From the NCBI GenBank assembly GCA_964036665.1, contig OZ038529.1, forward strand, positions 3,100,001 to 3,164,000: a stretch of DNA of 64,000 bases. The letters are read 5' to 3'. The stretch comes from Gordius sp. MW1 (Eukaryota; Nematomorpha; Gordioida; Gordea; Gordiidae). The notes under the pieces are model-generated. The model saw only the letters and a list, made by a program, of their open reading frames with translations. It ran no database searches and had not been told where the DNA came from. The position numbers were made by a program, and so were the translations under genes. Position 1 is the stretch's first letter. Every line of letters begins with the position of its first letter. Below, piece after piece: positions 1 through 64,000 of this stretch.

Positions 1-83
1 GAGTTACAAACCAAAACGCGGAATAAAACAAAGTGAAGCAACAAATAAGGCAGGAGGCCGAAATTTGCAATGGTCAACACGTG

Positions 84-114
84 TTTTGCCCCTCATAAGC
101 GATGAGGGGCAAAA
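84..114. repeat. Perfect hairpin, 13-bp stem
   Basis: TTTTGCCCCTCAT and its exact reverse complement are separated by a 5-nt loop (AAGCG). No gene is recognisable beside it. It may be the remnant of a small inverted-repeat element. Confidence 0.6.
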
Positions 115-2186
115 GCAAAAAAACGGGATAAAAAACATGGACGTGACGTGACATTACACAAATGATAGTGAATCCATAAATTACATGGCAATTAATATCT
201 AATTGCGCAGATTTTACATTTTATATGCTTTTATTGGATATTTTTATTAGAATCGATTTGGCATTTACTGATAAATCAAAAAATTATAAAACTTATATTT
301 ATGGTCTTAGGAACATCAAACTTCTTGTTAGGACCCGATCACTCAGAACATTGGTGTCAGATAAGGTATTTATGTTTATATATCTGAACCTAATATAATA
401 AAGATACCTATTTCCTAGCGACGGCATATCTCTAAATGATTTTAAAAAATTTATTCTTTTTGTTCGTCGATGATATATGCCTCATCTCGGACTCTTTATC
501 GAACTCACAAAACATGCATGAGATATGGACAAGAAGCGCTCGAGGAGGCTTATACATAAATGCTAAAAAGTCAACTTTATTAGCCCCTTAACCCACAACC
601 TAATTTAGAGTATCATAAGTTACGATGAAACTGCGCTTTCAGCTATAGTTAAATACCTCAAGGTATCTCTGAACACTGACATGTAATTATCTTAGATGTC
701 ATAAAAATAATAAAAGCCAAAGATAGGTTCACACGGTGCCACGAATTTGAAATCACAAACTTATTTTGAGGAACACAAAACTTCAAATATATAAATCCTT
801 AATCTTTCTAATCTAATATGGCTATAAGACTTGTAACCTCAAGGTTAGCTCCATAAAAAGTAGTGTTGTAAATATGCTCGAGTGATCGTTGCTCACTATG
901 TGCTTTGCTAGCATCTTGTCCCAAAAGGGGAGGGAGGTAGGGTGGGGCGAGGCTCTTAATTTGTTTATGATAGAGCAGATTCAAGTTGCTAACTGGTGAC
1001 AATTGCGTCTAATTCTGTCCGAATTTCTGCTCGGGCAATCTGCTCATTTCTTAAACTTACTGCTGCGACTCACCCTCTCGAGCATTTTTATAGGCTATTA
1101 TAGTGTCTCGTGCACCGCGTACTCATATTCTGCTATACGCGCTAATCAAACAACTCCTTGTACATGCTCGCGTCTCGAGTTGAAGCAAGTGAGCAATTTA
1201 ACAAAACTAATGTAGACGGCCGTATGTTTATCAAGAATAATAAGCAACAAAACTCATAGTTCCTCTCTCAATTTGTTTATTATTGTTTATAATTTAGTAG
1301 GCTATAATGGTTGAACAATGTAACTTCATAGCTCAACCGTTCCGTAGGCGCTCCCCTAAACTCTGGATGTCCATTAGTGTTGTAAAAACGCCTGGGTTTG
1401 ATTGGTCGATCTTTGGTTTTAGTCTACTAAATATAAACAGGCCAAAAGTTTGACCAAAAAATCTATGATCAATATTTGGGACCAAGAAAAACAGACCAAG
1501 AAATTTTTAATTTGTTTATGTTTAATCGACTAAAACCAAAGGGCGACCAAACAAAACCCAACCGTTTTTGCAACACTGATGTCCATTATAGTATCCACCT
1601 AAACTCAAACATCTAAAATACTGTGATTTATGTAAAACACGGATAAGGAACTTAACAGCTAACTGTAACCAGACCAAGTAAAACCAATCTTTCAACCGAC
1701 GGTAGTTTAATAAGGGCTATTTTTGCACCTTTAATCTAATTTATCTAAAAAATATGGAGGTTTTGGAAAAGACATATTATGGTTTGGTGTAAGATTCTAT
1801 ATTTGGAATTAGTTAGATAACGGGATAAAATTGAAAAGTTATTATTTATAGACCTGTGTAAATAGATTTATGCAGTAATCTGTAATCATCATATACTGTT
1901 TCACTCATCAAATATCTCCACATTTATTAAAGAACTTTTTAATATATATAGCTAGGAAAAAAAGGGGCAACAGACCCTCCCCCCCCCCCTCTAATAGTAG
2001 GATTTTGAAAAATTATCATTATGCCACTACCTTAAACATTATTATCTGCGCATAGATATAATGATGACTATGACTATAAAATATAAGTTTAATTAAACTT
2101 GAGAGACTATTTTCTAGAACATGATTGATTTTTCATATTAAATGTTTTACCGATTTGTTATAGTTCATCGCTTAAATTGAGGAGTT
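115..2186. other. Gene-poor 5' flank of the myosin gene
   Basis: I see no supported coding exon here. Short open frames around 808-1215 lack homology or splice context. The stretch holds one MITE (1376-1577), a poly-C tract near 1978, and presumably the promoter and 5' UTR of the myosin gene whose first coding exon starts at 2187. I cannot point to a convincing promoter motif. Confidence 0.5.
1376..1577. mobile_element. MITE family A, copy 1
   Basis: About 200 bp, almost entirely a pair of terminal inverted repeats: it opens AGTGTTGTAAAAACG and closes with the complement (..GTTTTTGCAACACT). The sub-terminal motif TTTTGTTTGGTCGACC recurs in all copies. GATGTCCATT is repeated directly on both sides (1366-1375 and 1578-1587), an apparent 10-bp target duplication. 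No coding capacity, so non-autonomous. Confidence 0.85.
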
Positions 2187-5100
2187 ATGGCATTTAACGA
2201 AGAAGTTGGCGTAGATAATTTAATTCTTTTGGAGGAGTTATCTGCCAAGGCTATAGTCAACAATCTCAAAATGCGATTCGAAAAGGATATCATATACGTA
2301 AGATCAAAGCTATTTCAAAATTATTAAAAGGGAGATAGGGGCCCTCCCCTCCCCCGATTCCTTTCACCCATTTGGGATTGAAATTTTGTTTTTGAAATTT
2401 CTTACAGTCCCCCCTTTTCAAAGAAAATATTAATCTATAAATGCCTTATTGAGGCTAGTCATAAAATATTTAAAATTTAGTTTACATATGGGCCTTATTA
2501 ATTTAGATAATGCGTGTAGCATGTTTAAAAAACGTCGAGGGAGCTTTAAAGCCAAAACGTGAGGGGGTAAGCATGAGCTAATTTTTAAAGATCTTAAAAT
2601 TGGATTTATTTAGAGACAAGAGCAAATGATAAAGTTGAAGTTTTTAAAATTAAAAAAAATAAACAACGATGAGTCGCGTGCACTTTTTCAAATATTCAGG
2701 CCCGCGTGTGTTTTAAAAGCAGATAGTAAGAGGCCGAAAGGAGGCTTGAAATACTTGACAAATACACACTAGCTGTATAGGATTGGTATTTTCTCAAAAT
2801 ACAATGGGACAAAATACAAATAGCTTGAAACGGTTTCAAGATCTTGAAACCGTTTCAAGATCTTATAATGCGCATGCGTATGCATTTAACAGACCAATCA
2901 GATAGCTGCGCATTTTAAGAATGCGCGTGCATATGCATTTAACAAATATTGCTGCACTATAAAACTTTAAGGGACAGGGTTAAGGTTCAGGGTAGTGTTT
3001 TAGGCCAGCGTTTTAGGTTAGTGTTTGGATTAGATGCACATCAAATTCCCTCCCCATTTGAGATTTAATTTTCCGTGATATTGAGTGTGGCATTTTGGAC
3101 TGTAACCATTATACTTTGTCTCATTGAATTTTGGGCATGAATCATAGGATTTATATTCAAATCGTCTATTGCACAATTCATATACTGCACAACTTAATAA
3201 TTAAAATTTTAATATTTTCTATTATATATAATAATATTAAATGTTGTATATGCATATTAACTTATTATAAAGCATTCAATCTAAACTTCGAAGGAAAATA
3301 TAAATGCAGCAATAAAAAATTTAAGCTTTATATATTATATGGCTAATATAAGTTTTTGCCCCCTTATAAAGTGCTTATAACATGAATAAATATACAACTA
3401 GTTAGTTATATATAAGCGTGCTTTGCAAATTTGAACTACATTTTGATAGTCGTAGATCCTTTGAGGGATAGACCAGTTTAGCAAATGCGGCTGTAGAGCA
3501 TTTCTCAAACTCTAATTATACTATGAACTTGCCATATTACACTTTGACTTAAAAACAGCCATTGTTTTAAAGTCAAATATACATATCATCAATAGACAAT
3601 GAAATAAAATACGTTTAGACATACATAGGCGCCGTTTTAGTATCCATGAATCCCTACAAAGGCATCGCTATCTACGATGAGAAAACGGTTGATAACTACA
3701 GGACAATGAATTTGGCAGAACTACCACCACACATGTAAATATAACCATAGATTAAAAATAAAATACATTCGCAAAAGCCACTTTTATACTAAATTTTTTA
3801 AGTAACTTAGGGCGCCATCTTGGATGAGACATACACTTGTGAGGGAAATAGTGCAAAAGTTATGGAAGTTGTGATTAAAGAGAGTCTTAAAGGATTATCT
3901 TTCCAAACGTTAGTTCAGCATTAAATTATTGAACAAAATCAATAGCCTATAGTTTGTTCATATATGCCCTAAACATGGCCGCCTACACTCCTTACTTAAT
4001 GAGCATCAGCTGTTTGCCTGTCTGTTGTATTATTAGTCGATGACCATGGGCGTAGCCAAGGAGGGAGCAGGGAGAGGCGGCTACCCCCTCTAAATCCAAA
4101 AATTTGTTGAAACGTACTAAAATATGGCTAAAATTTCAAAAAATATACATTTCGCCCCTGACTAAATCATTATTGTCCCCCCCCCCCTCTAATTCCAATC
4201 CTGGTTAAGCCCGTGACTATAACTCTTTTCGTGCGTTCATTAGTTTCGCATTGTCGGACAATGCCTACAAAGCCCTCATCACGAATAACGTCAATCAAAG
4301 CGTGCTTATTTCTGGTGAATCTGGTGCTGGCAAAACGGAAGCGCTTAAACGTATTATCCTTTACATATCCAAAGCGAGTTCGCAGTCAGCAGAAGTCGAG
4401 AGAGTGTGTTATCAATTAAAGGAGAGCGTCCCCTTCTTGGAGGTGCAATATTATTTTTTTAACTATTAAAACAACCTTTCAAAATTTGCTATCATAATAA
4501 TCGTACTAAAAACTTACAATTTAAATTTAATCTAATTTTTATTTAAATATAGGCATGGGCGTAGCCAAGGGGGGGGGGGCAGGGAGGGGCGGTAGCCCGC
4601 TCTAAATCCAAAAATTTGTTGAAATTTATTATAATTATGGCTAAAATTTAAAAAGATGATCTTTCGCCCCTCCCTAAATCATTATTGCACTCCCTTCTAA
4701 TTCCAACGCTGGCTACGCCCATGGGTAGACCAAGCACAAAACTCCAAACTTTAAGATTTATTATTATAGACATTGGAATTATGAAATTTCTTTTTTACAA
4801 TGCACAAAAATTTTTTGGGTTTGGGCACAGAACAAATAACATATGACATTTATAAAATATTTAAACAAAAATTAATAAAAAAAGCTAAATTTACACCATT
4901 CAAGTCTCTAAGAAATAAACACCCGAGATCAGAAAATCCCAACCCTGTCCGCTGCCCAATACTGCCAGCCCGGCCCATGGGCCGAGGTCGAGCCTGTAAC
5001 TGTCTAAAATGAATTTTTTGGGTGGGCCAGGGCGGGCATCATATTAAGATTTGGGCAATTCCGGTTCATTAATATTTTTATATAAATATATTATTTTGTT

Positions 5101-8100
5101 TTCGTGAATTATTTTGTCACTTTTTGATTAGTTGTTTACATCTTTTAATTCTAATTTTTATCCAAAAAGTATCGGAAATAAATAAAAATTTTCGTAAAAT
5201 ATAGCAATATTAGTGCTAAAAATTTTCCCCGGGCAGTTGGGGCAGCTCTAATAATTCGGGCATGGCCGGGCGGATACTTAGATGGGTTCGAGCGGGCTCG
5301 GGCGGGCAGTTTAGTTATAAAATCACCAGACGGGCCCTGCCAGAAAATTTTAACAAATCTGGCTCCTAATAAACACCTCTTTCTTTATAGCTCCTTAAGT
5401 TTATGATTACAAAGATTTGATCCGTGATGTTTTTATAACATGCAAATTATACAGGCATTTGGGAATGCTAAAACCATCAGGAACGACAACTCAAGTCGAT
5501 TCGGCAAATACATGGATATCGAGATCAATTTCAAGGTTAGCACTCCCCTCTCCCCTCTAAGTTAAAAGTTTCCAATTATTTTATTAATCATTTTAATAAT
5601 TTAAATTTTAAATTATATCGCAAGCTCAAAGGGGTGAGGGAGAGTAAAAATTATAATTTTTTTTTTGAATTTTTTTTATCACTATTTTAAAGTTGTGGTT
5701 TAAAGGGATTTAGTACATGATTAAAAATGATAAAGTTGTGTCTATTCAAATAAAATTGTGTTTTTCATTAAAACAACTTGAAGCCATCAAAAACGGTGGT
5801 CAGGGGGTCATAGGGGGGAACAACACCCCCTCCCAATAAATTTAAGAGAATTTACTTATTGAAATGAGTTATGTTTACAAATTGGAAAAACCAATCCATC
5901 ATTCACTCGCTCGTCGCCTTATATCATAATTAAATTATCATAGTTCTTTTCACGGACGAAGATATCCTAAAATAAGACACTACGACTAGAGATCTGCACG
6001 GGCAGGCCCGGCCCGCGGACTTATGGACGGGCTTTGTATCATAAAAATTTTAACGGGCCGGGCCCGGACGGGCTTAAAATCGATGGAACGGGCTCGGGCG
6101 GGCCTGAGATTTTTTCAAGGGGCTTGAACGGGCCTGACGATTTATAAACGGGCTTGAACGGACAAGAGATTATATAAACTGGAATTACAAAGGTCCTTAA
6201 AAATCAGACAATTATTTAAATATTTATTTTTTATTAATAATATAGATTATTAATTGCTTAATTTTGTAACCTCTAATTTGTATATCCTGTAGCATTTATT
6301 CCTTTTTCAAGCGCTAAATTTGACTTCAAAACATTTTTATTCTATTTGTTATAGATTTTTGTTTACATAATTTAAGATTATAGCTTCGTATGTATTCTTT
6401 TATAAGTAAGTTCAATTACTTATTTACAAAGCACCAAAATTTTTGTGTTTAATTTTATCACAAATTTTGCTGGTATAATTTATTATTAAGGCCATATAAT
6501 TTAATAAATTTTTGTTCTAATCTAAAACTTAGGTGTATTAACTGATACAAATTAATCAAAAAAATGTAAACTACTTATTGAAAGTTGAATATTCTCATGC
6601 AATTTTATTATAGTATTTTAATTTAATGGTAATAATGAGAACTTCTTAGGTGTATTAACTTAAATTATCAAATAAAAGTAAAGTGTTGAAAGTGGAATAT
6701 TCTCATGTAATTTTTTATAGTAATTTAATGTTAGTACTATATTAGAATTTTTTAGGTGTACTGCGGAAACAATTGATGATTTATTATTTTTACATGATGA
6801 TTATTGATGTTTTTTTTATAAATATGTCAAAAAATAAAATTAAATAATACGAAATTTTTGACGAATTCGGCCGGGCCGGAGTTTTAAACAAATTTGAACG
6901 GACTTGAGCGGGTCTGACGTTTTTCTAAACGGGTACGAACGGGCCTGAAAAAATTACGGGCGGGCTCGGACGGGCCTTGAAGTTTTGAAAACGGGTACGG
7001 GCGGGCCGACCTTCTAAAAACGGCCCGTTTTAGATCTCTAAACACGACACTAAACCAGCCTAGATTCAGTCTTAAAAATTATTTCCAGATTAAAAATTCA
7101 ATAGTATATGAATAAATTGATAAATTCGAACCTAAGAAGTGCTTATCTCAAAACTACTAAAGATAAAAACATGTTTTTAATACAAGTTGGACAAGACAGT
7201 ACAAGACAGGACGGACGACGGATGGACGGACAACCAAAAACGAGCCCATAAATTCCGTAGCAATTAATCTAATTTGAAAGATAGGATTGGGATAAATCAA
7301 CTGACAGGACAGGACATGACAGAACGGTACGGGAGAGGATAGGATAATTTTATAGAAATTATAAGATTTAAATATATTAGGGAGCCATAGTGGGAGCTAG
7401 GGTGATCAATTATTTGCTGGAAAAGGCGAGAGTGATCAAACAAACCAAGGGCGAACGCAATTTTCACATTTTTTATCAGCTGTTATCGGGTGACCGCGAA
7501 TTGTTACAAAAACTTTTTCTCACAAAACCCGGCGATCAATACAATTTGATCAATCAAGTGATTTTTAAATTTATGTATGAAATCAATTTTATAATTTTTA
7601 TTTTTAAAACTAATAAAATTAATATATTGAACTAAAGAATTTATGTTGATTATTTTAATGTTCTGTAAGGTTAATTCATATTAGATTTGGGTAAATTTTG
7701 GCTTTTATTGTAATTTGATAAAACATTAAAAATTCTAACCTTATTCATTTCAATACAAATTATCAAACATTTTTTTTTATAATTTAGCTATTTTTATTAT
7801 AAATTATATTAACAAACAAAGGGTTCTTGCATGACAGTTGACAAGATCAATGATAAGGAGGATTTTGATCAAAATGTGCGGGCCATGGAGGTCTGCGCCT
7901 TCAGTACCAAAGAGACTTATGTAAACATTTGCAAAAATAAATAAAATAAATAAATTTTGATAAAAAAAAATCTATAATTAAAATTAAGGATGTGTACGCT
8001 TTGGTGGCTTGTTGCTTGCATCTCTATGAAATTAACTATGAGGGAGAAGGTGATTCCTGTAAAATTATTCCATGCAAGGAATTAGATTACATTGTTCAAG

Positions 8101-11100
8101 TAAAACGCTTAAATTTTCACAAATTAACTTTATTTTAATAAATCAAGTTGTGAAAAATAATTTATTCACTCGATAAACAAAATTAAAATTGTCTTTAACC
8201 TACACCTAGTACCCTAAAAATCTTATCAGCCCGAGGCCCAATTTATTAATCATTTTTTTGTCCGAGCGCCTGGCCCAAAATTCTCTTGTGCCAGCGGGCC
8301 TCGGGCGGCTCGTGCTGGGCTCTACCTAGAGCCCTGCAAAGTCACCTTTTTTTTAACCCGACCCGACCCGAAAGCATTTTTTTTAACCCGAACCCGACCC
8401 GACCCGAAAGTTTTTTAAAATTTTCAACGAACCCGACCCGACCCAACCCGATACGACCCGACCCGAAAGTAAAAAAAGTTAATATTGTAAAATTGATTTT
8501 AATGGATTTAAATGGCAACAAAATATTATCTCGCAAAAATGGACAAAACGTTATATGTCTATCATTTCCGGGTCACATGCTAAAAAAGATAGGTTATACA
8601 TATAAAATCAATTGTCTCCAATTAAAATTGCCTATAAATGGGCCATAGAGTATACTTTTAAGGTAATTGCGGCACTCCTAAATGTGGTTATTATTATTTT
8701 CTTCAAAATATTAACGAACCCGCAATTTTTTCACATATAAAATGCTTATATTCTAATTAAAATGAGTTTATCTGTATTATCAGGCAATTTTGATTTTAAG
8801 GCCAATAACGGTTGTTGCAATATTGTAGGAAAATGAAAGAAGAAAATTTGATTATTATTTCAAAAACACTTATTTTTTAAATCATGTTTGTATAAATTAA
8901 TTTTATTCTAGTGTATATGTTAGGCGATAAAACAAGTTGAGACATTAATATTTAAAAAAGAAAAATGGGAATTAAGAAAATCATAAGTTTTGTGATATCC
9001 ATTACATGTTCATTATAATTTAGCATCCATCAAGATATTTTACTTTTCTGAGTTTAAAAATGCGCAATTCAAAAATTCAGATATAACTTAAAAGAAATTA
9101 ATTTAAGTGAATGTATGAGATAAATTAATCATACATTTCGAAATTAATTATAAAATATTATAAAAAATAGCATTAATTTAAAAGATATGTCTATTATTCA
9201 ATATAAAATTTAACGTTCAACCCGACCCGGACCCGAGTTTAAAAATTTTCAACCCCCCGACCCGACCCGAAAGTGTTTTAAAATTTTCAACCCGAACCCG
9301 ACCCGACCCGAAAGCATTTTAAAATTTTCAACCCGAACCCATCGGGTCGGGTTCGGGTCGAGTCGGGTTTCGGGTCACCCGTGCAGGGCTCTAGCTCTAC
9401 TTACATCTATGTTGTAAAACGGCTGGGTTTTGTTTGGTCAACCTTTGGCTCAAAGAAAAGTTTATAAGAATTGAAAAAATCGTAGATTTAGGTTGAACTC
9501 TGGGCTGTTTTTCAAATTTCGACTAAGCCTAGAGGTTGATTAAAAAAACAGTCATAAAACCATTGGTCAGTCGACTAAAACATAAGGTCGACAAACAAAA
9601 CCCATCCGTTTTTACAACACTAGACGTGGCCGAGAAGAGTTAGAAGAAAGTGGGCTTATGGATAATATTTTTTAAAATTTCTGATCAATATTTTAATGCT
9701 TACCCTCATTTTTCTGGATTTTATTGTTTCACTTATATGGTATTAATTTTTTCTTAGCTTTTAAACGCCGACCCAAAATTATTAGAGGGTGCCCTCACGG
9801 GAAGAACAATAACAGTTGGAGGAGAAACAGTATTTATTTGATACGAACTTATACTTTAATTTAAAATTTATATTACATAAATTTGTGATAAAATCTTAAT
9901 TGCTTATAATTTTTAATATAATCCTTATAAATATATTTTAGTATTTTTTGATTTTTATAATATTAATAAAGGTGAAGAAATTATATAACAAGTCGCAAGC
10001 TCAAAATTCACGCGATTCTCTGATTAAAGCCATGTATGATCGTTGTTTCAATTGGTTGGTCTTAAGGATAAATGTAACCCTATCAGGCTGTGTAATAACA
10101 AAAATTCTTGTTGTAAAATAGATTAATAATTATAAATTTATATCAAAAAAATTAAATTTTTTATTAATACAGGAAATTAAAGCACCGACCAAAATAGGAT
10201 TACTAGATATATATGGTTTTGAAATTTTCGAGAAAAACGGGTAATTTCCACGTTATAATATTTTTGTAAATTTGAAATTTTTTATGTTTCCAAAAATTAA
10301 ATTTTAGTTTTGAACAATTTTGCATTAACTTCTGCAACGAACATCTGCACCAACTTTTTGTCCAGAGAACGTTAAAAATGGAGCAAGAAGAATATGGCAA
10401 GGAAGGCATACCAGTATTGAAAAATTTATATTCAATATTATAAAAAAGGTCTCCTTTTAGAACGTGGCATGGGCGTAACCAGCATTAAAAATAGAGGGGG
10501 GGGGAATAATGATTTAGGGAGGGGCAAAATAATCCTTTTTTGAAATTTTAGCCATAATTTTAATAAATTTTAACAAATTTTGGATTTAGAGGGGGGCAGA
10601 CGCCCCTCCTTGCCCCCCTTGGCTACGCTCATGAAACATGGCATTTTTGATTAAATATAATACTTGCTTTAGAAATTATGAGTTCAAAATTAGTTTCTTT
10701 TAATTTAAGACATTAATTTTTTTTACAATTTTAACTATATAACTATGCTTAAATATTTCTATGAAACAGCGCTCTAAAAACAAAGATCTCATGCAATATG
10801 CATATAGTGATAATACAATATAGACTGGTAAACCGCTGATTTTTGCATTAAAATTGATTTATTAGAATTTAAGAGATTACTTTTAGGTAATAAGTTCTAT
10901 TTAAAGGCCTACACAGGCGACCCCAAACCCTACCAGAGGGTCGGGTTTGGGGTTGGGTTGAAAAAAGTGACTTTGCAGGGGGCTCTAGTTCTATTACAAT
11001 TTAGATAAGGAAATGTATTATAGATGGCACTAAGATAACTTTTTAGCGATAACATTATTCTACCTTTCTAATAAAGTAAATGTTTTGCTTATTTTTATCA

Positions 11101-14100
11101 TTTCATAGTTCGATTTTTTTTCTTCGCCTAACATTATTAAATGCTGTGTGATATTAGCTTAGGCATTTGAGAATAAATATTAAAATTTAACAAAATGAGT
11201 AGCTTTACCTTGTTCATATATATATTCTCAAAGATGGCGACCTACATATTTACTTAAAATTTTATCAGCTGTTTACCAGGGTTCTGCATTTATAATATAT
11301 GGTTTTGTGTCTTTTACGGGTTTTACAATTATTTTATTGCACTTAAAACGAGCAAGAGACAATAAAGAGATAAATCACATTTGGACCTAATTTTATTTGT
11401 ATCATATTAGCTTGTTTCGATTGTAATTTTTAGTGGGAAAAAGTGGATTTTTTCGACAATAGACCCATATTGGATTTAATTGAAGAAAACAAGAAGGGAA
11501 TTATCTACGTTCTAGTAAGAAAAAAATATTTACTAATGAAAATATTATCAAAAAATTGTTTTTTTTTAATTATCAAATTCTGATAATTTAACTTATTTTA
11601 GATACTTACCGTTATTTCATAACAAAATCCTTATATATTCCTAAAATTTTTAAATATTTAGATATTATATAATACCCTGGCTTAATCATATAAAAATTAA
11701 TGTAGTAATAATTTTATAAATGTTTGTAATTTATACTTAAAATATTAAATTAAATAGACAAATTGATCTACACTTGAATCCACACCTATAAATTTTAGTG
11801 TTGTAAAAATGGCTGGGTTTTGTTTGGTCGCTCTTTAGTTTTAGTCGACTAAAATTAAACAGAAAAAAAGAAATTGGCACAGTAGATGAGAGTATGAAAA
11901 ATATCCCTACGAGTGGTACTCCTGTGCAGATTACTCATACCTCATACTTTTTTTTTTTGGTCTGTTTTTCTTAGTCGACCGCAAGGCTTAGTCTAAATTT
12001 TAAAAATAGACCAGAATCGACCGTTTATCTTAGTTGAACCAAAAGGTCGACCAAACAAAACCCAGCCCTTTTTACAACACTACTCTAGTCTTAACAGTAT
12101 TTATAACAAAAAGAGGAAGTGTACGGACAAATTAATAATATTTAAACACTTTTATTCAAAATTTAATAAAAATAAATCATCACAAATCCCTTTTTATTAT
12201 TATGTTGCGTTACTTTATTATTAAAAATATTTAAAAAAATTGTAAAAAAATATTAAATATATTTGCTTATTAGGATGAAGAATGTGTGATGCCCGGCGAT
12301 AGATCTGATATGACATTTTTGCAGAGCATGGAACAAAGACAAAAAGCCCACCCATTTTTCGCGTCTTACAATGTTGCCACTGATCCAGCCATCAAAAAAA
12401 TACTTAATAAAGATGTAATTTTTTTTTTAAAATTATATAAATAGCTAAGTTAAAATTTAAAAAAAAAGTCTTAATAATTTAAAGTTGTACTGTTAATCTG
12501 GCCTTAAAACTAAAAATATTATATTAAAAAGTAACTTTTAAAAAAATGTATCAATTATAAATAATAAATTGATTAGTATACAATAGTGTGTTAAAGCGGC
12601 TGAGTTATGTTTGGTCCGCCTTTGGTTTTAGTCGACTAAACATAAATAGACCAAGATTTTTTGGTCTGTTTATCTTCGTCGACCTCGAGGCTTAGTCGAA
12701 ATTTGAAAAACTGATTAGAGTCGATCGTCAGTCTTATTTGAACCATAGTCGACCAAACAAAACCAAGCCGTTTTTAAAACACTATGGTATTTCATGTATT
12801 TTTCGTCATACATTATAGATTTAATATTTGCTTTACAGGTTTTTCTGATTACTCACTATGCTGGTAAAGTAAAATATAACGTAGATGGTAAGTTGTTTTT
12901 ATCCAAATTACAAAAAATGTTTATAAAATAATTTTACAAAAAAAGGGAATTATAAATTAAACGAAATATTAAATATATTTGAGTTAATAGTACCTAACCA
13001 AATAATCTTGAGTAATTTTTAATAGGCTTTCTGGAGAAGAATAGAGATTCTAAAGTTAAGGATTTGAAAATTTTTATGAATAACAATGATTGCTTGATAT
13101 TGAAAAACTTTTATACTCAAGAAGAAATTGACGAAGCCAAGAGACCGCCTTCTGTATTATAAAACATTTTATTGAATGAACACTATGGCATTTTGAAAAA
13201 AATTTTCGTCTAATTTTTAAATCATGATAAATTATAAAGTTATGCGATGAAATTTTGGTTTAATTCAATAAAATAAAAAATCTTAAATTCTGTTATGTAG
13301 GCGGGTATGCAGTTCAAAAATAGTTTGTCGTCTTTGGTTTCTGTATTGATGAAGGAAGAATTGTATTATATAAGATGCCTCAAACCGAACGAAGACAAAA
13401 AAGCAGGTTTTTAGATCAAAAGCTAATAATATCATATTTTTTCAAATTTATTCTCACAAAAATAATTATTAATTGCTATGCAATTTATGGGCTCGTTTTT
13501 GGTTGTCCGTTGATGTCCGTTGATGTCCGTCCGTTTACCCTCCAATGCATATATTTAATTAAATTAATATTTTGTTCTTGTTAATACCATTGATAATATG
13601 ACTTTTTGACCGTCCGCAGGCTACTGACCATTGAAAAAAATGACCATTGGCCAAATAAATCGAAATTTTTTTTCGTTTTTGAATAGGTTAACATTGATAA
13701 TTACCCTATGCCCTCCACTACAAGGGCCTATGCATCTACTGATATGGGTCCCTGTGCCCCTATTTAATTAAATGCTATGCAATTTATGGGCTCGCTTTCC
13801 ATTTTGTTTGTAACGCTGTTCGGTGTCTTGTCTTGTCTTGCACCGAATGTCTTGTCTTGCACAGAATGTCTTGTCTCGTTCTTTACTCTTAATTTTTGTT
13901 AATTTAACTAGTTTTTGGGTTCGAATCCCGGAGTTTTTTTTGACTCTTATGATTGTTCTTGTTACTACCATTGATAATAAGACTTTTTGGCCGTCCGTTG
14001 GGTGCTGACCAATGAAAAAAATGACCATTGACCAAAATATGAATTCAAGTTTTTTTTTCGTTTTTTTTGACTATTATGATTGTGCCTGTTACTACCATTG

Positions 14101-17100
14101 CTAATGACTTTTTGGCCGTCCGTAGCCTGCTGACCAATGGAATGAAATGACCACTGGCCAAAGTATGATTCGAAAATTATTTTTTTCGTTTTTTTTGACT
14201 AACGACAATTACCCTATGCCCTCCCCTAGTAGAGCCTGTGCCTCTACTGATATGGGTCCCTATGCCCCCCCCCCACAAAAGCCTATGCCTCTCTTGATGT
14301 GGGTTCGAATCCCGGAGAGGCCAAATTTTATTTTTATTTTTTTGTTTAAATTTATATATTGTTCTTGTTAATACTGTTGATAATAAGACTTTTTGGCCGT
14401 CCGTTGGCTCTGACCAATGGAAAAAAATGACCATTGGCCAAAATAAGAATCGCAATTATTTTTTTCGTTTTTTTTACTGTTATGATTGTTCTTGTTAATA
14501 CCATTGATAATATGGCTTTTTGGCCGTCCGTTGGCTGCTGACCAATGGGAAAAAATGACCATTGGCCAAAATGGGAAGCGCAATTATTTTTTTCGTTTTT
14601 TTTTGACTATTATGATTGTTCTTGTTAATACCATTGATAATATGGCTTTTTGGCCGTCCGTTGGCTGCTGACCAATGGAAAAAAATTACCATTGGCCAAA
14701 ATGTGATTAAAAATTTTTTTTTCGTTTTTTTGACTCCTATGAATTTATATCCACTTTTACCGTGTCCTGACTGCTGACCAATGGAAAAAATGACCATTGG
14801 CCAAAATGTGATTTGAAATTTTTTTTTTGTTTTTTTTTGACTCTTATGAATTTATATCCACTTTTACCGTGTCCTGGCTGCTGACCAATGGAAAAAAATG
14901 ACCATTGGCCAAAATGTGATTCAAAATTTTTTGTTTTTGTTTTTTTTTGACTCTTATGTATTTATAGACTGTCCGCTGGCTGCTGACCAATGGAAAAAAA
15001 TGATCATTAGCCAAAATGTGGTTAAAAAAGTTTTAATTTAGCACCTGTAAATTATTTGAGATATCATAATGATACCTGTGACATTTTTAAATGCGCGGTC
15101 GTAACAGGCAATAGCCGAGCTATTGCCTGTCGCTACTTGTTACGCCGCAAGTCCATTATAATTCAATTTTCTTTTCATTATTCTCTATTTATAATTTTTT
15201 ATGCCTAATATTTTAAATATTTTATTGTATTAGAAAAAGCCTTACTAGGCACGTGACTAGACACAATCCGTACATACATACATCCATATGTTATTTTAAA
15301 AATAAGGAAGAGAGGATCCCGGAACAAGTGGTGAATCGGGTTGAAAATTTAAAAACGCTTTCGGGTTCGGGTTGAACTAAAGTGACTTTGCAGGCCTTTA
15401 TGCCTTTTCCTATATTTTTTTACATCATAAACGATTGACCCAAATTTTTCATAAATGTTTTATTAATTCATAGTAATTATTTAGCTAATTAAGGACTACG
15501 CCAAAGCAACGCTTGGCCGGGCACAACTAGTCATTATTAAATATCAAAGCCAAAATTAATATTACGCGTATTATTTTTAATTATTAATATAGAAGTGGGA
15601 GGGGGTTGTAGATGTATTGAACAGAAGTTATTAATTGAGGGAGGAGGGTTGGAAGTATAATTTAAAAGGAATATAAAATAAAATGCGCGAACTAACTAAA
15701 AATGTTAAGTTTAATAGCAATTAACAAAGCATTGTTAAAATTAATTTAAAACACTTAAATCTCAAGTTTGCCTCTAATTTAATAAGCTCGTTATAGTTAT
15801 AAATTAAAAAAATATTCACTTATCAAGAATATCGTTTTATATTTAATTTTTATAATTTCCTCTTCTTTAGGGTATTTTCGCTTTTCTCATATTAACAACC
15901 TTTGACACCCATTAGTTAAAAAAAACCAAAGTATGACCTTTTCCCCTAAAAAAGAATTAGTAATGAATAATTCAATTGGTTAATAACGATAATTACTCTA
16001 TGCCCTCCCCTACTAAGGCCTATACTTCTACTTATATGGTTCCCTGTGCCCCTACAAAGGCTACCTCTACTGATGTGGGTTCGAATTCGAATCACGGAGA
16101 GGGCAATTTTTTTTAATTAAATGAAAAATTTGTATAAATTATTAATTAATCATTAGGCATTTAATACCCCCTAGGGCATTCTCGCCCCTTCCCACCTTTC
16201 TCGCCCATAAATTGCATAGCAAATATGATATATTTATACGGAGTATAGATGAGTCGTCCCCCCTTCCCTTCCCCTCCTTCTCCTTCCCTTCCCCTCCTTC
16301 CCCTTCCCTTCTCCCCCTTCCCACGAGGGCCGAAGGCCCGAGTTTTAGTTTATATGTTTTAAATAAAAATTTATTTTAACATTAAGATATTAACCTGACT
16401 ATCAATCTTTGCCAAATTGCTAAAATAAAACTTAAAATAGCAATAAATCGTACTTTGGCCGTAAAAAGGTTATAATTTTTATGTTTAAATACGAATTAAC
16501 AATAATTTTGTCAAACTCAACGAGTAAACATGAAATTTATAGAAGTTAAAATATAATTATAACATTAATTTTTTGTTTTTAAAAAGGGGCCATTAATTTG
16601 TTAATAATTCATAGAGGAAAAATTTATTTTTATATTAATTTTTATCATAATTTCACTTGAATTGTGTAAAAAAAGTTGGATTTTGCATCTTTAATTTGCC
16701 CGATAAAAGTTAATTTCAATATTTTCCAATTACTAGGTTATTTTAACGATACTAACGTGGAGCATCAAGTGATGTATCTTGGATTAATGGAAAACATCCG
16801 AGTTTGTCGCTCGGGCTACGCTTATAGGAAACCATACGAATTATTTTTAAAAAGGTTACAATATTTAATTTAAAACTACTATGCTACTAATAAATAGTCT
16901 ATTTAATAAAAATTATATTACTATTGGAAATCCAATTTTTTTATAATAAATATATTTTTGCAAATATTTTGGATGAGTCTTAAAAACTTAAAATTGCTAT
17001 TTTTTATTCCTCACATTAATGTTTAGATGTGGGTAAAACTTTATTCTTGAATTTTGAATAATAATTAAGTTGTAAAACCTCAAAAAAAGTTAGATTGCTA

Positions 17101-20053
17101 TTTAAAGATTACCTATATAGACAGTATCATTTAATTTTTAAGTCAGCAAACATTATGAACGCGAATAAAAAAAATATTCTAAATAATATTATAATAAATA
17201 TCATATATATTTGTTTAAAATTTAAAATTTTTATTCCGTCACAAAGATATTATCCACTGAGCAAAAGTACGTGGCCAACTTATGGGGGCGATCCAAAACC
17301 AAATGTTCTTAATATTATAAAAGCTGTAGGTGATTATGAAGAAACAAAGCATTATGGAGTCGGAAAAACTAAAGTAACATTATATATAAATATAAAAACC
17401 TAAAAATATATAAATAAAAGTTTAAAAACAATTTAATTTAAAAAAACAAACAATCTCTCTTCAGCCGAGGCACTAAAAATTTTAAAATACTTGGAACTTA
17501 ACAATACTATAGATAGATTGTCCCATTGCGATAACCACTGCCACAATCCTTAAAAATTGTTTTAAAAAAATAGAGAAACAAATTTCTTTGCTATCCCATC
17601 ATGATCGCTAATCTTTTTGATAAGACAGAAAATCGGCATTAGTACTATTTGAAAATATAAATTAATAGCAATATCGGAATGTTTTCCAAATATTTAATAT
17701 ACTTAACTTTTTTATTTATTTATTACATCTTCACAACATTTTAATATTTGCCGTAATGAATAAAATTAAAACCTTTTCACGATATATTAGATATTTATAC
17801 GAAGCGCTAAAGTTGTGATGGCTATAGAGCAAACTTTTCAAAAAAAGCGTAGCCAGCTGGCTGCAGGTATACAGGCCGTATTTAAGGCTGATAGACAGAA
17901 AAAGATATTCCATAAAATCAGGGGTGCAAGTAATAAAAACTAAAATTCAATTTTCTAGATTTAATAATATTTTCAATGTAATCATAAATAAAAATATTTA
18001 TTTTTAAATACAGTTATTGTGATTCAAAAAAATATCAGAAGATATTTGGCTAGAAAAAAAAGAAAACGTCTTAAATGGGCCAATCTAGTAATTAAAGGGT
18101 ACAATAATTTAAATACTTTTCCCAAATTTTAGCATATTAATTGAATAATAAAAGTTAATTTTTTTCAAACTATATTAAAGTTTTTAATAAAAGTAGAGCC
18201 TTGATTTTATAAATATAAAAAATTTATCACTTGAATAAAATTAATTTTTGATTTTGTAATATATTAAAAAAATCAATCGATTTTCGCAATTAAATTGTTT
18301 TTTTTTTGTATTTAAGTTTTGTCGTTGGGTATCGGCATTACAAAAAGAACATAACGTCCCCCGAATCTTGTAAAGTAAGTTTATTTAAACTCAACGACAA
18401 TGTATTGCTTAAATAAAGTCAACTGCTCCAATTATTTCTGTTAATTTTTATCTAAATACTTAACTAAATATATTTATTTTTCTAATAGAAACGGATTTAT
18501 TCTACTATAATTAAAAATTTTTCAAGTAATATTATATTGATTTATTTATTAAGTTTTTCAAGTTTCAAAGATTCGCATTTTTGGCGAAAATAGCCAAAGG
18601 CTGTCCCTTGAGCGTCATGGAAAAAAAGTGGCCAACCGTGCCATCTATATTTCAAAAAGTACACTTAGTTAATAAATATTACCATGATGAGCGTAGCCAG
18701 GGGAGACAGGGAGGGGCGACTGCCTCCCCCCCCCCCCTTTAAATCCTTAAATGCCAAAAAATTCAAAAAATGTCATTTTGCCCCTCAATTATAATTGCCC
18801 ACCCCCTCAAGTTCTAATCCTGGCTCGCCCATGAGCATTACAATGGCAGATTTGTTTTGTAATATACTTAAATAATAAGAATTTGGGATAATCTTTTAAA
18901 CAATCATAGTTTCTAAATAATAAGCTCAAAAGTAATCAAAACTATAATTTAAACGAATCATGGTCAAAGTAGCAGAATGATGAAAAAGAAGCAGAAAAAT
19001 GTTTTTTTAGATAATCAAGATATAAGAATTAAATCTCAAATGGAGAGGGAATTTCTGATGTATTCCTAACCTTAACCAGAACCCTAACCTTAACAATTTT
19101 GATGAATCCTGACGATATATGACCAATTTGGCTGCTATTTTTCTGCTACTTTGATCGGGTGCCAATTTAAACTTTAGAATTTTAAAAGTTACAAATTTGT
19201 AAATATGTAGGTTATCTCAATCAATTTTAACTTATATACGAATTTGAAACGTTTCACAAAAAATTTAAATAGCTTTTTATTACAAATCATCTATTTATTA
19301 TAGCAAAGTTTATTGTGTTAATTTAAAAAACAAATTTAAAGAATTGTAATTAATTCTAAAGGTTGGAATATTTTATAGCCTTTAGCTATCATCAAGCACG
19401 CTTGCTACAGAAATCTAGTGAGGATATACTTAAACAGCATCAAACCAGGAGACCCAAAGGATTTAGTAACACAGACTTAGAAATTCTTAATAATAATTAA
19501 ATACACATTGACAGCACGTTAAAAACACTTAATTAAACGAGTATGAACAATGCCTCAAATTTTATCTTTCTACTAACAAATTAATAACATGACTTTATAC
19601 GTAATATAAAAAACATGCCGATTAAATTGACCTGTAATACTTAAATAGTCTATTGTTTAAAAAATATAAATAGCTTTAATTAAAATAATGTCTGTTACCG
19701 GGCTCGAACCCAGTACCTGCAGAAGGTTACGGCCGAAAAACTGGCGCGAGAAAAGGAGCGGGCCGATCGGGAAGAAGCCGAGCGTCAGAGACGAGCCCAG
19801 CTCGGTCTGCCCGTAAGGAAGGAGTCGAGTCGAAGACGAACTCGATCCGGTTTATTCGGCGACGTAGAACAAACCGTGGTGGATGAAGGTGTTGCTGTTA
19901 TTTTTGTTTATCTTGTTTACACTTCTCATTTACCATCATTATTTTATTTTTTGTTGTTTCTTCCAGATGAAGAAGCCGAATGGGCAGAATGCGAGGAGGG
20001 CGAAGAAGGAGAAGACTATTTCGTGGATGAGTTGGGCAGAGCCTTGGACGAAG
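2187..20053 (+). CDS. Class I (unconventional) myosin heavy chain, motor and neck, 25 exons
   Basis: ATP-driven actin motor that acts at membranes and the cortical actin network. Exons: 2187-2297, 3619-3734, 4244-4442, 5455-5535, 7381-7557, 7822-7920, 7989-8099, 9758-9829, 9972-10073, 10173-10240, 10308-10413, 11434-11514, 12274-12414, 12839-12887, 13026-13153, 13301-13406, 16737-16854, 17247-17373, 17791-17929, 18014-18098, 18317-18374, 18563-18658, 19379-19465, 19723-19888, 19967-20053. All junctions are GT/AG and in phase. The start [15 protein letters not shown] matches class I myosins. Visible motifs: P-loop GESGAGKT (4314-4337), switch [15 protein letters not shown] (exon 4), switch [13 protein letters not shown] (exon 10), [25 protein letters not shown], the converter-type segment [19 protein letters not shown], then IQ-like helices [13 protein letters not shown] and [17 protein letters not shown]. 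About 903 aa are encoded to 20053, where phase 1 continues to 22658. A canonical TH1 domain is not evident. The 17929 donor could instead be 17923. Confidence 0.92.
4045..4217. mobile_element. MITE family B, copy in myosin intron 2
   Basis: About 170 bp bounded by CATGGGCGTAGCCAAGG and a decayed complement (..TAAGCCCGTG). The interior is the family-typical G-run, CTCTAAATCCAAAAATTTG, ATGGCTAAAATTTCAAAAA, then a C-run. It ends about 27 bp before the exon carrying the P-loop. Confidence 0.8.
4554..4723. mobile_element. MITE family B, copy in myosin intron 3
   Basis: A nearly intact copy with both ends (CATGGGCGTAGCCA and TGGCTACGCCCATG). It lies about 110 bp after the P-loop exon, so that exon is bracketed by two copies of the same element. 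Confidence 0.85.
4905..5370. repeat. GC-rich CGGGC-iterated repeat, family C
   Basis: A strongly biased stretch with CGGGCAGTTGGGGCAGCTCT, ATTCGGGCATGG and repeated CGGGC blocks around an AT-rich centre. Related copies lie at 39620-40010 and 50650-50790, sharing the order GGGCAGTT, GGGCAGCTCTAAT, ATTCGGGCATGG, TTTAGTTATAAAAT. Non-coding, probably a non-autonomous element. Confidence 0.6.
5987..7040. mobile_element. hAT-type non-autonomous element with CGGGC iterons
   Basis: It begins TAGAGATCTGCACGGGC and ends GCCCGTTTTAGATCTCTA. Both ends carry repeated ACGGGC / GGGCCTGA blocks, and the centre is about 650 bp of AT-rich sequence. Flanking 8-mers ACTACGAC and AACACGAC agree at six positions, consistent with a decayed 8-bp target duplication. 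No transposase frame is seen. Confidence 0.7.
8327..9393. mobile_element. hAT-type non-autonomous element with ACCCG iterons
   Basis: It opens TAGAGCCCTGCAAAGTCAC and closes with CGTGCAGGGCTCTA. The ends are filled with tandem ACCCG/CGACC units and the interior is AT-rich non-coding DNA. GCTCTACC before and GCTCTACT after agree at 7 of 8 bases, a good 8-bp target duplication. Fragments with the same GTGACTTTGCAGG edge occur near 10900-10990 and 15335-15400. Confidence 0.8.
9410..9621. mobile_element. MITE family A, copy 2
   Basis: Ends ATGTTGTAAAACGGCTGGG and CCGTTTTTACAACACT, with the family TTTTGTTTGGTCAACC and GTCGAC internal blocks. It sits in myosin intron 7, directly after the 8327-9393 element and before the exon at 9758. 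Confidence 0.8.
10468..10633. mobile_element. MITE family B, inverted copy
   Basis: CATGGGCGTAACCAGC to TTGGCTACGCTCATG, in the opposite orientation to the copies at 4045 and 4554. The flanking 8-mers GAACGTGG and AAACATGG agree at 6 of 8 positions, consistent with the 8-bp duplication seen at other copies. Confidence 0.8.
10905..10992. repeat. Fragment of the ACCCG-iteron hAT-type element
   Basis: Carries GGGTCGGGTTTGGGGTTGGG followed by GTGACTTTGCAGGGGGCTCTAG, the terminal sequence of the 8327-9393 element. Only one end is recognisable. Confidence 0.6.
11797..12081. mobile_element. MITE family A, copy 3
   Basis: AGTGTTGTAAAAATGGCTGGG to CCTTTTTACAACACT in myosin intron 12. It is about 80 bp longer than other copies because of extra sequence in the centre (about 11880-11960), possibly a secondary insertion. 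Confidence 0.8.
12585..12783. mobile_element. MITE family A, copy 4
   Basis: AGTGTGTTAAAGCGGCTGAG to CGTTTTTAAAACACT in myosin intron 13, with slightly decayed ends. It ends 55 bp upstream of the exon at 12839. Confidence 0.75.
13490..15030. repeat. Tandem array plus SINE-like unit filling a 3.3-kb myosin intron
   Basis: The intron 13407-16736 contains at least eight head-to-tail units of roughly 85-165 bp. Each carries TTCTTGTTAATACCATTGAT, GACTTTTTGGCCGTCCG, GCTGACCAATGG-A(n)-TGACCATTGGCCAAA and a long T-run. The CCAATGG / CCATTGG pair makes each unit potentially self-pairing. Interspersed blocks read CCCTATGCCCTCCCCTA...GGGTTCGAATCCCGGAGAGG, where GGTTCGAATCC is a tRNA B-box-like motif, suggesting a tRNA-derived SINE. 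Units become shorter and more diverged toward 15000. Confidence 0.75.
15104..15130. repeat. Perfect hairpin, 12-bp stem
   Basis: ACAGGCAATAGC and its exact complement are separated by three bases (CGA). It is GC-richer than its surroundings and lies directly after the tandem array in the same intron. Confidence 0.6.
15980..16340. repeat. SINE-like composite repeat, copy 2
   Basis: CTATGCCCTCCCCTACTAAG...TGTGGGTTCGAATTCGAATCACGGAGAGGG, then CGCCCATAAATTGCATAGCAAATATG, GAGTATAGATGAGTCGT, a CT-rich tract and GAGGGCCGAAGGCCCGAG. The same order recurs at 21740-22022, so the pieces move as one composite. Confidence 0.65.
17560..17710. repeat. Interspersed repeat shared with 56890-57010
   Basis: TTGCTATCCCATCATGATCGC, AAGACAGAAAATCGGCATTA and AATAGCAATATCGGAATGTTTTC all recur in order near 56905-57000 with scattered changes. 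Here it lies in the myosin intron before the exon at 17791. Coding-like peptides around it are coincidental. Confidence 0.6.
18683..18833. mobile_element. MITE family B, decayed copy
   Basis: CATGATGAGCGTAGCCAGGGG to CCTGGCTCGCCCATG, with a central deletion relative to full copies. It starts 25 bp after the donor of the exon ending at 18658. Confidence 0.7.
19695..19722 (-). repeat. tRNA-like relic abutting a splice acceptor
   Basis: Read on the minus strand, CTGCAGGTACTGGGTTCGAGCCCGG... has a B-box-like GGTTCGAGCCC and a T-arm-like stem. The AG ending this segment (19721-19722) is the acceptor of the myosin exon at 19723, and there is no ordinary polypyrimidine tract before it. Resemblance to a tRNA 3' half is by eye only. 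Confidence 0.4.
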
Positions 20054-20058
20054 GTTTG

Positions 20059-20224
20059 CATGAGCCTAGCCAAGGGGGGGGGCAGGGAGGGTCGGCTGCC
20101 CCTTTCCATTAAATCCAGAAATTTATTTAATAAATGGCTAAAATTTTAAAAAATGTTCATTTTGCACCTCCCTAGATCATTATTGTCCCCCCCCTCTCTA
20201 ATTCCATTTCTGGCTACGCCCATA
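20059..20224. mobile_element. MITE family B at a myosin donor site
   Basis: CATGAGCCTAGCCAAGGGG to TCTGGCTACGCCCATA. It begins 5 bp after the GT donor following the exon that ends at 20053, so the element now supplies most of the intron's 5' end. Confidence 0.8.
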
Positions 20225-20284
20225 GTTTTATAGTTGTTTATATATTTAGCGACATCAAACATTTGTTTGCATATAAGTTGTTAA

Positions 20285-21190
20285 GTTATTAATTGCTATG
20301 CAATTTATGGGCTCGTTTTTTGGTGTCCGTTGTCCGTCCGTTGTCCACCAAGTTATTGGCGCCAGGTATGTGACCTGGAGGCTCGTGTTCAATCCCAGGA
20401 GAAGACGAATTTTTTTTATTTTTTTTTAAATTAAATTAATATTTTGTTCTTGTTAACACCATTGATAATATAAATTTTTGACCGTCCGCTGGCTACTGAC
20501 CATTGAAAAAAATGACCATTGGCCAAATAAATCGAAATTTTATTTTTTTGTTTTTGAATTGGGTATATTAGGATAACATTGATAATTACCCTATGCCCTT
20601 TTCTACAAGGGCCTACGCCTCTAATGATATGGGTCCCTGTGCCCCTACAAAAGCCTATGCCTTTACTAATGTGGGTTCGAATCCCGGCGAGGGCAAATTT
20701 TTTTTTTTTAAATTAAATTAATATATTGTTTTTGTTAATACCATTGATAATATGACTTTTTGGCCGTCCGCTGGCTGCTGCCCCTACAAAAGCCTATGCC
20801 TTTACTGATGTGGGTTCGAATCCCGGAGAGGGCAAAATTTTTTTTTTTTTTTTAAATTAAATTAATATACTGTTCTTGTTAATACCCTTGATAATACGAC
20901 TTTTTAGCCGTGTCCTGGCTACTGACCAGGTTTTTTGGCCGTCCGTTAGCTGTGACCAATGGAAAAAAATCACTATTAGCCAAAGTGTGAATCAAAAAAA
21001 TTTTTTCCGTTTTTTTTGACTAGTATGTATTAATAAACAGTCTCTTGGTACTGACCAATGGAAAAAATGACCATTGGCCAAAATGTGATTTAAAATTTTT
21101 TTTTCGTTTTTTTTGACTCGTATGTATTTATAGACCGTCTCTTGGTACTGACCAAAAAAAATGACCATTGGCCAAATTGTTTTTAAGTAA
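20285..21190. repeat. Second block of tandem/SINE-like repeats
   Basis: The same units as at 13490-15030: TTCTTGTTAATACCATTGAT, GCTGACCAATGG...CCATTGGCCAAA and two blocks with GTGGGTTCGAATCCCGG. The composite starts with TGCTATGCAATTTATGGGCTCG. It lies in the long myosin intron 20054-22657. Confidence 0.7.
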
Positions 21191-21534
21191 AGGCTAAAAT
21201 TTCAAAATGCTCCTCCCAAAATCATTATAAAATACTGAACCAAATTCTTGAATATTTGGTGATCAAAAACGCCTATTGCTGAAGTGTTTTAAATCAGTGG
21301 TTCTTAACCTTTTTATACACGCGGCCACCCCCGCCCCCAAATATTTTATAATTTTTTTGCGGCCCCCCATTTTTTTTATAATAATTTATATTTGTTAAAT
21401 CATCTATAATATATTGATTTTCTATTATTGTTTCTTTTTATTATATAATAAACATAAAACACACCTTTATTATTTCATTATCTATATAAATAACATAAAA
21501 ACTTCTACCATTTAATACCAGCATGGTGTGAGTG

Positions 21535-22022
21535 GTTATAGCGAACGGCTTGTAAACTGGAGGCAACGAATTCGAATCCCAAAGAGGGCAAACTTTTTAT
21601 TTTTTTTTAAATTAAATTAATATTTTGTTCTTGTTAATACCATTGATAATATGAATTTTTGACCGTCCGCTGGCTACTGACCAATGAAAATGACCATTGG
21701 CCAAAGTATAAATCGATTTTATTTTTTCGTTTTTGAATTGGTTAACATTGATAATTATCCTATGCCCTCCCCTACAAGGGCCTACGCCTCTACTGATATG
21801 GGTCCGTGTGCCCCTACAAAAGCCTACGCCTTTACTAATGTGGGTTTGAATCCCGGAGAGGGCAATTTTTTTTAAATTAAATGGAATATTATACCTCCCT
21901 ATAGGCATTTTCGCCCATAAATTGTCTAACAAATATGCTACGTTTATAGGGAGTATAGATGAGTTTCGTTCCCCCTTCCCTTCCCCCCTCCCCCTTCCAC
22001 GAGGGCCGAAGGCCCGAGTTTT
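21535..22022. repeat. SINE-like composite repeat, copy 3
   Basis: Starts with a tRNA-like block ending GAATTCGAATCCCAAAGAGGG, continues through one CCAATG...CCATTGGCC unit, a second GGGTTTGAATCCCGGAGAGGG block, then the CGCCCATAAATTG and GAGGGCCGAAGGCCCGAG trailer also found at 16200-16340. Confidence 0.65.
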
Positions 22023-22657
22023 TTAATAACGTCTTGGTAAAATATAAATGTTTTGATTGTGTTATAATAAACTTTTGTAATAGTTGTTTATTGATTATCA
22101 CTATTATTTTTACAAGTAACTTGTAAGATGCATGTTATAGCGTACTTTAAGGCAGATACATATTTTAAAATGATTTTACATTGCTTATGGCAATAATGAT
22201 AAGGTATTATTGTATTGTTTTTTATTCTGAATATTTTGTTAACCAGCTAGCTGTTTATAATAATATCGTATCGACACGGTATAGAATTCTGGATACGATT
22301 GAGTTTAATTTTATTTAATTTTAATGTAAAAACAATAAAAGTTTTTATGTCCTTTATCAAGTTTTAAATAACAAATTTCCTTGTCATTGCATAGAGCTTT
22401 CACTAATATCAAAGGAATGGTGATGCATTAAACATTGGTTGAAGTATTGAGCCATGATTAGGATTAAAAGGGGGCATGTAATTATTAATAGGACGGGTCA
22501 ATCTTAATACTCAATCAATTTTTTAATTGATTATAGGGAAGGGCGCATCTGTCCCTTTAATTCACCCCCTCTCTGGCAGGCCCTCTACTTTGGTACATAA
22601 TTTATTTCGTTAAATTATTATATGTTTAATATAATTAAGTCTCAAACCGTGTATTAG

Positions 22658-25600
22658 GGGCTGTCGCACTGATTCAAATGACCGACCAGAAGGTAACTAA
22701 GAAAAAGAGGAAGCGCAAGAAAAAGATATTAGATCCTGGGAAATTGGCTTGGGAGTATATCGTGCAATCATTCATTTCCACATATGAAGTAATCAAATTA
22801 GTATATAGTGTCATAAGAAGTAATTAAATAGGTCATGTGAGTAGCCAGGGGTGGCCTTATTAGATCTAATTTTTTTTATATACATAATTATGGATCTTCA
22901 TAAAACCATAACCCTCCCCATTAGGTTAAAATAATGGTCACGCCCATGGAAAAGAACATTAAAAGAATTTTTTTTAATCCACAAATTTAGACATACGCTG
23001 AGCCCGTCTATATCTCAGCCTTAAAAATGAGATAATGTCTACTCTATAAGCCTAGACTTTTGCTTACATACCATTTCTCGCCAAATTTGTATAGCAAAAG
23101 GAAGAATTTTGAGAATACAACGAGATTTCTATGAAATACCACATAGGATCTAATTTGATCAGCGTATTTTAATTTAGTGCTGGAAAAAATAGGCAAATAA
23201 AAAAAATTGATTTAATTTAGTCTAAACCATATGCTGAATTTGATTTAAAATAGGTGAAGGGATGAAAGGAGGCCTTTTAGTTTCACCCCAACCCTTGAAC
23301 ACCCCATTAAATTTATAATTTAGCCTTTTAAAATTTAAGATATATTATTGAAGTGTATTTTCGTATATTTATTTTCACTTGTTAAAACCGGCATGAGTCC
23401 CTAGTTATCCAATTCATAATTGTTCCGAAGAGCAATAAACTTAGTGCCGATCTTTAATGCGCACCAACATTTGGGCTCAATCCCTTTGATGTACCAATAA
23501 ATGTCCCTATTTTAATTTTTTGCGTTCCTATTATATAAGCGTAGGGTACCCTATTGGATTTGGAACCCCGACCAGAGCAACTGCCTTTATCTAAAGCTTT
23601 CTCAAGATCGAGGAGCACATACGAAAAACCTTATGTTTTTCTTTATATAATGCCATAAGTCGCTTGAGACTATGTATTGCATATGAGACGTTGAGATTAT
23701 TTTTCGAGATCTAGCTTCTATAACCTGTTCCCACACCTTTATTGCGTGATTGTTAACTTGATCCCCTGATAGTTATTTCCCTTCATTTTATAGATTGATA
23801 TAACATAGCTTTCCCTACACTGCCAGTTTTTTGTTAAACAGCTTTGTAAGTAAATGCACACCTAAGGGTTTAGAATTTTTAAACCTTCCATATGTATATT
23901 TTCACACCGCTCTACACATGGTCATCTTTCTATGACCTGGTCAACCTATTTTTTGTCACTTCTAATTCTAGGTCATATTCATAGTACTTGCTTTTGCAAT
24001 GGCCCGAAAACCTATTTTACGTTTATTAATTCATTAGAGTATTCTTCCGAACGGTCTATCATTTGATGACCAAGAGTTAGCGTGTTGCCTTCCTTGCTCT
24101 TTATGGTTTTCACGTTTACCAGATCCTTTGAGTTCCTTGCAATTTTCTAGATTATTCTTTTCCCTTTTTTGGTATTTGAAGTGGCCTGAAATTTTCGTAG
24201 ACATTTGTTATAGCCTTGGCCACACAAAGTTTTGCTTTATTTTTAGCTTTGACATTGTTAATCTTATTTATTAATTATTAATTTCTGATCGCGTCATAAT
24301 TTATTAGACCTTTTTTCAAATTGACTAGGTGTTTCACGTATTCGTTATTTTTATTTTTTTATATACCTGGATTGCCTTCTCCTGGAACACATTTCACTAC
24401 TCATCGTACCGTGTTAGCTGTGTTATTCCACATATCGTTAGCTTTTTAATATAATTCATCTGTAATAAGCCCAAGCCCTGTCCGCACTTTTTATACTACT
24501 CCTTTTAAGGAGGTCTTTTTTTCACATGGTACGGGCGCCTATCATGCGCGTCGTCTAAGGGCCCGTCTTAATATGCGATTCAACTTCATGGCGCCATATT
24601 TTTGTTTATCCAAATATGCGATATATATGTCGTGGAACCAACAACTTTAATTTAGTTACCATATGAATATGCACTAATAAGCGTAATAAAAGGATAAATA
24701 TTTATTTTACGAGAAAATACACAAAAACATAACAAAAATGAAGTGACGCTCGTATTAAGACGCGGCTATGTTTTAACATGCATTCGCTTTTTAAATCTAG
24801 ATTCAAAATCGCGTATTAAGGCGCACCCTAAAGCGCCCTAGATCTTTCATTGCTTTTATTAGTGAACTTTCATATAGAGGATTGGGTGAGTGGTGACGCT
24901 CGGCTCCAGATCTAACAGACATGTTGACGATGTGAGATATTTTTTAATCTTAAAAAAAGCCAAAAGCGGGATTGAGCCCTTCAAGTTCAAAACCTATACC
25001 CATTAAGCCAACAGGTCCCTGATCTTCTAAATTTGAATATTTTGCTTTTAAATGATTGAGCTGTGGTTTATATAGGGACGGTTATTTCGGAATATAACTA
25101 ACCCGCCCCGTACAGGACGTTCCATAAGTAAGAGCACCATTTTAAGATAATTAGTAAATACTAAATAGTGAAGTGTTTCCTAAAAAACAAACATATTTTA
25201 AAAGGCCATGAAATTATTTTTTATATGCATTGGTAATTATAAAACAATTTAAGACGCTAAACTGGAAGGAATTCGAGATATTGCAAAAATATTATAAAGG
25301 ATGATGGGGATTCTATATTTTATATAAATTTGCATTATATGTGTCGACCATTTGTACTTAGCCCTCTGTTATAAAAAACGTTTAAAAAAATATGTGAAAA
25401 GAGTAAGTGGTGCAAAATTGTCTTGGATGCATGTAGCCAAGGGGGGGGGCAGGGAGGGGTGGCTGCCCCTCTCTAAATCCAAAAATTTGTTAAAATTAGA
25501 GCTAAAATTTCAAAAAATGTTCATTTTGCCCCTCCCCCGCCCTAGTTGCCCCCCTCTAATTCCAATGCTGGCAACGCCCATACTTGGAGGTAATAATTTA

Positions 25601-27515
25601 AAACGGTTAGGGTTGCAATTTTGATGAAGACAAGTTGGATGACATTAACGATGAGGAATTGAGAGAATGGGTAGCTAAGAGGTGTCGAGATGTTAAACAA
25701 GATGGCGCCCGTTACATAAATCGCATTAGAGCGTTGCTGGATCAAGCTATGCTCACCGAAGAAGAACGAAACCCACCGCTCACCCGCCGAACCATGAGAC
25801 ATGTATTTACCGTGGAACAAAAAGTTAGCCAAGTCCAATTTCAACCTAAATCTATAAAATTCACTAAATTAATGAGATAATTAAAAGGCTATTGAAGCGC
25901 TCAATTAATGATTAAAAGTTTTTTTTTCAAATTTATTATAAAAGCAGGCTAATTAATTTATTTTTTACAGGCCGAAGCTTCATCCCCGGATACCAACTCG
26001 GTAAAACAGAATTAATACATACAATAAATCCAGTTTTAGAGTCAAAAATAAATTTTTAAACCACTGAAAGAAACATATGAATTTATTGTGCTAAAACCTT
26101 TTCATATTTTTGTGATGGGTAAGGAGTCAGAGGACGACAGTTTTAATCGTTTAGACCTTCCACTGGGTAAAATAGAAAGGACGCGCATGAAAAATACCGG
26201 AGCCCAAGCGTATACAATACCAGGCCAACAACAAATGACCCTTACTCCTTCATTCTCGATTCAGGCCTACCCAGTGCACTTATTCGACTTTAATTATTCC
26301 CACCTATCGCGGGGTTTAAATGCTAAAAATTTTCAAAAGGGAGATTTTGACGATATTAATGCGGTGAGAAAATTGTCAAACAACCCTGATTGGTCCCTTT
26401 TTGCGGATCTACTTTGTCGCGCGAAGTCGATGGAGTTATACGATGAAACAGAACTGAATTACGTTTCTCGCGGATTTATATTATTACTGTCGCAATATCG
26501 GGAAGCTAAAAAGAAATATAAACACTGGAGACAGTCAAAGATGGCCGTAATTCGTCCGAAAAAGGATGAGTCGCAAATTTTTGAAGGAGTAGAAAGAAAG
26601 AGTTCGCTTTATTACCTAAAGAAATCACAAAAGGATTTGAGAGGTTTAATATTTATAAAATCAGAATTTAAAAATACTCGTTGAAAAGTATAATCGTGAC
26701 GACAACTTTTATTTATGCTAGATATATTGTCGGGTGGGGGTAGCAGTTTAAATAGCGGAGGGAATATGGCTGGTAAATCAATAACCTCTTCGATAACTGA
26801 TCAAAGTTCTGTGACCAGTTCAATTATGGTATACGCTTATTGCATATAGTTTAAATTTTATAATATATAACAAAATAATGTTGCTTTTAATACAAGAGAA
26901 TAAAATATTTATATAAATTATAATTTGTTTTGATTTTAAAGGATGAAAGTGGAGGCGATCGATTGATAAATGCTAAAATTAATATAATATCGCAAAAAGA
27001 TTCAAGTAGAGGAGACACCGATTGTTTGTACCTTAAATTTGGAGACACAGGCCCTGAAATTCCTCTCAAGAGCGTCAAAGAGTCAGCAAGCGGGTTGCTT
27101 ATAGCCATCGATAACGAATCCCCTAAATCATCTATATGTAACTAATAATTCACTACTCATTTTATTCAATTATTTAGGCTTTCCCTCTACCTCTTCGCTT
27201 AACAGTCATGACTCACAAACGGGATATCCCCTTACCCAGACTACCGGCTCAAGTCAACCGACCTTAGGCAAAACCGTGTCGAGTTGTGGTAATTATAGTG
27301 GCAAGAGCAGCGAAACTTATATAATCGAGCCAGAAGTAAAACCCTCACTACTTCCACCCAACTATAAGCACCTAGAAATCGAAAGTGACCATCAGCTGTT
27401 TCTTGGCAAGCCGACAAATAGTTTGAATATCGAAAATGAATGGGATCATTTCGCGGAGAGAATAAAGTCGCGAAGAAAATACATCAGAAATTCGACTAGC
27501 GAAAGCGCCGGATAA
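22658..27515 (+). CDS. Eight phase-consistent exons: unrecognised myosin tail or separate unknown gene
   Basis: Proposed exons: 22658-22819, 25362-25402, 25611-25823, 25971-26000, 26124-26643, 26722-26828, 26942-27137, 27178-27515 (TAA). Every junction is GT/AG. The entry phase fits the donor at 20053, giving a 1438-residue protein if joined. I recognise no family. Visible pieces are a basic stretch KKKRKRKKK, an acidic/charged block DEDKLDDINDEELREW, a 170-residue block ending in KKKYKHWRQSKM, and Ser/Thr/Gly-rich segments before WDHFAERIKSRRKYIR. No membrane segment is seen. An in-frame ATG at 22678 could start a separate gene. Weak points are the short exon 25362-25402, the alternative donor at 22788, and the acceptor of the 520-nt exon (26124 or 26127; the upstream open frame would break phase). 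The four exons from 26124 to the stop are the most secure. Confidence 0.6.
22832..22949. mobile_element. MITE family B, degenerate copy
   Basis: GTCATGTGAGTAGCCAGGGG at one end and ATGGTCACGCCCATGG at the other, with an eroded interior. Confidence 0.5.
23390..24560 (-). pseudogene. Decayed non-LTR (LINE) reverse transcriptase fragment
   Basis: Read on the minus strand, broken frames give WEQVIEARSRKIISTSHMQY and a downstream segment like the LEKAYDRVPRE region of LINE reverse transcriptases (plus-strand GCTTTCTCAAGATCGAGGAG). Many stops and frameshifts interrupt it. The same sequence, equally broken, recurs at 58320-58440, so both are copies of one dead LINE family. It sits inside the intron 22820-25361. 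Confidence 0.65.
25430..25581. mobile_element. MITE family B, copy upstream of exon 25611
   Basis: GCATGTAGCCAAGGGGGGG to GCTGGCAACGCCCATA, between the small exon ending at 25402 and the exon starting at 25611. It makes up most of that 208-bp intron. Confidence 0.75.
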
Positions 27516-30500
27516 ACTTATAGCCTCATTATACCTTTAATCAATACTGAAACTATAGAATGTTATAAAATTAGATTAATGAATTTAATACATACTATGA
27601 TTATGATTAATTTCAATATGGTTTTATATATAATTATTTATGCTAAATAACTTTTGCGATTAAAATAAAATAAATGCTTATAATAAAATTTGAATAGGAA
27701 ATTTAAAAGCGGTAAATCGTCTATTGCTCTAGATAGAATAAACTTTATTTAAAATTCACTTTTTTGCTTTATCTTAGATTTTCAATAAATTAAGCATGTA
27801 ATTATAGGTCGTAAGGCACCTTTTTATGTGGACATCATATTAGGCATTACATATAATGTTTGTAAAAAGGAATACTCAAAACTATTGATAATATAATGTT
27901 AAGATTTATTAATAATTGATGTGTATCATATAAAATTTTAAGGCGCCTAAACCAAAATATTTCATTTTATTCAATTGGTTATATTTTTACAACACATGTC
28001 TACAATAAAAACAACCAACAATCGGGTACGTATTTCTAATAGCGAATTTTAAGCTGAACGATAAAATAGTTTTAGTTGTTTTTCTAGTCGTTTGGGTGCT
28101 TGGCTAGATATGGGGGCCGGAGTGGAAGAGGAGCGAGATGAGATTAATGGAAGGGAGAGGATGATTTGTTAGTAAACATCGCTTAAGGGCTATGTAATAA
28201 TATATTCCTTTTTCCTAGACATAATAGGATGAATTTTAATGTGGGGAGGAGTTCAGAAAAACAGGATATAACTAAAAGTAAAGGTGTAACAAGAAAAGAA
28301 TTATTATTATGTAGATAAATAAATGGTCTGTAGAATTACATAAATTTTATTAAAAATAATTTAAAATAACGTTGGAATATAGCCTCAAAAAACGTTAAAA
28401 GGCTATTTTTGCACCTTTAACCTCATTAATCATAAAATGTGGTTTGGACGACGAGGAAAAAAACCAAAATATATTATTGTTCAGCATAAAGTTCTCTATC
28501 AGAATTATTTCTTAGATCATGGGATGTAAATCACATATTTAATTTTTCTAGACTTGTGTAATTCGACCTTAAGCTAACGATTGTTCAAATTATGCTTCTT
28601 TTATATAAGTCAAATAAAAATAATCATAAGATTGTTATATAAATAAAGAGTATATGTTGATTCCCATTATAATATTAGATTAGTCTCTTTTCCTCAACAC
28701 TTTTAAGATGATCGTTGAAACAGGAAACACTTTATAAAGGGAATGAGTAGACTGATAGTGTAGATTCCTAAATTGACAAAAAAATTAAATAAACATTGGC
28801 AGATAAAATAAAATTTGCTCCAATACAAGGATTGATTATAAAAATACTAAAGGCGAAAAAACCATATTGTTTGCTCTGGTAGGTTCCTAAGCAAACCTGA
28901 ATATAATATATACAACATTTTACATGAAAAGCTATAATAAAGAAATATTTAAAAATGATGTGTTATAAAATCAAATTCATTCACGTTCTAAAAAGTTGAA
29001 AATGTCAATTTTAATATAATTGAACAATTACAGTTGTTAATTTTTGTTTGCAACTTTTGGCTTTAGCAATTTAATTATAACGCAGTTTGCTTTTGAAATA
29101 TATTCTATAATCTAATATTGGTCTAAAATTACATGCACAACCTTAAGCTACTCTATAAGACCCCCACTCTAGGGTTAAAACAGGATTTAATTCAAAGATA
29201 GTAAAAAAGTACCTTTGTTATTTTGGGAGAGCAAATATCAAAAATTACAAAAATTTTAAGGCTATATAAATAAATTAATTAATATGGGCATATGCTATCT
29301 TTTACCTCCTATTTTCTTGGAAATATAAAACATACTGTCTTCAGAAATCTGTAGTCGAGGAACTACTCCGACTATAATTTGTTTTTTTTCTTAATATAAA
29401 TGATTGTTCCTTCATGAATTATTATAAGAAATTTTGCAAAACAGACATTAAGTTCACTATTCATTTTAAGCATACTTTAAACCATTGATTAATTTACGTA
29501 TCAGCATATAAGTTTCCATAATATTTATATGTCATTTGTTTGAATATTTTTTAACACTTCGCAAATATATATAGATTTTAAGTCGCTATACTTCTATAAG
29601 ATCACAAAGATTGTATAAACTTAGGTAAAATTTTAATAAAGAAAATTTCTTTAATTAATCTTCTTATACAATATGTTGCTATTACATATTTTATTCTTTT
29701 TTTTAGCAAATAATTCTTCCTAGTCATCTTATATGCGGGTGTTTAGTGCACAACTTTCAAAATATTATATGAATTATACATAGCATGAAGAATTGTATAA
29801 ATGTTAATGCGATATTTAAATTAGAAATTTTTTAATAAAAAAATAATTTAAAATTAATGTACAGAACTGTCGGCCAGCTCACTATGCGAAAAAAATTTCC
29901 AGCTAATAATTTAAATTAGTCAAAAATATTAATTTATAAATTCAAGTAGGGAGACCCTAATTAAGTCAGGATCTTAAGAGTCTTTGACGCTCTGCCCAAG
30001 TAAAATTGCTGGCTTTTTAATGTAAATATTTAATGTAGATTTGATTGCAAGCCTTGTCTCTACCTAGAGCATCCCAATTTTTAAATTTTCTGACCTTCAA
30101 GCCCCCCCCCTCTTTACCGCTAAAATTATTTTTTACACATGTTTTTACACTTGTTACATTGAATGGCGAAATGAACTAATTTGATTTTAATCTTTATGGA
30201 AAATTAAGTTTTCTTAGAGCATTAAATGAACCATAGATAATTAAAAACATTAAATAAAAAGCGATCAGTGCAAAATGTTTGCGACAAACTATTTAAATTA
30301 TGCATTTTATTATCATATACTTTTATACTATACTAGCCTAGTTTTATGATCATATCTTGTGCCTTTTTGCGCATTAACCATAATATTGCTTGCCATATGC
30401 GTCGACTCGTGCAATTTTTTTAATATTAAGTAAATTTTCCATTTTTCAATGTAGTATATATATTTTATAATTATTAAAAAGGGTTCAATTCATAATTAAT

Positions 30501-30638
30501 TGTAGCCCCACTAATATAATTAATTATATATTTAAAGTTTTTTAATGTTGGGTAATTTTTAGGCTCTAAATTTATAACATTTTTTTATCTGTTTGCATAT
30601 AGTTTTTAACTTTTTGTTATTGTTGCAATTAATTTTAG
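27516..30638. other. 3.1 kb AT-rich intergenic region
   Basis: No exon, repeat family copy or RNA gene can be supported. The 3' UTR and polyadenylation signals of the upstream gene (several AATAAA within 300 bp of 27515) and the promoter and 5' non-coding exon of the SLC12A9-like gene must lie here. Confidence 0.5.
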
Positions 30639-30640
30639 TC

Positions 30641-30649
30641 ATGAGATGA
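30641..30649 (+). promoter_or_regulatory. Minimal upstream ORF overlapping the SLC12A9 start
   Basis: ATGAGATGA is a two-codon reading frame whose stop overlaps the ATG of the main frame (30646). A TTTTAG just before it (30633-30638) looks like a splice acceptor, so the 5' UTR is probably spliced here and this would be the first AUG close to the start codon. Confidence 0.4.
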
Positions 30650-33600
30650 ATGAGAACACTTTGAATAATTTACCAAATACTTCTACACCAACAATGGCCA
30701 CTAACATAGAACCTTTTTATGAAACTCAAAATCATGAATCTGAAAATATTTCATTTAAGTCATTAGGCAAATCATCATCAACAAAATGGTTTGGGGCCAC
30801 TTCAGATTCACCTTATCCACCTTTTTGCCGCAAATTAAATGGTGACCAAAGTCCGTTGGTTGAAAATATTGTTATTGATCCTAATGCAACTCAAACTTCT
30901 GTAAATGCAAAGGTTATTTCCCTTACCTCTTTAAAAACGTCAGAAAAAGGATTGTCACCTGAAGCATCCTTGAGTGGAAATTCAGATACATCAGGGATGG
31001 TGACAAAACGTAAACTTCTATCAACAATTTCTGGGGTATTTGCCCCAGTTGCTCTCTCAATGTTCAGTGTATTACTATTTCTACGTCTTGGGTTTGTTGT
31101 GGGTCATGCTGGACTTGCATTTACATTTGTCATCTACTTACTCACTTACTTCATCCTTTTAACCACTGTAAGATATTTGAACATTTTATTCTACTTAAAT
31201 TTAATATTTTGATGTCTTAAGCTTGGCCATAAGACATAAACTCATTGTAGCTAATTTCATTTAATTATTCTATAAACTAATTTATTGATTATTTTTAAAT
31301 AATAAGTTTAATTTGAGTAAAGTATTTTATTAATTATAATGCTAAGTTAATATGCTTGTTAGCTTTTTATTTGGAAAGATGGTAAAGTAAATTTATAATG
31401 TAATTTTATTTTTTACAGAATTATATTATAATTCATGTCATAATATAATATTATCATAAAATCATATTTTAAATGGATAACAGTATTATATAGATAACCA
31501 AGTCATAATTTCTAATAGCTAACTGTAAAATTCTTTTTACCTTTTTCTCAAATGGTAACCTATGACCTACATTGTTAAAATCGAATTCCTCATAGCTGCG
31601 AAATTAAATACAAACGATAAAAATAAAAAGGCAATAATTTAATTGATCCTCTAGGTATTATCCGTAGCGGCGGTAGCCACGAACGGGGCGGTCGAAGGTG
31701 GGGGTGCCTACTTTATGATAAGCCGCACCCTAGGGCCCGAATTTGGGGGCGGAATCGGGGCGGTTTTTTTCGCGGCAAACGTCTTCAGCAGCGCCCTATA
31801 CACCGTGGGGTGCGCCGAAGCTTTGCTCGAAAGTTTTGGCCCGGGGGGTACTTACACCTCCGACTCTTCACCCTCAGGATCCAGCCCCGCCCACTTACCA
31901 GAAGGTCCGGGTTACGCCCTCTTGTACGCCACCGCGGTCAACGCCCTCAATTTGATCATATGCCTGAGCGGTAGTTCCGTCTTCGCCCGAGCCTCGCTCG
32001 CCGTTCTCACCGTCGTGGTGGGGTGCGCCGCCTCCGTACCCCTCAGTCTAATCCTACGCCCTACCCCCTGGTGCGTGCCCCTTCCCTCGAATAACGTGCT
32101 CGCCCATCCCCCACCTTCCCCTTTCTTACCCCCCAACGCTTCAACCCCGATCCCCATGATCTACGTTCCACCACCGTGCGGCAATTACACGGGTTTTAAC
32201 TGGGCCACCCTGACCCTCAACTTGGGGGCGGAGTACGGGCGGGATTATATGACGGGCTCGCCCGTCACCTTTATGACCGTGTTCGGGGTCGTATTTTCGG
32301 GCGCGACTGGTATCATGGCGGGTGCCAATATGTCGGGCGATTTAAAAAATCCGCAATCTTCCATTCCACGAGGAACGCTGCTCGCGGTCGCTTTCACCTT
32401 CGCCATTTACCTCGTCCTCTCCTTCCTAGTAGCTGGCTCCTCGAGTCGTTACCTCCTGCAAAACGATTACATTTTCCTAGCCCAAATTAACGTTTGGGCC
32501 CCCTTCGTTACGGTCGGTATACTCCTAGCTACCATAACCGCTGGACTCAGCAATCTCATGGGTATATTGTTCTTGCAGCTTTTTCGTTTGTTTGCACTAG
32601 AATGCCTTCGGGGTAGTGTTGCGAAAAAGGCTGGATTTTGTTGGGGTAACCTTGGGCTAAAACTTAGATTAAAGGTCGACTCAGGTCTGTTTTTCAAGTT
32701 TGGACAAAGCCAAGAGGTCAACTAAGAAATACAGACCAAGAAGCCTTTGACCACAAGGCAGCCAAACAAAACCCAGCCATTTTTACAACAGTACTTAAAA
32801 GAGACGGTTTAGTAGAAATGATCTGTTAATCTATTTTTTCTAAGGGTTGGTAGCGAAGGGTTTAATCGCCATTCAACTTGTTGGGGGGGCCCTAATTAAT
32901 ATAATCTTACTTTAAGACTGTGTTTAAAAGTGAGCTTTTTTACGTATGGGGCTGGAACTACGTTGGAGTACCATATGAGTGAGTGTATTTGCCGAATCAG
33001 ACCGTAGGGGCAGCTTTGTGATTAACTTCAAGCGAAAAATAAGATCGTGTGGCTTTATTTACATCAACGAACGCGTTATTCAGATCAGATCCATGAGACT
33101 TGGCTCTTTCTTATATTCACATAGACTTTTAATATAGAGATGGGCGAACAGCTGATGAATATGAGTAAGGGTGTAGTCCACCATGTTAAAAAAGTAAGGC
33201 ATGCTGAATTTAAACATTTACCTTCAAGATAATATCAACTAACAAATGCCCTTTACAAAAAACGTATGTTTGATGATTGTTTCTTTTGAAAGTGGAAATA
33301 TAGGTAAAATTGTGTACACCATCTTAATGGCATATTATTGAAACTTACTTAAAATGGCCGACAGAGTTGCTTAATAAACTTCAAAGCAAAAAACAGCTTT
33401 TCGCTAGTCAATAGTCTTAGTCTATGATTTAAGGCAATAAATATTAAATAACGATATGGGCGTAGCCGGGGGGGGGGCAGCGAGGGTCGGCTGCCCCCCT
33501 CTAAATCCAAAAATTTGTTGAAATTTATTAAAATTATGGCTAAAATTTCAAAAAAAGATCATTTAGCCCCTCCCTAAATCATTATTGTCCCCCCTTCTAA

Positions 33601-36600
33601 TTCCAATGCTGGCTACGCCCATGACCGACATTAATGAATCAAATCACCAGGAGCTTCTCGTGTATTGGAGGCCGTGGCTCGCGACCGAATTTTTGGGTCG
33701 GTCTTGAACCGTTTGACCTGGACTACTAAATCGGGTAACCCCATCCCGGCCGTTTTGGTATCTTGGCTCCTCGTTCAAGCCGTGATCACCATGGGTTCCC
33801 TCAACCGTATTGCGGGTGTGACCACCGTATTTTTCCTACTATCCTACCTCGCCATCAACGTTTCTTGCTGTGCCCTGGAACTGGCTTCGGCCCCAAATTT
33901 TAGGCCCTCCTTCAAGTATGTTTTCTCCACCCACGCTCATGGACATGCGGCCCACATTTATGCTTTTGAACAGCGTTTTAAAAACGGTTGGGTTTTGTTC
34001 GGTCACCCTTTGGTTTAACCAACACCAACGGTCGACTCTGGTCAGTTTTTAAAATTTCGACTAAGCCTAGGGTTCGACTAAGAAAAACAAACCAAAATAC
34101 CTTTCGTCTGTTTATGTTTAGTCGACTAACACCGAATGTCGACCAAAAAACCCGGAGCCGTTATTACAACACTACTTTTGAAATAGCTTCTATTCCGTTA
34201 TTTAAGGGTTGTTTCTTAGGAATCAGGGCTAGGTATAGGCAGATATGGTAAAAGGTTAGAGAACATCTCAAGATTGAGGAAATGAGAATGTAGCCCTTAA
34301 AATTATGATTTAAAACTGACAAGCTACTGAGCGACAATGCAAATAAAAGTTTCTATAATTTGTTGTAAAATGGAATCTAACAAATTTCTTGAGGCACTTA
34401 ATAAATTAATATTATAATTATGGATATTTAGATTAAAAAATTTGCTATAAATATATATGATTTTGCCATAAGTCACTTATGAACCGAAGCAATAAATTAA
34501 CTACATAATAATGCAGACGATAATTCTAACCTACGATATATTTTACTCCCCTCAGATATTTTACCTGGTACACCGCCCTCTCGGGTTCCCTAGCCTGTTT
34601 GTTCATGATGTTCGTGGTAACGCCCACTTTCTCCACCCTCGGACTGGTTATATGCGCCGCCCTCGTCCTGACCCTACACTGGAAAACGCCCGCCGCCTCC
34701 TGGGGCTCCCTCAGTCAAGCCCTTCTCTTCCACCAGGTACGGAAGTATTTGTTGCTCTTGGACCCGAGGAAAGAACACGTCAAATATTGGCGGCCTCAAA
34801 TACTACAATTGGTCGCCGATCCTCGAACTTGTTGCGAACTCATCGATTTCGCCAACGATCTCAAGAAGAGCGGCCTTTTCGTGGTCGGGCACGTTAGCCT
34901 CAGGCGCCCCACCCTTTCCGTGGGTAAGCTCCAATCGCATGTGTCTTGGTTTGTACCAACCAATCGCTTGCGTCTTTTGGATTTTTTTTCACCAATCGCG
35001 ACTGTCTTCTGGTTTGTTTCCACCAATCGCGTGCGTCTTATGGGTTTTTTTTCCACCAAACGCATTCGCTCGGGTTTAGGATGACGTTTTTTTGTTTTAC
35101 CCTTTTGTCGGTTCTCAAAACTCAATTGATAAATTTTTGCTTTTAAAATTGAAAGTTTGATTAATAAAATACCTTATAATTTAAGAAAAAATTGTTTTAA
35201 CCGTTTGTTATAAACTTGTAAGTGTATTTTTTATGTTGTATTAGAGATTTCTTGTATTCAGGTGTGCGTTTGGATAATGATGCCATAACCACCTGTTTCT
35301 AAATAATTTAAATACATTAGTTCATTTTCGAGATTTTAAGTCTAATTAATTTTGCCTTATAACTTAACATATAGCTAAAATCTTAATTGTCTTATCCTTA
35401 TTTTATTTTGGACAATGAATACCCTGCATTTTTTGATGCAATTATTGAAAGTAGTATATAACATTGCTTGCATTTGTAATTTCAGCGTCCGATCAAAAAT
35501 CTCCGGGGAATATTATGTCGGAAAACACCGATACGATAGCCGCCGAGCTGCCTTATTGGCTGGCTCTGATGGATAGTTTGAAGGTTAAAGCATTCGTTGA
35601 ATTGACTAGCAGCGAGAGCATCCGTGAAGGGTGTAGTCAATTGATGAGACTTTCGGGTCTGGGAGCCATGAAACCAAATACCATTATATTAGGTTTTTAA
35701 CATGATTGCTTTTTTCGATTCTATTCATGTTTTCATCTTTCTGAGTAAAGCTTTAATATCTCTGCAATTTTAACTTGGAATTTCAACTGTGGTCTAATTT
35801 TAGCTCAGTCGCTTATTCAAGTCATGAAAATAATTTAACTTTTGCTTTACTTATGAAAATATTGGAGTGAATCCTAAACGCCGTGTTTTTTTATTTACTC
35901 CACTGGTCATGCTGAATTATTATAGACTCGGATGACAACAATGTTGTCAAAACTTTTAACTGTTTTGTATTATTAATATTCAAGCTTTAACACTTAAATC
36001 TCTGCATTAATTTTAATTCAAACGTCCCAAAATTTTCTTAACGGCAATTATCCTCATAATCGCGCAGGTTTTTTGGACGATCGGGCTCCCAAAGATAGCT
36101 TCTTATCCAAGCCTCAACTCTTCAGAAATCGCCGACCGAGGGGCATAGAGGTGCCCGGTGCAAATCCCGACCCCACGCCTCAATCGACCCCAAAAAACTG
36201 GCCACCCTTAGATCCCTGGTGGTGGTCGTCACGCCCTTCCCGGACCCTAGCGAGACCGCTTACGCCCTCACCTTCGACCCCTAACCTCATTCCTGACACC
36301 ATTGGGGGTGAGGATTCTGTTTTCATCCCCTCAGAGGACCTTTCCCACATCGGACCATCCCTGAGGCTGGGCCCGCTCGAGTACATTGGTATACTGCGAG
36401 ACGCATTAGCCATGAACAAAAATCTTGTTTTGGCCCGCAATTTTTCGGACTTGGATAAGCGAACCCTTCTATTCCCCCCTCCTCCACCCTCAACCCCTTC
36501 TTCTGTGGGGGGTAGGAAGAGGCCGACCGGAGGGCCCCGTTGTTACATAGACGTTTGGTTGCAAGATTTTTTTCAACCCGCCCAGCCGCCGACCTACGAT

Positions 36601-37143
36601 AGCCCAGCCACCCTGTTCCTCCTGCAATTGGCTTGCGTCCTTAACATGGTACGCGCTTGGAATGGGCGCTCTGCCCTTCGCGTTTTTATCTGCCTCGACC
36701 CTCAACTCCAAGACCCCGCCCTCCACGAGGCTCACCTTAAATCTCTCCTCGCCCAGCTCCGTATACCCGCCCAAGTCCACGTCGTAGAATGGAACGTGCG
36801 ACGCCATTTTTTCCCTCACCCCCCTCAGTCTCAGGACGGGGCAGCCTCCCTCCACGATCTGACCCCCTCAGCTTTTCTGGATTATCTGGGGTACGCGAAT
36901 CGTCTCGTAGCCAAGTACTCGCCCCCCAAAGGGGCGGGCTCTACCAATTTGGGCGGTGCCGCCTCATCTCACAACTTCATCCCTACGGCCGTATTGTTTG
37001 CCTACCTTCCGCCCCCACCCCCAGCAGACGCGATTGAGGGTGAGGCGGGGGCATTTTTAGCCCAACTCGAAATTTTGACTCGCAACTTACCGCCCACTTG
37101 TATGGTACACGGGATTAGCACCGTCACTACCACCATGCTTTAA
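30646..37143 (+). CDS. SLC12A9: SLC12A9-like cation-chloride cotransporter-family protein
   Basis: Polytopic membrane transporter of the SLC12 family, most like the SLC12A9 (CIP1/CCC6) branch. Exons 30646-31167, 31655-32561, 33651-33915, 34556-34923, 35486-35692 and 36068-37143 join in phase to 1114 aa, longer than the roughly 914-aa human protein, mainly through an extended Ser/Thr-rich N-terminus. Diagnostic stretches: [20 protein letters not shown] (TM1), [60 protein letters not shown], then the cytosolic tail with [29 protein letters not shown] and [22 protein letters not shown] sits in the large extracellular loop as a likely glycosylation site. The tail contains a long Pro-rich linker (36130-36300) and ends at TAA 37141-37143. 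Exon 1 is AT-rich; exons 2-6 prefer C-ending codons. Transport substrate is not predictable; human SLC12A9 is mainly known as a modulator of other family members. Confidence 0.95.
32615..32792. mobile_element. MITE family A, copy in SLC12A9 intron 2
   Basis: AGTGTTGCGAAAAAGGCTGG to CCATTTTTACAACAGT, starting 53 bp after the donor at 32562. Confidence 0.75.
33454..33623. mobile_element. MITE family B, copy in SLC12A9 intron 2
   Basis: ATATGGGCGTAGCCGGGGG to GCTGGCTACGCCCATG. Its end lies only 27 bp before the exon at 33651, so the branch point of that intron is probably inside or at the edge of the element. Confidence 0.85.
33973..34173. mobile_element. MITE family A, copy in SLC12A9 intron 3
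   Basis: AGCGTTTTAAAAACGGTTGG to GCCGTTATTACAACACT, beginning about 57 bp after the donor at 33916. Open frames extending from exon 3 into it are readthrough artefacts. Confidence 0.75.
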
Positions 37144-37736
37144 TGACACGAAACAAATTAAATTAAATTATTTAATTTTACTTCAAATTTTATACTATCA
37201 ATAAGTTTATTTATTGTTCATTAAAACATACATTTTTTGTAAAGATGAAAATGGATCAAGATTGTCGATATCTTGAATACATTAAATTAACGTGTAATTT
37301 AATTGATTTTATTTAAAATGCATCCGGCTTTACGTCGCGCCACAAGTGTCACAACATATCACATCAATCCTCACATTGTTTTGATTTTTAAATCTTATTT
37401 ATTTTTCACGACAATTTGTCTATTATTCGCGTAATCATATTTTCTTTAGTTATTTCCTTGATTTGTGTATTATTTTTTAGTTTTTTTTAATTGATATATG
37501 TTCTCGTACGCCTAGCCCTTGCCAAACATCAAATCACGCTTAGTTTTAATCGTGGCACTTGCTATATAATATTGCCAACGGTTAGACGAGTTGTCAATTT
37601 GTGAACTCTGTGTATGATTTATTTTAAATAAATATTTAAAACTTTTTTGATTTTTATCGCGTATTATAAAATTATGTTTACTATCCTTTTTATCAAATCC
37701 TTTATAACATAGTTTGTAAATGTTATTGGACTATAT

Positions 37737-37745
37737 TATATAAAC
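37737..37745 (+). promoter_or_regulatory. TATA box of the Kunitz gene
   Basis: TATATAAAC-type motif about 55 bp before the ATG at 37795, a plausible spacing for a short 5' UTR. Confidence 0.4.
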
Positions 37746-37794
37746 CTTATTTACATAAAAGTTTAAAAAGAATGCTAGTTTAGATAGAACTCCA

Positions 37795-40281
37795 ATGAAA
37801 AATCGTTTACTAGTATTTGTATTAATATTAATATTCAATGCATTACCTCTATCTTATGCTGGTAAATTTTACAATATTATATTTGTTAAGGCCATTAGAT
37901 TTTTCACCTGTTTTGTTTGTTCTTAAGAGCATGCCTAATTTTATGTATAATGCAGCAGGGATTTTTGAATATGAAAGTAGTGTTCTCGTTGCCCATATAA
38001 CAAATGTTTATACTACCCTCTCTGAACAAACCTTTTTTAAAGATAAGCCAATGTCTTAAGTAGGCTTTTAAACTTTAAAAATAGGCTGTTTACGCCATTT
38101 ATGGTATTTATTAATAGGATGGATGAACAATAAGGATATAGAATATATTTATATATATACACTAGGAATACAATATCATCAATAATAACATATTACATCT
38201 TACAAGGTCCATTTATTATCTAGTTAATATTAATTTATATTTGATTACAAAAGTAAAGCTTTAAAATTAGTATTGATTCCAAAATTGATGCCAATAGATC
38301 AAGTGTAAATATCTCAATCTCAAAATTTAATAGTTTGTGAAAGGAAATGAAATTTTTTATACAAATTAAGTTAAGTGTTATCAAATATTATGTATTGTAT
38401 GTAAACATGGGCGTAGCCAAGGGTGGGGCAGGAAGGGGCGGCTGCCCCCCTCTAAATCCAAAGATTTGTCGAAATTTATTAAAATTATGGCTAAAATTTC
38501 AAAAAATAATTATTTTGCCCCTCTTTAAATCATTATTTCCCCTTTCTCAATCCAATGCTGGCTACGTTGATGTATGTAAATTATCGAAAGTTCGTGGACG
38601 TGGTAGGTATAGTAATAATAATTGACTTATCAAAAATAAATACATGAGTTTGAACATGGGCGTAGCCGGGGGGGGGGCCCCCCTAAATGGCGAAAAAAAA
38701 AATTTTCAATGCAAAAAGCCTTAAAAATTAAAAAAAATTATGTTTTGCCCCCCCCCCCTAATTGAACTTTGAACGTTTCGCCCCCCCCCCCCCTAATCCA
38801 AAACCTGGCTACGCCCATGAGTTTGAATAAGATAGGTATGAGTAAGCCATTTTAATTTAGAAATAATTTTGGTTTTAAGAAGCAATTTAATATCACAAAG
38901 TGTATGATTTGTTTAAAAAAGAAGCACAAGTTGACTGGTATGGCTTAAAAACTATATTTATGAATTAAAATCAAATTACGCGATATTTAGTATATTTTGT
39001 GTAATTCTTAGGCATTAAAAAGTTGTTAAACTACTTATATAAATTTTTATTTTTATACAAAATTTTGTTTTTATAAAATTAATCTAAAATTGGCGATAAA
39101 TGACTTAAATTCTAATAAAACCAATAAGGATATTATTTAATCAATTTTTGAAATATTAATACTTTATTCAATTTAAGAAGAAGACGAAACATTGTGCAGA
39201 TTAAAAAAAGATAAAGGCGATTGCTCAAACGCTGTGGAACGTTGGTACTTTAATTATTGGAAGAGCAAATGTCAAGTCTTTTTCTATAGTAATTTTTTGT
39301 TTGTATACATAATTAATAATCTATAAGTACCTTCCTTCATAAGTATTTAGACTTTTTTTAAAAATATATTTTTGTTTAATTATATGTTTATGTTTTGCGT
39401 ATTAATAAATACAGTTGATTTAAAATTCTACTAAATTGATTGCTAGAAATTCAATATTACCGTAGCCATGGGCGTACGCAGGTTTTGGATTAAGGGGGGG
39501 GGGGAACGTTTAAAAGTTCAATTAGAGTAGGGCAAAACATAAATTTTTTTTAATTTTTCAAAGTTAGGGGGGGCCTGCCCCCCCTGGCTACGCCAATGAT
39601 TGTAGCTCTTTAAACCAGATACCAGAAAGACCCAGTATCTGTCCGACCTGTCGGAAATTTAAATTTTCGGACGGACCCTAACATGATTTCAACGAGATTT
39701 TTCTTTATAGTGTATTAATTTATCTTCATCTATTACTTTGTCACCTTTTTAACGAAATGTTTGATATTAACTTATGTAATTCTTATCGATCGAAAATTAT
39801 ATTAGAAATTCTTGGAAAGTACGACAAAATTACTTTTAAAAATTTCAAAAATCTTTATTTCGGACGGGCAGTTCGGGCAGCTCTAATGATTCGGGCATGG
39901 TCGGGCAGACATAAAGGTAAGGGCTAGCAATTTAGTTATAAAATTGGACCGGATCGGGTTCGCGCAAAAATATCCAAACATATCTGACCTCTGCTTCCAA
40001 CGAATCTAAAATGCGTTGTAAAACCTCTAATGTCACTTTTATTTCGGTTTATTAATAAAGTAACGGATCTAAGATTATACATTTAAACCTTAAAAGGCAT
40101 TATTATTTAAACTTTATATATAAAATTTTTAAAATATTTTAATTAACTGGCCTTTAATTATTATGCGGTGAATATAGCTGGTTGTGGAGGTAATGAAAAC
40201 AATTTTGTGACTTGGAAAGAATGTCAAGCAGCTTGTGGATTTATGGTGGAAGTTGTTGGGAATAATCCCAGACCATTATAG
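37795..40281 (+). CDS. Secreted single Kunitz-domain protein, three exons
   Basis: Exons 37795-37861, 39178-39288 and 40178-40281 (stop TAG) join in phase 1 at both junctions, giving 93 aa. Exon 1 encodes a signal peptide of about 22 residues (MKNRLL, then a hydrophobic run). The mature part is one complete Kunitz/BPTI fold with the canonical spacing C-x8-C-x15-C-x7-C-x12-C-x3-C and the typical CQVFFY and CGGNENNF motifs. A 12-residue tail follows the last Cys. The P1 residue after the second Cys is Ser, followed by Asn where Ala/Gly is usual, so strong trypsin inhibition is unlikely; a chymotrypsin/elastase-like or non-inhibitory role is possible. The intron between signal and domain holds two MITEs. 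Secretion and fold are well supported; target unknown. Confidence 0.9.
38406..38572. mobile_element. MITE family B copy with perfect 8-bp target duplication
   Basis: CATGGGCGTAGCCAAGG to GCTGGCTACGTTGATG. TATGTAAA lies immediately on both sides (38398-38405 and 38573-38580), a perfect 8-bp target duplication, which points to hAT-type mobilisation of family B. Confidence 0.9.
38655..38819. mobile_element. MITE family B2 copy with perfect 8-bp target duplication
   Basis: CATGGGCGTAGCCGGGGG to CCTGGCTACGCCCATG, with a different interior (AATTTTCAATGCAAAAAGCC, TTATGTTTTGCCCCCCCC). AGTTTGAA is duplicated on both sides (38647-38654 and 38820-38827). Subfamily B2 also includes 39467-39598 and 63886-64000. 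Confidence 0.9.
39467..39598. mobile_element. MITE family B2, inverted shorter copy
   Basis: CATGGGCGTACGCAGG to CCTGGCTACGCCAATG in the second intron of the Kunitz gene. Flanking ACCGTAGC and ATTGTAGC agree at 6 of 8 positions. Confidence 0.8.
39620..40010. repeat. CGGGC-iterated repeat, family C copy 2
   Basis: Shares CGGGCAGTTCGGGCAGCTCT, ATTCGGGCATGG and TTTAGTTATAAAAT with 4905-5370, here within Kunitz intron 2. Both ends carry short GGACC/CGGAC runs. Confidence 0.55.
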
Positions 40282-41860
40282 TATCTCTTTTACGATGGCA
40301 GATTTGAACTCAATGCCATAATATTACGAAATATGAATATTTAGATTTAATTTCGTTCTTAGTCATAAGTTGTTCATATTTAAACAACATTATATTGTTT
40401 TAGATATGTTACAAATATGATAGAAAAAATACATAGACTTATATATTTACCAAATTTTTAGCCTACTCCGTCATTGAGCTTTTCGATTTATAAGTTGCTA
40501 GGTTATTCATAGGCAAGAACATGTAAAAATACAAACAAATTTAAAGTTAAAGAATTAGAACTTAGGATTAATATGTTAATTAATCATATAAGGTAAATTT
40601 CTCAATAAACTTAGATGTTTTAAATCTTTTAATTTGTTTAATATTTGATGTTATTTAAATTAGGCTTTAAAATTGCAAACATCTGCAAAGCTATATTTGA
40701 TTAAACTTAAAAATGATTAAAAGAAACCTGAAATCTGAACTGAGGATCAAATTCAGCTTTTCGCTTGCCATAGAGAATTTTTTTAGAGATAATAGAAAAA
40801 TATTTTGATGCAGATAACATGTTAATAAAAGAGCTGCCTACAAAAGGTTTATAAAACAATATTTATGATTAACATGCAATGCATTGCACTAATATTTATC
40901 TTTCCCCTTCATTAAAATAAAGAGTAAAAAATTCTGCATAGCCCTATTATCTTCAAACACTTTTATTCCATTGGTCGCTTCGTGTTCGTTCAGGCACCTT
41001 TGGCAAACACTTAGCTTTTTTAAAGAGGTAGGATTCTATTTTTTTTGGTATTCTTATAGCCATTTACAATTTTAAATCGTTCGCCGATTCTTGGCCAATT
41101 TTGGAGGAATCCTTTCGATGATGCTATATCAGAATAGTTAATAATTTTATTTGACGCATTTTGTTTTTCATGTATTTATATTATATTACTGTCAACGGAT
41201 TTCAAATAAACTTAAAAAGACCAGTAAGAATTAATACACAGGTTCTGACTATATTAAATACACCATGTTTTAAGCTCGAGTTACCACAAAGCACCTCCCT
41301 GTAATTATGGATGTAAGCCCATTGTGCTTCAAAAAGCGTTTTGTAGAATTTATTAACAACTCGCTTTTAAATTATAATAGTTTTAAATTTACCTACATGT
41401 TTCAACATTATTTTAGATATATTCAATATTTTATCTTAGTTAATAGATTAAGATAATGATAAAAAAATATATATATATATATTTAATTTTTTATTTCTCT
41501 CAAAATATATTATGATATTCCTCTAAGTCTACTACTATCAAAGAATATGGTTCTAGTGTATTATTTTAATTGTGTTCCTCATCCTATATTATGAATTTTA
41601 AATACAAAAATCTTAACAAATAAAATTTAATTAAACAAACGCTAAGATCAACTTAAACTACACAAAGTATGATAATAATCTAAATTGCTCAAACACAAAA
41701 AGTTTTTATTTATGCGAAAATAAACGCCGTAGCATGCATTATAAAAGCGCGAAATCCCATCGAGGACGTATCGCGAAGAAAATAAGTAAAATTCAAACAG
41801 AATTATTTTTGGAAATACAGGGTTATAAAAGTTAATGTGTTCTATACACTTAAAAAAATG
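40282..41860. other. AT-rich intergenic region
   Basis: No exon, known repeat or RNA gene can be supported. The 3' UTR of the Kunitz gene presumably occupies the start. A short TA microsatellite lies near 41466-41482. Confidence 0.4.
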
Positions 41861-42950
41861 AGAATCCTAGCTTGCTAGCACATCTGCGCTAGCAAGCGGC
41901 ATTTCACTGCTTCCAATATATTAAGCGAGAGGGGGAGGGAGTAATTGTGGTGCAGTGCATTGAACCCACATCACCATGCTCTTCAAGATCACTTCCTCTA
42001 ACCCGAGTGTTGATCTCTCTCAGCACGCTCTTCGCCCTGAGTTTTTGACAGACAACAAACGTTTTCTATCTGTAGTTTGTCGGGCCTAAGTATCTAAGAA
42101 ATTTCTTCGGAAGCCGTAATTGAATTCGCACTTATCTTGGGTTAACGGGATAAGTCTTCTACGATAGATGTTTGTGTTCGTATTTTCTAATTCACAGTCC
42201 TTCCCCTTAAAGCTTCCCACGGGGGCGCGGTTGTTGTAACTCAACGTGACATCGACGGCTGACAGCACCACGTACATCTGGGCGTCGTTGGGTTCAGGTT
42301 ACTCTCAATGTTTTCATCTCACGCAACCCAACAGTACTACATTGCTTTCACCTGCTCTAAGTGAGCGATATCTTAGCTAGGAGCAGACAGAAACATCTTG
42401 GTCTAGATCGCGCAGATCGCTCCCTAATGAAATCTGCTACCGACACTGGGACCCGCGACATTAACTGCGTGTAAAGATTTCGTCACCAGGCGTATCTTGC
42501 CTAAAAATTAACTCCGCCTACCATTAACACCTGGGGAAATAAACTCCAAGGCAGGTAACCTTGGCCTGACTCATGTAAATCGAACAATGCGCAACCAGCA
42601 AACCTAATTGCCCACCTAGGAAATCCGACCCCATCAAACCTACTAAGAGGTCATAAGGCGTATAGCCAAAAACAGGTCATTAAAGGCACTAAGCCTCCAT
42701 AGATAAATTTAAAACTGGGTTCAACTGCGCAGATGCAATACTTAATTTTACACCCGGATCATTGGCCATACACTCATTGGTTTGTACGGCAGAATTCCTT
42801 CTGGCTTGTCTTTAACATCCCTATGCACCGTCATTGCATATTGACCACACTGCCTGTACATTTCATGCATAGCGTTACGTACCATCGCGTACTGTCCCCC
42901 CCCCCCGCCATCTTTCATCAAACAAATACCGACATAATTTTTTAGAAACT
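41861..42950. other. GC-richer island of unknown origin
   Basis: About 1.1 kb whose base composition is clearly closer to 45% GC than its AT-rich surroundings. There is no convincing coding frame; the 63-codon minus-strand frame at 42086-42277 matches nothing I recognise. A 13-base poly-C run sits near 42897. The compositional jump suggests a decayed mobile element, but no termini were found. Confidence 0.35.
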
Positions 42951-43644
42951 GTTATAGTGTTCGATAGCATCGTAATTTTATATTCTCGGCGCCCTTGATG
43001 AATAATAACGAACGATGATTTACGGACACATGTGCGTCATTAATATCAATATATATATAACAGCAATTTCATGCGAAAAAAGTAAAACAACATGCATTTT
43101 AGAATTAAACGTGATTTAAAAAATGGAAATAAAAAATAGGGTCATCCTATTGATCGTATCTATAAATGTAGCATAAATTTTAAATTTATCGATGGGCCCG
43201 TAGAGGGCCGATCTTGGCAAGGGCCCTGGTTTCAAGTCTATGGAAAAATTATAACGGTCGGAAATTTTCAAAATGGGTAAGAACTCCTAAAGTGGACAAT
43301 AAAAGTTACGGTCGAGATATTTCTTCACCTTTTTTTTGATCATGTGATATAATTGCTCGAACTATCGCATGCATTTCCCTCTACCTATCCACCGATTTTA
43401 TACAACAAGTTATATTACTATGGATTGAAAGTACGTAATATGCTTAATGACATTGGCATTTTTTTCAAAGCATTAATCAACTCACAATAATTTTGCTTCT
43501 TTATAGTTTAATAACATCATAATTTAAGTACAGTGCTAACTGAGAATAAGCAGGTAGGATACAGAGTGAAACAAATTAGTGGCCAATTCTCTTAAGTTGG
43601 AACAAATAGTTGTTAGTTTACTCTCCTTGTACGAAAAAACTATT

Positions 43645-43649
43645 ATATC
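43645..43649 (+). repeat. 5-bp target site duplication, left
   Basis: ATATC directly precedes the TG end of the palindromic LTR insertion and recurs directly after its right end at 44670-44674. Confidence 0.8.
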
Positions 43650-44669
43650 TGTGGTGTTCAACCTAAACCCCCCCCCACACATACTTACACTTATACCCTA
43701 CTATTTTTATAGTTATCCAATTTAATTATGGCAAATTTATTTTATGACTGATGAGTCATCGTTGTTACCACGAGTTGGTACCACTTCGCTTTTTATTACC
43801 TATCTCGAGCGAGCGAATTTAATTACTTCGCGTTAGTTAGTGTTATTGCACAATCATCATTATTCATTAATTTTAATTCCTCATTCTCGTTTTTCATATA
43901 TATATTTGTGTTTCGCCTAGTTGAATAAAAAATATACTTTTGGAAGACTAATTAATTTTAAAAAGATAATTGTCCTCCCTTTTTGGGGGAGGACCGAAAT
44001 TCTAATAATTCATTAACTTATGGGATTCCTTAATTGGAGCTATCCTTTAGAAAATATTATTCTCCGTTTAAATAAATAAATTAGTTGTCTGAGCCAAGAT
44101 AAGGCTCAGACTTATACAAAATATTGGCGCCGGAAAGGTGGAATCGAACCACTTCGCCGTTAAGCGACTACAGGTTACAAGCCTGCACCCCAAATATTTT
44201 GTATAAGTCTGAGCCTTATCTTGGCTCAGACAACTAATTTATTTATTTAAACGGAGAATAATATTTTCTAAAGGATAACTCCAATTAAGGAATCCCATAA
44301 GTTAATGAATTATTAGAATTTCGGTCCTCCCCCAAAAAGGGAGGACAATTATCTTTCTAAAATTAATTAGTCTTCCAAAAGTATATTTTTTATTCAACTA
44401 GGCGAAACACAAATATATATATGAAAAACGAGAATGAGGAATTAAAATTAATGAATAATGATGATTGTGCAATAACACTAACTAACGCGAAGTAATTAAA
44501 TTCGCTCGCTCGAGATAGGTAATAAAAAGCGAAGTGGTACCATCTCGTGGTAACAACGATAACTCATCAGTCATAAAATAAATTTGCCATAATTAAATTG
44601 GATAACTATAAAAATCGTAGGGTATAAGTGTAAGTATGTGTGGGGGGGGGGTTTAGGTTGAACACCACA
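43650..44669. mobile_element. Palindromic LTR / tRNA / inverted LTR insertion
   Basis: Two arms of about 475 bp (43650-44125 and 44193-44669) are inverted copies of each other, with five base differences and one poly-C length difference. Both outer ends read TGTGGTGTTCAACC going inward, and ATATC is duplicated exactly at both borders. TG...CA outer ends plus a 5-bp duplication are hallmarks of retroviral-type integrase, so each arm is read as an LTR (probable extent TG at 43650 to CA at 44118). The inner edge of the left arm is followed by TGGCGCCGG, a typical primer-binding site. The centre is tRNA-derived (44125-44191). No gag or pol is present. The arm contains AATAAA-type signals. The whole looks like an abnormal reverse-transcription product inserted in trans. 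Confidence 0.85.
44125..44191 (-). tRNA. 5'-truncated selenocysteine-tRNA copy with CCA tail (pseudo)
   Basis: On the minus strand the segment begins GGGGTGCAGG, equal to the 3' D-stem side and anticodon stem of animal tRNA-Sec. It continues with anticodon loop CTTGTAA, a long variable arm (TCGC paired with GCGA), T-arm GTGG-TTCGATT-CCAC, the 9-base acceptor strand CTTTCCGGC, discriminator G and CCA. The 4-bp T-stem with 9-bp acceptor is specific to tRNA-Sec. About the first 20 nt are missing, so it cannot be functional. The encoded CCA shows it derives from a mature tRNA or its primer-binding complement. The anticodon would be TGT, not TCA. Confidence 0.8.
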
Positions 44670-44674
44670 ATATC
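44670..44674 (+). repeat. 5-bp target site duplication, right
   Basis: ATATC, the exact partner of 43645-43649, flanking the palindromic LTR insertion. Confidence 0.8.
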
Positions 44675-46340
44675 ATTTCAAAGTCACTACATATCTCTTT
44701 CGCCAATTTTAAGCTGAATCTAAACAGTATAATTTATGACTACTTTACGAGATAAGGGCTATAAAGTCATATTTATTAAACTGATATAAAAGGAACTCTT
44801 TAAAATTAGGCATATAAACATTATTTTAGTCATTTTTAAAGAGTTTGCATAAAAAGAATTCGTTACAATTATTAAATGTAATGTCTGTAGCTTCATTGAT
44901 TATGTAGGCTTTCAATCATACGAATATAAACATCTCTATCACTTAAGGTAATCGTGACTTTTAATATTCCCGAGGTCAGGAGTAGGCCCTAGTTTTAAAT
45001 AGCCATACCTTAATCTATATTCAAACTATAATACTTGACTTTGTGTACATATAGTTGTTATAACATTGAAAAACTCAAGATTCTCCCTTACTCTAAAACG
45101 CTCGAGGTTCAATCTGACCAACGAGCGTTTTTAAGTATCAATCTCTTTCATAATTTTGTTTGTCTCTCAGCATCAGAGATCAGACCCTAGCATAATTTAA
45201 AACATCTGTAGAATATTCTTGCTAAAATTATATTTAAAATTTGGAGTGAATAGACTTCAACACTTGCGAGTCGATTATTATTAGTGCTTGGCAATTTTAA
45301 AAATTTTTAAAAGAGTATTTGGCTATAAATATATTTTCGTTTGAACCTATCGAGTCCAAATTTTAAGGAAGCAGTCGCAAAATCAATTAAAATCTAAGAA
45401 CAAATATAAGAAATGAATTTTTTAGTATAAAATCACTAACTTTAAATGTTATTAAAATTTATAGTTTTTAATATAATGCTTTTGTAATAAAGCGCTTATA
45501 TTATATTTTCTCTTTAAATTTTATTTGAGAGATATAACAATTTTGGACAAACGTGAATAAGAATATCATGTAAGAGGGAGACAGGTGGATTTATTTTCAA
45601 TCTTTTAAAATTATTTCAAAATAATTTATGCATGCTAGCCCTTAGTCGTTTTACTGATGTATAACTGTGTTTTTAAGGCAAATTAGTAAACGGTATTTTC
45701 GAAAAAGTATAATAAAACTTAAAAATAACCTTGACAAAGTGTGGTTAACTATACAAATTCTTAATGACTTATATTATTTGCAATTAAGATGTTTATAAAT
45801 GTAAAAGAAATTATTAAACTTTGCGCAATGTATAATTTACTACTATCATAGAAAATTTTGAACAAGATATTATGTATGGGCATGAATAATCAAATCCCAT
45901 ATTAAACATTTTGTCCTTGAATTTATGATGATTGTTATAATGTGAGTCAATTTATTATAATTAGAATTGTTTATATTATAAAGTCATGCGGATTGATATG
46001 CAATCTCATCTTAAATTGTCGAAATAAAATAGAATCATCTATATATTTATGCAATCATCTTTTATAAATGAATATTGCCTATTAATATATAAATCATAGT
46101 TATAATACTTATTCGAGTACCTCTAGTTGAATTTACCTCGTAGTGATGTAAGTTCCAAGTAAATAACATATTATATAAATCTATAAATCAAAGTCATCAA
46201 ATAAAATGTATATCATAACCATGAATATGCGCGTAGCTTGAGCATTTCAAAAAAGTAGTAAATAGTTTTGAAAAATGTAATAAATATTACTCAAACTGAC
46301 CACATTATTGAAAGGTTGATGAAAAAAAAATGTAATAATT

Positions 46341-46493
46341 TATGGGCGTAGCCAGGATTGAGATTAGAGGGGGGCATAAATGATATAATAAGGGGCAAAA
46401 TGAATTTTTGAAATTTTTGCCATAATTTTTAATAAATTTCAACAAATTTTAAAATTTATAGGGGGCCCCCACCCCCCCCTGGCTACGCCCGTG
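46341..46493. mobile_element. MITE family B, inverted copy
   Basis: TATGGGCGTAGCCAGGATTG to CCTGGCTACGCCCGTG, with the standard family interior in reverse orientation. Confidence 0.8.
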
Positions 46494-46582
46494 TAAATAT
46501 TGATTTCTTTATAATTGTCCAAACCTAGACTAAGACAGGGTTATATTAAATAGCGACCTCTATTTTTAGAGGTCAATATAAG

Positions 46583-46740
46583 ATATGGGAGTTGCCATAA
46601 AGATGCAGGGGCAAATTTCAATTTTGTGAATTCAACTTAAATAGGGGTTAATTATTAAAAATATACCTTTTTGCCCCTCAATACATTATTATCAAACTTC
46701 ATGCCCCCCCACCCTTATACAAATTTTGGATACGCCCATG
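46583..46740. mobile_element. MITE family B, decayed copy
   Basis: GATATGGGAGTTGCCAT at one end and TTTGGATACGCCCATG at the other. The interior retains TTTTTGCCCCTC and a C-run. Confidence 0.55.
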
Positions 46741-47077
46741 CCCTAAAAATAAGGATCCATTTTAAGGTGAAATATTTTATTTGAAGAAGAATGGCCTAAT
46801 GGGGATATTTGATGTTTGCTAAATTTTGAGCAAATAACCTTCATTCCTAATTCCCTGTAAGGTGTATATATTTAGCCAAGGTTGAATAATTGATTTTAAG
46901 ATGGTGGCCTAAAAACAAATTTGGGCCACTATTTTTGGGGACAAACATATATCAAGGTTGAGCAAATTTTGTCATATTCATACGACCCATTTAGAAGGGT
47001 GGTTATTGGGGGGATATTTAATTGAGGGTGAGGAAGGTAGGAGACCCCCTCAGGAATGGATGAATCATTCTAACTAG

Positions 47078-47087
47078 TATATAAAGG
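47078..47087 (+). promoter_or_regulatory. TATA box of micro-exon gene A
   Basis: TATATAAAGG, 80-90 bp upstream of the ATG at 47167. The paralogue has a TATA box at the same spacing from its own ATG. Confidence 0.65.
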
Positions 47088-47166
47088 AAAATTTGATAAA
47101 AGTCATCACAAATCCTTCTTGGTCTCAACACATTTTCTTCCATATTAAAATCCTCAAAACCCAATC

Positions 47167-48359
47167 ATGCAATTCTCATTGATTAACGCCATCTTCTTAG
47201 CTTTGGTTGTCGTGATATGCACTATCTCCTCAGGTGATTAATACTAATTTGACAAAATTAAATTAAATTTGAAAAATATTGATAATTTGGTGGAATAATA
47301 AATCTAAACGATTATCTTCTTTTAATAACTTAGCTGCTGCCCAAGGTAAAATTTCACCTTTTCTTAAACTTTTTCTCACATATATATAACATGATTCTTA
47401 AATAATTTATTGCAATATCATTTATAGGATCTTTCAGAGGTAGTGTTAAGAGTTTTTAAAGCTTTCTTTAGGTTTCATCACATCCAATTAATTGGCTTAA
47501 TTGTTTTTTATTTACCAATTTGTAGTTCCCATTAAACCAGGTAACAAATTTATATTATGTAAATATTTTATAACTAAAAATATTTTTATTTAAAATTATT
47601 TTAGCTGAAGAAAACGGTAAAGATTTTGCCTCTTTGATAATTTGAACATTATTTATCTAACTTCAATTAATTATTCTTTTTCTCTTAGAAGGTTTCACAG
47701 TCCCTTCCCCAAATGCTGACGAATTAGGTTATTACATAAAAATAATTAATTTTCATTTTTGAAAAAGTAGACATATTATTTAAAATTTGAAAAAAATAAC
47801 TAATGTAATTTAATATATCTTGTTTAGCTCCATTCCGTAAGAATTTAATTTTATACATTACAGTTTTATATAAAATTCAATTAATTTATTAATTTATTAT
47901 TAAATTCAAAATGATTAAACAAATCTTTCGTTTACATTGTAGGCAGGAAAGCCCGTAAGTTCTATAATCTTTGAAAAAAACATATAATGCAAATACGATT
48001 TATTTAATAAAAATATGTTTGTCATTTATTCCAATAGGTGATCTCATGATTGCCAGTAAGTTTTTGAATAAACATTTATTTAAAAATTGAAGCTCTATTT
48101 TATATTATTTCAATTATATTTTAAAATTTTTTACAAAATTATAGTGGGATACAGAGGTAAAATAGATTATTTATCAAACATAACTATTATTTTATTATTA
48201 ATAATGACAACTTTACTTTTTATTAAAAAATATAGTCCCAAAGGGAGGTTTCAAAGGCGCCCGATTGTAAGCGAATACATTTTATTTTGTTTATTTTCTA
48301 ATATTTAAAAATTTAAAATATAACTATTTAAAAATATTTTTCATTTTTTATATAGCTAA
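47167..48359 (+). CDS. Micro-exon gene A: small secreted protein from 12 exons
   Basis: Signal-peptide exon 47167-47233 (22 residues, MQFSLIN then a hydrophobic core) is followed by ten internal exons: 47334-47345, 47428-47439, 47526-47540, 47605-47616, 47689-47727, 47828-47836, 47943-47954, 48038-48055, 48145-48156 and 48236-48266. The terminal exon starts at 48356 and contributes only C plus TAA. Exon lengths are 67, 12, 12, 15, 12, 39, 9, 12, 18, 12, 31 and 4 nt. All junctions are GT/AG, and phase 1 holds at every junction except the last (phase 2). Introns are 64-108 nt. The 80-aa precursor has no Cys in its mature part and contains VPSPNADELAPF, RRKARDLMIAMGYR and the C-terminus GGFKGARF. 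It resembles the architecture of flatworm micro-exon genes; function unknown. The paralogue at 52526-54154 keeps the same exon order, which is strong independent support. Confidence 0.85.
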
Positions 48360-49480
48360 ACCAATCTGGGAGAAGAAATTTAATTTCGTTTTTTTCGTTG
48401 GAATAACACCAAAATTATCGTTTCATATTTAGTAACATCATATATTTATAATTTATAATTACCCTTATTTGTACGGTTGATAAACGTTGATTATTTATTA
48501 CAAATAAAGCATACAGGACGAGTTATTGATTTAGTGTTGTTAATTGGCACGCATTTAGATGCATATAAAAATAGAAAAATAGAAAAATAAATATGTTACA
48601 AATTAAATATTAGCTCGAGGGTGGCAATCAAATAAAAAGATGACAAATTAATGCACAAAAACAAAATATTTAATTATTTGAAAATTTCAAAAAATTTGAA
48701 GAGAAATAAACTTTGCTGCTAAGTGCTAATTGTCTTTAGCGTTGTTTTTATCATTTTCATTTTTGAATTAAAGTTTTTAGCTTTTTTTGTTTTATGCAAC
48801 TAGGTTCTTATACATAATATACTTTTCAGTATAATCTTAAAAGTTATAATAGTCGTTAAACGGAAGTTTCATTCAATAAGACAAAAGCTGGAGAGTAATT
48901 TTATAATATAAATTGCTTTTTTATTGCTAATAATTATTCATATTCGGTTTTAGTAAAAGCGAGTTTTAATTTAATATAAATTGGTAAAAATGGGGAAAGA
49001 ATGGTACAAGATTAAAACAATTGATGAATTTTTAATTTACGCTGAACTCCAGAATGATAATACCAACCTGACACTAACTAATATAATATTTAGAGCAGAC
49101 TCTGGAATAAAAGTTCTTTTTTATGAGTTATATATAAATTTTAATTAAAGATAATTTTCTTCGAAAAAAAAGTTTCATTATTTATTGAAATTAGTCATTT
49201 TACTCAGTATTTCTCGATAACTAAAATTTAAGATTAATTATAGCTGGTAATCCCAAAAGTAAAATATTTAACTTTTGCTTAATTTTTCAATTTTATAAAA
49301 TAATATAAAATCTATTAAAATCGAGCTATCTTGCCAATAAAAAGGTTAGGTTTATAGTTAGATTTTTATTTGTAACTAAGTAAAACAGCTACATTGTTTC
49401 AGCTATTTTACCATTCTCAACCTTGTCAAATATTAGTTTAAAATGAAGGACATTCTAAAGCAGTTATTATTAGCTTGTAT

Positions 49481-49645
49481 CATGGGGGCAGCCAGCATTG
49501 GAATTAGAGTGGGGCAATAGTGTTTTAGCATGTGGAAAATGATCCTTATTTCAAATTTTAGCCATAATTTTAATAGATTTTAACAAATTTTTGGATTTAG
49601 AGGGGGGCATCCGCCCCTCCCTGGTCTCCTTTTGGCTACGCCTAT
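49481..49645. mobile_element. MITE family B, inverted copy
   Basis: CATGGGGGCAGCCAGCATTG to TTTTGGCTACGCCTATG, with family-typical interior AAATTTTAGCCATAATTTT and TTTGGATTTAGAGGGG. Confidence 0.8.
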
Positions 49646-50649
49646 GGTTTAAATTACAATATTTATATTTTAATTTTTCAATCAAATAAATTACTAACAA
49701 ATTTTATAAACCCGATAAGGAATAAATTTAAAGATGCCATTGAGAAAAATAAATTTAAGAGTTTAAAGGAATTACTGGCCTCCCCAAGGCTGGGCCCGTT
49801 AATATATCGTCATCAACATTAAAAATATATTTTTGAAAAAAAAAAAAAAAAAATTTTATGCAATTGGTATTTTTTACGTTCAAAATTTTTAATTAACTGA
49901 TTGTTAATAAGGATGTGTGTTTAATCAAGGGGATGGGGTGATAAAATCTTATTTTAACTTGAAATTTTTTAGGGCCCTTAACTTATATGTGCGAGGGCAA
50001 AGATGTCTAAATATCATCTAAAATCATTGATCTTAGATAAAATGTATATTTTTCTTTTAAAATAGCAATTTTAAGATATTTATGGCTTTGGACAGGTATC
50101 AAAGGTTTGTGTTGACATATGAAATACACTTTATATTCAAACCATATGTCCGTTTTATTTTATAGCCAAATCTATGAAATTACATACCCATTCCATTAAA
50201 ACAAATTTTATAATAAAATAAAAATGAGAATTTTAACAGAGAAGTAGACTTAAAACGATACCATAGTCTAAAATTAAAAAAATTAAATTTTCTCACAGAT
50301 ACTCAATAATTATAATTCTATTTTTTTTACATTTCCATTTCGGTGTTTTTGCGATAAAGTTATTGGAATCCTTCTGAAAAAGCCGGCGCGTAGCCAAGAT
50401 ATATTAAAGGGGAGAAATTTCACTTTTTTAAAATAATTTTTTGATAAAATAGCGAAATGATGCACAGGGGGCTGGACGGGCCCTTGCCGTAAAATAGATT
50501 TTCATTAAGCCCGCCTATTAAGATTTTCTATAGGGTGTATTATAATGTTTTTATGTATTCTTTATTTGCTGTATAATGTTTATTAATCGTATTTCTTTTC
50601 TTAAGAACATTAATTATAAATTTCTCATTTTTAAAAACATAACGAAACT

Positions 50650-50790
50650 ATTGTTAAAAGTTTTAAAATCCTAATTTCAAAGGGGCAATTCAGGTAAGCG
50701 TTAATAAGTGGGACATGGCGGGGCGGACTCTATGAAAAGGGGGCCCGGGCGGGATTTTAGCAAAAATTTCGAATCTGACTTCTAAAAAAT
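50650..50790. repeat. Family C fragment
   Basis: GGGACATGGCGGGGCGGACTC and GGGCCCGGGCGGGATTTTAG match the right-hand part of the 4905-5370 repeat. Only one end survives. Confidence 0.45.
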
Positions 50791-50983
50791 ATATGAACTC
50801 AGTGTTTAAATATAAAAATTCTTATAGACATTTCAAGATACGGTAAATGTTTCTTTTGCTCAGCCATTTTCTATCATAAATTTATATGAGGTGGGAAAAT
50901 TCCCGACGAGTCGTTTATAATTCCAATCCATTTTAACGATGAATATACTATTTAATATTTCAGTGGTCAGTGGTGCATGTGGT

Positions 50984-51137
50984 CATGAGCGTCGCCAGCA
51001 TTGGAATCAGAGGAGGACAATGATAATTTGGGAGGGGCAAATTTTTTTTTGAAATTCAAGCCATTATTTAAATAATTTTCAAATAATTTTTGGATTAAGG
51101 GATAGGAAGCCGCCCCCTCCCCTTGGCTACGCCCATG
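50984..51137. mobile_element. MITE family B, inverted copy
   Basis: CATGAGCGTCGCCAGCATTG to CCTTGGCTACGCCCATG, moderately diverged. Confidence 0.8.
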
Positions 51138-51234
51138 GAGACATATACCACAAACCATCTTATTGTTGATGTTTGTGTAATTTATATCACTTGTTATAAA
51201 TTTAGACATATTTTCAAGAGTCTAACACAGTAAT

Positions 51235-51350
51235 CATGGGCGTTAGCCAGCATGGAATTAGAGAAAGGAGCAAATTATTTTTTCGAAATTTTAGCCTTAA
51301 TTTTAATAAATTTTTAAAGAATTTATAAATTTAGAAGAGCCGCCTCTTCC
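51235..51350. mobile_element. MITE family B, 3'-truncated copy
   Basis: CATGGGCGTTAGCCAGCATGG and the AATTTTAGCC interior are present, but the second inverted end has been lost. Confidence 0.55.
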
Positions 51351-52525
51351 TGTGACAGTAAGTGAAGGATTTTGAGGAAGCAAAATTTCAAGTTTGTTGG
51401 ATCTTGTTTTTTACCGGAAACGTTCATTGAAGGATTAGATCAAGGAGATGAATATTGTTGATTCAAATTAGCCTGAATGGCATTAGTTGAAATGTTAATA
51501 CGAAAATTTTGCCTGTTGGCAAATCTAGGTTATCTGCTAGACGAATCGGCTGTTAAATGTCCAAATTCTTGTTCTGCAATTGTTAGCATAGTAAGGATGT
51601 ATTGCTAAAAAATTTATTAAGATATGAACAAAAAATTTAGATTGCCGAATATAATACCCCTATAATTTATAAAATTACTACTCTAAATTTTACATCGAGC
51701 GTATCGCAATTGAAATAAAGCAGCAAAGATAAAAAAGGAAGTGGAGTGGGTATTAAGATAGAACTATGTTTTAACATATATATTCGTTTTTTTTGCATCT
51801 CTGCAAAATCGCATCTAAGGCGCACCCTTACTTTATTATTTGCATCGAGTGTATCGCAATTGAAATGAAGCAGCAAAGTTAAAAAAATGAAGTACGAGTA
51901 TTATGAAGTCAGGTTAGTTGCATCTCTGCAAGATGGCATTTTAAGACGCACCTTTAGGTGTGAGAAGGCCAGTTAATCTTGTGGGGAAGTGGCGCTTAAC
52001 CAAGTTTTTTTTGACAAGTGAACAAGTGAATTAGGAAAAGGAAAAGAATTATTAAAAGCTTTTTTGTCGAATATTCAATTCAAAAAAAAAGTATATATAA
52101 ACTTTTAGAGTATGCTACATAAATACTCTTAATTCATTAGTTAATTTATTTATTAATCAATAAATTTTTTAATATATACTAAAGGGGGGGGGGGGTGAAC
52201 TTTCTTATTAAATCAATGAGTAAATTCAATATTAAGTGAGGTTTTGTACATATTATAAATTCTTAACAAAAATCGTCAATTTTAAAATTCTCTTTATTGC
52301 ATGTTAATAATCATAGCAAACAAAAAATCATAAAAATATTAATGGTTAATGGTAATTAATAATTACGAGTTAGTAATAAATAATTGAATTATAATGACGT
52401 TGTTTACATTAAAAATGTGGCGGTAAACAAACATTAGAAATGCATAACGTAATAGTGAGCGGGTAAACAATTTAGGCAACATAAGATAGAGGAAGGAGGA
52501 TCATTCATTGGCGAATCCATCCAAT

Positions 52526-54154
52526 TTAGCTATAAATTATTTATTAAAAAATAGTTAAAATAAATTGATTTAAATATATTATCTGAAAAGTTGAAAGATT
52601 TTATAAAAAAAAATGTTATTAAAATGTAAACTTACAATCGGGAATTTTTGTAACCTTGGATTTTTAAAAATAAATATTTATTAATATCACAAAGCATGGT
52701 TATTATTAATTATATATGAAAAAAATTTTCACCTCCGGCTGGGACTATATATTGGATTTAAAAATAATTAGATTAAAAACTTAAACGTAATAAATAAACA
52801 ACAATTTAAATATATTTAAAATTGTACCATTGAATCCCACTTTATTATAAAAAAGAATGGTAATTTTAATAATAAAAATGAACGACGTGAACATTATATA
52901 ATTTGTTAATTATTGAAGAAGGCACTTACTAGATTTCATCATGTCACCTATAATCCAATAGATTAAGAATAGTATGTATATTATGACACGTATATAGTAG
53001 TGTATGAAACCAGCTAAGTTTTGTTTGGTCGACCCTTGATTCTGGTCAGCCAGGCGCGTAGCCAGGATTTTCTCCCGGGGGGGGGGAAATTTCCAAAAAT
53101 TTTTCGTAAGATTATAATTTCAACATCAAAAAAAAAACATAAAATATTTTTTTCAGGGGGGGGGGAATTTCCCGTCCCCCCCCCCGCTGTCTACGCCACT
53201 GTGGTCAGCTAAACATAAAGGGACTAATGATTTTTGACAGACTAAATACCTTTTACTTAAGTCGACTAAAACCAAATGTCGATCAAACAAAACGCAGCCG
53301 TAGTGTACAGTTTATATATTAAATGAATAAATAATGTAATTTTATCATAAAATAAATTTATTATTAAAAATTTATAACAAAACTTACGAGCTTGTCTACC
53401 TGTATATAAATATTAAATTTGAAAATTAAAATGGTGTAAAAAATTTATAGGAATGTTAAATAAGAATTTATAACAATAAGCTTACGGTATGGGGCTAAAC
53501 ATTAAAAATTAAATTTTTTTAGAGTTATTACAATATTCTTATAATTATTTTTATAAAATCTAGTAGGATTTATTACCTAATACATCCTCTACAAGTTTAT
53601 AGAATACAAAAAATAACAAAGATTTAATTATTTTTATTTAATATTTTATTTTAAATTTTAAGCATTTTGCAATTTTACCAGCTGGTACAGGGACTGTTTG
53701 TAAATAATTGTAGGTTTAATGAACTTTTTTTTTAAATATTCTAAATATCTACAAAAAATAAAAAATAATGAGATGTTAACCTGGAATTCTATCTTCTAAA
53801 TTGATAAAAAAAATCGTTCATAATTTAGAACATAAATTTTTTATTCAATATTAATAAATATACTCAATTTTTAAACCATAAGATACAGTTTTTAATCAAT
53901 CTTATATCTTTTTATTGTTGTTAGAATAAATAATTTGATCCAATATGTAAATGTTAATAAATAATTCTTTACCACTGGCCATAGCTAAAATAATCATAAT
54001 ATACATTTTAACACAAAAATAAATCATTTTTAAATAACTAAGCTATTTTATTTTATCATTTTTTTACGGAAAAAACTATAGGAAAGGTGATATTACCCGC
54101 ATAGCAACAAGAGATAATCATGACCAAAGCAAGGATGATGGCGTTGAAGTTCAT
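52526..54154 (-). CDS. Micro-exon gene B: paralogue of gene A, 12 exons
   Basis: Minus-strand exons in order: 54097-54154 (signal peptide, 19 residues, MNFNAIILALVMII core), 53973-53984, 53781-53795, 53679-53693, 53577-53588, 53486-53494, 53388-53399, 52930-52947, 52828-52839, 52733-52744, 52636-52654 and 52526-52529. Lengths are 58, 12, 15, 15, 12, 9, 12, 18, 12, 12, 19 and 4 nt. All sites are GT/AG; phase 1 throughout, then phase 2 before the terminal C + TAA. The 65-aa precursor carries VLAPYRRQARDMMKSM, GFNVPAGG and ends NSRF, aligning with gene A over its last 30 residues; the 9-12-18-12 nt exon run is identical in both genes. It lacks counterparts of gene A's 39-nt exon. The 440-bp intron 52948-53387 was enlarged by a nested transposon pair. 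Product: small secreted, Cys-free protein of unknown function. Confidence 0.85.
52998..53307. mobile_element. MITE family A copy interrupted by another element
   Basis: AGTGTATGAAACCAGCTAAG and TTTTGTTTGGTCGACCC on the left, and GTCGATCAAACAAAACGCAG on the right, are the two ends of a family A element. They are separated by the insertion at 53050-53202. It lies inside an intron of micro-exon gene B. Confidence 0.75.
53050..53202. mobile_element. Family B-related MITE nested in the family A copy
   Basis: GCGCGTAGCCAGGATTTTC to GCTGTCTACGCCACTG, with CCCGGGGGGGGG and GAATTTCCCGTCC arms. It is a distinct subfamily that shares only the GCGTAGCC ends with family B. GTCAGC on the left and GGTCAGC on the right suggest a short target duplication. 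Confidence 0.7.
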
Positions 54155-54236
54155 TTTGCAGGGTAGAGATTTGGTTTATTAGAATTTGAGATTTTTAAAG
54201 GGTAAAAAAGATGGTAAAATGCTCCAAAAATTGGTT

Positions 54237-54245
54237 CCTTTTATA
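54237..54245 (-). promoter_or_regulatory. TATA box of micro-exon gene B
   Basis: Minus-strand TATAAAAGG, about 85 bp upstream of the ATG at 54154, the same spacing as in gene A. Confidence 0.65.
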
Positions 54246-54529
54246 GGGTGGGACCAAAGGGTGCTAAAATAATATATTTAACATAGCCTTGACCATTGGT
54301 TAGTGGAATCACTCACTAGGTAGGTGTCATGTGCCAATATTTGCTAACGTCAAATAAATCGACCGGTCTTTGCTTGTTAGGCCCATGCCCATTTTTTTGT
54401 ATTTATAGCATCCGTTTCTCAATCAATATTTATTTAAACGCGTTGAAGCGTGGATCATCCATGGGTTTGTTCAATATTCAACGGTTCATTTTATAAAATT
54501 TTAAATAAAAGACTAGCATATGTGTACAC

Positions 54530-54592
54530 TCATGGGCGTAGCCAGGAAGGGGGCAGGGGTGGGGCACCCCCCCCCCCCCCCCCCCTTAAATT
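54530..54592. mobile_element. MITE family B, half copy
   Basis: CATGGGCGTAGCCAGGAAGG followed by a long C-run and TTAAATTTACGAG; the other end is absent. Confidence 0.5.
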
Positions 54593-55128
54593 TACGAGAA
54601 AAAAAATATAACTTCTAATGGTAGGTAACAATAACATTAAACTTTCGCCTTCTTAAACTTTGGCCGGCTTTTTTAAGTTTCTAGCACATAAACCCGCGAA
54701 TTCGTTACTCATTGTTAAATTTGGCCAAAAATTGATATTTAAGGCATAGGTCTGCTGGCTCAGCTTTTGAATTTTTACCAGATTAGCCGGCTCTAACCAA
54801 CTCGATAACTTAAAATAATTAAAAAAATTAAACTAGAAAGCATTGAAATTGGTATTTTAATGTAATAAAAAGTCTTATAAGAATGGTATTTAAGTCAAAA
54901 CAATGTATCATCCGTGAAAAAATAGAGGGGGCATAATGTTTATTAATAATCGCTTGTGGGAAAAATTATAATTATCGTAAATTCTTCATTATTTTTTTAA
55001 ATATATAAGATATTTTGTAAAGGGGGGGGGGAAGAATGTGGGAGCTGCCCCTCTGCTATGAACAGGTCTAATTGTTGACATTTGAAATAATAGCTTATGT
55101 CTTCCATTGTCTCAGTTCAAATTAAGCT

Positions 55129-55427
55129 TAAATGCTACGGAACGTGCTATCAGTAAATCCCATTCCATTTGGGTGTTCGGTTGGATCCGTTGCGGAATCT
55201 AGTTTGAGGTCCTCCCACGCCTGAAGGCGCTGTCGAGGTGCGGGTCTTGGGTGTGAGTAATTTGTTTGATTAACATATCCGTTGATAAAGGGATGAGATG
55301 AACCCTTCTAGTGAAAGTAAATGGGGGGGGGGTCGGATGCCTATACCACCACTCTTGGAGGGAAGGGTGGCTTGCCGGAACAACCCAAAGAATGGGATTT
55401 ACCACTGATAGCACGTTCCGTAGCTTA
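55129..55427. repeat. Inverted repeat with about 45-bp arms
   Basis: GCTACGGAACGTGCTATCAG (55133 onward) recurs in reverse complement at about 55403-55424, and the match extends through AAATCCCATTC. Arms of 40-45 bp flank a spacer of roughly 200 bp with mixed GC. It borders the retroelement remnant that follows. Confidence 0.65.
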
Positions 55428-55489
55428 CCTCTCTTCGAAGAACCTATCTTTGGGAAATCTCCACTTCAATTGGGCATCCTCCGGGGGTT

Positions 55490-56054
55490 AAAAATGGCTC
55501 GAGGCCCTGACAAGCCAAAACCTAAGGTTACACTTGTCGAGCGAGGAACTTCGAATAGCTGTCGGCCTACGCCTCGGCAGCAACATTGTGTCCCCATTTA
55601 ATGCGATTTCTGTCGCCAACCGGTTCTAGCAAAAGGGCCATCATCCTTTACCTGCTAATACAGCAAGGGGCGGCATCCCCGTCATGCCACAATATCGGAC
55701 AATTTTTGAAGAAAGCCGGCTTGCCTAATTCAATAGAACCTACTAGCCTAAGCTCCACAGACGGCAAAAGACCCGACGGTGTAACAATCATCCCGTAGGC
55801 TCGTGGCCTAAACGCTTGTTGGGACTTCACTGCAGTGGATATATTTGCCAATTCTAACACCTCCCCCGACCTCATCTCTTCCACTGAGAGAAAAAGAGAA
55901 AAAAGTGGAAAAATACAAATATTTTAGCAATATTATTTTTGTACCAGTAGTGGCCACGACCCTCGGTAATTTAGGTCCTGAGGGCAGCCAATTCCTCAAA
56001 CAAATATTAAAATATATAACCTCCATTACACACGATGCCAAAGAATTCTTTTAG
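55490..56054 (+). pseudogene. Broken retroelement C-terminal region
   Basis: Frameshifted frames give LSSEELRIAVGLRLGSNIVS, then GKRPDGVTIIP, then WDFTAVDIFANSNT, then FVPVVATTLGNLGPEGSQFL. This order (GLRLG, KRPDG, WDFTCVD, PVA-ETLG) is one I know from the region downstream of reverse transcriptase in dispersed animal retroelement proteins; I cannot name the clade with confidence. Stops at about 55797 and 55924 and at least two frameshifts show it is dead. Confidence 0.6.
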
Positions 56055-56401
56055 ACCAAGCAGAAAATCACCATGGAAATTCTAAAATCTAATACAATCT
56101 CTATCCATGGCTCGGTGCCAGCTCATTAATTTAATACATTTAACATACATAATTATTTGGAATTAAACTTCTAAGGGAAAAAAATTAAGCTTAATAACTC
56201 CCAAATCAATTGAGCAATTTGATTTCACTATTTATTAATGCTATTTTCGGTGAAAAGAATTAAGGCGAGGTTGTATTTTAAGTTTAAAATTGATAAAAAA
56301 ACATATTTGCCTTCATCAATATATGAAATTGAAACCTGTTATCAAAAAAAAACAGTCGGTCTCCAAGCCTTTAAAATGATTTCAAATATATTAAAAAATA
56401 C

Positions 56402-56881
56402 TAGAGATGCACCGATACCACCATTTTGTGCCAATACCGATACCAGCCGATACCTAAGATTTTTTTGCCGATACCGATACCATGCCGATACTTATAATAA
56501 AAAAAAATTTTATACTAAAAAATATATGCAAATTAAAAACTCCATAGTGTATCTAAAGAATCCATCTAAGGCTTAATATATAATAATTTTTAAAATAAAA
56601 CAATATATACTTAAAAGCGCAGTTATTCGGGAAAGATGGTCAATGAGTTTATTATACTCCGCATAGAAATATTTATAGCCAATCAAATGAAACAATTTCA
56701 AAAAATTTAAAAAGTCCTCTATTTTTTAATGGTAGGAGATACTATAAATATAATTTTTTAAGTTTAATATTGAAAAAGGTATCGGCTTGGTAATTGCCGA
56801 TACTAGCAAAGTATCGGCCGATACTTTTGGCAAGGTATCGGCGCCGATACCATGCCGATACTTGGTATCGGTGCATCTCTA
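56402..56881. mobile_element. hAT-type MITE with CCGATACC iterons and perfect 8-bp duplication
   Basis: It begins TAGAGATGCACCGATACCA and ends TGGTATCGGTGCATCTCTA. AAAAATAC is duplicated exactly on both sides (56394-56401 and 56882-56889). Inside both ends CCGATACC / CCGATACT is repeated several times in tandem, and the centre is AT-rich. It has no coding capacity. It inserted into the older repeat also present at 17560-17710. Confidence 0.93.
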
Positions 56882-56889
56882 AAAAATAC

Positions 56890-57010
56890 CGATAGAAATT
56901 TAATTGCTATTCCATGACAATCGCGATTTTTTTAAGACAGAAAATAGGCATTACTATTTGTAAAAACAATTCAATAGCAATATCGCAATGTTTTGCAAAT
57001 ATTTATAATC
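56890..57010. repeat. Interspersed repeat shared with 17560-17710
   Basis: TTGCTATTCCATGACAATCGC, AAGACAGAAAATAGGCATTA and AATAGCAATATCGCAATGTTTT. Its left portion is displaced to before 56394 by the hAT-type insertion. Confidence 0.6.
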
Positions 57011-57539
57011 TTAACCTTCTTAAATTAGTGCATTCATGTTCATAATATATATATTTTTACGTTTTATAAGATTGTTTAAACATTTACAACATTTCTAAAA
57101 GTCATGAAGTTCTGTTAGTAAGGAATTATATAAAAAATGACATATTCACAAAAATTTTAAAAATATCTTTAAAATCGACACATCTTAAACCAAATGTGAA
57201 TCTTGTTCTTATAAAGTCTGACCTGTATTTAAACTAGATTTTGTTTATTAAGTAATAATATAATCTTTATTAAATGGTATGCAAAAAATTTATATTTGAT
57301 ATAAACGTTCTTTTGTCATGAAATCTGTTTACATAGACTGCTTACGTCATATGTTTCATATTGTAAAATTCGCACCATTAAATCCATCATTTTAAATTCA
57401 AATATCTCCCAAGTCTTTCTGCAATGTACCCCATTGTTAAAATATAAAAAGTAAATTTACCTCATTAGTTAAAATAAGAAAGAATGATAAATGATTATCT
57501 GATAAAATGCAGATGGCACTAATTGCTTTAACATTACAT

Positions 57540-58440
57540 TTTTTGCCCTGTAGCTGTTTGTCACACTTAGTGGTCAGCTTTTTTAAGTGGTTTTTCGATG
57601 TATCCCTGCACTTACACCAGCTTCCCTTTAGCTCCTACCTTCTCCAGTCCATATCTATTTTATGTTTCCATGTTAACTTAGGCCTACCTCTCTTTTGCTT
57701 ATCTTCGACTTGCACCTTTTTGATACGTTTTGACACGTGACTTTCCTCCCGTCTCTCCAAATGGATCTTCTTACAACCAGCTTTCTCTGAATCGGAACTA
57801 CATTTGGTTTATTCCTTATGTCTTGATTCCTTATATGGTCCTTCTTACTAATTCCCATGATCCACCTTAAAATTCGCACCTCCTTGCCACGCTTTGCTTT
57901 TTGTTTGCCATAATTACCCGTGTTTCCGCCTAATACAACACCGTGGGTACAATAACGGTTTGAGTGGTATGTGTTTGTCACCTAGTACACCAATCAACTT
58001 TTGAATTTTAGCCAGCCTGCGTTTATCCTTGACTTTATTCGCTCCCCACACCCTCATCCCAATGTACCCTAGAACCAAGATATTTGAAATTCTACCTACT
58101 GCATAAACACCATTTATCGATTCGTTGGTGGGTTTCTTTGTATTCAGTTCCCAACTCCAAGCATACATATTCAGTTTATCTCTGTTGACCCTAAGCCCAT
58201 TTCTTTCAATTCGATCAATCCATACGTTTTACCTACACTACTAATTCCACATTTAAGCCTGCGCACAGCACCATATCATCCACAAAGAGCATCGCCCAAA
58301 GTATCGGCGTTTTAGGTCCTTAGTTATCGAATCTAACTATGTTATGAAGAGCATGGATTTAGTGCGGATCCTTGATGCACACCGGCGACATTTAGAAATC
58401 CCTTTGATATTCCAAAGCTTTCTCGAGATCCATAAAACAC
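57540..58440 (-). pseudogene. Decayed non-LTR (LINE) reverse transcriptase fragment, 3' end
   Basis: The minus strand, in two overlapping frames, gives VWGANKVKDKRRLAKIQKLI, LGDKHIPLK and EVRILRWIMGISKKDHIRNQ, the conserved LRWM-G-T-KDRIRN end of LINE reverse transcriptases. The upstream part (58320-58440) matches the relic at 23390-23660. Multiple stops and frameshifts make it non-functional. Confidence 0.7.
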
Positions 58441-58479
58441 ATATGAAGATCCTTTTGTTTTTCCACATATAGTGTTTCG

Positions 58480-58625
58480 ATCTCGTCTCGCTCTTGAAAG
58501 CAAAATCTCGTGTCGTCTCGGGTGGGATAATTAAAATCTTGTCTCGTCTCGGGTTAGGAAAATCTAGGTTTCGTTTCGTCGACGAGAATTCTCGACATGT
58601 CTCGACTTTAATTCTCGAGAGTATT
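58480..58625. repeat. TCTCG-iterated repeat, copy 1
   Basis: Repeated TCTCGTCTCG motifs with a central palindromic TCGACGAGAATTCTCGACAT. A related stretch is at 62685-62805. Analogous in style to the other iteron-ended elements here, but I could not define termini. Confidence 0.5.
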
Positions 58626-59884
58626 GCTGAAAATCCCGAACGCGAGAGCATTCGTGGGGTATAACTTTACCCAACTTTTTAACTTCTTATAACTTTCAAA
58701 GTATTCTTTTAAAACCTTTCAAATTTTAAACATGTGTTTATAAAGGTCTTAAGATTGATGGTATAAATTTGATATGAATCTAATTAACATTACCAAACTT
58801 ATTAACAATTTTCTGGACCCCCATTTTGATTTTGGTTATTTTAGAGCTTCCCCTCATTTTACCTCTTGACATCATATACCTTAAAATAAATCAAAATAAC
58901 GTGTTTTTTTATTAAAAGAATGTTCAAAATGTATTAAAAACACATATTGTAAAAGATATCATCATACAAAAAAATACATACATTTTTTCAAACAAAAAAA
59001 AACTTAAGTAAGAATTCGTGGGGTAAGCAGAACCCCACGAGCAAAAAAAGCTTCTATATTTTAAAAGTATTAAGCCAAAACCTAAAATTTTTTACCTAAA
59101 CTAGTTGATAAAATATTAAGCTACTGAAAAGACCAAATTTATATAAATTGCGTTTTATATTTTAATTTATAATTTGCCTGGGGTTTCGAAATACCCCACG
59201 ATTACTCTCGCGGGTCAAAATTTTTTTATACTATGATATAAATTTTTCTTCTGATTTTTTTTTGTAAATTATGATATATATTAAGAAAATTTAAAAAATT
59301 AAGGTTGGCTAACGAAAAATCATGAACATGTTTAATATCGATTGTGCTAATTTACTATATATATATATATTAACTGTGCTCGGCCAAACGTTGCTTTGGC
59401 TCAGTCCCTTATTAGCTAAATAACTGTAAGAGAGTTTAACATCGCACTTTTTGACCTAAAAATAAATACCAAATAAATATTTAAAACGGTTGTAATCTAT
59501 TCAATCGTTAAATGTACCTTTTCCTATTATAAAACTATATAATATATATTTACATAATATGGCATTTTATAACTTAAATTATACAAAAATACCATCATTA
59601 AATTTTTTTAGTTAGCTGATTTATTTGAAATACAATTTTCTTTAATATAATATAATAATTAATTGTAGGATGGATAATATGATGGCAAATATTGCATAAT
59701 TTAAACTTTATTTATTTAATTTAAATAGTTTGTTAAACCCCAATAATTTTGACCGTATACTATCACATTTTTATTATGCTTTTAAATATCTAATTCGAGA
59801 AAAGCCTTGTATGTATGACGTCATTATTGTATATGATGCTAATGCCATAAATGAAACCGGGAAATGTCCGTTATTTTTAAATCG

Positions 59885-60109
59885 AAAAGGTATTTTAGGA
59901 ATCTGAAAAAGCTATTTTACCCCTGGCCGCCCTGGTCATCTACGGCCTAATTTTCACGTGAATCGGGCCGGTAGTTTCAGAATTTAGCCCTTTTTTAAAA
60001 CTAAAAGGAATTTTAGGATTCTGCAAAAGCTATTTTACCCCTGGGCGCCCTGGGAACCTACGGGTAAAGTTTCGCGCGAATCGGGCCGGTAGATTCAGAA
60101 TTTAGCCCT
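59885..60109 (+). repeat. Tandem duplication of about 115 bp
   Basis: Two successive units share TTTTAGGAATCTG / TTTTAGGATTCTG, AAAAGCTATTTTACCCCTGG, CGCCCTGG, GCGAATCGGGCCGGTAG and TTCAGAATTTAGCCCTT. They lie directly upstream of the microsatellite and are GC-richer than their surroundings. Confidence 0.75.
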
Positions 60110-60116
60110 TATCCAC

Positions 60117-61102
60117 ATGCATACATACATACATACATACATACATACATACATACATACATACATACATACATACATACATACATACATACATACATAC
60201 ATACATACATACATACATACATACATACATACATACATACATACATACATACATACATACATACATACATACATACATACATACATACATACATACATAC
60301 ATACATACATACATACATACATACATACATACATACATACATACATACATACATACATACATACATACATACATACATACATACATACATACATACATAC
60401 ATACATACATACATACATACATACATACATACATACATACATACATACATACATACATACATACATACATACATACATACATACATACATACATACATAC
60501 ATACATACATACATACATACATACATACATACATACATACATACATACATACATACATACATACATACATACATACATACATACATACATACATACATAC
60601 ATACATACATACATACATACATACATACATACATACATACATACATACATACATACATACATACATACATACATACATACATACATACATACATACATAC
60701 ATACATACATACATACATACATACATACATACATACATACATACATACATACATACATACATACATACATACATACATACATACATACATACATACATAC
60801 ATACATACATACATACATACATACATACATACATACATACATACATACATACATACATACATACATACATACATACATACATACATACATACATACATAC
60901 ATACATACATACATACATACATACATACATACATACATACATTCATACATACATATATACATACATACATACATACATACATACATACATACATACATAC
61001 ATACATACATACATACATACATACATACATACATACATACATACATACATACATACATACATACATACATACATACATACATACATACATACATACATAC
61101 AC
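60117..61102. repeat. (CATA)n microsatellite, about 985 bp
   Basis: About 246 tandem copies of the tetranucleotide, broken only by a small variant patch near 60940-60958 (CATTCATAC and CATATATAC). Because CATA contains no stop in any reading, long artificial open frames (HTYI on plus, MYVC on minus) span it; they are not genes. Confidence 0.98.
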
Positions 61103-63140
61103 TTTACTTTATATATATAGATTAACCGTTTTTATATTATATATCTATTTTGTTTCAAACTTCAAATAAAATTTAACAATATAAAAACATGTTCTAATTA
61201 CATGTTACTAAATTGTATAGGGTTACTAACCAATTAATACAAATATCAGTTTCTATAGTAGGGCATATTAAAAAAAAAATCATTAAATATTTAAAGCTAT
61301 CCTGTCTGCCACAACATGCAGAAATAGTTCAAATAATAAAAGATTTTAAACTTTAGAATAACTTAATTAGGAGTTTATTTATATTTAACTTAAATGCTTA
61401 TTTGTGGCTGGGACTATTAGTAGCATGGACAAAAATTAGTAGCCCCCTTATATCTTTGACATAATTCTTATCGATTTTTTTTAAAGAATTTATAGCATTT
61501 TTTTTATTATGTTATAGAAACCACAAAGGTGCGTATGGATACTTCTCGTCATTATTCATAGCATAAGTAATCAGTTGCCCACATTACAAAGTTTTAATTA
61601 AATTATTAAAAGTAGCATTGTTACTAGATTAATAACATAAAAATTTTGGGTGTAATAAATTGCACTAATATAACTACTCACAAATATCTTTACATTCAAA
61701 AATAAACCATTCTATTATAGTGTAAAACCATATTATATAATGTCCCAAAATATATAATTTTACAAATTAACTAGCCACAAGATATATATTAACTAATAAA
61801 GCTTAGGCTTTTTTTTGCAAGATCGTAACATTTACAGAAATTTTAAGAGATTAGAATGCACCTACCAACCCCACAATCATTTTGTAAAGGAAATGTAATT
61901 GGCAAAATAAATGCATAATGTGATTTTTAGCTTGAGAATTTCAGATGTGTGCCATGATGATTTCAATCATAAATCTTGGCAGACTCACGATTGAACTCAA
62001 ATCAAAAGTTTGGCAGGCACAGAAATCGCAGGGAGTTCAAAAAATCCTTGGCCAAATCTATTTAATGTTTTAATAATTAAAAATATCATCACATAAAACA
62101 GAATGATGTAACTGTTGCGAAATTTATAGATGTTTTAGTAATAATACTACTTCAACAGAACTCACGTTTGTATGTCATAATGAGAAAGATAAGGATAATT
62201 AATCTTTATTAAATAGTAGGGCCAGGGAGGGGGCATATTAACGAATAAAACAAATTTAAGATAAAAGAATTAATATAAGTAAAACATATGGTTTTTACCA
62301 ACTCGGCTTTGGCTTATAAAATTAAAATATTTAATTATAGCAATAATATAATCTGTAGAAAATAATATACTAATAAAAGTTATAATAAATTAAACTATTT
62401 TTCTTTCACTTATTCACATATAATAATGTTCATATTATATAAATGCTCTGGATATAAATATGTAATATATAATTAAAGAAATATTTTTAACAACCTTAAG
62501 GGATAAATGCAAATTTTACGCAGATATATATTTAATATTGATTAAACTTGTTGTGTAAAATTTTCAATATTAAAGGAATCCCAATTATATTAATTTACAT
62601 TGAACATCCGAAATGTAAATTATACAAAATAGAAATTTAAATTAATTTAGCATATATGATTATGATGGCCAACAAAGAGAATATTAAGTCGAGATCTCGT
62701 CTAGAAAATCTCGTCTCATCTCAAATTCAATATTCTAGTCTCAATCTCGACTCAATTTTTCAAATTCTCGTCTCGTCTCCTTTCGGTTTTCGAGATGAGA
62801 CCAAGATCAAGGACCATATAAAGATACGAACTAATTCATAAACTATGGAAAATGCAATTTAAAAAAATCCATAAATAAGTTCGAAGTGTAGAAAATTAAA
62901 TTTTAGAGTTCTAGCAAATTATAATATGTGTATGAAATTCACTGTGTCTGTCAAATTTAAATAGACTCAGAAATTTATAACTCCTATATTTGACTTAGTT
63001 ATATAATTGAACAAATTAGAACCCTTTATTAACCCTGGCTAAAGCCTCAAAGTAGACCTCAACATACTGACAAACCGTTTAGTCCATTGATATTAACATC
63101 ATGAATTATAGCCCCAGAGAGGTTATTGCAAATTTATTAG
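61103..63140. other. AT-rich region without genes
   Basis: No supported exon. It holds a TCTCG-type repeat at 62685-62805 and, near 61855-61920, a short sequence (GCACCTACCAACCCCA) related to the duplicated unit at 63.1-63.9 kb. Confidence 0.4.
62685..62805. repeat. TCTCG-iterated repeat, copy 2
   Basis: GAGATCTCGTCTAG, TCTCGTCTCATCTC and TCTCGTCTCGTCTCC with weak symmetry around the centre; the same motif type as 58480-58625. Confidence 0.5.
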
Positions 63141-63146
63141 AGCGTT

Positions 63147-63870
63147 TTATTATTTACAGAATTGATAACTAGTTGCTCATATTAGAACGTTGTAAAAACA
63201 ATAATAAGTGCAGCAATACGATTTAAGTAAGTTTAAACTTTATATAGAAGTGCACGCATTTTATTTTATGACAAAAATCATTATTACCAAATTTGTATTT
63301 AAATGATTGCATTCCAATTCTATCTAACATTGCCATTAAATCGTTGTTTATCTAATACAGTATAAGTTTGTGTATTTATAATATACTACACATTAGCCAC
63401 AATTATAGAAATTATAGTAAATCTGATTGCACCTGCCAAGCCCAGTTTACAATGTGAAAGGTAATACAAATAAAAAAATATTCATCAAATAATGTCTTAT
63501 AAAGGTTCAAAAATTCAGGTGATATACTATTAGTTGAAGCATGAAAGCATATTATTATTTACAGAATTGATAACTAGTTGCTCATATTAGAACGTTGTAA
63601 AAACAATAATAAATGCAGCATTATTATAGGATTAAGTAAGGTTTTAAATTTTATATTGAAGTGCACGTATTTTATTTGATGACATAAATCACTATAATTA
63701 AAGTTGTACTCAAATAACCTTCCAATTCTAATTAACTTTGCCATTAAATAGTTATTTATCGAATACAGTATAAGTTTGTGTATTTATACTATATTGCACA
63801 TAGCCACAATAAATTTGAATGTACCTGCCAACCCCAGTTTATAATGTGAAAAGTAAACATAAGAAAATAA
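63147..63870 (+). repeat. Direct duplication with 405-bp period
   Basis: TATTTACAGAATTGATAACT starts at 63151 and again at 63556. Both copies run through GTTGCTCATATTAGAACGTT, GAAGTGCACG, AATACAGTATAAGTTTGTGT and CACCTGCCAAGCCCAG / TACCTGCCAACCCCAG. Divergence of several percent implies an older event. No coding frame. Confidence 0.85.
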
Positions 63871-63885
63871 TGTATTAACATACTG

Positions 63886-64000
63886 CATGAGTGTAGCCAG
63901 GGGAGGGGGTGCGGCCCCCCCTGTTCCCTCTCCTGAATGACGAGAAAAAAAATTCAATGCAAAAACCTTTAAAAATCAAAAAAAAATTATGTTTTGCCCT
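63886..64000. mobile_element. MITE family B2, cut by the window end
   Basis: CATGAGTGTAGCCAGGGGAG, AAATTCAATGCAAAAACC and TTATGTTTTGCCC follow subfamily B2 order. The second end lies beyond the window. Confidence 0.75.

Follow-up and report, generated by a model that had tools for sequence, protein, structure and literature searches.

Inverted LTRs around an apparent primer tRNA-Sec copy in a Gordius genome, probably an integrated by-product of reverse transcription

Introduction

How can a single insertion come to hold one long terminal repeat (LTR) twice, in opposite orientations, with the copy of a tRNA between the two? This question is raised by a locus in the genome of Gordius sp. MW1 (211.8 Mb, 12 contigs), which lies in the window, i.e., the whole stretch of 64,000 nucleotides that was analysed (C3:3100001-3164000). 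In principle, both aberrant ends of cDNA and LTR circles made by end-joining are known, and the junctions of retroviral 2-LTR circles can retain bases of the primer tRNA. An initial annotation of the window had interpreted the locus as the product of an LTR retrotransposon, in which a strand copied into the primer tRNA had folded or switched back through a second LTR. Here, we examine this interpretation by direct reading of the locus and by searches of the whole genome.

Results and Discussion

Layout of the palindrome

Direct reading and a repeat search place the palindrome at positions 43650-44669, where the same LTR is present in both orientations (Table 1). The repeat search returned arms of 461 nt that are 99% complementary, together with an outer block of 27 nt and a gap of 67 nt between the arms. 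The LTR recognised by the initial annotation was recovered as such, but not its length of 469 bp: the LTR measures 472 bp (left) and 473 bp (right) when its 3' end is placed by the target-site duplication (TSD) of an ordinary element, L092, which in our reading has CATTG on both sides. At the junction with the right arm, the A complements the T opposite tRNA residue A76, and ATA complements the TAT spacer of the left arm. Since the LTRs are inverted and the interior is absent, the insertion is an aberrant product, neither a standard LTR element nor a solo LTR. Its junction is of the U5-U5 type, unlike the U5-U3 junction of a 2-LTR circle or of end-joined cDNA.

Table 1. Features of the palindromic insertion, with positions in the window
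Feature	Position	Strand	Remark
Left target-site duplication ATATC	43645..43649	.	Direct reading
Left arm, F1 LTR (U3-R-U5), TGTGGTG...ACAAAA	43650..44121	+	472 bp; end set by the duplication of L092
Spacer TAT (3 nt) from LTR to tRNA copy	44122..44124	+	Spacer shared by ordinary elements
tRNA-Sec copy, 3'-terminal 68 nt including CCA	44125..44192	-	tRNA orientation along the - strand
Junction side of the second arm, A + ATA	44193..44196	-	Direct reading
Right arm, same LTR inverted	44197..44669	-	473 bp; direct reading, repeat search and arm alignment
Right target-site duplication ATATC	44670..44674	.	Direct reading

Both outer ends of the palindrome read TGTGGTGTTCAACC, and the 5-bp duplication at its borders is exact, as had been noted before. 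A short TSD of fixed length directly at the LTR termini is a hallmark of integrase-type insertion, and duplications of 5 bp were also read by us at L092, L065, L043, L067 and L074, among which are ordinary elements of three families. The duplication and the two U3 ends thus argue for insertion by integrase in the window, in line with the earlier assignment of both outer ends as U3 ends. Assemblers are able to make palindromes and the structure is seen in the assembly sequence, so that a false palindrome has to be considered; we regard it as extremely unlikely, as the flanks are not mirrored, the arms end at the LTR boundary, the centre is asymmetric and the TSD is exact, while each arm has mutations of its own and relatives with other LTRs are found at other loci.

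Two further features were observed in the window. Exons resembling a putative SLC12-type cation-chloride cotransporter gene, according to our reading of the translations, lie at 30610-37143. About 1 kb of tetranucleotide-type repeat occupies 60068-61169, with several reading frames open along its length, on either strand, and with TYIHTYIH and CMYVCMYV translations; a similar array also adjoins another palindrome, L038.

The LTR family F1

A genome search for the LTR, as the initial annotation had proposed, returned homologues elsewhere, among them direct-repeat elements and a 7.3-kb relative with reverse transcriptase (RT) and protease. At least 43 matches belong to this family, F1, including the two arms of the window and two short pieces (40 of 246 candidates scored), and several of them pair up about 1.45 kb apart. 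The element L092 is a complete direct-repeat F1 element of 1.92 kb with the TSD CATTG. Behind its LTR come TAT and the primer site TGGCGCCGGAAA; some 28 nt further on lies AATCGAACCACT, which is likewise complementary to tRNA-Sec. The primer site is complementary to the 3' end of tRNA-Sec including CCA, and in canonical F1 elements it lies at the same distance from the LTR as in the window. Searching the genome with TGGCGCCGGAAA gave 78 matches, long tRNA copies included, while the reversed control gave 2. The polypurine tract of F1, AAAGGGGGAGG, precedes TGTGG. In F1, LTRs in direct orientation thus enclose an interior that has both a primer site and a polypurine tract.

The 7.3-kb stretch bounded by F1 LTRs (C5:10659874-10667203) contains RVT_1 at 92.5 bits and the aspartyl protease RVP at 23 bits (cut-off 20.7), the RT being of the gypsy type. 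The two best matches of this RT among solved structures are 4ol8, named only RT/RNase H, and 7q5b, the Ty3 Gag-Pol. Among the best 120 matches, the relatives with names are 39-51% identical and come mostly from diverse animals, with one bacterial MAG. Peptidase_A17, as found in BEL/Pao, has 107 hits genome-wide and none in the 7.3-kb F1 element. Judged by these sequence features, F1 appears to be an LTR retrotransposon family of the Ty3/gypsy type. The claim that the palindrome stems from an LTR retrotransposon is thereby upheld over that of a DNA foldback element or MITE independent of reverse transcription. The chance of the latter is practically negligible: inverted repeats and a short target duplication would suit such an element, but the same LTR also flanks, in direct orientation, elements that have a primer site, a polypurine tract and a 5-bp TSD, it bounds an element with a gypsy-type RT, and a tRNA copy with CCA is present.

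Changes around the primer site were seen in several elements. In the 7.3-kb stretch, the gypsy-type F1 element L091 (C5:10660300-10666800) has a primer site that now resembles that of a second tRNA, with the old tRNA-Sec site about 58 nt downstream; a tRNA copy inserted here would account for this apparent primer switch. In L064, L070 and L071, the primer site is followed by tandem arrays with a unit of about 21 nt (AATCGAACCACTTACTAAAAC), each repeating a tRNA-Sec-complementary stretch.

The tRNA-Sec copy at the centre

The central sequence matches the genome's own tRNA-Sec gene at 66 of 68 nt. Both mismatches sit in the anticodon loop (CTTCAAA to CTTGTAA) and are private to the window copy, since a 20-base pattern spanning the two was found once in the genome at ≤1 mismatch. 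ARAGORN called no tRNA in the window, where the central copy is incomplete, and the Rfam tRNA-Sec model gave it 33.2 bits, under the gathering score of 47. The gene itself (L040, C1:17842328-17842413) scores 78.9 bits with the ARAGORN anticodon TCA. Its 3' end is adjoined by GCGAG and not by CCA; as the gene encodes no CCA, the CCA-bearing copies beside LTRs derive from the mature tRNA. Four matches in the genome exceed the Rfam tRNA-Sec score, namely the gene and three LTR-joined copies (L032, L038, L034). The initial annotation had recognised a copy of the primer tRNA without naming it; the agreement over 66 of 68 nt plus CCA identifies it as a copy of tRNA-Sec. The LTR-fused, CCA-bearing copies would further imply that tRNA-Sec is used as a primer in the cell.

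One of these copies, L032 (C6:10713865), is a full-length tRNA-Sec copy with CCA on an LTR end. As its 78.9 bits equal the score of the gene and ARAGORN calls it tRNA-SeC, it could be annotated as a second tRNA-Sec gene.

tRNA-Sec copies across the genome

Searching the genome for 25 bases from the 3' end of tRNA-Sec gave 56 matches (≤2 mismatches), and the control gave 0. Copy length was measured ungapped in 59 distinct sequences, the gene included, and then with gaps over 77 overlapping loci. Copies of at least 50 nt were found at 27 sites, with the gene excluded and the tandem pair L037 taken as one; 24 of these came from the ungapped measurement and exact core patterns, and L054, L056 and L057 from the gapped search, and a further long match, C1:19349520, stands outside all counts. 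Behind copies of up to 39 nt, the same interior often follows at more than one locus (L062/L098; L064/L070; L067/L074), and many short copies are therefore ordinary extended primer sites. The copies of 37 nt in L101 and L102 (C8:23702104 and C8:26892926) have a mismatch in common and nearly the same following sequence, and because of this sharing they may represent either a junction that was copied or the primer site of another family.

An LTR or LTR end was recognised beside the CCA end at 22 of the 27 long-copy sites, the LTRs of L048 and L051 each being supported by the other only and the reference LTR for each of L046, L051 and L055 being taken from the locus itself. No LTR was recognised at the CCA end of the other five (L053, L056, L057, L058, L059). 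An inverted LTR follows the long copy at nine of the 27 sites. It is of the same family in five (L031, i.e., the window, L038, L039, L045, L055) and of another family in four: L035, where the left arm is short only, L036, where the joint runs through a second tRNA, L041 and L052, with L041 and L036 assigned by comparison with L112. A direct LTR follows in four of the 27 (L037, L046, L047, L049), an antisense polypurine tract in one (L051) and the interior of an element in one (L043). No partner class was recognised for the remaining 12 long copies (L032, L033, L034, L044, L048, L050, L053, L054, L056, L057, L058, L059); in L032 and L050 an inverted LTR-like stretch of 81-82% begins 5-90 nt beyond the copy and was left out of the inverted count. 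Shorter copies are also inverted at three sites, with mixed families in L060 and L075 and the same family in L080. The window palindrome is thus not alone: together with it, the inverted tRNA-Sec cases number at least 12.

Two sites with other partners are of interest for themselves. L046 (C5:9094896) is made up of LTR, a tRNA copy of 62 nt and LTR in direct orientation without interior, and with its U5-tRNA-U3 junction it resembles an integrated 2-LTR junction. In L051 (C3:239243), the tRNA-Sec copy is fused exactly to the antisense polypurine tract known beside F1 LTRs, as if synthesis had switched over to the terminus of the RNA that primes the plus strand.

The position at which the copies end inside the tRNA is not evenly distributed under the test applied. 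Ends fall at 59-62 nt, on the 5' side of the anticodon stem, in 10 of 24 sites (p 0.0013 in a scan test that takes ends to be uniform over 50-90 and sites to be independent; the later three sites, at 54, 63 and 72, are outside the test), and none of the fetched copies ends at 40-49 nt (77 overlapping loci, gapped). The T-loop position m1A58, usually methylated in tRNA, is passed by read-through, with a mismatch at the expected position in 0 of the 28 copies covering it. An explanation by modified bases specific to tRNA-Sec, a weakly modified tRNA, was dropped despite these 0 of 28 mismatches, since the second tRNA behaves alike.

Other palindromes and a second primer tRNA

The second primer is, judging from its sequence, probably tRNA-Leu(CAA). 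A 26-base piece of it has 108 matches, genes and copies pooled, of which L112, L113 and one inside L036 were examined. Two palindromes with this tRNA, L112 and L113, were picked for inverted matches within about 100 bp. By our reading, L113 unites two copies of the second tRNA of about 43 and 28 nt, and in L036 the tRNA-Sec copy is joined to the different, second tRNA ending in CCA. Such joints bear on the formation of the palindromes: mixed families and the unequal tRNA copies of L113 need two separate ends, and therefore point away from a strand that had folded or switched back on itself.

Complete LTRs on both sides with no interior recognised beyond them are found in four palindromes (the window, L079, L082, L052), and the window copy is the one of the four with an exact TSD. 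In L079 the duplication amounts to 4 of 5 bases at best, and only if the right LTR starts 9 bp further out; a TSD was sought and not found in L082, L052, L046 and L080. As the other three complete palindromes are without exact TSD, it is the window copy alone that documents insertion by integrase, and no general rule is shown. In L080, an LTR-interior-LTR element is joined to an inverted arm that terminates within the primer site, as would an intermediate preceding the second strand transfer. L063 was considered as the expected precursor, i.e., a solo LTR joined through the tRNA to an inverted element, and was rejected, its far end not being a clean U3.

Divergence of the arms

The arms of the window differ by five substitutions and one base in a run of C over 476 aligned columns, in agreement with the identity of about 99% given earlier. 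In a comparison with 28 other F1 copies, four of the six differences are private to one arm, one is the length of the C run and one is common to one other copy. Differences private to one arm also make up 2 of 2 in L082, 5 of 5 in L063 (three other copies compared) and 14 of 15 in L079 (seven other copies compared). The few, mostly private differences in the window fit one fairly recent insertion, as had been proposed. The private changes of L079 (C5:10319535) are unevenly placed, 12 in the right arm and two in the left, an imbalance contrary to equal ageing of both arms.

These patterns indicate that the arms of same-family palindromes were nearly or fully identical at birth, which means one source or near-identical sources: either a strand copied itself, or like RNAs in one particle gave rise to two cDNAs. 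The two arms of the window did not prove to be closest to each other: the copies L002 and L003 are comparably near, differing from the arms by 3-4 substitutions that are mostly the private ones of the arms. Since L002 and L003 differ by so little, two near-identical sources are possible for the window. Independent origins of the two arms, either as a solo LTR beside an inverted solo LTR or by rearrangement of a normal element after insertion, are in turn very unlikely; solo LTRs and nested insertions are frequent in genomes, as textbooks state, but here a single TSD encloses the whole structure, the arms abut the tRNA copy exactly at its ends, and most differences between the arms are private to a single arm in the comparison with the 28 other copies.

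Proposed origin

We conclude that the window palindrome is probably an integrated aberrant reverse-transcription product of the tRNA-Sec-primed, Ty3/gypsy-type family F1, formed by U5-U5 joining and inserted U3-U3. As read from the sequence, one U5 end was extended by the 68-nt copy of the mature tRNA-Sec. The extended U5 would then have been joined head-to-head to a second U5, whose tRNA had presumably been trimmed to one residue already, at a junction where clear microhomology is absent. The joint could have been made by end-joining or by a switch of the reverse transcriptase to the terminus of a second plus strand, which would probably derive from the particle's other RNA genome. Integrase would have inserted the product by its two free U3 ends, for which the U3 ends and the 5-bp duplication are the footprint. 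The arms may have been LTR-only from the start, or full elements that shrank by LTR-LTR recombination; shrinkage from inverted full elements is possible, as L080 and L055 suggest.

The joining of two U5 ends, in the particle or in the nucleus, is preferred because it covers both the same-family and the mixed-family cases. Snap-back, in which a tRNA-extended plus strand folds or switches onto its own LTR and copies itself, the hairpin then being made double-stranded and inserted, is close to the course proposed by the initial annotation, and we consider it unlikely without dismissing what speaks for it. The near-identical arms of same-family palindromes (window, L082, L063, L079) are more simply predicted by self-copying, which counts against two-end joining, and in L079 the junction falls within the acceptor stem, a place at which the full tRNA, copied into DNA, could prime itself. 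Self-copying is to this extent allowed by the arms; the mixed-family joints and unequal tRNA copies point instead to two ends. Snap-back alone gives neither joints of different families (L035, L036, L041, L052, L060, L075) nor the pair of unequal lengths in L113, and with L002 and L003 nearly identical to the arms, identity at birth needs no single molecule. Moreover, the DNA fold predicted for the window is not unusual (z -0.94) and leaves CCCCA, at the 3' end of the tRNA copy, unpaired, and a hairpin offers one free end, while the TSD requires two U3 ends.

Beyond the window, several LTR families and two primers may repeatedly give rise to U5-U5 joining as a by-product, with U3-U3 products usable by integrase. 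Palindromes of same and mixed families would then reflect particles with two like or unlike RNA genomes, and the tRNA copies, whose ends favour the position immediately 5' of the anticodon loop, would record how far the plus strand extends into tRNA-Sec. We offer this wider reading tentatively, as quite possible but somewhat less likely than not.

Relation to known systems

The window palindrome shares with 2-LTR circle junctions the joining of unprocessed cDNA ends and the remnants of primer tRNA, but it is U5-U5 and inverted, its tRNA copy is 68 nt long, and it is chromosomal with a TSD; L046, with direct orientation, is closer to such junctions. Mules, Uzun and Gabriel reportedly described Ty1 'replication intermediates with untidy ends' in 1998, and the likeness, judged by the title alone, lies in aberrant cDNA ends. 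Circular MLV DNA with an inverted segment, reportedly described by Shoemaker in 1980, and autointegration likewise involve retroviral cDNA rearranged with inversion. Autointegration, however, places to our knowledge no tRNA copy between LTRs, unlike the window. The proposal that strong-stop DNA with primer tRNA is the origin of tRNA-derived SINEs, attributed to Ohshima and Okada, has a counterpart here in chromosomal tRNA-U5 DNA such as the full tRNA-Sec copy of L032, although we saw no sign here of any copy having become a SINE.

Yeast Ty3, according to an excerpt of PMC5371799, has a bipartite primer site with boxes about 4.8 kb apart and is primed by initiator tRNA-Met. F1 is similar in that its 12-nt primer site is accompanied, some 28 nt further on, by another box complementary to the tRNA, AATCGAACCACT, and the RT of its 7.3-kb relative matches the Ty3 Gag-Pol entry 7q5b. 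It differs from Ty3, as far as that excerpt goes, in its primer, tRNA-Sec, and in the closeness of its boxes. A literature search in which subscription journals were thinly covered showed, among the papers listed, no chromosomal LTR-tRNA-inverted LTR with TSD across families and primers, and none on tRNA-Sec as a retrotransposon primer; this is only a weak indication that precedents are lacking.

Conclusions

LTR ends have brought the sequence of a primer tRNA into the chromosome, well beyond the extent of an ordinary primer site, and an insertion through two U3 ends has apparently succeeded. The set of copies constitutes natural data on the stops of plus strands within tRNA, on the sharing of particles by unlike elements and on joined ends as substrates of integrase. 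It also supplies real tRNA-plus-U5 DNA of the kind once reportedly proposed as the seed of tRNA-derived SINEs. The use of tRNA-Sec as a primer would add further interest.
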